Assembly (NCBI RefSeq): GCF_013343295.1
Contig: NZ_CP049074.1
Location: forward strand, 62,001-126,000
Length of the DNA stretch: 64,000 bases
Direction of reading: 5' to 3'
Source of the DNA: Metallosphaera tengchongensis
Lineage (GTDB): Archaea > Thermoproteota > Thermoprotei_A > Sulfolobales > Sulfolobaceae
A model generated the notes under the pieces. That model did not search any database, had not been told where the DNA came from, and saw nothing but the letters and a program-made list of their open reading frames with translations. A program made the translations under genes and the position numbers. Below are positions 1 through 64,000 of this stretch, in pieces; within the stretch, counting starts at the first letter, position 1; each line of letters opens with the position of its first letter.

Positions 1-1244
1 TTATATTTCTCCTTTAATGAACGGTAAATCATCTCTCCCCTATCGATCATTTCCTTATATGCTGCCCTATCGATCTTGACCCCAAGGGGAGTGGTAAACT
101 CACCGTCCAAAAAGTTCTTCTTTCTGACCTCCACAGGGTCCATGCCGAGCTCTTGGGAGAGGTCCTCAACTAAGGTCTCTAGTATGAGCGCCGCTTCAGG
201 TCTACCTGCACCTCTATACGGTCCTGTTGGGGGCTTGTTAGTGTAAACCCCCATCGCCCTCAGCTTAGCGAACCTCATTCTGTATGGACCGTTAAGGAGG
301 GAGGCTATGAATGAGGGTGTTGTGGTGTTAAGTGTGAAGGCGTATGCCCCGAGGTCAACTACAACGTCCCCTTCTATACCGAGGATAGTCCCGTCTCTCC
401 TGGCGTGAAGCCTCACCTTGGAGTAGACTCCTCTACCCTGGGTAGGGTTGGTTAGGTGTTCCCTCCTGGTCTCTATCCACTTCACAGGTCTCTTAAGCCT
501 CATGGAAGCTATGGAAGTTAAGACGTATTCGGGGTACGCAGGTACCTTGTTCCCGAAACCCCCTCCTACGTTTTGTGGTGCGTAGACCACGATCTTCTCC
601 GGTGGGATCCCAAGGGCCTCCTGTAGGTCAGCCCTTATCCTAAAGGCTGACTGGAAAGAGCCTATGACGGTTAGGGTCTCGCCATTGAAGTAGGAGATTA
701 CGCCTTTAGGTTCCATTGGGTGCTGAACTATCCTATCCTGTAGGAGCTCTCTCTCCACAGTTACCTCAGAGTTGGCCACCTGCTCTAGATCACCCCCGGA
801 GAGGCTGAGGTCTATAGCGACATTCCCCTTCTCGTGGATCTTCACCTCCTCCTTCAATGACTCCTTTATGGTGGTCACTGGAGGGAGCTGGTCGTAATCA
901 GCCCCCACTTCGTCCAGGATGTCCTCAACCTCATACTTGTCCTCGACTACGAAAGCCGAGACTGGTTGACCCACAAAATTTACCATTCCGTCACTAACTA
1001 CTGGCATCTTTACCAAGTTCTTGGTCCTAGGATCGGGGCGGACAGGCATGTAGACTCCTACGTTCTTCCAGTCTAGGAATAGGAGGGCTTTATCGCTCCT
1101 CGCTACGTCCTTTACTTCAGCCCTAGCATAGGGAGACCTAAGAACTCCCAGGTAAACTGTACCCTCTAAAGATACATCGTCTACATACTTTCCCATTCCT
1201 GTTAAAGAGTCTAAATGTTCTCTTAGTCTGACCGTGTTGGACAT
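1..1244 (-). CDS. Aldehyde (glyceraldehyde-type) oxidoreductase, molybdopterin-binding large subunit, 5' part
   Basis: The gene runs off the left edge; 414 codons are visible from an ATG at 1244. The N-terminus ([20 protein letters not shown]) and the stretches [49 protein letters not shown] and [12 protein letters not shown] are typical of the xanthine dehydrogenase/aldehyde oxidase large subunit that holds the molybdopterin cofactor. In Sulfolobales these enzymes oxidise glyceraldehyde or other aldehydes, the step after KDG cleavage in the non-phosphorylative ED branch, which fits the many ED genes in this window. The C-terminal part and any FAD or iron-sulfur subunits lie outside. The substrate cannot be read from the sequence; a carbon-monoxide-dehydrogenase-like or other aldehyde specificity remains possible. 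The family assignment is secure. Confidence 0.88.
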
Positions 1245-1319
1245 AGCTAAAAGTTCTCTCGAGTGTCATTAAAAGCATTTCTCGAATCAGTTTCAGCCCT
1301 GAACGTGGAGAAAGCTTAA

Positions 1320-1350
1320 CCGACCTATCTGCCTAAAGGGAGAGGTTTCC
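1320..1350 (-). repeat. Degenerate TnpB-element right-end hairpin (copy 1 of 13)
   Basis: The plus strand reads GACCTATCTGCCTAAAGGGA, then GAGGTTT, matching the dispersed consensus TGACCTCCTCCCC, GCCCTAAAGGGC, GAGGTTT with a damaged left hairpin arm. It sits about 75 bp from a second copy. The native direction, judged from copies that follow tnpB 3' ends, is the minus strand. Confidence 0.5.
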
Positions 1351-1402
1351 GTCTTTCTAGAGTGGTTGTTCTACCAGTTGGACTTTTACCAATACACGGT
1401 TC

Positions 1403-1433
1403 TCACTCCTCCCGCCCTAAAGGGCGAAGGTTT
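1403..1433 (-). repeat. TnpB-element right-end hairpin (copy 2)
   Basis: It contains CGCCCTAAAGGGCG, a perfect short hairpin, followed by AAGGTTTAG. It lies directly downstream, in the minus-strand sense, of the tnpB relic at 1436-1905. That is where the right end and the omega-RNA 3' part lie in IS200/IS605 and IS607-type elements. Confidence 0.65.
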
Positions 1434-1435
1434 AG

Positions 1436-1905
1436 CTGAGGTCTAAAGGGTTACTCCCCTTGTGGGAGTTAGTCCATTGGAGGAGACGAAAAAAGAGAGG
1501 GGCTTTATCATCAGACTACTATTTTCTTTATCCTTAACTTCACAATGATGAGGACACTGCTAGCGTCCCTCTGTCATCTGTGGCGTTGTGGACTAATGAC
1601 TACTACCCTGGGCCTCCTCTAAACCTTAACGCTGTAGAAAGTGCAGAGTCTAGAAGTGTTGTACTCAACTACTAAGTACGTTTTTCCCCATACTCGTGGA
1701 GCTTAAACGTTATAGTATGGACGAGTTTACGGTAAGACCAGATGTTTGAAGTGAACTTATTGCCCTTCTTCCGGGAGATGGAGAGTTGGTATCCCGGGAA
1801 GATCGTTGATGCTCCAGATCCCAATACCAAGTTCATCAACATTCTTAATACCTCCCTAACGTTCCTCATCTTCACACTGGGTGTCCATAGAACGGTGTAA
1901 AACAT
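1436..1905 (-). pseudogene. tnpB (RNA-guided nuclease of IS200/IS605-type element), decayed 3' part
   Basis: One reading frame (1672-1905) gives LSISRKKGNKFTSNIWSYRK followed by LVHTITFKLHEYG. This matches the TnpB segment seen again at about 27.4 kb (SISQGKGNKFTVNIWSYHEL). Past the stop at 1672 the sequence continues in other frames with TnpB-like pieces (a VVEYNTS-like stretch near 1670, then a shared tail ending just before the right-end hairpin at 1403-1433). Several stops and frameshifts make it non-functional. The 5' half, including the first catalytic aspartate region, is missing. Family identity is good because three relics in the window share the same layout; the exact element name is not recognised. 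Confidence 0.65.
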
Positions 1906-1939
1906 GCCCTTACAAACCTTACTCCTCAGTCCTTGTCAT

Positions 1940-3022
1940 TTAGATAAGCTCTCTGAACACCTTGCTTATCAACTTTTCCGCAGGGCAATATAGATCCCCT
2001 CGCTTTACTATCCATGACGAGTCCATAAGCCTATTTAAATAATTATAAATTTCAGAGTCGCTTAGCTCTCTACCCTCATTAACCTCTAAGGCCGACTTTA
2101 TTTCACTCCACCTACTACATTCCCTCGCTATTGTCCTCATTACAGTCATGTATCTATCTTTCGCTATAGTTCTCTTCAACAAGAAATTGTTAAACTCGTT
2201 AACCGTCAAGTCTCTGGCTTTATCAGTAGTCCTCTTTATTGCGTCATTGAAATCTCTTGTCCTATAATAATAGTAACCAAAGTAGGTTAACCAACCAGGA
2301 ATTCCTCCTACTTCCTCATAAACCCTCTCATGATCCTTAAACTCTATTCCAAGCTCCTCAAATCCCTTCCTTAAGAAGTTCACGCTTTCAACCCTGTTAA
2401 AAGGATGGAGTTCGACTTCATTCATCGCTCTGCCAAACAACGGAGAGTTAGCATCGTCTGCCCTTAAGAACCTGTAAAGCAACCCCATCTTTGACCCACT
2501 TAGAATAATCTTAACCTTGCTAAGATTATCAAAAGAATAAGCTAGCGGGTATAGCAAGTTCACGCCCCTGAGGTTTATCAACTCCTGAGCTTCATCCATT
2601 ACAACTACGACTACGTCTCTAGTCCAGTCGTTTAAAGCCTCTAACAAAAAAGAGAAGCTCAACCTCTCTTTTCTTCCCCAGTTGAACTTAACTTCATTCC
2701 CCATGACATTCAGGCCCTTTACCCCCTTTAGGAAGTCTAAGAGCGAAGGGAACCTCTTGACCAGCTTATTAACCTCTCTTTCTATCTCGATCAAGAAGTC
2801 TTTGTAAGAAAAGTAACTTTTCTCCTCAAATCTCCTTAGGTCTATATAAATATAAGGAAATTTCAATTCGCCGATAGAAATCATTACGACCGAGGATTTC
2901 CCGGTTCTCCTTAAACCTGAAACTATGGTCAGAGGCGACGATAGGGACTTTACACTATCTATTTCCTTTTCTCAGTCGTAAAAGTCAGCCCTTACCTTCT
3001 TGGGTGATGGATCAAATAGCAC
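1940..3022 (-). pseudogene. Archaeal AAA ATPase (pfam01637-type), interrupted by one TGA
   Basis: From a GTG at 3022 the sequence reads MLFDPSPKKVRADFYD, a stop (TGA, 2974-2972), then EKEIDSVKSLSSPLTIVSGLRRTGKSSVV and on without further breaks to 1940. The stop sits where this family has Arg in the FYDREKEI motif, so one C-to-T change (CGA to TGA) explains it. Downstream are the Walker A motif GLRRTGKSS, Walker B-like VVVVVMDEAQE, a sensor region (KIILSGSK) and a C-terminal winged-helix-like part. The longest ATG-initiated frame (2884) starts after the P-loop and would make a protein unable to bind ATP. Members often accompany mobile DNA or toxin-like systems; no partner is visible. It could be a very recent pseudogene, a readthrough gene or a sequencing error. 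Confidence 0.8.
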
Positions 3023-3100
3023 TTCTACCCCCAGAAGTAACTTCTACCCCTAGAAGTTAATGAGCTATGACCTTTTCCAACTTATGACCTTATTCCAACT
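3021..3100 (-). promoter_or_regulatory. Control region with two tandem dyads and two tandem direct repeats
   Basis: Two dyads, ACTTCT-accccc-AGAAGT (3021-3038) and AACTTCTACCCCTAGAAGTT (3039-3058), are repeated with a 19-bp period. Next to them are two direct repeats, TATGACCTTTTCCAACT (3066-3082) and TATGACCTTATTCCAACT (3083-3100). The array lies immediately upstream of, and just overlapping, the GTG of the ATPase gene, so it looks like paired operator sites for two factors or one cooperative factor. No TATA box is obvious inside it. Confidence 0.6.
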
Positions 3101-3137
3101 GAGATCCTATCCCTCACAACATGAGAGATGAGTGGAG

Positions 3138-3329
3138 TCAATCGTCAATAATTAAATTGTAGTGTACCCCTTTGAAGAGAGGTTTCCTTAGGACAACACT
3201 ATCCGAATTTACCATGACAAACGTAGCCAACTTGTTACCCTTGCCTTGAGAGATAAAAAGAGATGTCCCAGGTAGACGGTCAGTAATACCATCTTTCACA
3301 GTACAAAGCTGAAAAGGATTTCCGTTCAC
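3138..3329 (-). pseudogene. Short ORF, probable transposase (TnpB) fragment
   Basis: A 63-codon frame starts with GTG at 3329, overlapping the stop of the permease gene (GTGA). It contains GTSLFISQGKGNKL, which resembles the ISQGKGNKF segment of the TnpB relics at 1.7 and 27.4 kb, then a tail VVLRKPLFKGVHYNLIIDD that does not match them. The most likely reading is a small insertion-sequence remnant fused by chance to the permease 3' end. The overlapping start could instead mean a translationally coupled small protein. Function unknown. Confidence 0.35.
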
Positions 3330-4834
3330 TCTGGAGGTATCTCTTGGAATATCTCCTTTAGCCTTATGCCCTCCTTTCTCCTCTTCAGGTCAGCTACCAG
3401 ATATATAACAGCCCCCGACCCTACTAACGCAATCAAGTACCCCGTGCCTATGACGTTAATCCCTGAGGTAGATATCACCCCGAAGAACGGGTTGGTAACA
3501 GATTCAAAGGCTAGGAAGGCCATGAAAACTGCAGACAATACACCTCCCGCAATGAGGACGCTGTTCCTTTCCCTCCAACCTACCTTCATCGCAGTTAGTC
3601 CAATCAGGAAGAGATATATGGCAGCTAATGGGGTATAGGCGTAAAGCGACTCAGCCCCGTTTACTGATATGAGGGGGATAGATAGGAAGATCAAGGTCAG
3701 CACCATATCCAATATGTGGGCCATGTATGGGGAGGAGGCCTTGTTCAACTTAGCGAAGAAGCTTGGGAATACCCTATCAAAGGAAAAGGCAAACACATAC
3801 CTAGAGAACACGATCACCCCGAAAGCCATGACGAAGAAGTTCCAGGAGATGAGACCTATCCCCAAAACCCACTGAAGCACTGGAGGGGATACAGCTATGG
3901 CCGCCGACCAGAAATTGTAAGTGAAGGTAGGGTAATACGCAGCGTTGAACGTATACCCACCCACTAGGTCCATGACCAGGAAGGGCAGAGTTATCATGGC
4001 AGTAGTGAGCAAGCTCCCCAGGATCAAGTTCCACTTTAGGGAGCCGTCTTTGGCCTCGGAAGCCACCGCAGGGCCAGCGTAGAGCCATATGTAGGCGAAG
4101 GAGGCAAAGTAGGGTACCATGTATATCGTCGAGCCCCAACTGAACTTAGGACCGGTATAGGTCTGCGTAGTTACCCCCTCCTCTTGGAGGAACCTAAGGA
4201 CGTCTTGATGGAAGGACCCTGCATTCAGGGCGATCGCCAAAACTCCAAGTATCAAAGTTGCTGAGGATATGAACCCTAACCATGTGGTGAGGGAGTAACC
4301 CCACTTGGGTTTAACGACGTTAATGGCGATGATAACGGCAAACGCTAAAGCTGAGAGGGCGTAGATGAGGACTTCTTGGGATACGGTAAGAGTACCGTAA
4401 GGATTGACAAAGACGTTGTTGGCAAGGTAAGTTAGGGAAGGTAACTTATCAAGTGTACCAATCTCCAGGAGAACTGCGTTAATGGCACTTACTGAGAAGA
4501 AGGCTGAGAGCGCAAAGAAGGGTGGCATATTGAAAGCCAGAGCGATTCCCATGATACTTCCTAAGGTTCCGTTGAGTTTCCTAGAGAGCCAGATGTAATC
4601 CCCGCCTGTCCTAGGCATCCTAAGCATGAGCTGAGTGTAGACTAGGACGAGGGGCAGGGAAATTAAGAAAGTCAAGAGGGATGCCAACCATAGGTTAGCC
4701 CCTGAAACAATATATGGGGAGATTCCCTCAAATACCGCGAGTCCCGCCCCCATATTAGCTACGTTCAGCATTACCAGGTCCTTCAAGGAAGCCTGCTTTA
4801 CGAGACCTGAAGATTGCCTCAAAAACCTTGCCAT
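3326..4834 (-). CDS. APC-superfamily amino-acid/polyamine permease
   Basis: A 502-residue membrane protein with about twelve hydrophobic segments. After a short cytoplasmic start (MARFLRQSSGLVKQASLKD) the first helix contains NMGAGLAVFEGISPY, and helix 2-3 carries LRMPRTGGDYIWLSRKLNG, the PRTGGDY/W motif typical of APC permeases of Sulfolobales. It would import amino acids or related amines with protons. Length is normal for the family. The start at 4834 is supported by the family-like N-terminus. It stands alone; the next genes belong to mobile DNA on both sides. Substrate not predictable. Confidence 0.85.
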   Translation of the reverse strand: MARFLRQSSGLVKQASLKDLVMLNVANMGAGLAVFEGISPYIVSGANLWLASLLTFLISLPLVLVYTQLMLRMPRTGGDYIWLSRKLNGTLGSIMGIALAFNMPPFFALSAFFSVSAINAVLLEIGTLDKLPSLTYLANNVFVNPYGTLTVSQEVLIYALSALAFAVIIAINVVKPKWGYSLTTWLGFISSATLILGVLAIALNAGSFHQDVLRFLQEEGVTTQTYTGPKFSWGSTIYMVPYFASFAYIWLYAGPAVASEAKDGSLKWNLILGSLLTTAMITLPFLVMDLVGGYTFNAAYYPTFTYNFWSAAIAVSPPVLQWVLGIGLISWNFFVMAFGVIVFSRYVFAFSFDRVFPSFFAKLNKASSPYMAHILDMVLTLIFLSIPLISVNGAESLYAYTPLAAIYLFLIGLTAMKVGWRERNSVLIAGGVLSAVFMAFLAFESVTNPFFGVISTSGINVIGTGYLIALVGSGAVIYLVADLKRRKEGIRLKEIFQEIPPE

Positions 4835-4893
4835 ATATCTGAGTTCATAACTGGGTTTATAAAGTATTTCTAGTATTTATGATGATAGGTAAT

Positions 4894-5470
4894 ATGTGTG
4901 GACAACAATTTGGTTGTTTTGGTATAAATTGAATTTTCTTTATTGTGTAAAAGTATTTTTAGGGTGAGGGCGGGTTGTTTATTTAGGTTAGAACATGGAC
5001 AGGTCTGATTTCCTCGCCCTCACCCGAGTCATCTCTACCCTTTTAAAGTATAAACGTTAAGCCTAGGTCTCATCCCTTGGATCAGGTTATATTAGCCTTG
5101 ACGTCTTACTTGTCAAGTTGGAGGACTTCATTGCCTCACAGTACCTTTCTACTACTTTCATAAGTCTAATGTTAGTTATGGGGTCAAGGATGTTAAGTAT
5201 GGGGATTATTTGCTCGTTGATGGGGTCTTGAGGGTTAATGGTGAGTACTTATGGGTCATTAGGCATTACGGGCTAGCTAGTTGTGTTCACGTTAAGGTCT
5301 AAAACACATACTAGCAAGTATGGACTCGCACTTCACACGGAACTCGAAAAGAAACACAATAACGAGGTGGCTAAAGATGTTCTTCCACGACACGATTTAC
5401 TCGAAATCTATTGGATTGAGTTGGAATAAAATTGAATTTTATCGAAGTGTATGAAATTGTTGTCCACACA
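4894..5470 (+). mobile_element. Insertion sequence remnant, left copy (IS6/IS240-like DDE transposase)
   Basis: It has perfect 17-bp terminal inverted repeats, TGTGTGGACAACAATTT at 4895-4911 and its complement at 5454-5470. Inside is a decayed transposase frame beginning near 4994 (ATGGACAGG...), and the end still reads NTITRWLKMFF in one frame near 5350. Compared with the copy at 8508-9225 it lacks about 150 internal bases. The family call rests on the better-preserved copy. Between 4835 and 4893 lies only A+T-rich promoter-like sequence for the permease. Confidence 0.75.
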
Positions 5471-5788
5471 CCTCAAACGCCAAGAAAACCAATAATATTA
5501 ACTCTAGAGAACTGGAGTTATCCTCTACGATTGCAATATCCAATACATTACGGGTACATAGCAACTATAAATGATAATTACACAGCGTATCAAATGTTGT
5601 ACAAATTAATGGATAAAGGAAACTATAGCCCTCCACTCTTCTTTAAAGTTGCAAACGCTGAAACACCTAAAGGTAATTATTCTACCGATAATTTAATGAT
5701 AATAATTGTAGTAATCTTCGTTGTAATCCTATTTAGCGCGTATTTAGTAATGAGGAAAAGACAAGGATCTTTTTACGTTTTTATATAA
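5471..5788 (+). pseudogene. 3' end of a truncated membrane-anchored protein gene
   Basis: An open frame enters from the insertion-sequence end and codes about 105 residues: an extracytoplasmic-looking part with several Asn and Tyr (LTLENWSYPLRLQYPIHYGY), then a single transmembrane helix (LMIIIVVIFVVILFSAYLVM) and a short basic tail (RKRQ). The first part of the gene is absent, cut off exactly at the inverted repeat, so this is a fragment carried by the mobile unit. The protein family is not recognised. Its 3' end overlaps the convergent Rieske gene by 8 bp. Base use is A+T-rich like the rest of the island. Confidence 0.6.
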
Positions 5789-6113
5789 TTTCCACACAAA
5801 TTTCACCCGCCTTTATAATTACATCATATATTTCCAAGTTAGACGTCTCCTTCCATTTCCCATAATCATTAACGTAAGGTACCATCACAGGTTTCCCTGA
5901 ATTCAGATCATAAACGTAACCGTGAAGATGACATCTAATCTGATTATCTCCAATAAGATCACCGTAAGCCAGATCTCCACCTTTATGCGGACACCATCTT
6001 GAAAAACACTTCAGCTTTCCCCTTATATTTGTGATTATCAAATCTTTTCCTCTTATTTCAATAGTTTCCATTTTACCTTCTTGTATCTCTCGCAGTCCAG
6101 TGCATGTAATCAA
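5781..6113 (-). CDS. Rieske-type [2Fe-2S] ferredoxin
   Basis: A 110-residue soluble protein with the Rieske cluster pattern C41-P-H43 and C61-H-L-H64 (SRWCPHKGGDL and RCHLHGYVYDL). There is no membrane anchor or signal peptide, so it is a cytoplasmic ferredoxin of the nitrite-reductase-small-subunit/dioxygenase-ferredoxin type and not a bc1-complex subunit. It would carry one electron to an oxygenase or oxidase that is not encoded nearby. It is divergent from the dps-like gene, with which it shares a 186-bp control region containing repeated boxes. That suggests joint regulation, perhaps by redox or iron (inference). It belongs to the A+T-rich island. Confidence 0.85.
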   Translation of the reverse strand: MITCTGLREIQEGKMETIEIRGKDLIITNIRGKLKCFSRWCPHKGGDLAYGDLIGDNQIRCHLHGYVYDLNSGKPVMVPYVNDYGKWKETSNLEIYDVIIKAGEICVEII

Positions 6114-6138
6114 ACTATGTTCACCTTCTATTTATATT

Positions 6139-6253
6139 AACTTTTAATTAAGATAGTATATTATTTAAAATTAACTTTAATTTCCCCTCACACTGTGTGG
6201 TAACAGCAGTTCATTTGCACTAACTCCTAATTTAAAGTAACTTTTAATTAGAA
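6139..6253. promoter_or_regulatory. Divergent control region with repeated AACTTTTAATTA boxes and a central dyad
   Basis: AACTTTTAATTA occurs at 6139-6150 and 6239-6250, exactly 100 bp apart, with a weaker copy TAACTTTAATT at 6172-6182. Each strong copy lies close to one divergent start (Rieske gene at 6113, dps-like gene at 6300). Between them is the perfect dyad CACAC-T-GTGTG (6189-6199). The layout suggests a shared regulator of both promoters. Confidence 0.5.
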
Positions 6254-6255
6254 AG

Positions 6256-6292
6256 CTTTATAATCTAGTACTAGAATCTATTTAATAGGTGA
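6256..6292 (+). promoter_or_regulatory. TATA box and ribosome binding site of the dps-like gene
   Basis: CTTTATAAT at 6256-6264 lies about 40 bp before the GTG start, and GGTGA at 6288-6292 lies 7 bp before it. A short 5' leader with a Shine-Dalgarno-like site is therefore expected, which decides for the GTG at 6300. Confidence 0.55.
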
Positions 6293-6299
6293 AAAACAA

Positions 6300-6872
6300 G
6301 TGAGTCAAAACGAAGTAAAGCCGGTTGGAGTAGAAATCCTAGAAAAATCTGGATTAGATGTGAAAAAATTAATAGATAAGTTAGTTAAAGCCACAGCAGC
6401 TGAATTCACAACCTACTATTACTATACCATACTAAGGATGCATCTGACTGGAATAGAGGGTGAGGGACTAAAGGAAATAGCTGAAGATGCAAGACTTGAA
6501 GATAGACTTCACTTTGAATTAATGACACAAAGGGTATATGAGTTAGGTGGATCTCTCCCTAGAGATATGAGGGAAGTAGCAGACATTTCAGCTTGTGCAG
6601 ACGCTTATTTGCCACAGAACTGGAAAGATCCAAAAGAAATTTTAAAAGTATTATTGGAGGCTGAACAGTGTGCAACAAGAACTTGGAAAGAAGTATGTGA
6701 CATGACGTATGGCAAAGATCCTAGAACTTACGACTTAGCCCAAAGAATACTGCAAGAAGAGATAGAACATGAGGCATGGTTCCTAGAACTACTTTACGGT
6801 AGACCATCGGGACACTTCAGAAGATCATATCCTGGTGAAGGTCCTCGATCCAGAAAGTCTAAATTCGAGTAA
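6300..6872 (+). CDS. Dps-like ferritin (thioferritin type), peroxide/iron defence
   Basis: A 190-residue four-helix protein of the Dps-like group described in Sulfolobus solfataricus, which forms 12-subunit cages that oxidise Fe(II) with H2O2. Visible features are E35 in helix [13 protein letters not shown] in helix B (residues 62-73) and EEIEHEAWF near 153-161, together a bacterioferritin-like ferroxidase set. C124 and C133 flank ATRTWKEV and give the thiol pair next to the active site that defines thioferritins. The basic C-terminal tail ([17 protein letters not shown]) could bind DNA. It starts with GTG. Together with the Rieske protein and the Nramp-family transporter it forms the oxidative stress/metal cargo of the mobile island. 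A T-rich terminator follows at once. Confidence 0.88.
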
Positions 6873-6915
6873 AAAATTTTTTAATTTCTTTTTACTCTAA
6901 TATTTTTATATTTTA
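6873..6915 (+). terminator. T-rich transcription terminator after the dps-like gene
   Basis: The stretch holds runs of six, five and five T separated by A and C, just after the TAA. Such runs terminate archaeal RNA polymerase without a hairpin. Confidence 0.5.
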
Positions 6916-6954
6916 TATATTTGTGTTATAAAACTCAACAAGAAGGGTTATCTT

Positions 6955-8145
6955 ATGAGTAGAAGGGAAGTCGCACGACTATTTGGTCCTGCATGGATAG
7001 CACTACTTGCTGATGCAGATGCTGCTAGCATAATAGGAGGTCTAATTACGGGAAAACAATACGGCTTAGGTCTCATGTGGTTTGTCCTACTCCTCGCACT
7101 TCCTCTATTCATCGTCCAAGAAGCTGCAGGAAGAATATCAGCAATTACTGGGAAAAGTTTAGGAGAGATAATTAGAACTCACTACTCCAAAAAAATCGCA
7201 ATACTAGCTACCTTTCCCATATTTTCCATAGACGTTTTTACTTACATTAGCGAATACATCGGAATAGCATTAGGGAGTTACCTAATAGGAATTCCCCCAT
7301 TCATAGGCTTGATGACATTCTTCATCCTCCATCTTCTCGTCATAATGACTAAAAATTATGAGAAAACAGAGAAGACATTATTATTCATCTCGTTTTTGCT
7401 AATATTGTCGTCTATTGTAGCTATAATCCCAAAATCTCCTCAACTACACTTTTCAGCATATATCTCTACTTCAAACAATTTTCTAACATATTTGGCAATT
7501 AACATAGGTGCAGTAGTGACTCCACCTTGCATGTTAATTTACCAATCCTCGGCTACATCGTTAAAATATAACAGAGTAAACGAGATAACAGTTAAAGATA
7601 AACTATCATGGATAACTAGAGAGACAGCATTAGGTGCAATAAGCACTGAACTAATAATCGTCTTCGCCGAGGCAATAGGAACTGGATTAAACAGCATAGA
7701 TCCAACTAACACTTTCCAACTTTCATCCGTCTTAAGATCAATCTTCAGCGTCCTGCCTATGATCTTTGGGATACTCATAATAAGTGCTGGTTTCTTAGCT
7801 CTAATAGTAGTATCATTAAGTAGTGCTTGGGGTGTATTAGAGGCTCTAGGAAAGGACAATCACACAAGAAATTTACTGAAAATATACTCTTTAGAATCAA
7901 TTCCAGCTATCATAGTAGTTTATTTATATAGCTACAACTATTCTGAGGTCTTACAGTTCGCCATAACCCTTTTGACTTTAGCCCCTATAGTTTTCACAGT
8001 TATTGCAACAATCTTAGGAATACTCGTCTCGAATAGGAACATAATGAAAGACCACGCATACTCGAGACTTAGAATGTCTATTTACTTCTTAACTGTAGCG
8101 CTAATTTTCATAGGTGGAATCATTGGAGTAATGAGCCTAACCTAG
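6955..8145 (+). CDS. Nramp-family-like metal transporter with altered binding motifs
   Basis: A 396-residue protein with about eleven membrane helices. The order and spacing follow Nramp (MntH) proteins: N-terminal LFGPAWIALLADADAASIIGG for helix 1, QEAAGRISAITGKSLGEIIR after helix 2, and helix 6 with GAVVTPPCMLIYQSSATSLK. Canonical Nramp has DPGN in helix 1 and an A-x-x-M-P-H motif in helix 6; here these positions read DADA and TPPCMLIYQ. One Asp and a helix-6 Gln remain, but the Met and His are gone. It is therefore an Nramp-related carrier of uncertain ion. Linkage to a Dps-like gene suggests iron or manganese (inference). Codon use is A+T-rich like its island neighbours. Confidence 0.75.
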   Translation: MSRREVARLFGPAWIALLADADAASIIGGLITGKQYGLGLMWFVLLLALPLFIVQEAAGRISAITGKSLGEIIRTHYSKKIAILATFPIFSIDVFTYISEYIGIALGSYLIGIPPFIGLMTFFILHLLVIMTKNYEKTEKTLLFISFLLILSSIVAIIPKSPQLHFSAYISTSNNFLTYLAINIGAVVTPPCMLIYQSSATSLKYNRVNEITVKDKLSWITRETALGAISTELIIVFAEAIGTGLNSIDPTNTFQLSSVLRSIFSVLPMIFGILIISAGFLALIVVSLSSAWGVLEALGKDNHTRNLLKIYSLESIPAIIVVYLYSYNYSEVLQFAITLLTLAPIVFTVIATILGILVSNRNIMKDHAYSRLRMSIYFLTVALIFIGGIIGVMSLT

Positions 8146-8380
8146 AAGTGGAACGCAATGATTTGCTATGAAACTGCATATAACATAAGCTTAATTAAAT
8201 ATGGTTTATCTTAAGTGTTGATAAACTTCAGAAAAATACGTTTTATTCAACTTTATGCTTAGTATTTAGCGCACTTTTGAAGGCATATAATAAGCTATAA
8301 AATGTGTGTATAGTAAGAGAATTTAAGAAAATTAGTTCATAAGTTGGTAGAGACTGATTTTTATACCATGTAACTGCACT
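8146..8380. other. A+T-rich noncoding stretch inside the island
   Basis: Nothing codes here on either strand beyond very short frames. Together with 8381-8507 it forms the right part of the cargo between the transporter and the right insertion-sequence copy. Confidence 0.5.
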
Positions 8381-8507
8381 CTAAGTGTTAACAAAGTATA
8401 AAATGAGTTTAATCTTAGGGGAGTCTATTGACAGTAACTTTCCAATAAATTCATGAGATAGCTCATTAATCTTCTTAATTCTTGTTTCACAAGCGTAGAT
8501 ATTCGGG
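8381..8507 (-). pseudogene. 3' end of a second gene truncated by the insertion sequence
   Basis: On the minus strand an open frame enters from the insertion-sequence end at 8507 and reads about 41 codons (NIYACETRIKKINELSHEFI, then GKLLSIDSPKIKLILYFVNT) to a TAG at 8381. Its start is missing. It mirrors the truncated gene at the other cargo end. Too short to assign a family; it could be chance. Confidence 0.35.
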
Positions 8508-9225
8508 TGTGTGGACAAATTGGTTGTTTTGATATAAATTGAATATTCTTTATTGTAGAAAAGTATTTTTAAGGTTATTTGTTAGGGTGAGAAGATGAAC
8601 AGGTTTCTTTTCCTCGCCCTCACCCAAATTATCTCTACCCTTTTAAGCCTAGGTTTCATCCCTTGGATGAGATTGTATTAGCCTTGATATTATACTTGTC
8701 AAGTTGGAGGACTTCACTACCTCACACTACCTTGCTCTTCATAAGTTGGCTAATGTTAATTACGATGTTAAGGTTGATGTTGAGCAGGGGAATCGTTTGC
8801 TCGTTGATGAGGTCTTGAGGGTTAATGGTTAGTATTACTACTTATGGGTTGTTAGGCATTACGAGTCTGGGCTAATTCTTCATGTTAACTAGTCTTAGGA
8901 GTGGTCTCCACGTTTATGTAATATTAAATGGTATTAAGCTTGAGAATTGGAGGGATAAAGTTGTCTTCCTACACGATAAGGCTACAGGGCATTCTCATGG
9001 TTTAAACGCGAGGTTGAAACTTTTGGCAAGAAAAGCTTAGTAGAACTAGTGTTCAGAAGCCTAAAACATAGGCTAGCAAGTATGCACTTCACATCGAACT
9101 CAACAGGGAACACAATAACGAGATGGCTAAAGATGTTCTTCCGCAACACAATTTACTCTAAATCTATTAGCATAAGTTGGAATAAAATCGAATTTTATGG
9201 GGTAGATGAAATTGTTGTCCACACA
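8508..9225 (+). mobile_element. Insertion sequence remnant, right copy (IS6/IS240-like DDE transposase)
   Basis: The 718-bp copy starts TGTGTGGACAAATTGG and ends AAATTGTTGTCCACACA. The decayed transposase reads in pieces: MNRFLFLALTQIISTLLSLG from 8595, then VEQGNRLLVDEVLRVNG, YYYLWVVRHYESGLILHVN, a GLHVYVILNGIKLENWRDK stretch, and VFRSLKHRLASMHFTSN with NTITRWLKMFF. The WVVRHYESG and FRSLKHRL...RWLKMFF blocks resemble the second Asp and the Glu region of IS240/IS6-type DDE transposases. Stops at several points make it inactive. Length fits a single-ORF element of that family. Confidence 0.72.
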
Positions 9226-9366
9226 ATAGGTAATTGCCAAAAACTTGATTAAATTGAAATCTAAGTTTTTAAAGAGTTTGAACGACCGGATTCCGGAGAT
9301 GAGCTCAAACCTCCGAACCCGACCCTTAAATCCTGGGGCATGTATTTTAGATGTAGAAAACTAAAA

Positions 9367-9393
9367 CCGTCCTCTCCCTAAAGGGCGAGGTTT
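9367..9393 (-). repeat. Solo TnpB-element right-end hairpin (copy 3)
   Basis: CCGTCCTCTCCCTAAAGGGC followed by GAGGTTT. No tnpB sequence is attached; it lies next to the 3' end of the gene at 9406-10407 and could also act in 3'-end formation there. Confidence 0.6.
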
Positions 9394-9405
9394 GCTGTTC
9401 TCTTA

Positions 9406-10407
9406 TCACCTCACAACCTCAATCTTACCTTGGGAGGTCTTGAAGAGGAGGACGGAAGGTCCTTCAACGTTGAAATGGAACTCGTTCTCTCTTGTTTTCA
9501 GGAGGACTTGCTGTCTCTCCAGCAAAAGAACGGTAAGGCTCCTATTCTCAAAATTGTCAAGGACGACTCCTCGAAAGGCAATGAGGTACTTCCCCAAGGT
9601 AACTTCGTTATCCCTTACTTTCCCCAACACGTAATCCTGAAACTCCTTGATCCGATCGGTTACCAATTGACCCCTAACCCTCGACAATATGGAGTTAATG
9701 TTCAAGGGTTCGTTGATTTCCCCTATGTGCTCCTCGTCTTCATATATCCTGTCCCTATCGTAAGTCACAGCCCTTCCCCGATCTAAAGGAATTCCGCGTC
9801 TTGATGCTATGTCAATTACCCTGTCCTCCATCTCCCTGAAGAACTCCTCGAACTTCTGGTCGTAGTCCATCATCCTGTCCCTGACGTTATTGAGCAACCG
9901 ATAAATTGAGGAAATGGAAACGAGTTCCTCTAGGTCCTTATCTCTCAATTTCGAGACGAACTCTATGTAAGGGTTCGAAAAAGTCTCGACACCCTCAAGC
10001 GTAGCGTAGTCCTTCATTTCGTAGTTTTTGACCTCCTCCTTAAGGTATTCCCGGATCTCCTCCCCTGTAAAGACCTTCACCACCTCCAGGATTAAGTCAG
10101 GGAAGTATATTCTCTTTCCCTGTTGGAACTTGGCATCACTGTACAGATGATCAAAACCCAAACATTTCCTCAAATCCCTCTCAAACTTCACGCAGTCCTT
10201 ATCTATCTCCTTGATGAAAGCCCTCTCTGAGAAACCAATTACAAAGTCAATGTTTGGATCCTTGGTCTCGACGTACAGGAAACCTTCAAGTGGAAACGCG
10301 TTTACCTTAATGGAGAGGGCAAGCCTGTACTTTAGGTAATGGGAACGGTCATAGAAGCACTCCTCCACTTTCTCAGATAGCGAAAGAATTGAACCCGTGC
10401 AGTCCAT
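9406..10407 (-). CDS. Unrecognised 333-residue cytoplasmic protein
   Basis: No family is recognised. The protein is rich in charged residues and lacks membrane helices or a signal peptide. The middle (about residues 150-210, SSIYRLLNNVRDRMMDYDQK onwards) looks helical. The C-terminal third is rich in beta-type patterns (YLIAFRGVVLDNF, LTVLLLERQQVLLK, FHFNVEGPSVLLFK). An Asp/Glu/Arg-rich turn (TYDRDRIYEDEEHIGEINEP) sits near residue 225. Codon use matches the chromosomal neighbours, so it looks like a real, expressed gene. The region 10408-10582 upstream carries its promoter and that of the divergent MFS gene. Confidence 0.7.
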   Translation of the reverse strand: MDCTGSILSLSEKVEECFYDRSHYLKYRLALSIKVNAFPLEGFLYVETKDPNIDFVIGFSERAFIKEIDKDCVKFERDLRKCLGFDHLYSDAKFQQGKRIYFPDLILEVVKVFTGEEIREYLKEEVKNYEMKDYATLEGVETFSNPYIEFVSKLRDKDLEELVSISSIYRLLNNVRDRMMDYDQKFEEFFREMEDRVIDIASRRGIPLDRGRAVTYDRDRIYEDEEHIGEINEPLNINSILSRVRGQLVTDRIKEFQDYVLGKVRDNEVTLGKYLIAFRGVVLDNFENRSLTVLLLERQQVLLKTRENEFHFNVEGPSVLLFKTSQGKIEVVR

Positions 10408-10582
10408 ATAGTCAGTGTCCTCCTCATGGTTAAAAACTAAATGAGTAAGTTACCAAAGTCTTATACCTTAAAGGTAGTAGTCAACATTTTTCATATTCTA
10501 TCATGAAAACCCATGAAACTCAGACCCATGCAAGGAAGCACTGAACCTTCATAAGTTAAATTTCTAGCAAAGACTTGATCAT

Positions 10583-11662
10583 GTGAACAAGTATATCCCA
10601 GCAATAGCGTTCCTCACAACCCTGCTCTCCTGGTACTCCTTCTTCTCTTTGGGCTTCCTTTCTGCCCTATATTTTCCTCGGTACCTGTCCATAGTAGGAT
10701 CTGCACTTCTTTACTTCACGAGCTTCGTCTGCAGACCTCTAGGGGCTTTCGTCCTAGGTAAGGTGGCAGATAAGAGGGGAAGGAGCGTCTCGGTCATATC
10801 AGTTCTTTCCTTAATAGCGGTAGGAGACGGTCTACTTTCAGCTGGAACCCCCATCTTAGCAGTTCCCTCTACCCTCATGATAGGGCTAGCCCTAGGAGGC
10901 GGGTGGAGTAGTTCCTCCGTCCTCCTCGCTGAAGCGGTAAGAACTTTGAGAGGTACATGGACGAGCTTAGTCCAGCTTTCGGTCCCCTTCGGTCTTATAC
11001 TTGCGCTCACCGTGAGCTTGTCTCCAAGGCTCATGTTAATCCCTTCACTGACCTCAGCCTCTCTCATAGCCATTTCCTTCAAGATCCCCGATACTCGGGG
11101 AGTAAAGTTAGGCATGGAGCTCTCAGGTGTAAAGGGACTTGTTAAGGGTATTATGGTCAAGGCAGGAGAGAGCTCAAACTTTTACTTGTTTACGTCCTTC
11201 TCCCTTCCCCTGATCCTTGAGGCTGGTCTTAGGGTAGGAGTGCTCCCTGTCCTCGCCATGGCGATTGAGGAGACGTTCCTGATGGTGCCCATGGGGGCTT
11301 TGTCTGACATCAAGGGAAGGAGGCAGATCATTAGAGCGGGGATGATGGTCATGTTTTCGTCAGCTGTCCTCCTGAGTTTATCCCTCATCTTGAGGTGGAA
11401 TTACTTGGTTTACGCCTCCTTCCTCATGTTCGGGATAGGGGACTCCCTGGCTTACGCCCCACAGGGTGCCTACCTGGCTGAACTCTACGATCCTAAACAT
11501 AGGGTTACCATGACAGGTTTAGCGTATCAGCTCTCTGCGTTGTTCTCTGGCGGAACTTCCGTGGTTCTAGCTTCCCTGCTCCTATCCAGGGGTGAGTATG
11601 CGATATTGGCGTTACCTCTCATTTCACTTTTTTATGTTACCCTTTCCATAATATCCGTTTAG
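10583..11662 (+). CDS. MFS transporter (metabolite/H+ symporter type)
   Basis: A 359-residue membrane protein with about eleven helices. Loop 2-3 has the MFS motif GAFVLGKVADKRGRSVSV and the second half repeats it as MGALSDIKGRRQII. LGGGWSSSSVLLAEA matches helix 4-5 of the sugar/organic-acid symporters common in Sulfolobales. It is shorter than the usual 400-450 residues; the helix 6-7 loop is compact and the C-terminus ends early. The GTG start at 10583 is followed directly by the first helix. Substrate unknown; no operon partner. Confidence 0.82.
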   Translation: MNKYIPAIAFLTTLLSWYSFFSLGFLSALYFPRYLSIVGSALLYFTSFVCRPLGAFVLGKVADKRGRSVSVISVLSLIAVGDGLLSAGTPILAVPSTLMIGLALGGGWSSSSVLLAEAVRTLRGTWTSLVQLSVPFGLILALTVSLSPRLMLIPSLTSASLIAISFKIPDTRGVKLGMELSGVKGLVKGIMVKAGESSNFYLFTSFSLPLILEAGLRVGVLPVLAMAIEETFLMVPMGALSDIKGRRQIIRAGMMVMFSSAVLLSLSLILRWNYLVYASFLMFGIGDSLAYAPQGAYLAELYDPKHRVTMTGLAYQLSALFSGGTSVVLASLLLSRGEYAILALPLISLFYVTLSIISV

Positions 11663-11812
11663 CAGACCCCCATTGAAGTAAGGGAAGTCCAGATGAAATG
11701 AAACCTCCCTAAATATGTTTACCGGATAATATGGAGTTGTCGAAGGGCCCGCTTAAGTCCCTAAGCCCTGATTTCTTAAAAAGTCTAACTTCTTGAAGGA
11801 CTTGAATACTGT

Positions 11813-12787
11813 CTAATACTCTTCGAGGAGTCCGTTCTTGAACTTTCTGAACTGGTTTACCTCGAACCTAACTTCGTCCCCAACATCATAATAATCCTCA
11901 GATAGTATGGTTATCCCATAACCCTTAAACACGCAGACTAGGTATCTCGAATCGCCCACGGCCTCCACAGCCTCAACGGAACATGTGTACTCTCCCTTCC
12001 CAACACTCACCCACTCTGGTCTGAATCCAACTTCCTGACATTTCTCGCCAATGACCTCACCCGGTAGGAAGTTCATTGGGAAATCCCCTATGAACTCTGC
12101 AACCCACTTTGTCCTTGGATAGTCGTACAGATCCTTTGGCTTACTGACCTGCTCGAACTTACCTGCATGAAGAACAGCTACCCTGTCGGCAAGACTTAGG
12201 GCTTCCTTCTGGTCGTGGGTAACATATATGAACGTTCCTTTAAGTTCCTTCTGAATCCTCTTAAGTTCTCCTCTGGCTACGGTCCTCATCCTCGCGTCTA
12301 GATTGCTCAAAGGCTCATCTAACAAGTAATATGATGGACTCCTCACTATGGCTCTAGCTATGGCGACTCTCTGCTGTTGCCCTCCGCTAATTTTAGTCAC
12401 TTTCTTATCCAAGATCTCAGCTATTCCCAGGAGACCGGCTACCTTTTCCACCCTCTCATTTATCTCCTCCCTTTTGAGCCCCTTCATCTTAAGGGGGAAC
12501 GCTATGTTGTCCCTTACGCTCATGTTGGGATAGAGAGCGTAATTCTGGAAAACCATAGCTACGTTCCTCTTCTCTGGAGGCAAGTTGGTAATCTCCTTAC
12601 CATCGACCACCATCTTCCCCTTGTCTGGCTTCTCTATCCCCGCCATTATCCTCAATAGCGTAGACTTGCCCTCTCCGCTTGGACCTAGAATTACGAAGAA
12701 CTCCCCGCTCTCTATCTTCTCAGTTACTCCGTCCAGAACCTTCTTGTTCCCGTAAATCTTCGTTATCTCAATGAGTTCTACCGTCAT
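11813..12787 (-). CDS. treV: Trehalose-type sugar ABC transporter, ATPase TreV
   Basis: The 324 residues agree in length and in long stretches, as I remember it, with TreV of Saccharolobus solfataricus. Seen directly: Walker A GPSGEGKST (residues 35-43), Q-loop VFQNYALYPN, signature SGGQQQRVA, Walker B YYLLDEPLSNLDA, and the H-loop in YVTHDQKEAL. A C-terminal regulatory beta-domain of the MalK/CUT1 type follows, somewhat shorter than in GlcV. It would power uptake of trehalose or a related disaccharide. It is the last gene of a four-gene operon; its ATG overlaps the stop of the permease before it. Family certain; substrate by analogy. Confidence 0.85.
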   Translation of the reverse strand: MTVELIEITKIYGNKKVLDGVTEKIESGEFFVILGPSGEGKSTLLRIMAGIEKPDKGKMVVDGKEITNLPPEKRNVAMVFQNYALYPNMSVRDNIAFPLKMKGLKREEINERVEKVAGLLGIAEILDKKVTKISGGQQQRVAIARAIVRSPSYYLLDEPLSNLDARMRTVARGELKRIQKELKGTFIYVTHDQKEALSLADRVAVLHAGKFEQVSKPKDLYDYPRTKWVAEFIGDFPMNFLPGEVIGEKCQEVGFRPEWVSVGKGEYTCSVEAVEAVGDSRYLVCVFKGYGITILSEDYYDVGDEVRFEVNQFRKFKNGLLEEY

Positions 12788-13584
12788 CCCTTAATACCCC
12801 CTGCTAAATATTCTCCTCTCAAGTATTTCTGTAATGCTAAAGTGAGAGCAATTACTGGTAGGGTGAATACTAGCGAAAACGCAACACCTGCCAGTAGATT
12901 CCCTCTTGTTACGTCGGAGTAAATAGTCACTGGTAAGGTAGAGTGGAAAGGAATCAAAAGGATCGCGTACGTGAACTCGTCCCATGAAAACATCCAGGAA
13001 ATTAGGAACGCTGCAGCTATACCAGGCGCTGCTAAAGGAAGGAGAACAGAGAACAGCCTTCTAAGAAGGCCAGCTCCATCGATCCTCGCCTGGTTCTCCA
13101 GATCCACAGGAATTGAAGAGAAGGTTCCCTGTAGTATAAAGGTTGCCAAAGGCAACGTAATAAGGGTCTGGGCTAGGGAAAGTCCTTCCACGGTCTCGAA
13201 GAGGTGAAGCTTTATGAATTCCACAGCGATTGGAATGCCTATCACGATAGCTGGCATCATGTTAGTCACAAGTAGGAGAACCAGGATTGGATAAGCAACC
13301 CCCCTTGGTAGCCTACTTAAACCATAGCCTGCGGGTATAGCTAGTATCACAGTTATTATGCCCACCAAAGTTGCGGTCTCTAAGCTCTTCACAAGAGGAT
13401 CTATGAAGGACGATCCCTGCAGTGACGAAGCTAAGTTAGCCAGAGTCAGGGATATGGGGGCGAAACTGGGATACCTAGCCAAGATCGTGTACTGAGGGGT
13501 ATTGAAGGCAAGTAGGAAGAGGATGTACAAGGGTAAAAGGAAGTACACCCCAACGAATATTGCACCTATGTAAGCCCATTTCAC
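12784..13584 (-). CDS. treU: Sugar ABC transporter permease (MalG-like, TreU)
   Basis: A 266-residue inner membrane protein with six helices. The cytoplasmic coupling loop EAA motif is present as LENQARIDGAGLLRRLFSVLLPLAAPGIAAA (about residues 160-190), as in MalG-type permeases. It pairs with the MalF-like permease encoded before it to form the membrane channel. Stop and start codons overlap on both sides, so the operon is translationally coupled. The name is given by operon position and TreV similarity; a glucose or maltose system of the same family is the alternative. Confidence 0.8.
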   Translation of the reverse strand: MKWAYIGAIFVGVYFLLPLYILFLLAFNTPQYTILARYPSFAPISLTLANLASSLQGSSFIDPLVKSLETATLVGIITVILAIPAGYGLSRLPRGVAYPILVLLLVTNMMPAIVIGIPIAVEFIKLHLFETVEGLSLAQTLITLPLATFILQGTFSSIPVDLENQARIDGAGLLRRLFSVLLPLAAPGIAAAFLISWMFSWDEFTYAILLIPFHSTLPVTIYSDVTRGNLLAGVAFSLVFTLPVIALTLALQKYLRGEYLAGGIKG

Positions 13585-14414
13585 GTTGTTCTACCTCCAG
13601 TCAACTTAATCACTACGCCCATGAAGACTAGGATAAAACCCAAGAGAACGGTCGCAGCTGCCAACGCAAGCCCCACCTCAGGGAAAGTTGTTGTGTAAAG
13701 ATTGTAAACTAAGGTGGTCAACAAGGGAGGGTGGTCCCCCACAAGTATAAGGGGTAAGGCGAATATGTTAAACTCTTGGACTCCCCTCAGAATCAGGGCA
13801 ACTCCTATGAAACTCCTCAAGTTGGGAAGGGTCACATGGATGAACCTCCTCACTGGTCCTGCACCGTCTATGGCAGCTGAGTAGTACAACTCCCTAGGTA
13901 TTGAGGACATCCCAGCAAGGAGTATTAAGGAAACTATGGGAGTGTTCTTCCAACTGTCAGCTATCATGACCACCAGTAAGGAGGAGAGGGATGACTGATA
14001 CCAGTTAACGTTAGTCCCGAGGATTGAGTGCACCACTGTATTGGCATATCCTCCAGAAGTTTGGAAAATGAAGCTGAACGTAATGGCAGCTACCACGGTA
14101 GCTACTCCCATAGGGATTATGGCCGCCGTGGAAAGGGCTTTTTTCCCCCTGAACTCCCTGCTCAGTACCGAGGCTACCAGGAAACCCAGTGCCAGTTGTA
14201 TAAGTAGCGCTCCTACGGTTACCAGGACAGTGTCCACTATGGCCCCGCCCACGTTAAAGTATGAGAGCTCCTGATAGTTATGCAGGGAGAGACCTCCATG
14301 AGGGTCCTGAAAGCTCAAGTAAACTGCATCAATTGTTGGAAAAAAAGAGAAAGCTACTATGTACCCCACCGCTGGGAGAACAAGTAAAAAAGGGGTTAAC
14401 TTCACTCCCATCAC
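13581..14414 (-). CDS. treT: Sugar ABC transporter permease (MalF-like, TreT)
   Basis: 277 residues with six hydrophobic helices. The EAA motif reads YYSAAIDGAGPVRRFIHVTLPNLR (about residues 178-201). There is no long extra periplasmic domain, as usual for archaeal CUT1 transporters. It overlaps the binding-protein gene before it and the next permease gene by 4 bp each, which supports co-expression of stoichiometric subunits. The first residues MMGVKL leave two possible ATG starts one codon apart. Confidence 0.8.
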   Translation of the reverse strand: MMGVKLTPFLLVLPAVGYIVAFSFFPTIDAVYLSFQDPHGGLSLHNYQELSYFNVGGAIVDTVLVTVGALLIQLALGFLVASVLSREFRGKKALSTAAIIPMGVATVVAAITFSFIFQTSGGYANTVVHSILGTNVNWYQSSLSSLLVVMIADSWKNTPIVSLILLAGMSSIPRELYYSAAIDGAGPVRRFIHVTLPNLRSFIGVALILRGVQEFNIFALPLILVGDHPPLLTTLVYNLYTTTFPEVGLALAAATVLLGFILVFMGVVIKLTGGRTT

Positions 14415-15820
14415 CCGTAGAGCGGACCATAAACTCCTTGTTCATAGTTCTGGGCTATCGTGCTATTGTAGTTCTGAACTAGATAGTTGTACATCTCCTG
14501 ATTGGCTTGGCTCAGGATGCTGGGTATCTGACTATAGGGCGCGTGATCCACTATTATGGTATCAAAAACCTTGTCAGCTATCTGTCCCCACACAGTGATC
14601 CAAGGCACGGGCTCTCTGAAGAAAGCGTTGTTCATTGCCTCCTCCTCAGCCTTGTACAGCGCGCTTATGTTACTGGGCAGGTTGTTGTAAGCCTGCTGGT
14701 TCACCGCTGGCCATGATAAGTAAATGATGAAGTCCCTCTGTACCTGCGTCGAAAGTAGGAACTTGGCGAAAAGTATCAAATCAGGTATATCAGTAGCTCC
14801 CTTAGGTATTGCTAACACGTCTCCTCCGACCAAATGGTCCCCGTTAGCAGGTCCTACTGGCCCTGGATAGAACCCTACGTGACTTATGTTAGCCCCCTCG
14901 CTAGAGATTACGCTGTAGATATAGGGCCACTGATAGTCTATCATGTAGTATGTACCGCTTAGGAGACCCTTGTAGCTCCCCCAATAGCCGTGGACGTAAC
15001 CAGGGGTAAAGTACTGGGACAGGTTGTACAGGTACTGGAAGGCCAAGACGTCCCCAGAGTCATTGAATAGGAATGGATTTCCTCCAGCTTGAACCATCCA
15101 CTGGTAAAGTTCGGTATAGGTGCTAGCACCGCCATGCCCTTGGAACATGATGGGGGCAACCCCAGTCTTAGCCTTTATCTCCGAGGCCACTTGCATAAGT
15201 TGAGACCAATTTTGAGGTGGGGCTATTCCCATCTGGTTGAACAGGGTAGCGTTGTACCAGACCAGTGGAATGTTTCCTCTCAGAGGAATGAAGAACTCTC
15301 CGTGGTAAACAGTCTGCTCATATTGAACTAGTTTTATCATAGACGGTATCAGGGAGACGTTGGCTAGGATCTGGCTAGAGTAAGGAGTGATGTTCATTAA
15401 GTAACCTCCGTTTAGAAGTTCCCCTATTACTAGATTGTCCTCACCAATTATCACTGGTCCAACGTTACCGCTGAGCTCCAGCTCCTCCACGCTCTTCACT
15501 ATGTCGGTTGCCCCTTCGTCCACGTAGTTAATGTGAATGTTGGGGTATTCCTTCTCGAATTGCGGAATTATCACGTTCTGCATAACCGACGCCTCCGATT
15601 GTGACAGGTCATCAAAATACGTGATTGTGACGTTTTGAGATGTCGTTGGAGGCGTAGTGGTTGTGACGTTGGTTGGAGTTGTTACCGTAGTTGATCTGTG
15701 ACTTGAGGTTAGCTCTATGGCAGCTATGGCCCCCACAACTATTATAACAATTACTATACCTATTATGACAGTTTTTCCGATCCCACGGGCCAATTTTTTA
15801 AAACTTATCGTGGAATTCAA
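14411..15820 (-). CDS. treS: Sugar-binding protein of the trehalose-type ABC transporter (TreS)
   Basis: 469 residues. The N-terminus has a basic segment (SFKKLARGIGK), a long hydrophobic helix and then a Thr-rich linker (about residues 42-62), the class III type signal and stalk seen in Sulfolobus sugar-binding proteins. The rest is an extracytoplasmic CUT1-type solute-binding domain (ITYFDDLSQSEASVMQNVII, then PQFEKEYPNIHINYVDEGAT) with many N-x-S/T sites that could be glycosylated. The TTG start at 15820 is favoured by the ribosome-binding sequence GGAGTGA about 5 bp upstream. A TATA-like ATATATTTAAATA lies about 30-45 bp before it. First gene of treSTUV. Confidence 0.82.
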   Translation of the reverse strand: MNSTISFKKLARGIGKTVIIGIVIVIIVVGAIAAIELTSSHRSTTVTTPTNVTTTTPPTTSQNVTITYFDDLSQSEASVMQNVIIPQFEKEYPNIHINYVDEGATDIVKSVEELELSGNVGPVIIGEDNLVIGELLNGGYLMNITPYSSQILANVSLIPSMIKLVQYEQTVYHGEFFIPLRGNIPLVWYNATLFNQMGIAPPQNWSQLMQVASEIKAKTGVAPIMFQGHGGASTYTELYQWMVQAGGNPFLFNDSGDVLAFQYLYNLSQYFTPGYVHGYWGSYKGLLSGTYYMIDYQWPYIYSVISSEGANISHVGFYPGPVGPANGDHLVGGDVLAIPKGATDIPDLILFAKFLLSTQVQRDFIIYLSWPAVNQQAYNNLPSNISALYKAEEEAMNNAFFREPVPWITVWGQIADKVFDTIIVDHAPYSQIPSILSQANQEMYNYLVQNYNSTIAQNYEQGVYGPLYG

Positions 15821-16071
15821 GGTATCACTCCAACATATTGGATCTCATGTTATTTAAATATATCTCAGATTTTTATACATACTATTAAATAGACAAATTG
15901 TATTTGAAATATTTAAATTCTTTTACAAGAGTAAAAGCACAAAGGGTTAAGTGGAATGACAGTCCTTCGGAGAGGAAGGCTTACTCTTTGATTGTTATGA
16001 TAATGTGAGATGTTTGGTAATTAATCATTACTTATCTAATATACTGTCCTAGGTAAAAGCACTAAGTAAGA

Positions 16072-16081
16072 AATTTAAACA
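16072..16081 (+). promoter_or_regulatory. TATA box of the thiolase-like gene
   Basis: AAATTTAAAC ends 20 bp before the ATG at 16102, with its centre about 26 bp upstream, so the transcript is probably leaderless. Confidence 0.45.
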
Positions 16082-16101
16082 AACTCCCTCTTCTTAGGTA
16101 G

Positions 16102-17235
16102 ATGGTAGCAATAGTAGATGCCTCCCTTACCCAGTTCGGCAAAAGGGAGGAAGACCTTTTCCAGTTGGCAAAACAATCCTCACTTCCTATCCTAAGGAAA
16201 TTCGGAGGGGAGGTCGACTTCATCGTGGTATCTAACTCTTACTCGGGGGAGTTCAGCAGGGTCTCAGGGATAAATAACCTCATCTCAACCTACCTCTCCC
16301 TGGATTACATTCCCTCCATTAGGGTCGATAACACAAGCGGTAGCGGAGGGAGCGCAATCCTAGTAGCCAAAAGCCTACTGGAATCTCAGGTTGCCAAATC
16401 AGTCCTAGTGATCGGAGTTGAGAAAATGTCCACTATGAATACAAGGGAAGTGACCTCGGTCATATCCTCCCTTTTACCTCCTAGAGAGAGGTCAGCGGGG
16501 ATTTCAGTACCCTCATTGGCTTCTCTCATGGCTAGGCTCTACATGAAGAGGTACGGCGCTACAAGGGAGAGCATAGCTCAGGTAGCTGTCAAAAACCACA
16601 AGAACGGGGCTAAGAACCCTTTCGCCCACATAAGGAAAGAGGTAACCGTAGAAGAAGTTCTGAGGTCAAACGTGGTTGCTGATCCACTTAGGCAATACGA
16701 GTTCTGTCCCATAAGCGATGGTTCAGCCTCCCTCCTCATGACGAGGGATGAGGACGCGATGAGCTTCACCAGTAAGCCCGTTTACGTGAAGGGGATAGCT
16801 ATGGCGTCAGACTCCTCACACATAACGGATAGGGAAGACATTCTAGAAATGAGGTCAGTCAGGACCGCAGGGGCTTTAGCCATGAGACAGGCTAAAGTGA
16901 CCAGGGTCGACTTCGCTGAGCTCCACGACATGGCAACCATACTTGAGATTGCTGAGGGAGAAGCCCTAGGTATCCTGGAGAGGGGTAAGGGCTGGACGTA
17001 TTACCTTGACGGGAGAACGGAGATCGACGGGGATATCCCCATAAACACAAGTGGGGGGCTGAACTCCAAAGGCCATCCCATAGGAGCTAGCGGAGTGGCT
17101 CAAGCTGTGGAAGCTTACCTACAGATAAGAGGCGAGGCAGGTGTTAGACAGGTTAAAGGGAGGGTTGGGCTGACCCTTAGCATGGCCGGTTTTGGCAACT
17201 CGGCAACGGTAGCTATATTTGGTGATGAACCGTGA
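16102..17235 (+). CDS. Thiolase-superfamily protein lacking the nucleophilic cysteine
   Basis: 377 residues with the fold-specific motifs of SCP2-type archaeal thiolases: VDASLTQFGKREEDLFQLA at the start, RVDNTSGSGGSAIL near residues 74-86, and GGLNSKGHPIGASG near 315-328. In thiolases the nucleophile lies in (A)CASG; here that position is Ser79 in NTSGSGG. The second active-site region reads LSMAGFGNSATV in place of a Cys- or Asn-containing loop. The His of GHPIG is kept. It may be a non-thiolytic acyl-CoA binding partner, a Ser-based variant or a condensing scaffold. It overlaps the following zinc-ribbon gene by 4 bp, as thiolase and DUF35-type partners do in archaea. Confidence 0.82.
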   Translation: MVAIVDASLTQFGKREEDLFQLAKQSSLPILRKFGGEVDFIVVSNSYSGEFSRVSGINNLISTYLSLDYIPSIRVDNTSGSGGSAILVAKSLLESQVAKSVLVIGVEKMSTMNTREVTSVISSLLPPRERSAGISVPSLASLMARLYMKRYGATRESIAQVAVKNHKNGAKNPFAHIRKEVTVEEVLRSNVVADPLRQYEFCPISDGSASLLMTRDEDAMSFTSKPVYVKGIAMASDSSHITDREDILEMRSVRTAGALAMRQAKVTRVDFAELHDMATILEIAEGEALGILERGKGWTYYLDGRTEIDGDIPINTSGGLNSKGHPIGASGVAQAVEAYLQIRGEAGVRQVKGRVGLTLSMAGFGNSATVAIFGDEP

Positions 17236-17441
17236 TGATCCACTCCTGCAAGTCCTGCGGAAGGGAGTACTTCGAACCTAGAGGAGTTTGCAAATGCGGT
17301 TCTGATGAGTTTGAGGAGGTTCAGAGGGAGGTAGAAAGGGGCATATGCGTTGAGCTCAAGGTGACCCCCTCAGGTTTTCCGGAGAGAATTACTTTCTGTT
17401 TATCCAAAGCAGGGAAGACAAACGCTTTCGAGGTGGAGTAG
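17232..17441 (+). CDS. Small zinc-ribbon protein, partner of the thiolase-like protein
   Basis: 69 residues with C6-x-x-C9 and C20-x-C22, a rubredoxin-like zinc ribbon of the DUF35 N-terminal kind (IHSCKSCGREYFEPRGVCKC). The OB-fold that normally follows in DUF35 proteins is reduced to about 40 residues (ICVELKVTPSGFPERITFCL). It starts inside the thiolase stop codon region (4-bp overlap). In archaea full-length DUF35 proteins bind thiolases and channel acyl-CoA; this short form may do the same for a thiolase that has lost its own nucleophile (inference). Confidence 0.7.
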   Translation: MMIHSCKSCGREYFEPRGVCKCGSDEFEEVQREVERGICVELKVTPSGFPERITFCLSKAGKTNAFEVE

Positions 17442-17481
17442 ACGTGGGTTTTTCCTGTGGGTTAACCGTACTTAATCCGTA

Positions 17482-18825
17482 TTAGGTGACTGTTGTCACG
17501 TACTTTTCTATGACCTTTTCCCAATACCCCTTTGAAAGCAGGAAGGGAATAGATATTATGGCCTCATAGATCGTAGCTCCTAAGGTTACCGAGATCAAGG
17601 GTAGGAAGAACTGTATTAAGACCCCAACGAAGGGGAGGAAAGTTAGGAACCCAACCAAGTATCTTGACAGGGAAAACGTCATGGGGTTTTGGAGGTTTAT
17701 TTGGTAGAACCTAGCGTAGAGAGACATGATCATTATGGAGCCCAAGGGAACGTCTACTAGAATACCTATCCCAAGGGGTAAGTATCCCAGTGCCGCGACT
17801 GAAATAGACACCGGTAGAAGTACCAAGACCATGGAGAGTAACTTGCTCAACAGATAGTACCTCGCAAATTCAATGGGGTTCATAACGTTCATGTCAAGCC
17901 AGATTGGCTCTGACATGAAAGCTGAATTGGAATAGGAAACTGAGAAGAGCCAAGTTGCGAAAGCGACGTAGAACACAGTTCCAGGAAACCTAGACGCCAG
18001 GAAGTAAGCAGCCACGGAGGACGCGGTTGATATAGCCAAGACCTTCCACCACTCAATCCTCCTGGAGACGTAGGTATAGCTCCCCATGAGATTCATCCTT
18101 CCGCCTATCTCAAATATTTTCAGGTTCTTGGTCAGCATAAGTAGGAGAGGATTTCTGGAGCTGAAGGATATCTCCGTTTTGATCTCCTGCTTGCCTGGGG
18201 GAGTGTAAGACAAGGTGGAGAAATTGGTGAAGTTGAACCTCCTGAGGGCTATCCCAAATAAGGTGAGGGAAAATATGGGCAAAATGAAGTACCCGTAGGG
18301 GTAACCCTCGAACATGGAGAGGGGACTGAAAGGGAACCTGAGGAGGGCTGACGCAAACCATATGCCCATTAAAACGCTGACTAAAGCCTTAAACTTGAGG
18401 CCTAGATTGTAGACCGACGCTGACGCAGAGGAGACTATAAGGGCAAGGAAGGGGGGTATCAGCAATCCGACCAGTCCCAGAGCAAACAGGAACCAGGCTA
18501 GAAACACTGCTGAGAACAGGAGGCTCACTAGAAAGTATCCCAAGACCAAGCTCAAGATTAACTCCCTATCATCTGCTGGAACCATGATGAGGAAGTCCCA
18601 GTCCGACTTGGTGACCAGATTGAACCTAGAGTTGAAGGGAGAGATGGCGACCAGAAACGTTATGTACGTAATGGACAAAAGGGAGAACTCTGGGGATAAA
18701 GCCCTCGAAACTGGGTGAGAGGGGAAGTCGCTCAAGACCAGCAAGAGGTCTATGGCTAAAATTACTAGAATAGTGCTCTTTGGAAACCTCGAAAATATTA
18801 TGGTCTTCACAAGCTTAGAGATCAT
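17482..18825 (-). CDS. Polytopic membrane protein, probable permease of an ABC exporter
   Basis: 447 residues, mostly hydrophobic, with about ten to twelve predicted helices and a cytoplasmic stretch near the middle ([20 protein letters not shown], about residues 198-217). No family motif is recognised. Its start lies within the 3' end of the ABC ATPase gene at 18815-19525, an 11-bp overlap, which is the main evidence for an ATPase/permease pair of the ABC-2 kind. Substrate unknown. The product may be an exporter of a lipid, peptide or drug. Confidence 0.7.
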
Positions 18826-19525
18826 TGCTCATCATCCTGGAGACAACGCTCTCTATTGGTTCGTCCTCCCTCCCCATAGCCTTAAGGTCTGATATGCTAC
18901 CAGTCCACACTACTCTACCCTTGGATATCATGACCACGTGGTCTGTGAGCCTTGAGGCGATGGACATAATGTGCGTTGAGATGAGGAAGGTGGAGTTCAA
19001 GTTTCTCAAGAGTCCAATGACCTTCTCCTGTGTGGGGATATCCAGGTAGTTCAAGGGTTCGTCCAGAAGAACTATCTCAGGGTTATGTATCAATACTAGG
19101 GCAAGAGACAACTTCTGTTGGTTCCCCCTAGAGAGTTTACCAGCCTGGACCTTCTCGTATTGTTTCAAGTCCAGCAACTCCAAAAGCTCCTCTGCCCTTC
19201 CCTTGGGGTCAGGTATCCCCCTCAATGAGGCGAAATACTCCAAGTTTTCCCTTGCCGTGAGGATCCTATAGGGCACCGGATCTTCAGGGAGATAAGCAAG
19301 GAACTTCTTGACCTGCTTGGTCCCAGGTTTCATCCCTTTAATCGAGACGTCACCGCTATCCTGTTTTATTAGACCCGCCAGTATCTTCATGGTGGTGGAT
19401 TTACCTGCACCGTTAGGGCCAAGTAGAGCGTATCTACCCCCGCAGGGAATGGAAAAGGTAAGTCCATTGATGGCGTATACGTTACCGAACCTTTTCACAA
19501 CGTTGCTGAGAACGATACAATCCAT
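18815..19525 (-). CDS. ABC transporter ATP-binding protein (ABC-2/CcmA type)
   Basis: From the ATG at 19525 the protein is 236 residues and starts properly before the first strand ([20 protein letters not shown]). Walker A is GPNGAGKST at 36-44, the signature is [13 protein letters not shown], Walker B is [13 protein letters not shown] and the H-loop is FLISTH. A longer frame reaches back to 19627, but its extra 34 residues are hydrophobic and unlike this family, so 19525 is chosen. The subtype matches ATPases that pair with six-helix ABC-2 permeases. Operon with the membrane protein that follows. Confidence 0.85.
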
Positions 19526-19669
19526 AAGAACAATTAGGAATGTATAGAGTAAAATGGTTTTGCAAAATATACCTTGAATGAGGATCCTGAGTATAGTTGA
19601 CTTCCAGTTGAAAGGCGAGGCTTTCATCGTTTTGTAATTGCCTAGATTTAAACCACTGAGATTGAGACC

Positions 19670-21355
19670 TCACTTCTGGTTTGTGCTGCTCTCAATAACC
19701 CTTTCCTCATAAATTATAGTTCTCCCCCTCAGTGCGGAGGAGACTGCAGCTACATATGCTAGTATAGCTCCTATCAGGAACGCTGTTCTCAAAGCCCCCA
19801 TAAAAGCGGGAGCTATGGCCTGGGGGAACCAGGTGTTGGAAGTTATTGTAGAGACCACGGAACTGGGAATGCTGCTGGCTACGCTGGCTGGTAGCTGGGA
19901 CAAAATAGCTGACACTGGGTTATACCCTAGGAATGCCGCGAAAATTGACGCGGTTGGAGGTATCTTTGAGAAATAGGGGATCAACTGGGAAGCACCGGCA
20001 GCTGACAGACTAGAGCTAATTGAGGAGGGACCGGCTAGGTATAGAACCTCTATCACTATGGTGAAGAATATCCCTATACTCAGGGTACTTCCAGTGTTAG
20101 TCAGCATCGCCCTTATCCCCGAAGCTGAACCTCTATGTTGAGGAGGAGAGGCGTTCATGAGGGATGCCATGTTGGGAGAAACGAAAAGACCGTTACCAAC
20201 CCCAATGAAAAATATGGTCAATGCGAACTGTAGGTAATCAAAGTTATAGGACAACTGAGTTAGAAACAACATACCGGTTCCCATGATAATCAAGCCTAGT
20301 GTAGAGAGAACCCTAGCCCCATACCTGTCTGAGAGCTTTCCAGCGATGGAGCCCATGATACCGAAGCCCGCCAATAGAGGTAGCAAGTATATCCCAGCCC
20401 AAAATGGAGTAATTGCGTAGCTGTAACCGTGAAGGGGAAGCCATATAGCTTGGAGTAATAAAACTAACATGAGCTGTAGACCCCCGAAGGCAAGTTGAGC
20501 TAAGAGGATGGCGAAGGCAGAGGCCGAGAAAGCCCTTATCTTGAATAACTCGATTCTAAACATTGGGTCCTTAGACCGCGACTCTACGTAAACGAAAGCG
20601 CCCAACATCACGAGTCCTGCTAGAATACTTGATATAACGTATGGGTTTCCCCAACCGGTGACTTGGCTACCATAAGGTAAGATCCCGTAAGTGATTCCCA
20701 CAAGAAGAAGGATTAAAGCAACTGCGAAAATTATGTTTCCCGGTATGTCCAACCTCTGATTTCTGTTTGGCTTCGAGAGTTGCCTTAAGGACTTCATTGA
20801 CCAGAGGGTTCCCAGGATACCTATAGGTACACTGACTAGGAAAACGTCCCTCCAATATATTGAGGCAAGGATCCCTCCTATAATTATTCCTGCAACTCCT
20901 CCAAATATCCCTATGACGCCGTTGAGACCTAATGCAAAGCCCCTCTCCTTAGGCGGGAAAGCCTCAGAGAGAATGGCAGCGCTGTTTGCCATCAGGAATG
21001 AGCCCCCTATCCCCTGTATTATCCTGTAAATCACCAACTGTAACGCTGCTATTGACCCTTGTCCTGGAGTTAAGTACAACAGAACTGATGCGACTGTAAA
21101 TATGAGGAAACCGAGGTTGTACATCCTTACCCTACCGAATATGTCAGACAGCCTACCGACGTTCACAACAAGGATAGCTGACACTATGCTGTACCCAAAC
21201 AGTATCCAGAGGAGGTACTGAAAGGAGTTGAAAGGATTGACGTTTATACCCCTAAATATTGCTGGCAAAGATATGAGAACTATGTTGGCGTTCATGAAGC
21301 CCATGAAAACGCCAAGGCTTGTGTTAGATAATGCTACCCACTTGTACTGAACCAT
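19670..21355 (-). CDS. MFS drug/H+ antiporter, DHA2 (14-helix) type
   Basis: 561 residues with about fourteen helices. Motif A is present as VVNVGRLSDIFGRVRMYN, motif C-like as GFALGLNGVIGIFGGVAGIIIGG (helix 5) and a second-half motif as IAGKLSDRYGARVL. The long extracytoplasmic loop between the last two helices (about residues 430-520) is rich in Ser and Ala. EmrB/QacA-like exporters of this size are common in acidophiles and remove toxic compounds or organic acids. A single gene with its own promoter just upstream (TTAATATATG on the minus strand near 21373-21382). Confidence 0.85.
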   Translation of the reverse strand: MVQYKWVALSNTSLGVFMGFMNANIVLISLPAIFRGINVNPFNSFQYLLWILFGYSIVSAILVVNVGRLSDIFGRVRMYNLGFLIFTVASVLLYLTPGQGSIAALQLVIYRIIQGIGGSFLMANSAAILSEAFPPKERGFALGLNGVIGIFGGVAGIIIGGILASIYWRDVFLVSVPIGILGTLWSMKSLRQLSKPNRNQRLDIPGNIIFAVALILLLVGITYGILPYGSQVTGWGNPYVISSILAGLVMLGAFVYVESRSKDPMFRIELFKIRAFSASAFAILLAQLAFGGLQLMLVLLLQAIWLPLHGYSYAITPFWAGIYLLPLLAGFGIMGSIAGKLSDRYGARVLSTLGLIIMGTGMLFLTQLSYNFDYLQFALTIFFIGVGNGLFVSPNMASLMNASPPQHRGSASGIRAMLTNTGSTLSIGIFFTIVIEVLYLAGPSSISSSLSAAGASQLIPYFSKIPPTASIFAAFLGYNPVSAILSQLPASVASSIPSSVVSTITSNTWFPQAIAPAFMGALRTAFLIGAILAYVAAVSSALRGRTIIYEERVIESSTNQK

Positions 21356-21628
21356 ATAGTTAAAGGGCTAATCATCATATATTAAAGTTTCTTTAGGAAG
21401 TGTAAATGACTGATTAAAAAACGGAACTTTCAAAATGACCAATTTTGTCGAGAGAACTAGCTGAAGACGTCAAGAAACTAAGGGTACGAGGTTTATCTAG
21501 CTAAGGATGAGGCTGAAATATTAAAAAATATAGCTATAAAAAGAAATACCCGAAATTTAGAATGCAACGTGGAACATTACAATACATCGCTGATTCACTC
21601 TTCTTTCATGACTTCGCTGATCAGAGAG

Positions 21629-22459
21629 CTAAATCCACTCCTTACATAGGTGTGGCTCCCTACCCTTCTCGTCGGTCTCTAAAACGAAGAGGGAACCGCC
21701 GAGCTCCTCTCCAGCCCTAGACGAAGATGTGACGAAAATTTTATCCAGGTCTTTCCCTCCAAAGGTCAGAGATGTAACTATCTTCACTGGCATTTTAACT
21801 TCCAAGATGGGCTTTCTGGAGAATGGCTCCCATTTGGTTATAATTCCTCCTCCGTAGTGGGCAATCCACAGGTTACCCGACAAGTCCACAGTCATACCGT
21901 CTGGGACGCCAGGGTAGTCCCAGGTTTCCACTGCAACCCCCAAGCTCTCGAGTTCCTCTCCCTTGACCCTAAAGGCGTAGACCCTCTTCTTTGGACTATC
22001 CACAAGGTAGAAGACGTCCCTAAACCAATCCAACCCGTTGGAAATAATTAGCTTATCCACAATTACCTTAAACCTTCCGTTGAAAACGTAGAGCTTCCCT
22101 ATCTCGTCCTTCTCTCCTAGGTCCATTGTGCCGACCCAGAAGTTACCGTCGGGTCCGCACTTCCCGTCATTAAACCTCACTTGTGGAACGTCCTTAATGG
22201 AACCTAGCTCCTTGAAACTCCCGTCGTATCTGTACAGGCTTTGACGAGCGGAAACCAGGAAGGAGCTCTCAGTAAGACCTATAGAGGAGACCATCTCAGG
22301 AGCGACCAGGACCTGGTCTGAAACTTCGCCCTCCACGTTAGTTGTTATGTGTAATTTACCTCCCTCAATATCGACCCAGAGAAGCCTTTCCATCTTGGGA
22401 TCCCAAACTGGTCCTTCTCCCAATGAGGCTCTAGTCCTCAATAGTATTTTAGGGTTCAT
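21629..22459 (-). CDS. Gluconolactonase / SMP-30 family lactonase
   Basis: 276 residues of the regucalcin-like six-bladed propeller. Metal ligands are seen as E15 in SLGEGPVWDP, the RFNDGKCGPDGNFWVGTMD block (about residues 98-116, with Asn and Asp ligands), and the ISNGLDW and DGMTVDLSGNLWIAHYG blocks. These enzymes hydrolyse glucono-1,5-lactone, or other sugar lactones, made by a sugar dehydrogenase. The product gluconate feeds gluconate dehydratase. Glucose dehydrogenase and gluconate dehydratase are both in this window, which supports an ED role. A pentose-lactone substrate is the alternative. Confidence 0.85.
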   Translation of the reverse strand: MNPKILLRTRASLGEGPVWDPKMERLLWVDIEGGKLHITTNVEGEVSDQVLVAPEMVSSIGLTESSFLVSARQSLYRYDGSFKELGSIKDVPQVRFNDGKCGPDGNFWVGTMDLGEKDEIGKLYVFNGRFKVIVDKLIISNGLDWFRDVFYLVDSPKKRVYAFRVKGEELESLGVAVETWDYPGVPDGMTVDLSGNLWIAHYGGGIITKWEPFSRKPILEVKMPVKIVTSLTFGGKDLDKIFVTSSSRAGEELGGSLFVLETDEKGREPHLCKEWI

Positions 22460-22604
22460 TAAATACGATTACAGGTTCGCGATAAAAGCCATGATGTTAA
22501 CTCTCAGGGATCAGAGGGACTGGTAAGTGAAACTCCCACAGACAGTTCTTTTGCTTTTCCTCCAACCCTACTTGAAGCGTCCAGATCTATCCCTTTTCGG
22601 TTTG

Positions 22605-22637
22605 TCTGACCTCCTCCTCGCCCTAAAGGCAGGCTTT
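22605..22637 (-). repeat. Solo TnpB-element right-end hairpin (copy 4)
   Basis: TCTGACCTCCTCCTCGCCCT then AAAGGCAGGCTTT. It stands in the 308-bp gap between the lactonase and the acyl-CoA synthetase; no tnpB remains are attached. The rest of that gap holds only promoter-like A+T stretches near 22738-22760. Confidence 0.6.
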
Positions 22638-22767
22638 CTTTTCCTTTTATAAAAGCTACGACCGAAAAAGGGCTTTCCGCCTGACATGAGATAATGGCAT
22701 AGACCTTTTGCTCAACCCGAGTCGATCGTAGTCATGGTTATTTAACCGTGAGTTTTTATACAATACC

Positions 22768-24432
22768 ATGGACTACAGCTCAGCCTACGCTAAGGCAATT
22801 GACGAACCGAGTCTCTATTGGGATTCATTCGCGTCCAGGCTTATCTGGTCCAGGAAATGGGACACCACGCTGTCTGGGCAGAGGTGGTTCCTGAACGGAA
22901 TGACCAACATCTCCGATAACGTTCTCTCCCACGAAGGAATAGCCCTAGTGTGGTACGGAGAGGGGGAGAGGAGAGAGTTAACCTACTCTGAACTTGCCTC
23001 CCTCACGGAGAAGGTTGTAAACATTTTGAAGGAGAGAGGAGTTAAACCAGGCGATAGGGTTGCCATACATATGCCGAATATCCCCGAGACCATCGCTTCA
23101 ATTTTAGCCTGCGCCAAAATGGGCGTAATTTACACAGTGATTTTCGCGGGTCTAGGGGAGGAGGCTGTAAAGTCCAGGATCCAGGATTTCTCTCCTAAAC
23201 TAGTGCTCTCCACATCTTACACCAAGAGGAGGGGACAGAAAATTCCACTAAAATTCGGGGACGTCCTGCTGGACAGGAACACGCCAGGGTGGGACGGAGA
23301 TTTCACGCAGGCAGTACAGGTGGAGTCCAACTCCCCCATGATGGTTATGTATACTTCAGGGACAACTGGGAGACCTAAGGGTATAGTTCTCCCCCACGGC
23401 TCATGGATGGTGGGCCACTATACCACTTTTCAAATTCTCTTTTCGCTGAGAGAAGGGGATACTGTCTTCACAACCGCTGACGTGGGGTGGATAACGTTTT
23501 CCAGGATAATGTACGGAACTCTCCTACACGGGGGGAAGCTGGTGTTCATGGAGGGAGCGCCAGACTACCCCAAGGACAGGATAGGCTCAATAGTGGAAAT
23601 GGAAGACCCTAAGGTCTTTTTCACCTCCCCGACTCTCCTCAGGATGCTGAGAATCATGGACCTAAAGATTAGGAGAGTTGAGTACCTAGCGACTGCCGGT
23701 GAAATCATGGACGATAAGTCGTGGGACTACGCAGAGAGGGTAGCCGACAAGGTCACAGATATCTACGGACAGTCAGAGACTGGGTACTTGGTAGGCACCC
23801 CCTTCTCCTTGGGGGTTGAGTCAAGGAGAGGATTCGCTGGAGTACCATTCCCGGGGGCAGTTCTTGTGACCGTGGACGATGAAGGTAAGGAGGTCAAGGG
23901 AACTCCTGGGCATTTGGTACTCAAGTCTCCTTTCCCTACCAAGTTTGTGGGGGTGTGGAACAATGAGGCTAAATTTAAGGAGTACTTCAAATACGGGGGG
24001 CACGATACTGGGGACATGGGGATTATGGATGGGATGTATGTAAAGATCGTCGGAAGAAGCGATGATATGATCAAGGTTGCAGGACACAGAATAACGAGCG
24101 GAGAGGTTGAGAGCGTTGTTTCTGAGATACCTGGAGTAAAGGACGTAGGGGCCGTTGGGGTTCCTGATGAGATAAAGGGAGAGAAGTTGGTTCTCTTCAT
24201 AGTAGGGGACGTCCATGAGGAGGATGTGGTAAGAGAGATCAGAAACAGGTTGGGGCCGATATACTTAGTTGACAAGGTCGTCAAGGTGAATAGGCTCCCA
24301 AAGTCCAGGAGCGGGAAGGTCATGAGGAGAATACTTAAAGACGTCGTATTGGGGAGGCACGTGGATCCTTCTATTCTGGACGACCCTGAGGTGGTGGAGG
24401 AGATTAAGAGGGCCCTTATTGACCGAACGTGA
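22768..24432 (+). CDS. AMP-forming acyl-CoA synthetase (acetyl-CoA synthetase-like, short form)
   Basis: 554 residues. The N-terminal part is like the acetyl-CoA synthetase leader ([17 protein letters not shown]). The P-loop motif [12 protein letters not shown] lies near residue 193, then [18 protein letters not shown] and the hinge region [14 protein letters not shown]. The acetylation-type lysine motif is [11 protein letters not shown] near residue 515. The region between the N-domain and the P-loop is about 70 residues shorter than in full-size acetyl-CoA synthetases. It activates a short organic acid with ATP and CoA. In Sulfolobales such enzymes include 3-hydroxypropionyl- and 4-hydroxybutyryl-CoA synthetases of the carbon cycle, for which 4-hydroxybutyryl-CoA dehydratase is present here. 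Exact substrate not decided. Confidence 0.85.
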
Positions 24433-24567
24433 CACTGTACCGCTGGTTCAGGATCAAGAATTTAAATGACGAAAGCTAAGTACATTTATGAAACACAGGA
24501 GATCAAGGTTAGGACTCCTATTTTTTCTTCTCAGAATCCTTAGGCTACTGAGGAGAAAGTAAACAAG

Positions 24568-24577
24568 GTTTTTTATT
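24568..24577 (+). promoter_or_regulatory. TATA box of the Hsp20 gene
   Basis: GTTTTTTATT centred about 26 bp before the ATG at 24599; a leaderless transcript is expected. Confidence 0.4.
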
Positions 24578-24598
24578 CCCTCATGAGCATTATATGCC

Positions 24599-24970
24599 AT
24601 GGAAGTCATATTGCGAGAGATAAGTAAACAAATAAATGATCTAACCAAGGAGTTCTATGAGAGGGTCCTCCCACCTATTGACATATTCGAACAGGGGAAT
24701 ACGCTAGTTGTTACGGTGGACATGCCAGGCTTTCAGAAGTCAGACATATCCATCAGGTTGACTTCCGACGGAATTCTGAGGATAGATGGGAAGAGAGAGA
24801 CCGACCAGGCAGGGATAAAACACGTGGCGCAGAGACCTTCTAGGATCACAAGGGAAATAAAGTTACCTGTCAAGGTTCCCAAGGACGCTGAGGTCTCAGG
24901 TAAGTATGAGAACGGTGTTCTGACCCTCAAGATCCCCATTGAAGGTGCTGCTAAGGTAAAGATAGAGTGA
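24599..24970 (+). CDS. Small heat-shock protein (Hsp20/alpha-crystallin)
   Basis: 123 residues. The alpha-crystallin domain runs from [20 protein letters not shown] (residue about 25) to the end, with the typical [19 protein letters not shown] and [12 protein letters not shown] parts. The I-x-I anchor for oligomer assembly is IPI near the C-terminus. It is an ATP-independent holdase of the cytoplasm. The N-terminal arm of about 24 residues is short, as in other Sulfolobales Hsp14-type proteins. Its 3' end overlaps the convergent ABC1 kinase gene by 20 bp. Confidence 0.9.
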
Positions 24971-26408
24971 CAGTTAGCCCTAACAAGGCCACCAGTATTG
25001 CTGTGACGTCACCCACGAGGAGGTAGGTCGGGATGGACATTGCCACTATGGGTATCCCGACCCATTTTCTTGAGTTCCTCACCTCCCCTTGAGGAGACTT
25101 AAGCATTCTTTCCTTCATCCCAGTGGACAAGAAGTTAACGTAGTCCATCACCTCATCAACGAAAGCTAACCTCAACAGTCCCTCCTCTTCCACCAACCTC
25201 ACTAGGTTGGGGAGGAAATCAAAATCCGGGTCAATCATTCTGCAGGTTCCCTCGAGGACTGAGGACATCCTGAAGTACAGGGCGATCCTCTCAGGGAGCC
25301 TCAAGGGGAACTTAAAGAACGCTTCGCTCGCTAATCTGTTGAACTCTTCCAGCTCTAACTGATCCACTGGGATCCCCTTAATCCCCTTTATCATTAGCTC
25401 GAAACCTTTAGCCAGCAGTTTCCTGTCCGCGTAGGGTTGGATAGCCCCTAACTGGTCTAGAACGTTTACGAGCATTATAGGGTCCCCCCTACTGATGGTA
25501 ACGTACATCCTGATGAGCTTGATTCTAGTTTCCCTATCTATGTAACCTGACATACCGAAGTCGTAGAGGATGATGTTACCGTCCTGGTCGATGGAAATGT
25601 TTCCAGGATGAGGATCAGCGTGAAAGTACTCCCCCTTCAAAACGGGGTAGACAAATACCTTAAAGACTCTCCACGCTAAGTTCTTTCTATCGAAACTCTC
25701 CAGAGCTTCCTTGGAGGTTATCTTAAACCCTGGGAGATACTCCATGACTAGCACGTGTCTGCTGGCCTTTATAGTCCTGGGAATTTTAACCCTAAATCCC
25801 TCGAGCTCGTCCTTGATCTTGGAAGTGTAAAAGGCTTCCTTCTCGTAGTTCAGCTCCTCAAATATCCTCGTGGAGAACTGCCTGAAGATGAGGGAAAGCG
25901 CCTCTACAAGCCCTGCATCCAGGAGTAACCTAGTGAAGGGCAGGAAAGTTCTTATGAGAGAGATGTCCTCCTTGAGTACCTCTTCCACCCTTGGCCTATT
26001 GACCTTGATCGCCACTTTAGTCCCGTCCTTTAAGACGCCTACGTGAACCTGACCAAGACTCGCAGCTGCTACTGGCTCTGGATCAACATCTTGAATTATA
26101 TCCCCAGCTTCTTTAAATATCATCTCCTTCACCTGATCGTAAGGGGCTGGGGGAACTTCGTCCTGTAACCTCTGCAACTCCCTCATGTACTCCTGAGGTA
26201 GGACGTCCGGATGAACTGATAAAACCTGGCCTAACTTTATGAAGGTTGGCCCTAACTCTATCATGGTGTCCACAAACTTTCTAGCTTCCTCCTCAATCTC
26301 CTCTTTGGGGACTTCCTTGTTCTGAAGAATACGTTTCCTTATGCTCCTGTACTTCAGTAGCCTCGGTGTCATTTTCCTTAATATTACTAAACCCCTCTTG
26401 ATAGCCAT
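24951..26408 (-). CDS. ABC1/UbiB/ADCK-family protein kinase-like protein
   Basis: 485 residues. The ABC1 signature motifs are all present: [14 protein letters not shown] (the KxGQ motif), [26 protein letters not shown] (modified P-loop and Lys), MEYLPGFKI, and the catalytic [26 protein letters not shown]. One or two C-terminal membrane helices follow ([20 protein letters not shown] region). UbiB proteins are ATPases needed for quinone biosynthesis; a similar membrane-surface role in caldariellaquinone metabolism is an inference. The start at 26408 gives the expected N-terminus ([20 protein letters not shown]). Confidence 0.87.
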
Positions 26409-27014
26409 TCATAATGAATGCAAACTAAAACATAAAATAGCTATCTCAAGGAGGTAGGGAGTAGAGCTCCCCGGACCCTCTGAACAGTGGCCGAAGTTTA
26501 CTGTTTCCGTGAACCCTTTGAGTTCATTTAACCTCATGTCAGCCATATATGATGGTGTGACCTAGGTATAGAGACCTCCCCTAGATGTGGGCTTATATCC
26601 TCAGGAGCTAGGGGTCTGGGCCTCACCTGGTTTCATGTTGTTTGATATCAACCCCAAACCCTTGACACGGGAGTCGAGCAAGGGACTCGCCCTCACCCAT
26701 CCTAGCCCCTTTAGCGGGGTGACCCCGACTCACCTAGATGGGGAAACCCGAAAACCTTGGGGTGTCCATATGTCTTACTTACCTTTCGAGATACAGACCG
26801 ACATCCGGGGCAAGACCCTTTGCTGTATATAAAGTCCTCAACAGTCCAGATCATATAGACATAATGGGGTCAAGGAAACTGTTTACTACGGCCATTACAC
26901 CAGAGATGTCTGGGTTTTTCTACTTGATAGATTGGGGTTTCCCTTAATGAGTCAGAGGGGTATGAGGGGAGTCCTCCTCAACTCCCCTGAAGTCCAGAGG
27001 TTAGGTTTGTGTTA
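26409..27014. other. Gene-free stretch with repeat-family and insertion-sequence remains
   Basis: No protein of convincing quality is coded here. The stretch holds copy A of the 170-bp dispersed repeat (26600-26790), with no clear promoters. Further right a TnpB-element end and relic follow (27015-27420). Confidence 0.5.
26600..26790 (-). repeat. Dispersed ~170-bp repeat family, copy A
   Basis: Read on the minus strand it has the order ATGGACACCCCAAGG, CCCCATCTAGGTGAGTCGGG, GTCACCCC, GCTCGACTCCCGTG, AAGGGTTTGGGG. The same order occurs at 41600-41790 and, more diverged, at 53600-53795. Likely the remains of one insertion-sequence or non-autonomous element family. Confidence 0.55.
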
Positions 27015-27047
27015 ACTGACCTCCTCCCAGCCCTAAAGGAGGGTTCC
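27015..27047 (-). repeat. TnpB-element right-end hairpin (copy 5), linked to tnpB relic
   Basis: ACTGACCTCCTCCCAGCCCT then AAAGGAGGGTTCC. It lies directly downstream of the tnpB relic on the minus strand, so it fixes the native orientation of the motif. Confidence 0.7.
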
Positions 27048-27420
27048 ACAGAGGTCTTGGGTGTTATTCCCTTTACGGGAGTTACTCCGTTTGAAGAGAG
27101 GAGAAAAGAGAGAGGTGTTTTCAACTTTTGCGACTCTCTTTATTCCCCGTTTCATTACGTTTAAAGCACCGTTAACGTCACTGTGTAGTCTGTGACCTAA
27201 AGGGCAGTTAACTACTCCCCTAGGCTTCCCACTCACTTGAACGTTATAAAAGGCGCAGACCATTGAAGTATTATACTCGAAGTATTATACTCAACAACGA
27301 GAAACACCTTTATACCATGCTCGTGGAGCTTGAAGAGTATAGCCTCAATTAACTCGTGGTAAGACCATATGTTCACAGTGAACTTGTTACCCTTGCCCTG
27401 GGAGATGGAGTAAGGGTAAC
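27048..27420 (-). pseudogene. tnpB, decayed C-terminal part
   Basis: The minus strand reads SISQGKGNKFTVNIWSYHEL, then IEAILFKLHEHGIKVFLVVEYNTS. After a frame change it reads MVCAFYNVQVSGKPRG and CPLGHRLHSDVNGALNVMKRGIKRV. The last block is the TnpB C-terminus: zinc-ribbon remains followed by the third catalytic Asp in the (H/R)xDVNxAxN motif. One frameshift near 27260 and a duplication-like stretch (AGTATTATACT repeated) inactivate it. N-terminal domains are missing. The three relics of this window share about the same 3' segment, so they derive from one element family. Confidence 0.75.
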
Positions 27421-27555
27421 TAAGTTAAACCGAAACCCCTTTAGAGGAATCGAGACCTTACCCAAGCTTTTGACCACGTAGTTCCCGCTTTTCCGTATCG
27501 ATGAAGGTTTTAAAGTTAAATTGCAATTGATATTTATGATTTCGATAGTCTTGGG

Positions 27556-28536
27556 GTGTTCCCCTTGACCAACAGGAACATCAAAGCCATTAAATGGTTC
27601 ATTAATACCCAACTTCTTGGAAAATGGTACAACGTAGCTTACGCTACCTTTAAGGTTACCTCAAAATGTAACTTAAAGTGTACCTTTTGTAACCCAGCTT
27701 ACTATAGCGGGACCTTAGAGGAAGGGAGCACAGAGAGGTTGAAGAAGGTCATAGATAACTTGAGGGACTCATCAGTGGTAGTCCTTTCCTTCGAAGGCGG
27801 TGAGCCCACTACACGCCCTGATATCCTAGATCTCCTTGGGTACGCCCATGACGGCTCCTTTTACGTCATGCTAACCACCAACGGGTACAGGCTCGGTGAT
27901 CCAAGTTTCCTTTCCAAGATCTCGGAGAGGATCGATTTCCTCCATTACTCCATAGACGAGTATCACTGGAACCTTAAGGCTTTAGATAACCTATGCAAGT
28001 TTAGGGAGTTTGGCCTAAAGGTTAACGTGCAGACAGTTGTCACTAGGTACAACATAAACACTCTCGAGGACAAGGTAAAGAAGGTGAGAGAGTGCGGTTA
28101 CAAGATCCTCCTCATGCCGGCTGTGGATTACCCTGACTCAAAGGTGAAACTTGAGCCTGACAAGGAGCAGTTCTATCAGGTTCTCTCCTACCTAAAGGGG
28201 AAATACGGCTCCACCCTCAATAACTCGTGGGGCTTCATCAGGGCCCTAAAGGGGGAGTTCCCAAAGAGGTTAACTAGTTACGCCATAACCATTTACCCCA
28301 ACGGTGATCTCCCCTACCCGGATGATATCAACGGAGAGGTGATAGGGAATCTGTCCCAGAATAAGTTGGGGGAACTTCTCAACTCCTATAGGGCTAAGGA
28401 ACTGAGAAGGAAAATGATGGAGAACTCTGCTAGGTACGAATACCTGCACTTACAAACAGCGTCTTTCAATAGCATAAAAGACCTAGCAGAATACGCTAGG
28501 GAGATGGGAAAATGGGCGTTTACCGGTAAGGCTTAA
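27556..28536 (+). CDS. Radical SAM protein
   Basis: 326 residues. The cluster motif CNLKCTFC (C-x3-C-x2-C) lies near residues 38-45, followed by the glycine-rich SAM motif SFEGGEPTTRP. The TIM-barrel half-folds are recognisable (VMLTTNGYRL, FLHYSIDEYHWNLKALDNL, VNVQTVVTRYNINTLEDKVK). No SPASM cysteines are visible in the C-terminal third, so there is probably only one cluster. It resembles radical SAM proteins used to modify peptides, tRNA or cofactors in Sulfolobales; substrate unknown. The GTG at 27556 is used as start, with little upstream room because of the TnpB relic. No operon partner. Confidence 0.82.
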   Translation: MFPLTNRNIKAIKWFINTQLLGKWYNVAYATFKVTSKCNLKCTFCNPAYYSGTLEEGSTERLKKVIDNLRDSSVVVLSFEGGEPTTRPDILDLLGYAHDGSFYVMLTTNGYRLGDPSFLSKISERIDFLHYSIDEYHWNLKALDNLCKFREFGLKVNVQTVVTRYNINTLEDKVKKVRECGYKILLMPAVDYPDSKVKLEPDKEQFYQVLSYLKGKYGSTLNNSWGFIRALKGEFPKRLTSYAITIYPNGDLPYPDDINGEVIGNLSQNKLGELLNSYRAKELRRKMMENSARYEYLHLQTASFNSIKDLAEYAREMGKWAFTGKA

Positions 28537-28705
28537 CTAATTAGTTCACCTCTAGTGTTTGAACCCTAGAATCCATAGTGCTCCCGACAGGCGAAAGGAC
28601 TACGAGACCCCTACTGGAGTTATATCTTCATTGAAAAATTTAAGTCGCTCTCTACATCTCTAAGCCTACCCTACAAGTTTAATACCTGAGAGATGTAAGT
28701 AATTT

Positions 28706-29764
28706 ATGAAAGCTATAGTCGTAACTCCCCAAAAACCCGGTGTGGACATCAGGGAAATTGAGATCCAAGAGAAGGGAGAGATCAGGGTTATGACCAGGTT
28801 GAGCGGACTTTGTGGTACGGATAGAGGGATAGTGAACGGTGATCTAGACTTTGCTCGCCCTCCCCCAGGCAATGATTATTTGGTATTAGGCCACGAGACC
28901 CTCGGAGAGGTAGTCGAAGGTAACGACAGGCTCAGGAAAGGAGACCTCGTGGTGCCAGTCGTTAGGAGGGGTTGCGGGGAGTGTCTAAACTGTAAAGTAG
29001 GTCATCAGGACTTCTGTGAGACTGGGAAGTTCACTGAGATAGGCATCAGAGGCGCACACGGAACCATGAGAGAGGAGTTCTGGGACTCGGAGGAGAACTT
29101 AGTTAAGGTCGCCCCCTCAATTGGAGAGATAGGGGTTCTTCTAGAACCTTTGTCCAACGTCGTCAAAGCTACCCGTGAACTGGAATCAATCCAGAGAAGA
29201 ATGTTATGGAGGTGTGAAGACTCGACTTACCAGTGCAGGACCGCCGTAGTCTTGGGGAGTGGTCCCATTGGTCTCCTCTTCTCACTAACGCTGAAGACCA
29301 TGGGGTTCAACGTTATTGTTGCCAACAGGAGACCTCCTTCTTCGGTGGAGGAGGAGATAGTGAAAGCCACAGGTTCTATTTTCATTAACACGTCATCTGA
29401 GCAACTACCTGAAATGGACCTCCTTGTAGATACGTCCGGGCACCCTTCAGCATTCGTCCCTCTCCTCCAAAAGATAAGAAAGAACGGTGCACTAGTCCTC
29501 TTCGGGACAACTGGGAAAGAGAGGGCAGAAATTACCGCTGAAGATGTGACTAGGATAGTGGAAAACAACGTCGTAATCATGGGGAGCGTGAACGCGTCTA
29601 AGGACGACTTCCAACAAGGGGGTAACCTATTGGTTACCTGGAAGGAGATGTACGGCGAGGTCATGAGTAAATTCATTACTAGGAAAGTCAGCGTAGAGGA
29701 GGCTCCGGAAGTTCTGGAGCATAAGGTACCTGGAGAAATCAAGACTGTAATTAAGTGGAAGTGA
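28706..29764 (+). CDS. gdh: Glucose 1-dehydrogenase (zinc-dependent, medium-chain)
   Basis: 352 residues like the Sulfolobus glucose/galactose dehydrogenase that oxidises D-glucose to gluconolactone with NAD(P)+, the entry step of the ED pathway. Catalytic zinc ligands are seen in LSGLCGTDRGIVNGD and LGHETLGEV. The structural zinc has CGECLNCKVGHQDFC. The nucleotide site is VVLGSGPIGLLFSL, followed by ANRR, an Arg-rich turn that favours NADP+. The insertion WRCEDSTYQCRTAVV before the Rossmann fold, with its two Cys, is also found in Sulfolobus GDH. Single gene; lactonase, dehydratase and aldolase lie elsewhere in the window. Confidence 0.88.
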   Translation: MKAIVVTPQKPGVDIREIEIQEKGEIRVMTRLSGLCGTDRGIVNGDLDFARPPPGNDYLVLGHETLGEVVEGNDRLRKGDLVVPVVRRGCGECLNCKVGHQDFCETGKFTEIGIRGAHGTMREEFWDSEENLVKVAPSIGEIGVLLEPLSNVVKATRELESIQRRMLWRCEDSTYQCRTAVVLGSGPIGLLFSLTLKTMGFNVIVANRRPPSSVEEEIVKATGSIFINTSSEQLPEMDLLVDTSGHPSAFVPLLQKIRKNGALVLFGTTGKERAEITAEDVTRIVENNVVIMGSVNASKDDFQQGGNLLVTWKEMYGEVMSKFITRKVSVEEAPEVLEHKVPGEIKTVIKWK

Positions 29765-29865
29765 GTAGGGTCTACAGTTCAATACGTCGAGAATTTAAGT
29801 GAATAGTCTACTCGCGAAATTTGTTCTCATATAAAGTTATTATCTTATCTGATAGATCCATATTG

Positions 29866-30036
29866 TTGGAGAGCGAAGAGATTCTTTTCATAGTCTCAGG
29901 TCTCATATTCCTCGCCGCTCTAGGGGTATATTTGGGGTTAAGGGATTTTACGGTAGGCCTAATCCTAGTAATAATTGCATTAGTGTGGGGGATAGCCATT
30001 TACCTATTCATGGCAAAGTTTTGGAAAGAAGATTAA
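29866..30036 (+). CDS. Small membrane protein with two helices
   Basis: From a TTG at 29866 the product has 56 residues: a short acidic start (ESEE), helix 1 (ILFIVSGLIFLAALGVYLGL), a short loop (RDFT), helix 2 (VGLILVIIALVWGIAIYLFM) and a charged tail (AKFWKED). A longer frame begins at 29821, but its added residues lack support. No family recognised. The base pattern and clean hydrophobic architecture make a real gene likely. Confidence 0.5.
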   Translation: MESEEILFIVSGLIFLAALGVYLGLRDFTVGLILVIIALVWGIAIYLFMAKFWKED

Positions 30037-30117
30037 AAACAAAACCTCGAAGAAAATTGTTGCGCCTAGAGGAGATGTTCAACCTTCAATAAGATGAAGT
30101 TCTCGATCTTAACGCCC

Positions 30118-30846
30118 TCACTTAGATTTAAGGATGACGTCCACCGATTCCTTCAAGGATGACAGATCGCCCTTAATTTTCACCAGGTCTCCACCTTTAA
30201 ACCTCAGCTCGACAATGTTAGTCCCATCCGACAACAATACTAGAATTGGGGAGTTGATGCTCTTTACTACAGCTTCCTCCAGAACGCTATCCACATCCTT
30301 AAGTGTAACCCTCTTGCTTGACACAGTCTTCATCTCTAAAATTGAGGGGAATGTATCGTCATACGAGGCTGAGGATCTGCTCTCCACATTTAAAGAGGGT
30401 TGCCTCGTTGCTGGATTTGGCTTAGCTTCAATACTTTCCTTAGCTTCAATACCTTCCATATCTCTCTTAAATATCTCCACCCCCCTCTTATAGAAATCCT
30501 GTGTCTGTTTTTTGGCAACTGTCTCCAATGGACCTTTATAGAAGAATGTGAGTCTCACCACCGTCCTGCCCATTGTAGGCAGAATAGTGAAACGTAAGTA
30601 GGAGTTTATCTTTATTAGACCGTCCACCTTCTTTATAAGATAAGTGATCTCGTCCTTCGTGACCTGCTTAGTCACTCTAAGTTTTAGAGTGATCAGCCAT
30701 GAAACCCTTAACTCCCACTCATTCTCTCCTAAATCGATTAAATCATCAAAGGCAGGTACATATTTCATCAGATTCCTTGGATTTGAAAGGTACTCCCTAA
30801 CCACTTCCTGCTCTTGCATCACATCGAAGTCGTAAGTCACTTCCAT
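30118..30846 (-). CDS. SRPBCC (CoxG/START-like) domain protein
   Basis: 242 residues. Residues 1-125 look like a START/CoxG-type ligand-binding domain: EVTYDFDVMQEQEVVREYLS, NPRNLMKYVPAFDDL, then strands in EWELRVSWLITLKLRVTKQV and FTILPTMGRTVVRLTFFYKG. A low-complexity linker (IEAKESIEAK, then PSLNVESRSSASYDD) leads to a C-terminal module of about 80 residues (VTLKDVDSVLEEAVVKSINS onwards). CoxG-type proteins help membrane attachment or cofactor insertion of molybdenum enzymes; no such enzyme is adjacent, so its role is open. The start at 30846 is preceded by an A+T-rich promoter region. Confidence 0.62.
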   Translation of the reverse strand: MEVTYDFDVMQEQEVVREYLSNPRNLMKYVPAFDDLIDLGENEWELRVSWLITLKLRVTKQVTKDEITYLIKKVDGLIKINSYLRFTILPTMGRTVVRLTFFYKGPLETVAKKQTQDFYKRGVEIFKRDMEGIEAKESIEAKPNPATRQPSLNVESRSSASYDDTFPSILEMKTVSSKRVTLKDVDSVLEEAVVKSINSPILVLLSDGTNIVELRFKGGDLVKIKGDLSSLKESVDVILKSK

Positions 30847-31045
30847 AGAATATTATCTCTTTTTCTTAAATTTAAATAAAGTCTCTTGGACTAATTTAGG
30901 ATATAAACAATCAACACAATTTCAGAGTACGAGACTTACAATTTACAGGTTGCTAGAAATGAGAAGGCCGCTAGGTTATGAAAGCGGGCACTCTGTTATC
31001 TAACGAGAGGGACTGATGCTTCCCCGTTAAACTCTATAATGAACT

Positions 31046-31079
31046 TCTGACCTCCTCCCCTCCATAAAGGGCGAGGTTT
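31046..31079 (-). repeat. Solo TnpB-element right-end hairpin (copy 6)
   Basis: TCTGACCTCCTCCCCTCCAT then AAAGGGCGAGGTTT, in the 317-bp gap between the SRPBCC gene and gapN. The motif faces the gapN 3' end. Nothing else is recognised in that gap. Confidence 0.6.
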
Positions 31080-31163
31080 GCCGTTCTTTTATCACTAAAG
31101 TCACTCTGACCGTAAATCTGACTTTTCCCAGCTGAGAGGAAAAACGCGAAAATTACCTAGACC

Positions 31164-32681
31164 TCAGAGATATTCCCATATGCCCTTCCCCTTATAGTTA
31201 TAGATCACCGTTTTGTAAGCCGTAACGTACTCTATGGTATACCCTATTCCCTCCCTTCCCAGGCCAGAGTCCTTCCTCCCCCCGAAGGGAAAGTAACCTA
31301 TCCCATGTCTTGGGAAATCGTTAATGTATACTGCGCCAACCTCCAACAGCCTTATCGCTCTTCTTATCTTATTTATGTCGTTCCCGAAGATTGAGGCGTC
31401 GAGGCCATACCTTCTCCCATTGCTTAACTCTATTGCCTCATCCACAGATTCCACCTTAGTCAAAACAGCGACAGAGAGGAAAACTTCCTTCCTGTAAAGG
31501 TATAAGCTCTTGACTTTCCCCTTCTCGACTTCCAGAAGAGTTGGCTCAACGTAGTTATCCTTAATTCGCTTACCGCCGTAAAGGACATTGGCTCCCTTAT
31601 CCGTGGCGTCCTTTACTGCAAATTCGAGTTCTTCCACCGCTCCCTTCTCAATTACGGGACCCATATTGACCTCGTCTCTGGGGTCTCCAACCTTGATCTT
31701 CTTAATCTCCTCTACCATGACTTGTCTTAGTTTGTCGTAAACCTGGGGCTCTGAGAACACGAACTTCACGGAATCGCACCTCTGTCCGCTATAGGAAGTA
31801 ATGGATGTGACCAGTTTCTGCCCTGCACTTACCGGGTCAGCGTCGTTAAGGACTATGGCAGAGTCCCCTCCTCCGAGTTCCATAACGTATTGTTTTACTC
31901 CTCCGTTCCTCATTACCCTCTCACCTGTCTCGGTGCTTCCTGTGAAGGAAATTACCCCAATTCTTTGGTCGGAAACTATAGCGTCCATCTCCTTCCCAGG
32001 TACTGTGAGAACGGCGAGTCCAGTCTTAGGGAAACCTGCCAGTTCTGCAATTCTTGCGAAGAGGAGGGCAGGGACCGGAGTTCTACCCGCAGGTTTAATA
32101 AGTATGGCGTTCCCTGCTACGGTGGAGTACACGAACTTATTCACGACGTCAAACAACGGATAGTTGAAGGGAGTTATGGCCAACACAACTCCCAACGGTT
32201 CCCTCCTAACTATCGCCTCCGCCTCTAGACTTTCTGAGCTCCAGTCCCCAGGAACGTACTCCCCATAAAGTTTCCTGACGTCCAAGTCTGCCCTAATCAA
32301 CCTCTCAATCGAGGCGTTCACTTCTCCGTTCGCTGAGGCTCTAGTCTTACCATTCCCTATCACCAAGACTTCAACCAAGTCGTCTCTAAACTTGTTCAGC
32401 AATTCAGCCATCTTATGAAATACCTCTAGCCTCTTCTCTCCAGGAAAGTCCCTAACGGCCCATCTACCGGTCTGGAATACCTTGTCTATAGCGTGGTCTA
32501 CCATCTCCTTTGGAAGTCTAGGAACCTTACAGTACACAGAGAGGTCTATGGGCGACTGTACCTCTTCCAGCTCCTTGGATGATACCCAGTCTCCAGCCAA
32601 ATACGTTTTGAAGGAGATTGACCCAGAGTCCGTAGTTGCTATATCCTTTAATTCTGGTGAAAGTTCCTTTAGAGAAACCAT
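31164..32681 (-). CDS. gapN: Non-phosphorylating glyceraldehyde-3-phosphate dehydrogenase
   Basis: 505 residues, aldehyde dehydrogenase family, close to Sulfolobus GapN along its length (for example the C-terminus [20 protein letters not shown]). The catalytic Cys is in [12 protein letters not shown], the general base Glu in [13 protein letters not shown], and the NADP-site in [11 protein letters not shown]. It oxidises glyceraldehyde 3-phosphate directly to 3-phosphoglycerate, bypassing 1,3-bisphosphoglycerate, which completes the semi-phosphorylative ED branch. It lies 5 bp after the KDG kinase gene and is the last gene of kdgA-kdgK-gapN. The Sulfolobus enzyme is allosterically activated by glucose 1-phosphate (family knowledge). 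Confidence 0.92.
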
Positions 32682-32686
32682 GCTTC

Positions 32687-34497
<1,811 letters not shown>

Positions 34498-34592
34498 ACA
34501 GTGTACTTGCACTGGGAGGTAAAAACAATATTGTGTTATCCTGAGACCTTCAAGGATGATAACTTGGTTTTATGCAGGGAAAAATTACCCAC

Positions 34593-35960
34593 TTATTTAA
34601 CTCTCTCACCCACCTGTGTTAGGTCCACGTTCTTAGTCTCTGGTCCAACTGCAGCTGCGACCCCGTAGAGTATTGAAGCGAGCATTAGGAAGAAAGAAGC
34701 TATAAACCAAGGATCCTTCCCTTCAATCCCCACGAAGTACTTGGAGAGGTAAATGGAGTAGATGGGCATCCAGGCCGTTATGAAAACCCCAGAGCTGTAT
34801 CCGAAGCCGACCCCACTTGACCTCTCGTTGGCCTTAAACCTCTCGGACAGATAGACTGGGACGAGTCCCCAAGGCCACTGCGTAAGCCAGCCTATGAGTG
34901 AAGCTCCGAGAACTAACATTCCCACGCTAGCTGTCGACGCTCCCAAGTAAAGAGCGTAAGCCCCAGGGACAGCCAGGACGAAAGTGACGACGGCAGCTAC
35001 TAGGAAGGACTTCTTCCTCCCCATGAAATCAGAAGATACACCCCACAATGTGGCGCTCACTGCAGCGATTACACCAGCTAACGAGTAATAGAGCGATGCT
35101 TGGGAGGGAGAGAGCCCAGCTTGAGTCATAATACCAGTTGCGAAATCGAAGAGTGAGTAGGAACTGAAGAAAAGTCCTGTCATAAGGACGAACACGTTAA
35201 TGAAAGTAAACAGGGTCGGTGGCTTGAAAATTGAGAAGAAAGGAATCTTTTCTATTTTTCCTTCTTCCTTGACTTTTTCAAATACAGGAGTGTCGCTGGA
35301 GATGTATCTAATGCCTAAAGCTACCGCAGCTGGAATGAGCCCCGTGAAGAAGACCAGTCTCCATCCGTAGTCGTACATAGCTTTCTCACCCAACAGAGAG
35401 GATATTGCGTACACTACTGCAGCCCCGATAGCAACTCCCCAAGAGAACGCTCCTTGGGCTATACCACTGGCTAGCCCCCTCCACTTATCTGGCGCGAACT
35501 CTATGGCGAAGGGATGTCCTGCAGCGTACTCGCCCCCTATGAAAACCCCCTCAACAAACCTAAATATGGCAAATAGGGTAGGTGCTAGTAAGCCCAGTAT
35601 CTTGTAAGTTGGAAGAAGCCCTATTAACGCGCTCATTATGGAAAATCCCAAGATCGTGACCATGAGGGTCTTCCTCCGGCCCCACTTGTCACCAAAGTTC
35701 CCAAATATTGCACTCCCTAAAGGTCGCCCTATGAGGGTCAGACCTAGGCCTATAGCTAAGGTCACGAAGTACCCCAGTAGGCCAGATAAATTCTTCGGGA
35801 GGATATTATATTGTATATAAGGCGTTAATGCGGAAACAAATAATAAATCGTACGCATCTAACATGAAACCTAAAAATTGGGAAGTTAGGGCAAGCTTTCC
35901 TTCTCTAGTCCACTTGTCCATAGTTATCATAATTGTTTGTCCATTATTTAATTTTGTCAT
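34593..35960 (-). CDS. MFS transporter (metabolite:H+ symporter)
   Basis: 455 residues with twelve helices. Motif A is GSAIFGNFGDKWGRRKTLMV and helix 1 has FMLDAYDLLFVSALTPYI, with the D-x-x-D pattern typical of aromatic- or sugar-acid symporters; VEGVFIGGEYAAGHPFAIEF is the helix 4-5 motif. The start could be 35960 or the internal Met at 35918 (MDKWTREGKLAL). It lies directly upstream of kdgA in the same direction, so it may import a sugar acid that feeds the ED enzymes. That link is an inference from position. Confidence 0.82.
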   Translation of the reverse strand: MTKLNNGQTIMITMDKWTREGKLALTSQFLGFMLDAYDLLFVSALTPYIQYNILPKNLSGLLGYFVTLAIGLGLTLIGRPLGSAIFGNFGDKWGRRKTLMVTILGFSIMSALIGLLPTYKILGLLAPTLFAIFRFVEGVFIGGEYAAGHPFAIEFAPDKWRGLASGIAQGAFSWGVAIGAAVVYAISSLLGEKAMYDYGWRLVFFTGLIPAAVALGIRYISSDTPVFEKVKEEGKIEKIPFFSIFKPPTLFTFINVFVLMTGLFFSSYSLFDFATGIMTQAGLSPSQASLYYSLAGVIAAVSATLWGVSSDFMGRKKSFLVAAVVTFVLAVPGAYALYLGASTASVGMLVLGASLIGWLTQWPWGLVPVYLSERFKANERSSGVGFGYSSGVFITAWMPIYSIYLSKYFVGIEGKDPWFIASFFLMLASILYGVAAAVGPETKNVDLTQVGERVK

Positions 35961-36248
35961 ACAAATTAGTGATTAAAAGTTATATCTTTACGTTCTCGAA
36001 ATGAACCTATTTTATTCAGGAGAAACAAAGTAACCAATCAACTGATCTCTTTACGGAATTTAGGAGTTCCCATGGACTCTTTGCTTACCGTTCCCTTCGC
36101 AATTAACCCAGTCTGGAACTAGCCCCTCTCCGGGATTTTCTGGAGGAGCTCGGGATGATAACTTCTTATTTAATTTTTTTCTAACTCATATATAGGGTTT
36201 ATATAACATTTATATACTTCAAATAATCACTATAATATTGGTGAAAGG

Positions 36249-37256
36249 TTGTCTCTAGACTTCGAAAAGGAGCCCGAGTTTCCTGAATTCAACGTCTATC
36301 CTCCTAGATGGAGTTTTGACAACGAGAGGGCGTGGCAACTGTACAGGAGAGCCAAGAGGGAGCAGTGGGACGAACAGGACATTGATTGGGAAAAGGTAAA
36401 GGAGATCGCGTCAGGTTTGGATAGGAAGCAGAGGCTCGCTATCGCCTACTGGTGGACCCTTCTATCAACCTTTGACAACGCTACCCCTGTCTTCGCCTAC
36501 GCCTTAGTTAAGTCCCACGAGCTACACCTAGATACAGCAGTGAAGGGAGTAATAACTACCATAACTTACGACGAGAACAGGCACAACGTGATGTGCGGAC
36601 TGGCTATCAATAACGTCTTCCCTGGATATCCTTTCGATTTCAAGCCCCAGGACGAGCTGGAGAGAAAAGTAAAACTCTCCACCCTATGGGCGTGGTATAA
36701 TGGTTCGAGGTACTGGAAGGCATACCTTGAAGCTTATCATAAATACACTATGGACGTATTGTTCACCTCATTCATGATGGGTGAAGCTGCCGCTACCACG
36801 GTATTTTCTACCATGTCCAAGGGGTCAAAAATAGACCAGTTCTCAAAGCTTTTCAAGAACACCGCGGTGGATGAGACCAGGCACTACGCTTTCACTCACT
36901 TGATAATGACCAGCAACGCGTCCAAAATGGACGAAGAAAGGAAGAAACTAGTATCTAAACAGGTGAGGGCTGGCTTCGTGTTCCTTTCAATGATTACCTA
37001 CAGACCGCCAAAGGACTTCTGGAAGTTACCTCCGTGGTTCAATGAGGTCACAGAAAAGATGGAGGACTTAGCTAGATCTGGAGGGTTCTACATCCCAGAG
37101 ATCAAGGAAAAGGAGGAAGCGTGGAGGACTGCCATAATGAGGGTAGGTGCAACTCTCTCCAGGTACGGAGTCCCAATGCCTGCCATCCCAGAGCTAGGCA
37201 TAACCGGTGAGGAAGTGAAGGACCTAAAGGAAGAAGATTTCATTCCGGTTTTTTAA
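36249..37256 (+). CDS. Ferritin-like diiron protein (ribonucleotide-reductase R2-like)
   Basis: 335 residues. Two E-x-x-H motifs, TYDENRHNVMCG (about residues 100-111) and AVDETRHYAFTH (about 207-218), come with an upstream acidic residue in STFDNATPVFAYAL and a Glu in FMMGEAAATTVF. Together they give the diiron ligand set of the R2/oxygenase superfamily. There is no obvious radical Tyr assignment and no RNR large subunit nearby. It may be an oxygenase, an N-oxygenase of the AurF type or an R2-like oxidase. TTG start at 36249 with GAAAGG just before it. The A+T-rich stretch 36170-36245 is its promoter. A second, shorter relative lies at 46.5-47.2 kb. Confidence 0.75.
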   Translation: MSLDFEKEPEFPEFNVYPPRWSFDNERAWQLYRRAKREQWDEQDIDWEKVKEIASGLDRKQRLAIAYWWTLLSTFDNATPVFAYALVKSHELHLDTAVKGVITTITYDENRHNVMCGLAINNVFPGYPFDFKPQDELERKVKLSTLWAWYNGSRYWKAYLEAYHKYTMDVLFTSFMMGEAAATTVFSTMSKGSKIDQFSKLFKNTAVDETRHYAFTHLIMTSNASKMDEERKKLVSKQVRAGFVFLSMITYRPPKDFWKLPPWFNEVTEKMEDLARSGGFYIPEIKEKEEAWRTAIMRVGATLSRYGVPMPAIPELGITGEEVKDLKEEDFIPVF

Positions 37257-37290
37257 AAGGGCTTAAGCTAAAAATCTTTTTTACTCAACT
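37257..37290 (+). terminator. T-rich terminator after the diiron protein gene
   Basis: TTTTTTA within AAAAATCTTTTTTACTC just after the stop codon; a plausible archaeal terminator between convergent genes. Confidence 0.4.
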
Positions 37291-37296
37291 CAAGGT

Positions 37297-38022
37297 TTAT
37301 AGAACATGTACTAGATTAAATCTTATTAAGATCTCTGAAATTACCAAAACTGACACAAGTATCATGGTCCTCTTGGAGAGCTCCCTCCCTAAACTTCTCA
37401 TCTCCTTACCTGAGGACAGTTTTGAGCCCGGTCTCAAGAACCTGATCGTTGGCTCAATTAGACCTAACAACAGGGTTGGAAGGAAAATCGAAGAGAGAGG
37501 GATTAAGGCTATTAATGAGATAATCCAGGAAACCGTCACGTGATTGCTCTTCACGTTTTTCCTGAACGGGGCTTTGTACTCCACCAGGAGGGATTGAGTC
37601 AAGGTGTAGAGCATCCACGTCAAGAATATGGAATAAACCCCGAAGTTTACGCTAGCGAGCATGTCAGTCCAGGGCAAATAAAAGGAACTGACCGCGTAAG
37701 TACCTAGCAGGACTGGGGCCATCCTAAACCTAAAGTAAGACAATACGTAGGCTGAGACCAGGAAGGCTAGGGGGAGTAGAAGGAATACGTTAAACAGGAA
37801 AGCGTAGGGGATGACATTGGCTCCAGCAAGCAGGTAGTCCTTGGTTTCAAACTTCCAGGAGATCAACTTGGGGTAAAGTCTCTCTATGGTAAATGCGTTG
37901 AGGATGGCTAAAGGAACGAGGTAAAGCAAGGTAGTCAATTTATCTGTCAAAATTGCTGAGAGCATGAAGGTCGTCGTAAACAGGCTTAAGGCGCCCTTGT
38001 TGGTTATCCTTGTCCCGGACAT
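37297..38022 (-). CDS. Unrecognised polytopic membrane protein
   Basis: 241 residues with six or seven hydrophobic helices and short loops, for example LFTTTFMLSAILTDKLTTLL and LVPLAILNAFTIERLYPKLI. The C-terminal part has a cytoplasmic basic stretch (FLRPGSKLSSGKEMRSLGRE, then LSKR) followed by a last helix. No family is recognised. It is divergent from the NnrS-like gene at 38114, from which it is separated by 91 bp containing A+T-rich promoter sequence, so co-regulation is possible. Convergent with the diiron gene. Confidence 0.65.
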   Translation of the reverse strand: MSGTRITNKGALSLFTTTFMLSAILTDKLTTLLYLVPLAILNAFTIERLYPKLISWKFETKDYLLAGANVIPYAFLFNVFLLLPLAFLVSAYVLSYFRFRMAPVLLGTYAVSSFYLPWTDMLASVNFGVYSIFLTWMLYTLTQSLLVEYKAPFRKNVKSNHVTVSWIISLIALIPLSSIFLPTLLLGLIEPTIRFLRPGSKLSSGKEMRSLGRELSKRTMILVSVLVISEILIRFNLVHVL

Positions 38023-38113
38023 TTGGTCTCTGATCTTAGCTCTCTAGTATTAAGTAAAACCCCAAATATTAAGGGGTTGATTTTATGTGTAAGGCTCGTA
38101 ATATTTTCTCTTC

Positions 38114-39175
38114 ATGAAGCTTAGCAACTTAGCTCTTTTAATTGAAGGAATATCATTCCTCCTGATTGGGGGGATTCCGGCAGTCTTTAACTTCATGGAT
38201 ATGCAGGGGTTTCCCTATCCCTTACCAACTTCGCTTTTCAACGCTCACTGGATAGTCATGGTGTACGGGTTCTTCCTAACCCTGATTGGAAACGAAATCC
38301 TGGTAGCGTTGAGCAACGAATGGAGAGGGAGACCTGCTCCCAAGGTCTACATAGCGGTGACTGGGGTCTCAGCTCTGATAGCAGTGATAATGTCTGAGCT
38401 TAACCTAATTCCTTACAGTTTGTACGTTCTATTATTACCCATCGGAACGCTCATTTTCTACTCTAGGGTTTATCTCTCCCCCTCAAAATTAGGGCTTAAA
38501 CCCACCACTTACAATTACCTTCTCTTTATTACCTTGATCATCACAGTATTTGTTATTTCCTTTCAAACGGTAATGGATATCCCCTGGGTTTCACTGGTCT
38601 TCCCATCCTTAACGATCTTCGCCATAATGAGCAGGGATATAGGGTTGGTCTTTGGAGGGAAAAAGATAAACGGTGAAGAAATGACGTTGGCCTATCTCAG
38701 CCTACTCTTGGGGATAGTGACCTACCCGACCTACGCTTCGTCTTTGTTCCTCTTCCTGAGCTGGGTGTTCTCCCTGCACGGATCTGGGATCTTGAGGTCA
38801 AAGGGGAGGCTGTACCCTAGGGTGAGCCTAAGTATCGCGTGGACTTGGTTGCTTCTCTCCTCACTCTTCTCCTTGTTAAGTTATGACGCCTTTGTGCACT
38901 CCATAGCTGTAGGTTTCCTCTTTGACACTGTATTCGGCGTAGATGCTGTCCTCATGGACATGCTCATAGGAATCTCTGGTAAGAGGTTATCCATTAGACC
39001 TTCCTACTTACCCATAATATTGCTCAATATAGGGCTCTCCATGAGGATAGCCTACGATCTGGGGATCTCGTCTTCGCTCTTCATTGCCTCAGCTCCCCTT
39101 CAAGGTATTGGTATACTCTCCTTTTACCTAAACGTCTTCAGGCAAGTTCTACCTCAACTAAAAAGTTCCGTTTAG
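38114..39175 (+). CDS. NnrS-like polytopic membrane protein
   Basis: 353 residues with about ten to twelve helices. FNAHWIVMVYGFFLTLIGNEILVALSNEWRGRP near residues 42-74 matches the H-x(5)-G-F...W-x-G pattern of NnrS proteins, which are heme/copper membrane proteins linked to nitric oxide stress. A second His lies in AFVHSIAVGFLFDTVFGVDAVLM. The assignment rests on these two blocks only. Its 3' end overlaps that of the convergent HTH regulator gene by 18 bp, which suggests a functional pairing. Alternative: an uncharacterised heme-binding or transport protein. Confidence 0.55.
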   Translation: MKLSNLALLIEGISFLLIGGIPAVFNFMDMQGFPYPLPTSLFNAHWIVMVYGFFLTLIGNEILVALSNEWRGRPAPKVYIAVTGVSALIAVIMSELNLIPYSLYVLLLPIGTLIFYSRVYLSPSKLGLKPTTYNYLLFITLIITVFVISFQTVMDIPWVSLVFPSLTIFAIMSRDIGLVFGGKKINGEEMTLAYLSLLLGIVTYPTYASSLFLFLSWVFSLHGSGILRSKGRLYPRVSLSIAWTWLLLSSLFSLLSYDAFVHSIAVGFLFDTVFGVDAVLMDMLIGISGKRLSIRPSYLPIILLNIGLSMRIAYDLGISSSLFIASAPLQGIGILSFYLNVFRQVLPQLKSSV

Positions 39176-39769
39176 GTACTTGCCAACTACCTTCTTCAAA
39201 GCCCTTCTCAGAAGTTCCTCTGCTGAGGAGGGTGAGATACCGAGCTCCTTGGCTATTTCAGTTAAGCTCGCCTTCCTCTCAACGTCGTAATAACCTTTCT
39301 TGTAAGTGAGAAGAAGTATCTGCAATTGCCTATCTGTTAACTCCAGATCGTCCTCCCTAGGCTTGTCGGTCTTTAAAACCCTCGGCTTCAATCCCAGGGA
39401 GTTCAGTTCAGTGATGACAGTCTTAAGATAGCCTACAGAGGGGACAAGTAACTTATAAACGATCTCGTTCTGACTTAAGGGTTTGGCGTTAAGGATCATC
39501 ACCTCAGTCTTGGAGAGAAACTTACATGAGGAACAGGAGGGCGCCTTAGCCCATATCTGCTTCCCACCTTTAAGCTCAACGATCCTGACTCCTCCAATTG
39601 TGAGGAGTCTCTTGGTCTCCCTATCGAGGAGGTCTACCTTTATTATGTGATTGGTGAAGTCCGTTTGGGGGTCAACTTTCTCTATGACAGTATGTTTATC
39701 ACCCAGGATTCCCATCACTCTGCAGTCTCCCCTCCGCACGTAAAGGTCAACCTCTATGGGTCCTCTCAT
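39158..39769 (-). CDS. HTH-10 (bacterio-opsin-activator-like) transcription regulator
   Basis: 203 residues. The C-terminal 55 residues (LTDRQLQILLLTYKKGYYDV, then ERKASLTEIAKELGISPSSA and EELLRRALKKVV) are a classic archaeal HTH-10 domain. The N-terminal 140 residues form a sensor domain with strands and a Cys pair (APSCSSCKFLSK) that could bind metal or respond to redox or NO. It is convergent and overlapping with the NnrS-like gene. The cyclase gene at 39812 lies upstream in the same direction with a 42-bp gap, so the two may be one operon. Confidence 0.83.
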   Translation of the reverse strand: MRGPIEVDLYVRRGDCRVMGILGDKHTVIEKVDPQTDFTNHIIKVDLLDRETKRLLTIGGVRIVELKGGKQIWAKAPSCSSCKFLSKTEVMILNAKPLSQNEIVYKLLVPSVGYLKTVITELNSLGLKPRVLKTDKPREDDLELTDRQLQILLLTYKKGYYDVERKASLTEIAKELGISPSSAEELLRRALKKVVGKYLNGTF

Positions 39770-39811
39770 AGCTCACACCAAAACGAGGGAGCGAACTGTA
39801 GCCTCAAGACG

Positions 39812-40465
39812 TCATTCAAGTTCCAGGGCTACCACTCTGGCCATGGAACCGCTGGCGTTAAGGATCTTTATGGGTAGAGCCACGACAAGGTACTCCTTAC
39901 CCTCTTGTAACTGGTCTAGGTTAGCAAGGTCCTCCACTACTACCACCCCTTGCTTCAGGAGCCTCTTGTGGACTGAGAAGTCTGAGTGAGAGTAGGGTTC
40001 GATACCCAAAGTATCAATACCTATGAGCTTGACCCCCCTGCTTATTAGGAACTCAGCTCCGTCCATTGAGAGCCCTGGGAACTCGTAGAGGAACTCCTTG
40101 GTGTATGCCCTCTTCTTGTCCCAACCTGTCCTCAAGAGGATCGCCTTATTATCGTACTCAGGCCTCCATATTTCCCTCAAGGACCGCTCCCCTATCTCCC
40201 CTTGCGATACCTTAGGTGAGATACTGTATCCAGGACTGATGAGAACGTTGAGGTCAAGCTTGTCCACAGTGGCCCCCCTCTCGTCAAAGTGATACGGGGC
40301 GTCAACGTGGGTTCCAGTGTGGGTCGCAAAGGAAACGAACTCCACGTTGTAACCGTCCCTGCTTAGTATTCCAGTAGGCTTTATGTCAACCAGTGGGTTG
40401 GTAGGCCAAACTGGCATATAGGGAGATAGAGTCACGCTTAAATCGAAAATTTTCTTTATTTTCAT
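39812..40465 (-). CDS. Cyclase/kynurenine-formamidase family metal hydrolase
   Basis: 217 residues. The metal-binding signature HTGTHVDAPYHF (H-x-G-T-H-x-D-x-P) is at about residues 50-61, preceded by the family start FDLSVTLSPYMPVWPTNPLV. Asp and Glu ligands further on (LIGIDTLGIEPYSHSDFSVH) are typical. Members hydrolyse N-formylkynurenine, isatin or polyketide intermediates; in Sulfolobales their substrate is unknown. Probably in one transcript with the regulator gene that follows; the GATase gene upstream is 32 bp away in the same direction. Confidence 0.83.
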   Translation of the reverse strand: MKIKKIFDLSVTLSPYMPVWPTNPLVDIKPTGILSRDGYNVEFVSFATHTGTHVDAPYHFDERGATVDKLDLNVLISPGYSISPKVSQGEIGERSLREIWRPEYDNKAILLRTGWDKKRAYTKEFLYEFPGLSMDGAEFLISRGVKLIGIDTLGIEPYSHSDFSVHKRLLKQGVVVVEDLANLDQLQEGKEYLVVALPIKILNASGSMARVVALELE

Positions 40466-40497
40466 GATGGTAAATTCTCCCTAAAGTTTAAATAAGC

Positions 40498-41139
40498 TCA
40501 CCTACCTGACCGTTCCAACCAGGTCTTTAAAATAATGGACGCCGTTGACCTAAACTCCTCTTCCCTCTCCTTGACCTCCTCTACCAGCTTTGTGTCTAAA
40601 CCGTAGGTCTCAGCCCACCTCTTGATCATTCTACCATCAACTTCAACATGAAACTGTAAACCTAAGGCCTTCCCTGCGTAAAAAGCTTGAAAATATTTGT
40701 CTGAATACGCCAGCAGAGAAGCTCCCATGGGTATCGTAAACGTGTCCCCGTGAAAGTGAAAAACCTCCACTTCATCACCAATCCTTTCCTTAAACTCATC
40801 GAGTAACTTAACCTTACCAACTCCCAGTTCGGTTCCGAAACTTCCCTTCCTTACATCACCTCCCAAGGCGAAGGAGAGAAGTTGAGAGCCCAAACATATC
40901 CCTAGTACGAGTCTGCCCTCGCTTAACGCCCTTCTTATCAAATTCACCTCCTTGATCAAGAATGGGTACTTTTCTGCTTCGTATACCCCCATGGGTCCCC
41001 CCATCACGACTAAATCGTCAGGATCCTCCTTTCCGGTTAATTCCCTTCCGTGCTTCTCCTTCACATCAAAACCTAGACTTGTTAACATCTCCTTTAAGGT
41101 CCCAGGCCCTTCCTCCGGATGGTTGAGAACCACCAACAT
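40498..41139 (-). CDS. Class I glutamine amidotransferase-like protein
   Basis: 213 residues of the GATase1 fold similar to the amidase domain of GMP synthase. Nucleophile elbow LVLGICLGSQLLSFALGG (Cys at about residue 82), His in ALGLQFHVEVDG and the following Glu complete the triad. The N-terminal MGGPMGVYEAEKYPFL block is typical of stand-alone GATases in archaea. No synthetase partner is adjacent, so the acceptor is unknown. It may be a peptidase-like or glutamyl-hydrolase variant. First gene of a possible three-gene operon (GATase, cyclase, regulator). Confidence 0.85.
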   Translation of the reverse strand: MLVVLNHPEEGPGTLKEMLTSLGFDVKEKHGRELTGKEDPDDLVVMGGPMGVYEAEKYPFLIKEVNLIRRALSEGRLVLGICLGSQLLSFALGGDVRKGSFGTELGVGKVKLLDEFKERIGDEVEVFHFHGDTFTIPMGASLLAYSDKYFQAFYAGKALGLQFHVEVDGRMIKRWAETYGLDTKLVEEVKEREEEFRSTASIILKTWLERSGR

Positions 41140-41257
41140 GAATACTGCTCAACTATGCCGTTTATTAACCTTTTTGTTCAGATTTTATTAATTATATTAA
41201 AGTATTAATTTTATAAAGTCAAGGATACAGCGTTCATGGAGCTGATAGAAGAACAGT

Positions 41258-41285
41258 AAACCTCGCGGGGCGGGGAGGAGGTCAG
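41258..41285 (+). repeat. Solo TnpB-element right-end motif (copy 7), opposite orientation
   Basis: AAACCTCGCGGGGCGGGGAG then GAGGTCAG: the motif in plus-strand native orientation, with the hairpin loop region shortened. Only two of the thirteen copies point this way. Confidence 0.6.
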
Positions 41286-41360
41286 CCTAGGGCCTTGGTA
41301 AACTCCAGAGGTCACGGTGTGGAACTAAACGACGTATAAGACCTCGTCTAGAGGGCAAGA

Positions 41361-41386
41361 CTTTTATATTTGGATAGCCTATCCAA
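41361..41386 (+). promoter_or_regulatory. TATA-like box followed by a perfect 17-bp palindrome
   Basis: CTTTTATATT (41361-41370) is followed directly by TTGGATAG-C-CTATCCAA (41370-41386). The position right after a TATA box would place a bound repressor over the start site of the broken gene next to it. Confidence 0.5.
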
Positions 41387-41578
41387 CTGCGTGAGGCGCT
41401 CAACAAAACTAGGATCTCTCTATTTTATGGGATAAATCTAGGAGTAATCCTTTTCGTATTCCTAGAACTCATCCATGTTTCCACGCAACTGAGGGCTCGA
41501 AGGTCTCTTTTTTCGCTCTGAGGAGTTTGGCTTTCCTTCTAGGGCTAAGCATAACTCCATCTAATGTTTTTACATAAT
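41387..41578 (+). pseudogene. Broken small membrane-protein gene
   Basis: Allowing frameshifts the plus strand reads REALNKTRISLFYGINLGVI, then LFVFLELIHVSTQLRARRSL, then LRSLAFLLGLSITPSNVFT. These are one or two hydrophobic segments separated by a basic loop, reminiscent of a transporter such as an MFS protein. A GTG at 41390 lies at the distance expected from the TATA box for a leaderless start but its own frame stops after 14 codons. Family not secure. Confidence 0.3.
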
Positions 41579-41599
41579 GCCGGATGTGGGTATGTATCC

Positions 41600-41790
41600 C
41601 GAAAGGCGTGTTCATGGACAGCCCAAGATGTGCGGGTTCCCCCACTTAGACGGTATCCCATCTAGATGGGTCGGGGTTACCCCTTGGGGCGGAGGAGGGT
41701 GAAGGAAGACCCGCTCGACTCCCGTGAAGCCCAAGGGTTGAGGGTTTATAGCAAGTTATATGAGACCCGATGAAACCCAAACCCCTTCAT
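41600..41790 (+). repeat. Dispersed ~170-bp repeat family, copy B
   Basis: The order is ATGGACAGCCCAAGATG, CCCATCTAGATGGG (palindrome), GTCGGGGTTACCCC, CGCTCGACTCCCGTGAAGCC, AGGGTTGAGGGTTT, ATGAAACCCAAACCCC. It matches copy A (26600-26790, inverted) and copy C (53600-53795). Confidence 0.55.
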
Positions 41791-42042
41791 AATAGGGTCC
41801 TTGGAACTTCTCGGCTTACTTCTGTCCAAGCAAGGACAGAGGGGTGCAGTGCGAGTTTCCTTTCCTGGATCAACGGTGGAACACGGTGGGGTTATGGGGT
41901 ATTCATAGCAACCACGTTCGTCGTAGTATGGGCTGGCTCAGGTTATCTCATATAACCTCAGGATATTTCCAAGAGGTCATAGAGGGAAAACTGGTTAATG
42001 TGAACTTTTTATTAACGTGAAGAAAATAATTTTGGGCTAAGC

Positions 42043-42669
42043 TTGAGAGTTCTAGTTGTTACCCCTCACCCAGATGATGAGACGTTCTGCTGTGGCGGAA
42101 GCATCTTGAACCACTTGAGAAGAGGTGACGAAGTTTACGTGGATGTAGTGACCGATGGAAGATATGGGTCTCCGGATCAGCAGCTGAGAGGTTCCGAAGA
42201 GTTGGTGAGGATTAGGACAAGGGAGATCGAGTGTGCCCTCAGTGTCCTGGGAGTTGATAAGGCAAATGTTAGGTACTTAGGATTTGAGGACGGAAGGGTA
42301 AAGTCGAGGAGGAGGGAAGCACAGGAGGCACTCAGATGGAGGATTAAGGAGCTATCCCCAGAAATAGTGTACTCACCGGTTCCCTTTGATATGCACGACG
42401 ATCATGCAACTCTTGGCAAAATAACTCTTGGACTGTTCCCACGAGCTAGGTTCTACATCATCTGGGTTCCAACGTCTTTAGACCCACGGAGGAGAGGTCT
42501 AGTCTACTTGAGAAAGTGGAGCAAAGTGATAGTTGACATTGAGGGCTATAGGGAGACTAAACTCAGGGCAATGAAGTGCTACTCCTCCCAATTGGGAGGT
42601 CTGTCTGGAGACATGATGAGGCGATTTACTGGGAAAACTGAGACGTTTTACCAGCTCGTACGGTCTTAG
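42043..42669 (+). CDS. PIG-L/LmbE-family deacetylase
   Basis: 208 residues. Zinc-binding motif TPHPDDETFCCGG (residues 7-19) and the second site DMHDDHATLGK near 119 are those of the N-acetylglucosaminyl deacetylase family. It would remove an acetyl group from an N-acetylsugar in a glycolipid, glycan or small-thiol pathway. A TTG at 42043 starts exactly at the family's first strand (MRVLVVTPHPDDE). The adjacent glycosyltransferase at 44.1 kb could belong to the same glycan pathway, but a convergent gene lies between them. Confidence 0.87.
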   Translation: MRVLVVTPHPDDETFCCGGSILNHLRRGDEVYVDVVTDGRYGSPDQQLRGSEELVRIRTREIECALSVLGVDKANVRYLGFEDGRVKSRRREAQEALRWRIKELSPEIVYSPVPFDMHDDHATLGKITLGLFPRARFYIIWVPTSLDPRRRGLVYLRKWSKVIVDIEGYRETKLRAMKCYSSQLGGLSGDMMRRFTGKTETFYQLVRS

Positions 42670-42738
42670 GACTGGCTTTGGTTGATCTACGAATGGATTT
42701 GAGACTTGATTTAGCTGGAGCCAGCCCTTTTCCTACCC

Positions 42739-43920
42739 TCAATAACCTCTCCAGGTACCTCCAACCACCCACACTGGTTCATCTGAGACTTCCAGGGGGA
42801 CAGGATCTGCCCTTAGCTCCTCCAAGAGCTCCTCATCTACCTCTACACCTATACCCGGTCTATCGGGGACCTTCACCCTTCCGTTCTCCACGGGAGTCCC
42901 ATTCCTGACCAAGTCCCTCTTCCACTTAGGAAACCAGTCGTAGAAGTTCTCCAAGATAACTAGGTTCGGTATAACTGATGCCAACTGGATGGAGACGGCA
43001 TTCTGTATTGATCCAAACGCATTGTGAAAGGCTATTTCCACATCGAAGGCTTCAGCCATGCTCGCCACTTTCCTACCCACTGTGACACCGCCAACGTTGG
43101 TTATGTCGGGCTGGAGGATGTCGACCAAACCTTCCCTCAGGTAGAAGAGGGTCTCCTTGAGACCGATCAGCCTTTCCCCCATTGCTACCCTAACTTGGGT
43201 GTGTGACCTGTATTTCCTGTAGCCCTCTATGTCCTCGTGGTGGACAGGTTCTTCCATGAAGAGCGGGTTATATTTCTCGAGCCTTTTGGCTATGGAGATG
43301 GCCGAGTTAGCGTTGAACCTCCCGTGGTGTTCAATCATGATCTCAACCTCGTCTCCCACCGATTCCCTCACTGCTTTGACCCTCTCCTCTGCCTGCTTAA
43401 GTCCCCTCTCGTCTATCCAGTCAAAGTATGCGCCGAAGGGGTCAAACTTCAACCCTTTGTACCCCTTTCCTACGACTTCCTTAGCCCTCACGGAAAAGTC
43501 CTGGGGTGTGACGCAGTCCTTATACCAACCGTTGGCGTAGACTGGGACTTCGTCCCTGAACTTTCCTCCAAGGAGCTTGTTCAAAGGCGCACCTAGCTCC
43601 TTTCCCAATAGGTCCCAAAGGGCTATATCAATGGCGCTCAAGGATGTCGCTGACTCGAACGACCTGGACAGGTAAAAGTCCTGAGTGTACCACCTGTGGT
43701 AGTTTCTCTCGACCCTCTCCACTTCCTGGCCCATGAAGCCTTTGCTCACCTGCTTGAGGGCACTGAACACTTGACTTACCCTCAGGGTAGGGACAGCCTC
43801 TCCATAGCCCACCATTCCGTCAGTGGTCTCTACCTTCACCACTATCATTGTGGAAGCCCAAGTGGCAGCTCCTTTCTCCTTAGAGGAGAGTACTATTGGG
43901 GTGATTTCTTGGATTTTCAT
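42739..43920 (-). CDS. gad: Gluconate dehydratase
   Basis: Enolase superfamily protein very like Sulfolobus gluconate dehydratase. From the ATG at 43920 it has 393 residues beginning [20 protein letters not shown]; the ATG two codons earlier (43926) is too close to the TATA box for a leaderless start. Active-site parts: [11 protein letters not shown], metal ligands in [22 protein letters not shown] and AMGERLIG, and the His/Asn block [17 protein letters not shown]. It dehydrates D-gluconate (and galactonate) to KDG, between the lactonase and the KDG kinase/aldolase encoded elsewhere in this window. It is separated from kdgA by about 8 kb, unlike the compact ED cluster of Saccharolobus solfataricus. 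Its 3' end is 70 bp from the deacetylase gene's end. Confidence 0.9.
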
Positions 43921-43940
43921 AGACATTATTATTTCAACTC

Positions 43941-43950
43941 TATATAAAAA
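43941..43950 (-). promoter_or_regulatory. TATA box of gad
   Basis: TTTTTATATA on the minus strand, centred about 26 bp upstream of the ATG at 43920. This spacing supports a leaderless transcript and the choice of that start codon. Confidence 0.55.
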
Positions 43951-44044
43951 TCATTTCATAACCTGAGTTTCAAAATCTAAAGGGATTTAAAACGTCCGAA
44001 AGACGATGAGGGATCCCTCCCTTGTTCAATTTGCCGGCCCTCTT

Positions 44045-44076
44045 GGCTAACTCCCTGCCGTAAAGGGCCAGGCTTT
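44045..44076 (-). repeat. Solo TnpB-element right-end hairpin (copy 8)
   Basis: GGCTAACTCCCTGCCGTAAA then GGGCCAGGCTTT, diverged but with the same order of blocks, between the divergent gad and glycosyltransferase genes. Confidence 0.5.
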
Positions 44077-44151
44077 CCCACCTTTAAACGCTAACATGGT
44101 TTAAGGTAGTCTACTTTATTTTTACTACCTACCCAGTTTTAGTGAATTCGG

Positions 44152-45318
44152 TTGAAAATTCTTGCCGTTGTCGACTTCGGCTTGAACGAGAGAAGTGGGG
44201 GATATCAAAGGAATCTAGAGATAATGGGCAGGCTCCCAAAGCTCGCCAAAGTTAACATAGTTCCCTCCATTAGAAACCTCTCTTACGCCTTTAATTACGG
44301 TAGGAAGGGGGAATTGGTCTCCGTCCTGAAAGGTCTGAACTCCACATCTGGGGAGCTCATGGACAACATAAGGGATTCCAACTCCGTTGAGGAGTTTGAG
44401 TCACGCTTAAGGAAGGAGGAGTACGACGTCGCGGTCGTCTACAGCAACTCCTCCGAGAACGTGAGACTTGCCAGAAAAATTACTGACGCCCCTTTGGGGG
44501 TACAACTTCAACTCGAGCCCTTCTATCTAAGGGACTCGACCCTCTTTAGGATAAAGTTCAGGGGCCCTACCGGGCGAGCCCTGGAGAAGTTCGAAAGGGC
44601 TCTTAGGGAATCCAGAAGGGAGAGAGAGGTATGGCTCCGCCTAATTTCTGAGGGAAACCTGAACTTCGCGATCTCGGTGAGCAGAATCCCTCTCCTGAAC
44701 TCAGGCCTAGACTCCTACCTACCGTACGAGGTCCCCTCCCCAGCCAACGCCTTACCGGAGGGGATAATGAAGTTCAGGGAGGACGAAAAGGAGGACTTCG
44801 CGGTATACTTCACTAGGCTTATCCCAGAGAAGGGACTTTTTGAGGTCCCCATCATCTGGAAGAGGGTGAACGAGAGGAGGGACGTGAGGCTCTACGTCAT
44901 GGGGGAGTTCCAAGACGAGAGGGACAAGGTGGACTTCCTGAACATGGTGGACAGGCTCAAGGTTAATGTTGAATACTTGGGCTTCAAGGAGGGGGAGGAC
45001 CTATATAGGGTAGTGTCGAGGGCAAGGTTTACGTTGTACCCTTCACATTACGATAGTTTTTCCCTAGTCGTTTTAGAGTCACTTGGTCTTAAAACGCCAG
45101 TGTTGGCTTACAGGACCCAAGCGATGATGGAAATCTTTGGAGAGGAGAGGGGAGTGGTAAAGATAGAGGAGGACAATATCAAGGGGATGGCTGAGGCCGC
45201 GTTAAGGTTGAACGCAGAAGTAGGGGAGGGATTCGTGCGGAAGTTTCTCTCGTGGGACAGGGTCGTTGAAGCCGAGCTTATGTCCATAATGAGGATAAGA
45301 AACTTTATTCTCCGTTAA
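44152..45318 (+). CDS. Family 4 (GT-B) glycosyltransferase
   Basis: 388 residues. The C-terminal half has the GT4 features: YFTRLIPEKGLFEVPIIWKR at the domain start, VEYLGFKEGEDLYRVVSRARF, and the E-x7-E region LYPSHYDSFSLVVLESLGLKTPVL for nucleotide-sugar binding. The N-terminal half (about residues 1-200) is poorly conserved and would bind the acceptor. TTG start. It transfers a sugar from a nucleotide donor, probably to a glycan, glycolipid or S-layer/pilin glycan (inference). Stands alone. Confidence 0.82.
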   Translation: MKILAVVDFGLNERSGGYQRNLEIMGRLPKLAKVNIVPSIRNLSYAFNYGRKGELVSVLKGLNSTSGELMDNIRDSNSVEEFESRLRKEEYDVAVVYSNSSENVRLARKITDAPLGVQLQLEPFYLRDSTLFRIKFRGPTGRALEKFERALRESRREREVWLRLISEGNLNFAISVSRIPLLNSGLDSYLPYEVPSPANALPEGIMKFREDEKEDFAVYFTRLIPEKGLFEVPIIWKRVNERRDVRLYVMGEFQDERDKVDFLNMVDRLKVNVEYLGFKEGEDLYRVVSRARFTLYPSHYDSFSLVVLESLGLKTPVLAYRTQAMMEIFGEERGVVKIEEDNIKGMAEAALRLNAEVGEGFVRKFLSWDRVVEAELMSIMRIRNFILR

Positions 45319-45471
45319 TTATTTGATGGGACGATCAGATCCCATTTCAGTATGTGGACGGTTAGCCTATAAATCCTGGGACGCAGGACTGTGGATCCGA
45401 GGGTATGAAGTGCACGCTGACAATCGCGTTAAGTTTTTTTGAAGTGTAGCTGAGATTTATTTTTATTTGAA

Positions 45472-45506
<35 letters not shown>

Positions 45507-45640
45507 CACCGAGGTCTAAAGTGTTACTCCCCTTTACGGGAGTTACTACGTTTGACACTATGAGGAAGGAGAGCTTCTTTAGTACGCTTACGAGTTTCTT
45601 TATCCCCAGTCTCATTACGTTTAAAGTACCGAGGTTCTCC
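45507..45640 (-). pseudogene. tnpB C-terminal remnant
   Basis: The minus strand reads TLNVMRLGIKKLVSVLKKLS, then FLIVSNVVTPVKGSNTLDLG. This aligns with the tail of the relic at 27.05-27.26 kb (ALNVMKRGIKRVAKVENTSL...). Only the last 45 codons remain. It ends directly at the hairpin. Confidence 0.6.
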
Positions 45641-45699
45641 TTTTCTTTTTATAATCTTATTAAAAAGGACATATAACCGAGTTCACCATTATTTCTATC

Positions 45700-46152
45700 A
45701 TGAAAATTAAAGTCGGGGACATTGCTCCAGACTTCGAGGGTGTGAACGAGAACGGCGAAAAGATAAAGCTTTCGAGCCTTAGGGGGAAATACGTAGTGCT
45801 CTACTTTTACCCTAAGGACGACACACCAGGTTGCAGGGCAGAGGCGCTAAGCTTCAAGGAAAACTGGGACGAGGTTGTTAAGAGGGGGGCAGTGATCTTA
45901 GGGGTCAGCGGAGACTCTCCTGAGTCCCACAGGAAGTTCAAGGAGAAGTACGGGCTCCCTTTCTCCTTAATCAGTGATGAGGGTGACAGAATAAGGGAGC
46001 TTTATGGAGCTAAGGGCTTCCTAATCCCTGGGAGGGTAACCTTTGTAATTGACCCTGAAGGTAAGGTCAGGCTGGTCTACTCCTCCCAGATGAACCCGAC
46101 CTCTCACGTCAAGGAAGTCCTGAAGGTGCTGCCAATCCCTGAAAAAAGGTAA
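45700..46152 (+). CDS. bcp: Peroxiredoxin (Bcp/PrxQ type, 1-Cys)
   Basis: 150 residues. The peroxidatic Cys is in YFYPKDDTPGCRAEALSFKENW; the second Cys that many Bcp proteins carry five residues later is absent, and no other Cys exists, so this is a 1-Cys form. It reduces H2O2 and organic peroxides in the cytoplasm using a thiol donor such as the protein disulfide oxidoreductase system. Start at the ATG after an A+T-rich promoter. Just downstream lie remains of a disulfide-reductase-like gene in the opposite direction. Confidence 0.92.
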   Translation: MKIKVGDIAPDFEGVNENGEKIKLSSLRGKYVVLYFYPKDDTPGCRAEALSFKENWDEVVKRGAVILGVSGDSPESHRKFKEKYGLPFSLISDEGDRIRELYGAKGFLIPGRVTFVIDPEGKVRLVYSSQMNPTSHVKEVLKVLPIPEKR

Positions 46153-46351
46153 AGCTAGGAGGTTGTCCTCCCCCTTGATAAGAGACAGGGATAGCTGAAT
46201 GGAGGTACCTTAAAGCATATTGATCCAATCGAACTAACTTACCTACGTGCTCAGTTGGGGTTAAGCCAAGGTCTTCAATAAACCTACTCTGTGGGACTAC
46301 TCCAAGGGATAAGACCGTGGAAAGTATGTTTTTAAGTGGACGTGAACCCAT
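46153..46351 (-). pseudogene. Remnant of a thioredoxin-reductase-like flavoprotein, C-terminal part
   Basis: The minus strand reads NILSTVLSLGVVPQSRFIED, then LGLTPTEHVGKLVRLDQYAL, then RYLHSAIPVSYQGGG. This fits the end of pyridine-nucleotide disulfide oxidoreductases (G-x-x-P-x-T-x-x-x-E/K-D-L-G-L, then the D-E-x-x-x-T-S-x-x-G-V-F-A-A-G-D motif, decayed). No catalytic part remains. It overlaps the peroxiredoxin 3' end in a continuing frame. The stretch 46352-46505 beyond it holds nothing recognisable. Confidence 0.4.
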
Positions 46352-46505
46352 CTACCAAGACATTCTATCGCCCCTCGACTATTAAATGGTTGTAGCTAAA
46401 CCGATGGACGAAAACGAAGACCCTGGCCCCTAGGTATCTAAACCGAGGTATTAAAAGGGGGAGCGTCGCCTCAGATAAAGCCCATGGAAAATCACAAACT
46501 GAGGG

Positions 46506-46534
46506 ACCCCTCGCAGGGCAGGGAAGAAGTCAAT
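46506..46534 (+). repeat. Solo TnpB-element right-end motif (copy 10), opposite orientation
   Basis: ACCCCTCGCAGGGCAGGGAA then GAAGTCAAT, the plus-strand orientation of the motif, with the hairpin shortened, directly downstream of the next gene's 3' end. Confidence 0.5.
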
Positions 46535-46548
46535 TCCTCCCTGGACTT

Positions 46549-47214
46549 TCACGACATAACCTTAGCTAGCCTAGCCCTCTTAAGCTCCTCCATCATCCCC
46601 AAGATCTCCTCGAATGGAGCCAACGAGCTGAGCGTCTCCTTCCCGTCCAGGACGATCTGAAGGGCCTCAGGGTAGAGCTCCTCTATCCTCTTCACTGCGT
46701 ACTCCCTATCGGTCACCAGGGATAGACCAAAGTTAATGTGTCTAGCTTCGTCCTCCACTATCCTCCTGATACCAGCTGTGAACTCCTTAAGCCCATATCT
46801 CTCCCCCGCTTCCCTCAGTAGGTGAAGTCCTGTGGTAGCTAACACCCCCTCCGTCACCATGTGAAACCTGGTGACTATCCTCTGGACGTCACCGCTCTTG
46901 AAGTCCTCAGTGAGGTTATCGAAAAAGCGTATATATGACTCGGGCAACTCCAGGTCTAGAGGTTCGCCCTTGAAGTACCTCTCAAAGAAATCGAAGTGTT
47001 GAAGCTCCTCTTGGTACTGCTGAGGGGAGTACCCCATCACCTTACCTACGAACTTAACGGAAAGAGGTTTAAGGACCCCCCACCTCGACATATACTTCCT
47101 TGGGTAGAAGTGGGCAGACAGATACCTTATCCCAAACCTTACCTCTGATGGGACTGAGCCCCAATTGCTGTCCATACTATATCTAAAGAAAGAGGAACTT
47201 AAATATTTTTTCAT
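46549..47214 (-). CDS. Small ferritin-like diiron protein
   Basis: 221 residues from the ATG at 47214 (MKKYLSSSFFRYSMDSNWGS); an upstream Met at 47244 or the internal Met at 47175 are alternatives. Ligand motifs are EELQHFDFF (about residues 70-80), a Glu in MVTEGVLATTG, and the DEARH of RIVEDEARHINFG (about 155-165), as in R2-like proteins. It is shorter than the relative at 36.2 kb and may lack part of helix 1. Function unknown; it could be an oxidase or repair protein. It is divergent from fdhF with a common control region (47215-47433). Confidence 0.68.
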   Translation of the reverse strand: MKKYLSSSFFRYSMDSNWGSVPSEVRFGIRYLSAHFYPRKYMSRWGVLKPLSVKFVGKVMGYSPQQYQEELQHFDFFERYFKGEPLDLELPESYIRFFDNLTEDFKSGDVQRIVTRFHMVTEGVLATTGLHLLREAGERYGLKEFTAGIRRIVEDEARHINFGLSLVTDREYAVKRIEELYPEALQIVLDGKETLSSLAPFEEILGMMEELKRARLAKVMS

Positions 47215-47433
47215 AAAAACCATATTAAAGAAAACTTTTATCACTATTAACTGTTTTCATGAAAGGTCGTTAAAATTGAAAAGTTTCCAAGGAAGGTACT
47301 AAGTGAGGAAGATCTTGAACCAGAGTTGGGGAAAGGGCCTAGTCTACTAGTCCGTCCACGAGTTAAGGTTTATCTCCAAAAAATAAAAAATAAGGAGAAT
47401 ATCTTTTTCCTAATGTTCCTAACTAACTCTTTT

Positions 47434-50370
47434 ATGTTAAAATATCAATCCACAAATGTGTCGATTCCTGTAAAGTTAAATGGAAGAGAGGGAGTTGCGA
47501 ACCCAGGCGAGACCGTCCTTGACTTTTTGAGGAGGTCTGGGACTTACGTGCCCCACGTGTGTTACAGTGAGGGACTGGTACCACTGAACAGTTGCGACAC
47601 CTGTCTTGTCGAAGTCAACGGAAAGTTAAGGAGGGCCTGTTCGACGGAGGTAAGCGAAGGCATGGTGATAGTGACCGAAAGCGAAAGGGCAAAGAAGGCT
47701 AGGAGGGAGGCGATCTCCAGGATCCTGGGGCTCCACAAGCTTTACTGCACCCTCTGCGACAACAACCTAGGCTGTCAACTACATGAGGCTGTCATAAGGG
47801 AGAAGGTTTACCACCAGAGCTATAGGGAGAAGCCCTACTCGGTAGACGCTGGTCCCTTCTACGTGTACGACCCTGCCCAGTGCATCCTCTGCGGAAGGTG
47901 CGTGGAGGCCTGTCAGGACTTCGCAGTGAACGAGGTTATCTGGATAGACTGGGACTTGGACCCCCCTAGGGTGGTGTGGGACAACGGTAACCCCATTGGG
48001 AACTCCTCCTGTGTGAACTGCGGTACCTGCGTTACAGTTTGCCCAGTCAACGCCCTCATGGAGAAGGGGATGCTGGGAGAGGCTGGTTTCTTCACGTGGA
48101 TGAGGGATGACGTGAAGAGGAAGTTAATCGAGGACGTGGGCAAGACTGAGGACAACTTCAGCCTGCTCATGTTGGTGAGCGAGCTGGAGTCTAAGGCTAG
48201 GGAGACCAGGATAAAGAGGACTAAGACCGTTTGCACTTACTGCGGGGTAGGGTGCTCCTTCGAGGTCTGGACTAAGGGGAGGAAAATCCTGAAGATAGAA
48301 CCTAGGCCGGAGTCCCCAGCCAACGGAGTCCTCACCTGCGTCAAGGGGAAGTTCGGCTGGGACTTCGTGAACAGCGAGGACAGGCTGAGGGTCCCCCTGA
48401 TTAGGGATGGGGACAAGTTCAGAGAGGCAACTTGGGAGGAGGCGATCTCTTTAGTAGCTAGGAAGATGAAGGAGATCAAGGAGAAGTACGGTCCTGACTC
48501 CTTGGGGTTCGTCGCCTCAGACAAGATGAGCAACGAGGAGGCTTACCTCCTCCAGAAGCTGGCTAGGGCAGTTGTGGGCACAAACAACGTCGACAACTCG
48601 TCTAGGTACTGTCAGTCCCCAGCCACTGTGGGCCTGTGGAGGACCGTAGGTATTGGGGCTGACTCTGGGACAATTAAGGACATAGAGAGCTCTGACCTGA
48701 TAGTCATAGTAGGACACAACACGACAGAGAGCCACCCAGTGGTTGGTAGCAAGGTAAAGAGGGCGAAGAAGATCAGGGGGGCTAAGATAGCAGTTGTAGA
48801 CGTAAGGAAGCACGAGATGGCTGAGAGGGCTGACCTCTTCATAAGACCTAAGCCCGGTACTGACGCTGCAGTGCTCGCTGGAGTGGCCAAGTACTTGATA
48901 GACATGGACTGGGTCGACCACAAGTTCCTGGAAAGGGTCAAGGGTTTCAATGAGTTTAAGAAGTCAGTGGAAGGTTTCACCCTAGACTACGTGGAGTCGG
49001 TCACAGGGGTCCCGAGGGAGCAGTTGGTGAGGCTAGCTGAGATGATACACGAGGCTAAGTCGGTCTCCTTCCTTTGGGGGATGGGGGTCACCCAGCACCT
49101 TGGTGGAGCGGACACTTCTACAATAATCTCTGACATACTCCTCCTCACGGGGAACTACGGGAGGCCAGGGACTGGGGCTTTTCCCATGAGGGGCCACAAC
49201 AACGTCCAGGGCGTAAGCGACTTTGGGTGCCTGCCAAACTACCTCCCCGGTTACCAGAAGCTCGAGGAGAACGTGATCTCCAAGTTCGAGGACGCCTGGA
49301 GGGCGAAGCTCAGCAGAAGGCCTGGTCTCCAAATACCGGAGATGATAGAGGGCGTCCTGGAGGGAAAGATCCACGCCCTCTTCATAGTAGGGGAAGACAC
49401 AGTAATGGTGGACTGCGGAACGCCCCTTACCAAGAAGGCGTTAGAGAGCGTTAACTTCCTAGTGGTCCAAGACGTGTTCATGACTGAGACTGCTAAGCTC
49501 GCAGACGTCATTCTACCGGCTGTTCCCAGCCTGGAGAAGGAGGGTACCTTTGTGAACACCGAGAGGAGGATACAGAGGTTCTATAAGGCTATGGAACCCT
49601 TGGGAGACGCAAAACCTGATTGGGAGATCATACAGATGATAGCGAACGCTCTAGGAGCAGACTGGAGTTACTCCCACCCGTCCCAGATAATGGACGAGGT
49701 GGCTAGGCTGACCCCAGTTTTCTCAGGAGTTAGCTACTCCAAGTTAGAGGGTTTCAACAGCTTAGTCTGGCCTGTGACTGAGGAGGGGGACACCCCATTG
49801 CTCTATGTGAACTCCTTCGCTACTCCCGACGGGAAGGCCACGCTCTATCCGCTAAGTTGGAGGCCAAGCTCCCTGAGGGACCAGACCCACGCAATCACCC
49901 TGAACACTGGGAGAGTCCTGGAACACTTTCACGGTGGGACCATGACTGGGAGGGTTGAGGGCTTGAGGAGAAAGTTCCCTGAACCGTTCGTAGAGGTATC
50001 AAAAGAGCTAAGCGAGAGGTACTCCATAAAGGACGGAGATCTAATCCTAGTTAAGTCCAAGTCCGGAGGGGAGATAAAAGCTAGGGCGTTGGTCAGCGAT
50101 AGCGTGACAGGGGAGGAGGTTTTCATACCTCTCTTCGCCTCAGACCCTAGGAATGCCGTGAACAACCTAACTGGGACGGAGGTGGACAAGGCTTCCGGGA
50201 CACCCGGATACAAGGACACGCCAGTGATGATCGAGAAGCTCAGCCAATCAGGGGACAGACCGTTGCCCAGGGACAACTGGAGATACCACGTAAAGGAGAG
50301 GAGGAGCCAGGTAGGCATAGAGGTCGAGAAGAAATGGAAGAGGACGGAGTTCAGACCCTTGATAGAGTGA
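47434..50370 (+). CDS. fdhF: Formate dehydrogenase alpha subunit (molybdenum/tungsten, Cys form) with N-terminal ferredoxin domains
   Basis: 978 residues from the ATG at 47434. The order is: 2Fe-2S domain (CYSEGLVPLNSCDTCLVEVN), a Cys-rich segment (CTLCDNNLGC), two 4Fe-4S sites (CILCGRCVEAC and CVNCGTCVTVCP), then the molybdopterin part with a 4Fe-4S site (CTYCGVGCSFEVW). The metal ligand is Cys in SSRYCQSPATVGLW; selenocysteine is not used. The C-terminal domain has LNTGRVLEHFHGGTMTGR. It interconverts formate and CO2 and would pass electrons to a cytoplasmic acceptor. A longer frame from 47326 exists, but the added part is unlike the family. Operon with DUF1641 and fdhD genes. Confidence 0.9.
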   Translation: MLKYQSTNVSIPVKLNGREGVANPGETVLDFLRRSGTYVPHVCYSEGLVPLNSCDTCLVEVNGKLRRACSTEVSEGMVIVTESERAKKARREAISRILGLHKLYCTLCDNNLGCQLHEAVIREKVYHQSYREKPYSVDAGPFYVYDPAQCILCGRCVEACQDFAVNEVIWIDWDLDPPRVVWDNGNPIGNSSCVNCGTCVTVCPVNALMEKGMLGEAGFFTWMRDDVKRKLIEDVGKTEDNFSLLMLVSELESKARETRIKRTKTVCTYCGVGCSFEVWTKGRKILKIEPRPESPANGVLTCVKGKFGWDFVNSEDRLRVPLIRDGDKFREATWEEAISLVARKMKEIKEKYGPDSLGFVASDKMSNEEAYLLQKLARAVVGTNNVDNSSRYCQSPATVGLWRTVGIGADSGTIKDIESSDLIVIVGHNTTESHPVVGSKVKRAKKIRGAKIAVVDVRKHEMAERADLFIRPKPGTDAAVLAGVAKYLIDMDWVDHKFLERVKGFNEFKKSVEGFTLDYVESVTGVPREQLVRLAEMIHEAKSVSFLWGMGVTQHLGGADTSTIISDILLLTGNYGRPGTGAFPMRGHNNVQGVSDFGCLPNYLPGYQKLEENVISKFEDAWRAKLSRRPGLQIPEMIEGVLEGKIHALFIVGEDTVMVDCGTPLTKKALESVNFLVVQDVFMTETAKLADVILPAVPSLEKEGTFVNTERRIQRFYKAMEPLGDAKPDWEIIQMIANALGADWSYSHPSQIMDEVARLTPVFSGVSYSKLEGFNSLVWPVTEEGDTPLLYVNSFATPDGKATLYPLSWRPSSLRDQTHAITLNTGRVLEHFHGGTMTGRVEGLRRKFPEPFVEVSKELSERYSIKDGDLILVKSKSGGEIKARALVSDSVTGEEVFIPLFASDPRNAVNNLTGTEVDKASGTPGYKDTPVMIEKLSQSGDRPLPRDNWRYHVKERRSQVGIEVEKKWKRTEFRPLIE

Positions 50371-50690
50371 TCTCTCTGCTTGGGGAGGACTCTGAATCCC
50401 TAGAGCAGTTCCTGAGGTTCGTGAGGGCCCTCCACAAGTCCGGGGTTTTACAGTTGATGACTGGGCTACTGGAAAACTTTGAGGGGACGCTCTCCACCCT
50501 GTCAGAGGAGAATAGGGGACTAATCAAAACCCTGGGCGTTCTGTACTCAGTACTCAACGGGGATGAGGAGGTGGAGGACGCGTCCCTTACCCAGTTGATC
50601 AAGGAGCTGAACGATCCAGACGTGAGGAGAGGTCTAAGACTGGTACTAAAGGTGTTAAGGGCGATAGGGAGTGCAAGTAGACAAGGTTAA
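50334..50690 (+). CDS. DUF1641 protein, formate-dehydrogenase-associated
   Basis: 118 residues, mostly helical, with the family's KSGVLQLMTGLLENFEGTL and TLGVLYSVLNGDEEVEDASL parts. DUF1641 genes regularly stand between formate dehydrogenase and fdhD genes in bacteria and archaea. Their products are small accessory or electron-transfer-complex subunits of unknown mechanism. The gene starts inside the fdhF end (37-bp overlap) and ends inside the start of fdhD (20-bp overlap), so the three are tightly coupled. Confidence 0.8.
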   Translation: MEEDGVQTLDRVISLLGEDSESLEQFLRFVRALHKSGVLQLMTGLLENFEGTLSTLSEENRGLIKTLGVLYSVLNGDEEVEDASLTQLIKELNDPDVRRGLRLVLKVLRAIGSASRQG

Positions 50691-51435
50691 GATCCTTAAG
50701 GTCAGGGAAAACGGGGAGAGCCTCGAGGAGGACTACGTAGCTGTAGAGGAACCGCTTGAGATCAAGATATGTGAGGAGGAGTGCAGGACTTTCGCCGTCA
50801 TCATGAGAACTCCAGGCCAAGACGAGGAGCTCTCCCTGGGCTTCCTCTTCTCGGAAGGGGTAATAGATAACTCGAAGGACGTACGCGAGATTACAGCAGG
50901 TGACGGTGAGGTGAGGGTATACTTGACCAGAAGGGCTGAAATTGAGCCCAGACACATAGTGGTGAACTCGAGTTGCGGAGTTTGCGGTAGGAGGCTCCTC
51001 TACACCCTGGAGATATTGAAGAGTGAAGTCAAGGTAGAGAAGAGGGCTATACTCTCCTTCCCACGTAAACTGAGGGAATACCAGAGCGCCTTCAACGTGA
51101 CTGGTGGGCTCCACGCTGCGGCCCTCCTGGACACTTCCGGAGATTTGGTCGCGATTTCCGAGGATGTAGGGAGGCACAACGCTGTCGACAAGGTAGTGGG
51201 TAGCCTCCTCAGGGAGGACAGGTTACCTGCGAGCCAATACGTCCTCCAGGTCAGCGGTCGGGTAGGTTATGAGATAGTCAGCAAGGCAGTGATGGCGGGG
51301 ATCCCGATCGTAAGCGGGATCTCAGCACCCACAAGTTACGCAGTGGAGATTGCAAAGAAATCAGGTGTAACTTTGATAGGGTTCCTGAGGGATGGCTACT
51401 TTAACGTTTATGCGCACGGTGAGAGGTTGATCTAG
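50671..51435 (+). CDS. fdhD: FdhD sulfurtransferase, formate dehydrogenase maturation
   Basis: 254 residues. The catalytic Cys pair is in VNSSCGVCGRRLL (about residues 92-104), followed by NVTGGLHAAALLDTSGD and the signature EDVGRHNAVDKVVG. The C-terminal SGRVGYEIVSKAVMAGIPIV block is also typical. FdhD moves sulfur from a cysteine desulfurase to the molybdenum cofactor, needed for an active enzyme. Last gene of fdhF-DUF1641-fdhD. GTG start within the previous gene. Typical length. Confidence 0.93.
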   Translation: MQVDKVKILKVRENGESLEEDYVAVEEPLEIKICEEECRTFAVIMRTPGQDEELSLGFLFSEGVIDNSKDVREITAGDGEVRVYLTRRAEIEPRHIVVNSSCGVCGRRLLYTLEILKSEVKVEKRAILSFPRKLREYQSAFNVTGGLHAAALLDTSGDLVAISEDVGRHNAVDKVVGSLLREDRLPASQYVLQVSGRVGYEIVSKAVMAGIPIVSGISAPTSYAVEIAKKSGVTLIGFLRDGYFNVYAHGERLI

Positions 51436-51508
51436 TGGTTACCGGTGAGCAGGTGAAGCTTCACGGTACGGTGAAGAGCGTAGTCTCCGAACTTTGTACC
51501 TAGAAGTT

Positions 51509-51706
51509 TCAATGACGTCGCACCCCCATGGCCTTGCACTTCAGGACTCTCTCTAGTTCGCTAACTCGGGAACCGATGAACTCCCTGGTCTGAGAGACCG
51601 ACCCTTTGAGGGGGGTACAGGTACCCAGTCGTTTAAGTCCATGACCTACTAGGACTTTAGGGGTTAAACGTCGAGCTAGGGTGAAGCCCCTAATGGCGTT
51701 GATCAT
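51509..51706 (-). pseudogene. Possible transposase tail (65 codons)
   Basis: The frame reads MINAIRGFTLARRLTPKVLV, then GHGLKRLGTCTPLKGS. The start resembles the INAIRRG-type C-terminus of TnpB proteins but the catalytic motif before it is missing. It may equally be a spurious frame. No ribosome binding site or promoter stands out. The gap 51436-51739 holds nothing else. Confidence 0.25.
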
Positions 51707-51739
51707 TCATTAAGCCAAACAACAAAAAAGGTCTCTCAG

Positions 51740-53263
51740 CTAACTCTTGGTCTTTAGCTCCTTAGCCTCTGCCTCAGACTGGCTGTCCCTCCAGGGCTCA
51801 GCCTTGGGCGTGAACTTGACCTCGCTCTTCCTCCCTGCAAGCTTCTTAGCCACCTCCTGAGCGAAGTTGATGTCGTAGAGCCTCGAGAACATTATCCTCT
51901 GCGCAGCTGGGCTACCAGCCCCGTGGACGGACTCTATCTGGAACGCTACTCCCATAGCCACGTTCTCAACTAGCCTTATCATCCTCAACCTGTCCTCAGC
52001 AGTGAAGTCCTCAGCCCCCTGCAGGTACCTGGAGATGTACTCCTTCAGCTTGGGGTTCTTTAAGTCCCACTCGCTCGGGGCAGTCCCTACAGCTCCCCCT
52101 GCCAGATCAATGGAGAGCTGAGCTATCTGTGCTGGGAACCTCGCTACGAGGTGCTTGGTGACGTTGGCGTGCATTGGGTTTACCCACCAGCAGGTGTCGC
52201 ACATCTTCACCGCGTTCAGGCTAGCCGCTATCCCAGCTGAGTACATGGTCTCAGTCAGGAATATCATCTCCGTAAGCTTGTCCTGGACGTGGGAGGCCCT
52301 GTCCACACCTATCTGTTTCGCCAGGTCCGCGCTCGCCCCTATTATAACGTCCCCAAGCCCTGCCTTGCAACCACCGTAGCCCTGCCTGTGGTAAGCTGAA
52401 AATATCTCCACGAGAGTACCAGTGTACTCCCACTCCCCAGCTAGGAAGACCCTGTTCATGGGCACGAACACGTTGTCGAAGATTACCAGACCCTCGTGGT
52501 TGTAGAAGTAGGGTAGGCCGTCTATCTCCCCCTCCTCCATCCTCCTAGCGTCGTTCAGTTGCCTCCCCACGACTATCTTCACCCCCTCGCTGTCCGTGGG
52601 CAGGGCAAACGCCACTGCGTAGTCCTTGTCTTCTGGTCCCATCGCCCTAGTGGGAAGGACCACCATCTCCTCAGTGGCAGCTACTCCTGTTATGTTCGCC
52701 TTTGCACCGGAGACGTATATACCGTCCTTTGTGACCTCCGTTATCCTCAGGTAGGCGTTCTTGTTGGGCTGTTGACTGGGCTTCAGGTTCCTGACCCCCT
52801 TGGCGTCTGTCATAGCACCGGCTAGGGCTAGGTCGTTCTTCTGTACGTATTTGAGGTACTCCACGAACCTGTCCCTTATCTCCTTCTTCCCCTTACTGGC
52901 CATCATTGTCGTGACTATGTTCAGGGTGTTAAGTGAGTCCCAACCTACGCACCTCTGGAAGCAGGCCCCGGTCTTGTGGCTCAGCTTCCTCAGTAACTTC
53001 ACCTTCGCAGCTAGGTCCTCCGGGGACCTGTGGATGTGGTTGAACCTGTTAACCTCCTCCTCCAAGAAGGGGCTCCACGCCCTCCCCAGCTCCTTAGTGT
53101 CCTCCTCCCACGCCGCGTCAAAGGTTGCCTTAAAAGACATAACGGAGGGCTTCAGGAAGGGGTGCTTGGTCACGTCTTTCACCTCCTTCCCCATGACATA
53201 GATCTCTACCTTTGAACGGTTACTTATGGACTGAAGGTAATTATCTCCCGTTCTAACGACCAT
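51740..53263 (-). CDS. 4-hydroxybutyryl-CoA dehydratase
   Basis: 507 residues of the 4Fe-4S and FAD enzyme. Cluster ligands known from the clostridial enzyme can be placed: two Cys in [13 protein letters not shown], His and Cys seven apart in [13 protein letters not shown]; an acidic residue near [15 protein letters not shown] follows. The first 40 residues ([20 protein letters not shown], then GKEV) fit the family. It converts 4-hydroxybutyryl-CoA to crotonyl-CoA, the key step of the 3-hydroxypropionate/4-hydroxybutyrate CO2 fixation cycle of Metallosphaera. That group has two homologues; whether this is the main one is unclear. GC-rich codons suggest strong expression. Single gene. Confidence 0.9.
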
Positions 53264-53893
53264 GAGATAGAGTAGGGTTTAAAGTTTTTAAAGTTTAGTA
53301 TAATGTTCTTGTTCATGATACTCAATTTAAAGATGTAGATTGGTATTTATAGAACAGATTCTAAGTCTGGGGTGAGTAGGAGGGGAAGAGGGTTAACAAG
53401 GCGTTATGGAAACGATGTGTCTTGAAGGTCTAAGAGTACACGTTGGGGAGAGGGTGTGGGACCGTTGTCAGCAGTTTCGTTTATTCCTAGAATCTATATA
53501 ATTTAGTAACAAGATCAAATACGTATCTAGAGTAAAGGGGTATGACAAAGCGTGAGAATACCATTCATTGCGAGGTCTAACCACAGAAATGTGACTATAC
53601 CTCGAAGTGTTGGCAAGACCTATGGACAGTTCAGTCCTAAGTGTGAGGGTCACCTCAACTTCGTAGATAGGGGTCACCCATAGTGAGTTGGGAAAGGATT
53701 AGGGTGGAAGGCCAGCTTGACTCCCATGGAGGCCGAGAGTCGAGAACCGGTGTTTAGGGCCATGAAATGCTGTGAAACCTAAACCTATAATAATAACTCA
53801 TTGGAGAGTAAATATGTAATCTTACCGTAAAACACAGAGCCTTATTGGCGATGCATGCTCTGAGTTAGTCAAGGTGAGGGAAAAGCTCACCGC
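53264..53893. other. Gene-free 0.6-kb region with repeat copy C
   Basis: The first 80 bp contain the A+T-rich promoter of the dehydratase gene. The rest has no convincing gene; 53600-53795 is a diverged copy of the 170-bp repeat. Confidence 0.5.
53600..53795 (+). repeat. Dispersed ~170-bp repeat family, copy C (diverged)
   Basis: The order is TGGACAGTTCAGTCCTAAG, GATAGGGGTCACCC, GCTTGACTCCCATGGAGGCC, GAGAGTCGAGAACC, TGAAACCTAAACC. This is the same as copies A and B with more substitutions. Confidence 0.45.
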
Positions 53894-54340
53894 TCATGAA
53901 AATGCAGTCTCGTTTGGGAGCAGCGTAGCGAAGACGCTGACGTTATATCCAGATATTTGAACCAGGATTGTCTCGTTCCAGACGTATTCAGGAAGGGAGA
54001 AATTGTATGTCAACGGCAAGGGGATGTGTTGTTGGGCTGATTGTATTGGTCTAACTGACGATGATATATTTACCCAAGGGCCTTTTCCTAGGAAGTAAAC
54101 TGCGTCCAAGGTGTAGTTTCCCCCTCCTCTTAAAACTAGGAGTTCCGGCTTTGAAGGAGACGCGTTGTAGAAAAGGAGGATCGACCCTCCGTTTATCTGC
54201 CTTTGAAGAACAGAAGTTGTGTCAAGCGATTTTACGGAGGGTTCAGAAACGTTAATCATGAACAGAAATAGAGGTATTATCACTACTATTATCAGTATGA
54301 CTGCAATCAGGAATGTTATAAATTCTGACTGGCCCTTCAA
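53894..54340 (-). CDS. Type IV pilin-like secreted protein
   Basis: 148 residues. MKG-QSEFITFLIAVILIIVVIIPLFLF is a class III signal peptide: a short basic leader, Gly before the cut site of the prepilin peptidase PibD, then the hydrophobic helix that forms the pilus core. The rest is a small beta-domain (ILLFYNASPSKPELLVLRGG, VWNETILVQISGYNVSVFAT) with potential N-glycosylation sites. TTG start, supported by GGGGTGA just upstream. Last gene of a four-gene operon of pilin-like proteins. Not recognised as a known Ups, Aap or archaellum subunit. Confidence 0.7.
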   Translation of the reverse strand: MKGQSEFITFLIAVILIIVVIIPLFLFMINVSEPSVKSLDTTSVLQRQINGGSILLFYNASPSKPELLVLRGGGNYTLDAVYFLGKGPWVNISSSVRPIQSAQQHIPLPLTYNFSLPEYVWNETILVQISGYNVSVFATLLPNETAFS

Positions 54341-54352
54341 CTTTAGTCACCC

Positions 54353-55837
54353 CTAAAACTGATCATAACCATATTCATAGACATATTCTACTGTAATATT
54401 AGTAAAATCATTTATCGTTACTACTAAGTTATTAGACTTGGTGCCGTTGACCAAGAATATATAAGGATTCCAACTTATATTATTGAATAATTGTAAGTTT
54501 GAGTTATTATATATTACAAGGAAGGGGCCTCTTAATACATTTCCCGTACCTCCTATTGAATAAGTACCGTTGACTACCCAATAGTATTCGTTGTAATTAT
54601 ATAGCGACGAATTCAAAAATAATACATCAGAAGAAGGGGAAAGAGGATATACTTGACGACCAGGGATTATATAATCACCAATGAATCCTTTAACATAATA
54701 GATTGCTGTAACATTTGGCATATATCCATTATTATATACTGAATAACCGATGTAAATTTTCACATAATTAAAATTATTAATATAATTAATATTTAATGAG
54801 GAATTTGATAACGAGAATAATATGAAGCTGGTAACATCGTACTTGTTACTACCAAAACTCGAATAGTCGTACGAGTAATGATATATTATATTTTGGTTGC
54901 TTCCGGAGTAGTTGAACTGGAGGGTCTTTAGGGAAACGTTGATGTATCCTGCAGGGACTGTGACGTTTATCGTGTTATCGAAATTGTAAGGCCTTCCATC
55001 AACGAGCACACAGATGTTATTAGTAGATGGGTGGACCTTTAGAGAAATCGTGATTATCTTGGTGACTGGAGTGTAGTTAGCCTCTAGCACAGTGGACGTC
55101 CCCTCCAACGTAACTCTAACGTCAGTTGAATTGGTCGAATTCAGGCTGGCTGTTCCGAGCACTATCCAGTTCCTGAATACCCCTGTCACAACGGAACCGT
55201 TAGGTCTTTCGTAGAACACGTATTGAGGGGCTTTCACCACGAAAGTCCCCGTGTAGTTGGGGAACGAAACTGGGGTTGTGAAATTTTCAAATTTACCATA
55301 AATATTGGTGGAGATGTTCGTTGACACTGACAGAGGAGGACTACCATATATCTGTGTCACAACTGTAAACCCACCCTTTGAGGAGAGGGAGTACGGACCG
55401 ATGGACGACTTAGGCGTCAAGAAGAAGACGTTCCCTAGAGAAGTCACTATTATGATTGGGTGTCCCTGGACGTAGCCAGGGAGAGAGAGGTTGAAGAACC
55501 TTGATACTTCAAGGGGGTAATGGATCTGAGTCACGTTCTGCCAAATTGACCCATTGAGGAAAAGTATATGGGTAATTGTTAGGTTGGTTGGGGGCACGAA
55601 GGTACCGTTGGTATAGTAGAAGAGGATGGAAGAATTCGCGTAGAAAATAGCAGGGTGTCCCTCCTGAACTTGCTTGACTTGGAGGGACTTAAGGTAAATG
55701 TAATTGTTCACCAGGGCGCTTTGGGTGGTAGCAGCCTGCTGGGAGTTTGAGACGTAAAGGAGGGCAGGAACGGCTATTACTAGGACAACGACAATCAGGA
55801 TAAGCAGAGCGATAGCGTTGGATATACCTTTCCTCAT
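54353..55837 (-). CDS. Large pilin-like surface protein (paralogue of the next gene upstream)
   Basis: 494 residues from the ATG at 55837, whose ATGA overlaps the stop of the preceding gene. MRKG-ISNAIALLILIVVVLVIAVPALLYV is a class III signal peptide. A beta-rich domain follows, then the block PQYVFYERPNGSVV...GVFRNWIVLGTASLNSTNS shared with the 55834-57438 protein, and a Tyr/Asn/Ser-rich C-terminal domain (about residues 300-494). It has many N-x-S/T sites. The C-terminal third of the gene is visibly richer in A+T (AAT, ATA, TAT codons) than the first part. It may be an adhesin-like pilus tip or thread protein. Function not known. Confidence 0.68.
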   Translation of the reverse strand: MRKGISNAIALLILIVVVLVIAVPALLYVSNSQQAATTQSALVNNYIYLKSLQVKQVQEGHPAIFYANSSILFYYTNGTFVPPTNLTITHILFLNGSIWQNVTQIHYPLEVSRFFNLSLPGYVQGHPIIIVTSLGNVFFLTPKSSIGPYSLSSKGGFTVVTQIYGSPPLSVSTNISTNIYGKFENFTTPVSFPNYTGTFVVKAPQYVFYERPNGSVVTGVFRNWIVLGTASLNSTNSTDVRVTLEGTSTVLEANYTPVTKIITISLKVHPSTNNICVLVDGRPYNFDNTINVTVPAGYINVSLKTLQFNYSGSNQNIIYHYSYDYSSFGSNKYDVTSFILFSLSNSSLNINYINNFNYVKIYIGYSVYNNGYMPNVTAIYYVKGFIGDYIIPGRQVYPLSPSSDVLFLNSSLYNYNEYYWVVNGTYSIGGTGNVLRGPFLVIYNNSNLQLFNNISWNPYIFLVNGTKSNNLVVTINDFTNITVEYVYEYGYDQF

Positions 55838-57438
55838 AAGACCACACCTTCGTATTCCCACTCTTCGTAAACTGTCAAGTACATAGGAGACTGAACTATG
55901 AAGTAGTAACCATTTCCATTTATAGTCGATGAAGGCTCTGCATAAGAACTAGTTACGTTATATATAGTGACATTAATGGGAGAGGATAGAATTGAAGAAT
56001 AAGATTGTGTATTTTGATTTATTGAAACTAAGGATTTATACGAAATTATAAAATTTCCATATTCAGTAACAAGATATTCATAGGTCAGGTCTAGTCCTGT
56101 GCCACTCTTAAAGTATAACCTCTCAAACCTGTTGTCCTGTGTAGGACCTACGACAAATGATTTGTTTACTTGTAGGAACTGACCCGCGAAATCGCCTAAA
56201 ACACTCTGATTATTTATATTATAGCCAGCGGGCAAAAAGAAAGAATTGTTCACTAGCATACCGTAGTAAGTGGTTATGTTCTTGTACACACCGTACACGG
56301 TACCAGAGCCGTTTACGAACACTTCGTCTAGACCAATAGGTGTTATATTTGTAGTGGAAGCCCTGAGATTACTCAAGTTATAACAATTTATCTGGCCCGC
56401 TTCCATGAAGAAACTATTCGGAGTGTTTCCTTTACCACCTCCATGACTGTAACTGTAATTAAAACTGATATTATAGAGGTGAGGAAACTGGACTATGTGA
56501 TAACCGTAACTTAGATTCAGTGTAATGCCAGAAGAGTTCAGATAATATATTCTATTATCTATTTTTACAGGTATAGTCGCGTTCAGGGACGAAAGGGTAA
56601 GGGTATTGGATCTAACTTTAACAGAGGTAGTATTAGGCTCCAACGGGATATCCCACGGCTTGATGGTCACAGAATACTTAGCCACATCTCCCTTATAAAT
56701 TGCGGTAAGGACTACAGGCCCGCTCACGGTAACCACTGTTGAAAGTGCGTTTGTGGCTGAAAGAGTCCCATAACCCACAACCGACCAGTTCTGGAACACA
56801 CCGGTAATACCGTACTGTGACAAAAACACGTACTGGTTAACCTCGTCCACGGGGTAGTTCCCGGGCAATACGTCTATTAAGAAGGGAGTTGACTCAACAT
56901 TTCCTGCGAAGTTAACGGTAGTAGTTACTGGGTATATCTTGCTCCCGTTCTCTACGAAAGAGGCTACGTACACCGGAAACTTCCCAGACGGCCCTTGTAT
57001 ATTTACTGTGTCAACTGAAGTGTTAGGGTTTAGGAAGTATATGTTACCTTGCCCAGAGACCAACAGGACAGGCATATTGAAGCTCTTTGAGGGTAGAGGG
57101 AGGCTGGAGTCACCTGCAACCACGAGAGACCGGAGTGTAGGTACCCACTCCGAGCCATTAAAGTAGTAAATCCTTGTAATATTGAAAGGATACGGGGTAG
57201 AAGTAAACAGGAACTCCAGGTGAGGCTCGTACTCTGTGGAGTTGTAATAGATGTTGGGGTTTCCCCTGAAAACTTGGTTTATCTCATTACCTTGACCTTG
57301 AGAGTAAGCCGAGGCCTGCTGGGAGCCTTGGGAAGAGTAGACGCTCACTGACTGAAAGAGCAGGAAGGCTGGGACTATCACAGCTACCAAGAGTATAAAC
57401 ATCAAGACCATGAATACCGGTACGGAAATTGCCCTCAT
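55834..57438 (-). CDS. Large pilin-like surface protein
   Basis: 534 residues from the ATG at 57438, preceded by AGGTGG as ribosome binding site; a longer frame to 57495 lacks a signal-like start. MRA-ISVPVFMVLMFILLVAVIVPAFLLF is a class III signal peptide. The extracellular part has a domain ending in NQYVFLSQYGITGVFQNWSV followed by VGYGTLSATNA, which is shared with the protein encoded next. A long A+T-rich, Asn/Tyr/Ser-rich C-terminus follows (LSYGYHIVQFPHLYNISFNY onwards). Together they look like duplicated adhesins. Second gene of the operon, 1 bp after the first. Confidence 0.68.
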   Translation of the reverse strand: MRAISVPVFMVLMFILLVAVIVPAFLLFQSVSVYSSQGSQQASAYSQGQGNEINQVFRGNPNIYYNSTEYEPHLEFLFTSTPYPFNITRIYYFNGSEWVPTLRSLVVAGDSSLPLPSKSFNMPVLLVSGQGNIYFLNPNTSVDTVNIQGPSGKFPVYVASFVENGSKIYPVTTTVNFAGNVESTPFLIDVLPGNYPVDEVNQYVFLSQYGITGVFQNWSVVGYGTLSATNALSTVVTVSGPVVLTAIYKGDVAKYSVTIKPWDIPLEPNTTSVKVRSNTLTLSSLNATIPVKIDNRIYYLNSSGITLNLSYGYHIVQFPHLYNISFNYSYSHGGGKGNTPNSFFMEAGQINCYNLSNLRASTTNITPIGLDEVFVNGSGTVYGVYKNITTYYGMLVNNSFFLPAGYNINNQSVLGDFAGQFLQVNKSFVVGPTQDNRFERLYFKSGTGLDLTYEYLVTEYGNFIISYKSLVSINQNTQSYSSILSSPINVTIYNVTSSYAEPSSTINGNGYYFIVQSPMYLTVYEEWEYEGVVL

Positions 57439-57439
57439 T

Positions 57440-57997
57440 TCAACCACCTGAAGAGGGGACCCCAGTAAAAGTGAACCCGATCCTGAACAATTCACCTTGA
57501 CCGTACATTACCCAAATTATAACAATATCGTTGCTGTTGAAGTTATTCACAGATATTGTAAAGGGTTGATTGAACGGTACTGTGTAAACGTGCTCCGACC
57601 TCACCAATAGTCTCCCGTTGAGGTCGTATATGTTCCCAGACGTGAAGCTATAGGCAGGTTTCCCGTTGGGCAGGTAGACCTTAAAGTTAGGTGAGGTAGG
57701 AGGTGTGACTAGTCCAACTGACGTCTCGAAGCTCTGCGGTTCCACGAAAGCAAGGACCGACACGTTCCCAGAGACTCCTGGGTCGTAAACCTCCATCACC
57801 AGGCTACCTGTAGAGGAACTTCCTGATAGGACAGGACCCACGCTTAAGGTAGTCTGGGAAGCTATGTTATTTGCTGTCTGCTCCTCGGAGGATAAGACTA
57901 TCTGGGGGTATAGGTAGGAAACCGTAAAGCCTATAATGACCAGACCTAGGACTAACACCACGCTCACAAGGATTATCTCCTGTACAACGTTCTCCAT
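57440..57997 (-). CDS. Pilin-like secreted protein, first gene of the operon
   Basis: 185 residues. MENVVQEIILVSVVLVLGLVIIGFTVSYLY gives an N-terminal hydrophobic helix of the pilin kind, without an obvious Gly/Ala cut site and with an acidic leader. The beta-domain ends with NDIVIIWVMYGQGELFRIGFTF, which is similar to EIIVVWILTYENGHWYRLGYTY in the divergent protein at 58593, so the two share a module. A plausible pilus subunit or anchor. Three pilin-like genes follow without gaps. Confidence 0.66.
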   Translation of the reverse strand: MENVVQEIILVSVVLVLGLVIIGFTVSYLYPQIVLSSEEQTANNIASQTTLSVGPVLSGSSSTGSLVMEVYDPGVSGNVSVLAFVEPQSFETSVGLVTPPTSPNFKVYLPNGKPAYSFTSGNIYDLNGRLLVRSEHVYTVPFNQPFTISVNNFNSNDIVIIWVMYGQGELFRIGFTFTGVPSSGG

Positions 57998-58592
57998 TTC
58001 CTATTTCAAGAAATACTAATCCTAGCTTCTATATTAAACCTTCGCTAAAAATCACTAAAAATCGGCACGAGTGTTAAGGGATTTTAGGTAAAACACCAAT
58101 ATGGGGAAAAAAGTAAGATAACCAAAAACCTTACTTTATTAAGCTCATTTTAAATATATTATGGTGAATTCACAGCCAGTATGGACTTAGTAATGGACCA
58201 TTTAAGGATAATTTTCGCTGAATTACTCGTGCGTCAGTATAGATTTTGCGTCTGACTGCACTTTTTCATTTTAAAGCCATATGGGTCTTTCCTACCCCTA
58301 CTAATGGGATTTAGTATGAATCGGTTAACAGCAGGCCTTTAGACCGTCTCCTTAAACACCTCTAAAGTCCGCTACCGTGGAAAGCTCAGTAGCTATGGAT
58401 TGAGGACTGACCTTATCCCAGACACAGACGACGAGGTATGCTCTCATCTTATCACGAATCTCAACTACTCTACTTGCATGCTTAAACTACTAGACATTCC
58501 CAGTAACGTCGAAACAAAAGAGTGACAGATGTGGACATCATATCTTAATTCTGAATGAATATTTATATATCACTGTGTTTAAATAATTTTCA
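57998..58592. other. Intergenic region between the pilin-like transcription units
   Basis: Nearly 600 bp with promoters at both ends. On the plus strand 58341-58524 keeps an open frame without a start codon (about 60 codons, including RYRGKLSSYGLRTDLIPDTD and HLITNLNYSTCMLKLLDIPS), probably a gene fragment. The rest shows nothing recognisable. Confidence 0.4.
58562..58570 (+). promoter_or_regulatory. TATA box of the divergent pilin-like gene
   Basis: TTTATATAT lies 23-31 bp before the ATG at 58593, the distance expected for a leaderless transcript. Confidence 0.5.
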
Positions 58593-59957
58593 ATGCCTTC
58601 AGTAGTTACTACGTTCCTAGTGGTCATTGTAGCCCTCATGTTGAGTATAGGAGCTTTCGGTCTTTACGCAACCTATTTCTCAGGCCAAGCGTCATCCCTT
58701 CAACAGCAGAGCTTAATTACTGCTCAAGCTAAGGAGGTCCAGACTTTCGTATCACCAATATCCTTTTCGGGCTTAGCCCCTTCATACACGAGGTTCAATG
58801 TCTCCTTCCTCTTCTGGTACTCAGCCCCTGTGAAGAACGTGTACATTGTGCCGTTCGTGATCAGACCTCTTCCAGGACTAGGGACTTTTCTTTACGCTCC
58901 TCAAGGGGCACAGAACGCAACAGTTTTCGTGAATAGCTCGGGGAAGATACAGGTACCGCCCTCCGTTACCCTGAATACTGTCTACACGGTCCAGGGGAAC
59001 CAACTGTCTAGCCCAAGTGGGTTTAAAGCATACCAAGTTGCACCCACAGGAACTTACCAGGTCAATTCCACGATCTACCCGGGAGAGATCATAGTAGTTT
59101 GGATACTGACCTATGAGAACGGTCATTGGTACAGGCTAGGCTATACCTATGTGAACCCAGCTGACGCAGGTTTGGGACTTTATGTAGTAAGTCAGACTGG
59201 AAATTTTAACGGAAATAGCAAAAAAATAACTAATCCTCCTCATACTTTTACCAGTCAAGGTGGTATCCAAGAGGGGTTCTGGTTTGAACCTATTGCCAAT
59301 ACTTCTATAAATTCTATTATATTTCAGGAAAATTTGACCAGAGTCGGTAATGGTAATAATTATACAATAACTATTTACCAGAATGGATTAAAATTATACT
59401 TTAATGTTTCAACGTCCAGTGGTTCGGCCTCCACAACGAACTCAAGCTTCATAGCGGACTTGAATGTTGGGGAGGAGTACTTCCTTAATTTCTCTTACGG
59501 TTCGCTATTACAATCAGCTGGAAATATTAATGTTACTTTATATAATCAAACTGACAAAATTAATACTAAACTAATAGGGTTTGGTGGTACACATAATGGA
59601 TATAACGTTACAGTGAAGTTCGGAAGTAGCTCTACAACCGATCTTATCTCCCAAGCCTTCCTTACTAGTGAACAGAATAATAACCCCAATACGGTCGCGC
59701 AGTTTTACAATGTATCGACGCAGGTCTGGAAAAACGGTTATTTCTATAACAATACAAACAATCTATACAATATTATAAGTTCACCTTCAAACTCATTATA
59801 TGATATTGTTTACTGGTATTTTGTATATCCCTCCTCTGCCCCTCCAACCACGATTAATGCGATCGTGTGGTACTACCCATCTGGGGGATCGTCCTCAAAT
59901 TCGAACCTAACTACAACATACGTACCTGAGTCGGGTCAGAACACATGGATTATATGA
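58593..59957 (+). CDS. Pilin-like surface protein with a large, lectin-like C-terminal domain
   Basis: 454 residues. MPSVVTTFLVVIVALMLSIGAFGLYATYF is a pilin-like N-terminal helix. Residues 30-195 form the module shared with the 57440-57997 protein (ends EIIVVWILTYENGHWYRLGY). From about residue 205 a new domain begins, IQEGFWFEPIANTSINSIIF then QENLTRVGNGNNYTITIYQN, with the strand pattern of concanavalin/LamG-like lectins (inference). The C-terminal half is A+T-rich and loaded with N-x-S/T sites. It is the only pilin-like gene on this strand and faces away from the operon. It may present the adhesive end of the fibre. Confidence 0.66.
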   Translation: MPSVVTTFLVVIVALMLSIGAFGLYATYFSGQASSLQQQSLITAQAKEVQTFVSPISFSGLAPSYTRFNVSFLFWYSAPVKNVYIVPFVIRPLPGLGTFLYAPQGAQNATVFVNSSGKIQVPPSVTLNTVYTVQGNQLSSPSGFKAYQVAPTGTYQVNSTIYPGEIIVVWILTYENGHWYRLGYTYVNPADAGLGLYVVSQTGNFNGNSKKITNPPHTFTSQGGIQEGFWFEPIANTSINSIIFQENLTRVGNGNNYTITIYQNGLKLYFNVSTSSGSASTTNSSFIADLNVGEEYFLNFSYGSLLQSAGNINVTLYNQTDKINTKLIGFGGTHNGYNVTVKFGSSSTTDLISQAFLTSEQNNNPNTVAQFYNVSTQVWKNGYFYNNTNNLYNIISSPSNSLYDIVYWYFVYPSSAPPTTINAIVWYYPSGGSSSNSNLTTTYVPESGQNTWII

Positions 59958-60038
59958 TAACTGAATAAACTATGTTCAGTGGTGGCTTATCTCCGGTTTC
60001 TTTTTATCAACGCAAGTTTAGCTTTAACTTACTTCAAC

Positions 60039-60072
60039 ATCTGACTTCGTCAGGGCGCTAGAGGGGGAGCTT
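60039..60072 (-). repeat. Degenerate TnpB-element right-end motif (copy 11)
   Basis: ATCTGACTTCGTCAGGGCGC then TAGAGGGGGAGCTT keeps the block order with several changes. A further partial copy, ACTGACTTCGTCCCTGCC, is at 60127-60144. Confidence 0.4.
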
Positions 60073-60565
60073 CTCTCATTATGTAATCTGTCCCTTAAAT
60101 GGAGAGTTGTTTACTTATGCAATTCACTGACTTCGTCCCTGCCATAAACAATAGTCATACACACACCCTACTTCCCCTAGGTGACCACTACGCCCAGGAG
60201 TCTTAAGAACGCTCTTATACGTCGCCATCACGTCCCTTCAGCTATTCCGTGCTAGCCTTACGTTTAGTTCAAACATCTCCTTTAACTTCTTGAGAGTTGC
60301 CCTATACACTTCCTTGACCATGTCCCTTCCGAGTTGACCTCCCCTGATTCAGTCACCCGTGGCCCTTAGCCCTCCCTTACACCTTTGATTTAGGCTGAGC
60401 AGTGGTGGGGATCAGAAAGCTCAGGTAGCCTTAGTTCCAAGCCCACCCTCCTGTTGGCTTCCAGCCACGAGTCGGGGGAGGAGAAGACCATATTACCCAT
60501 CACGTACCTGTTGGACTCTTCTCGTCTTGAAATACCTCGATCCTCTCGTCATCTGAAACTATTCT
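60073..60565. other. Gene-free region of decayed coding sequence
   Basis: Two kinds of remains are visible on the minus strand. Near 60180-60340 frames such as RATLKKLKEMFELNVRLARN occur, interrupted by stops. Near 60385-60520 a frame reads RYVMGNMVFSSPDSWLEANR, then RVGLELRLPELSDPHHCSA, ending in a TAA. The latter could be the tail of an unrecognised gene. Confidence 0.4.
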
Positions 60566-62278
60566 TCAAGCATATCCCTCCCTAGCTCCTCCCAAGTCCT
60601 TTAGAGCACTGACAACTTGGGCGTGTACGAACACTTGAGGGAAGTTCCCCGTGAACTCCCCTGCAGACACGTCAAAGTGCTCCCCCAAGAGTCGCAGCCC
60701 CCCAGAGATCTGGTCGAGCCTCCTCAATATTTTCCTACCCTTCTCTACCTGGCCCATCTTGATGTATACCCTAGCGAGCCAAGCGGTAGTCAGGAGGAAG
60801 GGATGTTTTGCCTCACCCATGAAGTCGGCCCTGTACCTCTTAACGAACCCGTCGACCACTAGGTCTTCCTCCACCTTCCTCAGGGTCTCCAGGAAGGTCT
60901 TGTCATCCACGGAGACGAACCCGTACAAAGGGGCAGTCAGGATTGAGGCGTCGACCTCCCGGCTCTCCGGGTACCTAACGAAGTAGCCCTTAACCCCGTT
61001 CTCCATTACCCACTTCCTTATCTCCTCCCTCCTTTCCCTCCACTCGTCATCGAACCCCATGAACTCGGAGATCTTACCGGCCCTGTCCAAAGCCACCCAC
61101 ATCATTACCTTCGAGTGGACGTAGTGCCTCGGTTCACCCCTGTCCTCCCAGATCCCGGAGTCCTTCATGTCCCAGTTCTCAGCGACCCAGTCAGCTATGT
61201 ATCTGACCCTGTCCCAGTTCTCCTCTAGGAAGACCCTGTCCCCAGTTATCTGGAGGTACTTGTGAAGGGAGGCCATGAAGAATCCCTCAACGTCTAGTTG
61301 GACTTGAGTTGACGCACCGTTCCCGACCCTCACTGGTCTGGACCCCTTGTAACCTGAAAGCCAGGGTATCTTCCTCTCGGGGGGAGGGATGGTACCTTCA
61401 ATGGAGTACAGGGGATAGAAGAAGGGCTTGGAGGTGAAGTTGACCAGGGATAGGAGAAACCTTATGATCGACCTCGCCTCAACTACGTACCCTGCATCGA
61501 GGAGGGACTCAGCTATGATTGAGGAGTCCCTCACCCACGCGAACCTGTAGTCCCAGTTCCTCGAGCTACCAACGACCTCGGGTAGTGAGGTCGTCGGGGA
61601 CGCAATTGACGCCCCTGAGGGAACGTAGATTGAGCCCAAGAGGACCGAGAGGGAGGTCCTGTACAGCTCCCTGAACTCTCCCCCACGCTCCTTCACTACC
61701 CTCCTCCAGTAGTCTAAGGTCTTCGCGAAGGGTCTCTCGAACTCCAGGGAGAGGGTCTTAGCCCTTTCGCTCAGGGCTCCATGTCTGGTGTCGGAGGAGT
61801 AGTTGGCGACCAGGTAGCCCTCGCCCTCAGAGAAGGCCCACGTGACCTCGTCCTCTTGCTTGACCTCCCCTGTGTACTGGTAGAGGAAAGCCACGCAGTC
61901 CCTACCCTTGGGGTTGATCCTCCTCTCCCTGTCCTGGACGGACCTATACAAGCCGTAATGGAAGACTGGGTTGAACACGACACGGAACGGGATCTCGCTT
62001 TTGACCCTCCTTATTATCACCGTCTCCCCCACGGGTAGGAGGTCAGTGACCTCCATCTTTCCCCTCTCGCTTTGAACCGTGGTGGTCAGGACCATAGGGG
62101 TCTCATAACGCTGGTCTAGGTCGTAGGGTGGTTCAGGGAGGATGCTGAACTCTCCACCATGCTCGTCTAACAACTTGGAGAAGACTGACGGTGAGTCAAA
62201 CTTTGGTACTGGGAACCATACAACTGAAGTTTCCTGTAATATGGCTGAGGTAAGTTGGTTAGAGATAAAGGCCAACAT
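60566..62278 (-). CDS. Glucoamylase (GH15 family glucan 1,4-alpha-glucosidase)
   Basis: 570 residues. An N-terminal beta-sandwich (about residues 1-190, VVWFPVPKFDSPSVFSKLLD) is followed by the (alpha/alpha)6 barrel with GSSRNWDYRFAWVRDSSIIA. The acid catalyst Glu lies in MKDSGIWEDRGEPRHYVHSK and the base Glu is probably in LGEHFDVSAGEFTGNFPQVF near the C-terminus. It releases glucose from the ends of glycogen, maltodextrins or related glucans. There is no signal peptide, so it is likely intracellular and acts on stored glycogen, supplying glucose to the glucose dehydrogenase of the ED pathway. Homologues neighbour ED genes in Saccharolobus. The start at 62278 is the best available. Confidence 0.88.
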   Translation of the reverse strand: MLAFISNQLTSAILQETSVVWFPVPKFDSPSVFSKLLDEHGGEFSILPEPPYDLDQRYETPMVLTTTVQSERGKMEVTDLLPVGETVIIRRVKSEIPFRVVFNPVFHYGLYRSVQDRERRINPKGRDCVAFLYQYTGEVKQEDEVTWAFSEGEGYLVANYSSDTRHGALSERAKTLSLEFERPFAKTLDYWRRVVKERGGEFRELYRTSLSVLLGSIYVPSGASIASPTTSLPEVVGSSRNWDYRFAWVRDSSIIAESLLDAGYVVEARSIIRFLLSLVNFTSKPFFYPLYSIEGTIPPPERKIPWLSGYKGSRPVRVGNGASTQVQLDVEGFFMASLHKYLQITGDRVFLEENWDRVRYIADWVAENWDMKDSGIWEDRGEPRHYVHSKVMMWVALDRAGKISEFMGFDDEWRERREEIRKWVMENGVKGYFVRYPESREVDASILTAPLYGFVSVDDKTFLETLRKVEEDLVVDGFVKRYRADFMGEAKHPFLLTTAWLARVYIKMGQVEKGRKILRRLDQISGGLRLLGEHFDVSAGEFTGNFPQVFVHAQVVSALKDLGGAREGYA

Positions 62279-62342
62279 AAGATATAGTTGTTGGGTTGGA
62301 TATAACCATTTGGAAGATAATGAGCATGCGCTGTGCTCTCTT

Positions 62343-62377
62343 GCTGACCTCCTCCCTGCCCTGAAGGGTGAGGCTTT
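62343..62377 (-). repeat. Solo TnpB-element right-end hairpin (copy 12)
   Basis: GCTGACCTCCTCCCTGCCCT then GAAGGGTGAGGCTTT, between the glucoamylase and the 62470 gene, with no tnpB sequence attached. Confidence 0.6.
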
Positions 62378-62469
62378 CGTTAACTGTGACCTGTAAAAGG
62401 AGTCGTACTCTTATTAACTCCCCCTTAAGGGATGGCATCTCTCTAAAGTTACTTGTTATTTCTAAAACT

Positions 62470-63018
62470 CTAGTCTAATGGTTTGGAAGTATAAATCATC
62501 TCTCTGCTCACGTAAACCGCGTTCTCCCTATAAACTCTATCTTTGCCTATAAGACAGAACTCAGGCGATGGTCCCATGGCCAACAGCCTCCTCCATAGGG
62601 ATTGGTCTTTAATACCCAGCCTAGAGTAAAAGTCCTCGTACCTGACTCCCCTAGGTTTAGAGAACCACGTGACCTCGTCCCTCGACGTGACCTTTACATC
62701 CCCTCCCTTGAGCTGAAGGAGAGTCCCCTTTCCCTCCATAGACATGGACGCTATTTCGTCATGCTCCACCCTTATTCTCTGCTCAACTTCCTCAATTAAC
62801 CTGTCCAAAACACTCGAATCGGATATGTAGTACCAGTCCTCATAAATGTCGCCTTCAGGCATCCAAGGGATACCGTAAACCCTATAGGAAGAGGAGAAGT
62901 GTAAACCATTTACCCCAGTTCTTCTCAAGACTTCATGGAACTTCTTCAGACCCTCCTCATACCTCTCTCTACTTGTCTCCGGGCTCCTCCTGTGCCAAAA
63001 GACGTACGCTTCCGTCAT
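62470..63018 (-). CDS. Unrecognised 182-residue protein in an operon with a muconolactone-isomerase-like gene
   Basis: The family is not recognised. The first 100 residues (TEAYVFWHRRSPETSRERYE, then GLKKFHEVLRRTGVNGLHFS, with strands in between) have the look of a dimeric alpha/beta-barrel (ferredoxin-like) domain. The second part has EVTWFSKPRGVRYEDFYSRL and SLWRRLLAMGPSPEFCLIGK. A chlorite-dismutase-like or EthD-like fold is conceivable, but no heme ligand motif is visible. Its ATG overlaps the stop of the preceding gene (4 bp), so it is co-expressed with the isomerase-like protein, also a small ferredoxin-like-fold protein. Confidence 0.6.
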   Translation of the reverse strand: MTEAYVFWHRRSPETSRERYEEGLKKFHEVLRRTGVNGLHFSSSYRVYGIPWMPEGDIYEDWYYISDSSVLDRLIEEVEQRIRVEHDEIASMSMEGKGTLLQLKGGDVKVTSRDEVTWFSKPRGVRYEDFYSRLGIKDQSLWRRLLAMGPSPEFCLIGKDRVYRENAVYVSREMIYTSKPLD

Positions 63019-63326
63019 GTGGCTATTTTCTTAACCAACTCATAAAAGCTTTCATAGGGATGGATCGCGTGGACCTCAATTTCCACAGCGTATCCCATCT
63101 CCTTCACTATGGGTAAGTTCTCCAAAATCTGGTCTATCTCCTCGTGGGACTCAGCGTCCAGGATGGCCACAACCTCCCTCTTCCCTGAGACCTTCCAGAG
63201 GCCCTTAATCTTCCCTTGTTTTACTGCAGGGAGAGCCGCCTCAGCCTCCCTCTGCCAGATCTGCATGAGGTGCCTCTGGGTCAAGGACTCCGGTTGCTTA
63301 ACCTTGAACCATAGTAGGAATAACAT
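63015..63326 (-). CDS. Muconolactone-isomerase-like protein
   Basis: 103 residues matching the muconolactone delta-isomerase family: MLFLLWFKVKQPESLTQRHL at the start, EAALPAVKQGKIKGLWKVSG, and the middle AILDAESHEEIDQILENLPI. True enzymes isomerise muconolactone in the beta-ketoadipate pathway; in Sulfolobales no such pathway is evident here, so it may act on another small molecule. First of two genes with overlapping ends. The promoter is in the A+T-rich stretch at 63330-63365. Confidence 0.72.
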   Translation of the reverse strand: MLFLLWFKVKQPESLTQRHLMQIWQREAEAALPAVKQGKIKGLWKVSGKREVVAILDAESHEEIDQILENLPIVKEMGYAVEIEVHAIHPYESFYELVKKIAT

Positions 63327-63427
63327 AAGATAATACCGAAATTAAAGTTAATAAGTACTCCTTTCAATACACGTCCTCTCAAGCTTGCACTATCCTTGGC
63401 CCAGCATCTCCACCCTTGAGGATACGT

Positions 63428-63461
63428 CACTGAATTCCTCCCGGTCCTAAAGGGTGAGGCT
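63428..63461 (-). repeat. Solo TnpB-element right-end hairpin (copy 13)
   Basis: CACTGAATTCCTCCCGGTCC then TAAAGGGTGAGGCT, diverged in the first block, in the 250-bp gap before the TenA gene. Confidence 0.5.
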
Positions 63462-63577
63462 CTCCTCGTCTAACTTAAGCACTAGAACCACACTAAGACT
63501 TCTCGGGTCCCAACAGCTCTCTTTTTCCTATAACCTGATCCGAAACTCGTTTATATTCCACGGACTGACTCATCTAC

Positions 63578-64000
63578 ATGACAAGACAAGAGAGGTTCTG
63601 GTCTTCAATACAGGACATATTAAGGGGCATCGAGAGTCATCCATTTATTATTGGTCTCACTGATGGCTCCCTCCCCATGGACAGCTTCAAGCATTACATT
63701 ATACAAGATGCCCTCTACCTTAACGAGTTCTCAAAGGTCCTCCTCATGGCCTCCATCAAGGCTGAAACTCAAGAGCAGAGGATGAACTTCATGACCCATG
63801 TTCTTGACGCATCCAAGGTGGAGGAGGGCCTTCACTCCTCCTTTCTAAAAAAGTGGGGGGTTGATCTGAAACTACAGGAAATGTCTCCCGCAAACAAGGC
63901 TTACACTTCCTTCCTACTTAGCGTCGGCTACTCCTCAACTTTCCCAGAGATCCTCTCCGCGGTCCTCCCTTGTTATTGGATTTACATGCACGTAGGTAAA
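63578..64000 (+). CDS. tenA: TenA/thiaminase II family protein, 5' part
   Basis: 141 codons are visible from an ATG at 63578; the gene continues past the window. MTRQERFWSSIQDILRGIES, then HPFIIGLTDGSLPMDSFKHY, then IIQDALYLNEFSKVLLM is the classic TenA start, with the conserved D-x-x-Y-L region. TenA hydrolyses aminopyrimidine breakdown products of thiamine for salvage. In archaea some members may have other roles. The catalytic Cys region (usually near residue 135) falls at PCYWIYMHVG, visible here with its Cys. The start is supported by the family N-terminus. Confidence 0.88.
   Translation, partial: MTRQERFWSSIQDILRGIESHPFIIGLTDGSLPMDSFKHYIIQDALYLNEFSKVLLMASIKAETQEQRMNFMTHVLDASKVEEGLHSSFLKKWGVDLKLQEMSPANKAYTSFLLSVGYSSTFPEILSAVLPCYWIYMHVGK

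Follow-up and report, generated by a model that had tools for sequence, protein, structure and literature searches.

What might a set of five pilin-like proteins do when no pilus assembly machine is encoded beside them? The question is raised by a locus within the window, the 64,000-nucleotide stretch of the Metallosphaera tengchongensis genome analyzed here. An earlier note, made from the letters alone, had described four overlapping genes and one divergent gene, and had proposed that their products may be additional adhesive subunits that rely on a machine encoded elsewhere or may form threads by themselves. All five open reading frames, P1 to P5, are present between positions 53894 and 59957, as follows:

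53894-54340, minus strand: P1, a 148-amino-acid short pilin of the P1/P2/P3 family, with a TTG start, a class III site (KG/QSEFI) and a conserved proline at mature position 20
54353-55837, minus strand: P2, an extended pilin of the P1/P2/P3 family, starting with MRKG/IS at 55837 (the frame opens at 55861), with a stem, a head and a C-terminal beta-rich region of ~340 amino acids
55834-57438, minus strand: P3, an extended pilin starting with MRA/ISV at 57438 (the frame opens at 57495), with a pilin head followed by more beta domains
56683-56985, minus strand: Ig/CnaB-like module of P3, residues ~152-252 of a low-confidence model
57440-57997, minus strand: P4, a 185-amino-acid core member of the P4/P5 family, without a class III site, with an ArlG-like N-terminus and nearly free of sequons
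57998-58592, no strand: divergent intergenic region between P4 and P5, 595 bp, with a TATA-like stretch at 58560-58569
58593-59957, plus strand: P5, a 454-amino-acid extended member of the P4/P5 family, with an uncharged N-terminal helix, an Ig-like head and a jelly-roll C-terminal module
59256-59954, plus strand: C-terminal module of P5, residues ~222-454, a concanavalin/galectin/LamG-like jelly roll in the predicted model

P4, P3, P2 and P1 lie tightly packed on the minus strand, and P5 is divergent, as the earlier note had it. If the class III starts that are conserved in relatives are used for P3 and P2, P3 begins 1 nt past the stop of P4, P2 overlaps P3 by 4 nt (ATGA), and 12 nt separate P2 from P1; the four genes are therefore packed rather than deeply overlapping. 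The TATA-like stretch lies about 28 nt upstream of the P5 ATG, so the P5 transcript is probably leaderless. A sigma-70 promoter scan was set aside as uninformative for archaea. The description of the ectodomains as rich in glycosylation suits P1, P2, P3 and P5, which carry 3.5-5.4 sequons per 100 residues (the figure for 21 other open reading frames of the window is 0.47), but not P4, which has a single sequon.

Rather than five members of one kind, the proteins are better described, judging by their sequences, as two unrelated pilin families (P1/P2/P3 and P4/P5), both of which include short as well as extended members. Class III sites, defined as a basic residue and a small residue followed by a hydrophobic helix of ~20 residues, occur in 26/27 distinct P1 sequences, 23/23 P2 sequences and 24/24 P3 sequences. 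In P4, a loose pattern finds such a site in 1/36, and an adjacent basic residue is present in 0/41; for P5, the latter count is 5/28. P4 and P5 of the window itself begin with uncharged N-termini and have no class III site. For P5, a figure of 12/25 from automatic counting of these sites had included spurious motifs and was discarded. Thus, the prepilin-like character once ascribed to all five proteins is borne out for P1-P3, and P4 and P5 appear pilin-like by helix and paralogy only. P1-P3 share with UpsB a proline at mature position 20, a kink that is absent from AapA and AapB; in UpsB, both the class III site and this proline are found in 15/15. The archaellin/pilin N-terminus model TIGR02537 matches P2 with 21.0 bits (cut-off 20), the P4 profile reaches the solved archaeal pilins 6w8x, 8fjs and 6nav (E 0.002-0.007), and the head of P3, in a low-confidence model, resembles the Pyrobaculum pilin 6w8u (Z 6.2). 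No Pfam family scored above its cut-off, PHROGs gave no match, and searches of the PDB with P5 (phmmer) and with profiles of P5 and P3/P2 returned nothing relevant. A profile comparison excluding the helix found no sequence match between the head domains and Aap, Ups or archaellum pilins. The VIA-align list for P5 was without other pilin heads, an absence that we do not count as evidence.

The earlier note had suggested looking for conservation of the set, and the same five families were found clustered together in 25/31 Sulfolobaceae genomes, far beyond chance. The surroundings of the cluster differ among these 25 genomes; the genes stay together nonetheless, so they form a functional unit. 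Profiles of P4, the best conserved marker of the locus, and of P3/P2 match all 31 Sulfolobaceae genomes, and the other 183 genomes of the order yielded two weak P4 matches. The set or a variant of it is found in nearly all of the thermoacidophilic Sulfolobaceae and is specific to them. No relatives of P4 were found in viral contigs and plasmids, so nothing points to carriage by viruses or plasmids. We found no paper on these genes in the literature on S. acidocaldarius and M. sedula, and the five-gene set is not described in the accessible portions of a 2014 'dark matter' paper and a 2016 pili census.

Extra modules are carried by P2, P3 and P5; P1 and P4 are short. In genomes L066 and L067, a P3-type stem bears an ectodomain of ~600 residues that a P5-type stem carries in a third genome, L069 (45% identity, E 4e-155); modules have therefore been exchanged between stems. 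In P2, the GC content falls from 0.47 to 0.30 toward the C-terminal region, and in the Metallosphaera species tested, both GC and GC3 become lower as P2, P3 and P5 run into their modules. The AlphaFold models are of low confidence (mean pLDDT 59). Residues 222-454 of P5 (block pLDDT 31-83) give Z scores of 8.6-9.8 against galectins, LamG domains and glucanases, only modestly above background, and the module is predicted to be a lectin-like jelly roll and a putative sugar binder. The P3 module, likewise from a low-confidence model, aligns with the minor pilin GBS52 (3phs; Z 8.4, rmsd 1.8 over 78 residues).

Such an architecture has a bacterial counterpart, as binding modules grafted on pilin stems have been described in bacteria (PMC8179133). 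Like P1-P5, PilA, PilB and PilC of Streptococcus sanguinis combine ectodomains grafted on pilin stems with a short non-modular partner (PMC9934059, PMC8179133). PilC, a minor pilin that bears a lectin and has been proposed as a tip protein (PMC9934059), has a concanavalin-like module after its Ig-like one, the same order as the Ig-like head and predicted jelly roll of P5, and the P5 model aligns with PilC (7oa8) at Z 9.1 over 202 residues, with an rmsd of 8.2. In contrast to the S. sanguinis proteins, P1-P5 are archaeal, with no sequence relationship shown; P5 is without a class III site, and the genes lie far from any machine rather than in a pilus locus.

Which machine might assemble them? 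As the earlier note had observed, no pilus ATPase lies beside the genes: the PF00437 matches in the window genome are hundreds of kb away, and none was found in the flanks within the window or in the cluster flanks examined in relatives. The only T4P machines in this genome, Aap (AapE/F) and Ups (UpsE/F), are encoded elsewhere, as is a PibD-type peptidase; no archaellum ATPase ArlI was found there. The cluster is not beside an ATPase of the type accompanying L162-L165, which we take to be Bas (bindosome) pilins; these match the P1-P3 profiles weakly (best 1e-8) and lack the proline at position 20. More broadly, strong likeness to an Ups, Aap, Bas or thread locus was looked for, and none was found beyond the N-terminal helix. 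AapE is present in 30/31 genomes, and one draft genome (G011) has the cluster and AapE, but neither UpsE nor ArlI. AapE being near universal, its presence alongside the cluster has little discriminating power, and the argument depends mainly on this one draft. The Aap pilus (AapA, AapB, AapE, AapF, AapX) is built in the same cells and is a plausible machine, and the pilins weakly reached by the P4 profile include solved Sulfolobales structures. P1-P5 nevertheless lie outside the aap cluster (in G042, the genome taken as S. acidocaldarius, aap is at 2.16 Mb and the five genes are at 1.44 Mb), and their heads show no relationship by sequence to AapA and AapB (<1%). AapB homologues are an earlier case of pilins whose genes lie apart from those of their machine (PMC11178815), and in archaea it is common for a distant machine to serve stand-alone pilin genes (PMC4858521).

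We therefore favor, with roughly even confidence, a reading in which the locus encodes Sulfolobaceae-specific minor pilins, several of them modular, that are assembled by a T4P machine encoded elsewhere and sit in low copy at the filament tip, binding surfaces, glycans or cells. This fits well with the earlier idea of extra adhesive subunits, given the Aap and Ups machines and PibD elsewhere, the predicted jelly roll and the swapped ectodomains; the machine and the tip location are the parts that we infer. P1-P3 would be cleaved by PibD, P4 and P5, uncharged and probably uncleaved, would pair as an adaptor or anchor, AapE/AapF would most likely be the assembling machine, and the complex would act at the tip of the twitching pilus as its adhesin, with the sequon-heavy members presumably exposed. 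As the lectin-like P5 is without a class III site, its own polymerization in a pilus is doubtful. The tip composition of the twitching (Aap) pilus is described as unresolved (PMC11178785).

The P3 gene is frameshifted in G042. S. acidocaldarius twitches (PMC11178785) despite this frameshift, a point against the tip-adhesin reading. A phase-variable tract in the broken gene was considered and is unsupported, as the change concerns a single base in a short run of C.

A more specific form of the minor-pilin reading, which we put forward tentatively and regard as rather doubtful, is a dedicated tip complex in which an ArlG/ArlF-like uncleaved P4/P5 pair with a lectin-like cap carries UpsB-like modular P1-P3, so that the machine loads interchangeable adhesive modules. 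If true, the twitching pilus would be a configurable gripper, and P4/P5 would be the first ArlFG-like pair outside the archaellum.

The same resemblance to the archaellum stator allows P4 and P5 to be read as a second ArlG/ArlF-like S-layer anchor, with P4 as a short periplasmic filament and P5 as a cap gripping S-layer glycans; the pair would hold a pilus base or P1-P3, and the locus would act at the base. Both pairs are paralogues (PMC8667602) with uncharged N-terminal helices, an adjacent basic residue is rare in all four (P4 0/41, P5 5/28, ArlG 0/8, ArlF 1/8), and P4 aligns with ArlG at an hhalign probability of 83.5% over 75 columns. We nonetheless consider this anchor unlikely, since the likeness is driven by the helix (the heads compare at <=1%) and P1-P3 are left needing another role. 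The window genome has no archaellum ATPase.

It is also unlikely, to a similar degree, that P1-P5 remain unpolymerized, as membrane-anchored adhesins or receptors that use the pilin-type helix as an anchor and form a hetero-complex in the envelope. The absence of an adjoining machine from every genome examined, the lack of class III sites in P4 and P5, and ectodomains of up to about 600 residues, bulky for a shaft, all speak for such an arrangement. However, class III sites and the proline at position 20 are kept in nearly all P1-P3 orthologues and would be superfluous for a simple anchor, and pilins served by distant machines are nothing unusual in archaea (PMC4858521).

The Ups machine is a less probable candidate. 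UpsE/UpsF, the UV-inducible machine, is encoded in the window genome and might assemble the set as species-recognition modules for mating aggregates; Ups pili take part in species-specific recognition (PMC7064770). P1-P3 stems are most like UpsB, with its class III site and position-20 proline (hhalign 55-90%, mostly over the helix). Against this, G011 has the cluster without UpsE, the genes lie outside the ups operon, the ectodomains and heads are unrelated by sequence to UpsA and UpsB, and no extended UpsB members were seen. Finally, self-assembly into threads by donor-strand exchange, the other proposal of the earlier note, is highly improbable: the ectodomains are beta-rich and sequon-dense, the locus has no machine, and the thread subunit Saci_0406 is a glycosylated beta-rich surface protein of the same archaeal family, but thread subunits carry Sec/signal peptidase I signals and are PibD-independent (PMC9715654), whereas P1-P3 have class III stems, Saci_0406 has a donor-strand chain and a different locus, and profile searches returned no solved thread chain.

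Sulfolobales pili are described as very simple, consisting of PilA-type pilins plus an ATPase and a platform protein (PMC4858521). Should the minor-pilin reading be correct, a family-wide modular pilin set would be a candidate source of the adhesive end still missing from accounts of the Aap pilus, one deletion would make attachment and twitching testable, and grafting onto pilin stems would be shown to have arisen in archaea too. P1-P5 are good candidates for the gripping tips of crawling or sticking pili, with mineral attachment, biofilm formation, mate recognition and virus entry as candidate uses.

All five genes for pilin-like proteins (P1 to P5) that the earlier note had proposed were confirmed in the window:

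53894-54340, minus strand: P1
54353-55837, minus strand: P2, with its start at a conserved class III (prepilin-type) signal site
55834-57438, minus strand: P3, with its start at a conserved class III site
57440-57997, minus strand: P4
58593-59957, plus strand: P5

The genome is a single contig of 2,176,897 bases whose nearest relatives are Metallosphaera species. With starts set at the conserved class III sites, the spacings along P4-P3-P2-P1 are 1, -4 and 12 bases, which fits the expectation for a translationally coupled operon. A TATA-like stretch lies about 28 bases upstream of the P5 start codon. The P4-P5 intergenic region (57998-58592) measures 595 bp; in Saccharolobus-like genomes it is much shorter, about 55 bp.

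At the sequence level, these are two families rather than five unrelated proteins. Profile comparisons group P1, P2 and P3 as paralogues, a relationship that extends to their beta-domain heads (P2-P3 99.5%, P1-P2 92%). P4 and P5 are likewise paralogues (heads 98.5%), with no relationship detectable between the two families. Each pairs a short member with extended ones (P1 with P2 and P3; P4 with P5). Nearly all distinct orthologues of P1-P3 carry a class III site, and almost all have a proline at mature position 20 (position 22 if the site is assigned two residues upstream). This proline kink also occurs in UpsB (15/15); among the sequences compared, it is absent from UpsA, AapA/B, ArlF/G and loci that we take to be Bas-type pilins. 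N-glycosylation sequons average 0.87 per 100 residues in P4 versus 2.8-4.4 in the other four, and given this scarcity P4 may be shielded inside a complex.

In sequence terms, modularity is best supported by an ectodomain swap between stem types. Two large proteins, one of P3 type in G050 and one of P5 type in G096, share an ectodomain of about 600 residues (139-732 and 190-793, respectively) at 45% identity (E 4e-155), on stems of different pilin families. The AlphaFold models have low overall confidence (mean pLDDT 59). That of P5 shows a long helix and a beta head in residues 1-190, and the C-terminal module (222-454) is predicted to adopt a jelly-roll fold matching glucanases, galectins and LamG domains (Z 8.6-9.8); Foldseek returned neurexin LNS and CBM40 domains (E ~0.005). 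The structural matches also include the Streptococcus sanguinis minor pilin PilC (7oa8; rmsd 8.2 over 202 residues, Z 9.1), which binds glycans and has two modules, one Ig-like and one concanavalin-like (PMC9934059). The predicted P3 model has a head similar to a Pyrobaculum pilin (Z 6.2), followed by a domain similar to CnaB-like modules (rmsd 1.8 over 78 residues, Z 8.4). Within P2, P3 and P5, GC is lower in the modules than in the stems, and GC3 drops too, most strongly in P2 and P3; no such fall was seen in 21 other window genes. The GC drop is sharp at 54353-54900 (P2), 55900-56300 (P3) and 59200-59900 (P5), is matched by GC3 in P2 and P3, and recurs in other Metallosphaera. Large P3/P5-type proteins in three genomes adjoin a protein of about 500 residues (L066 5452-6960; L067 11123-12637; L069 13618-15123; 33-51% identity among the three). 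It begins with a hydrophobic signal and has a further hydrophobic segment C-terminally; the window cluster has no counterpart.

Protein searches across the order essentially confine the set to one family. The P4 profile matched 31/31 Sulfolobaceae genomes (11 genera) and only 2/183 other genomes of the order, both weakly; the P3/P2 profile also matched 31/31. Conservation within Sulfolobales, which the earlier note had proposed checking, extends to 25 of these 31 genomes in which neighbourhoods contain all five families together. Because neighbours vary by genus yet P1-P5 stay together, they form a unit. Divergent variants occur in G050, G066, G126 and G127; the assembly of G128 is incomplete, and G059 carries a distant pair only. 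In G114 the set spans contig ends. P4 has changed orientation in both Sulfolobus-genus genomes and lies about 20 kb from the remaining set in G117. Sulfolobales archaeon Acd1 has a solitary P4 (L089 8986-9543 / L091 7665-8222) about 20 kb from P5-P3-P2-P1, adjoining a gene that by eye resembles a molybdopterin oxidoreductase. P2 or P3 is broken in a few genomes. A one-base deletion splits P3 in presumed S. acidocaldarius (G042, L065 10156-11840), compared with its close relative G032 (L064 9400-11082), leaving the other four intact; M. javensis (L061 8405-10876) has many frameshifting indels in P3 and P2, with P4, P5 and P1 intact; and G011 also has broken P2 genes. An extra paralogous pair, P4-like plus a P3-like gene of 600-750 residues, lies beside the cluster in presumed S. 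acidocaldarius and elsewhere in several genera (L065 5540-7872; L070 5864-8270; L073 4856-7339; L102, L105, L107, L108, L109).

As the earlier note had observed, no secretion ATPase was found near P1-P5. The window genome encodes AapE/AapF (L077), UpsE/UpsF/UpsA/UpsB (L078) and one PibD-type peptidase, with AapB-like pilins apart from AapE/F; no archaellum ATPase was found in it. With ATPases classed by similarity where the sequence was fetched and otherwise by frame length, 30/31 genomes have AapE, and the one lacking it is an assembly 87% complete; UpsE is present in about 28 of 31 and ArlI in about half. Assembly by Ups, as mating modules, is a main rival, and UpsB shares the kink; G011 has the cluster and AapE without UpsE or ArlI. 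Co-occurrence favours Aap as the machine, only moderately because AapE is so widespread. Some Metallosphaera and other Sulfolobaceae have an additional type IV pilus locus (L156-L161), absent from the window genome, with several pilins and an ATPase roughly equidistant from AapE, UpsE and ArlI.

An S-layer anchor like ArlG/ArlF is another main rival: the N-terminal segments of P4 and P5 are uncharged, as in those proteins. ArlFG is described as archaellum-exclusive (PMC8667602), and by profile comparison the P1-P5 heads are unrelated in sequence to AapA/B, UpsA/B and ArlF/G. A further main rival, that the proteins are plain membrane-anchored adhesins, would accord with the missing local machine. 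Threads are processed by Sec/SPI and do not depend on PibD (PMC9715654), which makes thread formation, the other option in the earlier note, unlikely.

We found no paper on these genes in the literature outside subscription journals and supplements. Bacterial modular pilins have been surveyed (PMC8179133), a 2016 census approximates Sulfolobales pili by three components (PMC4858521), and the composition of the Aap tip is described as unresolved (PMC11178785). Our reading is that P1-P5 work like modular minor pilins, with no firm assignment to a named system. P1-P3 would be processed by PibD, P4 and P5 would be an uncleaved adaptor or anchor pair, and the five would form a low-copy complex displayed by the Aap machine, possibly at the tip; the bulky, glycosylated and interchangeable modules of this complex may bind surfaces or glycans.
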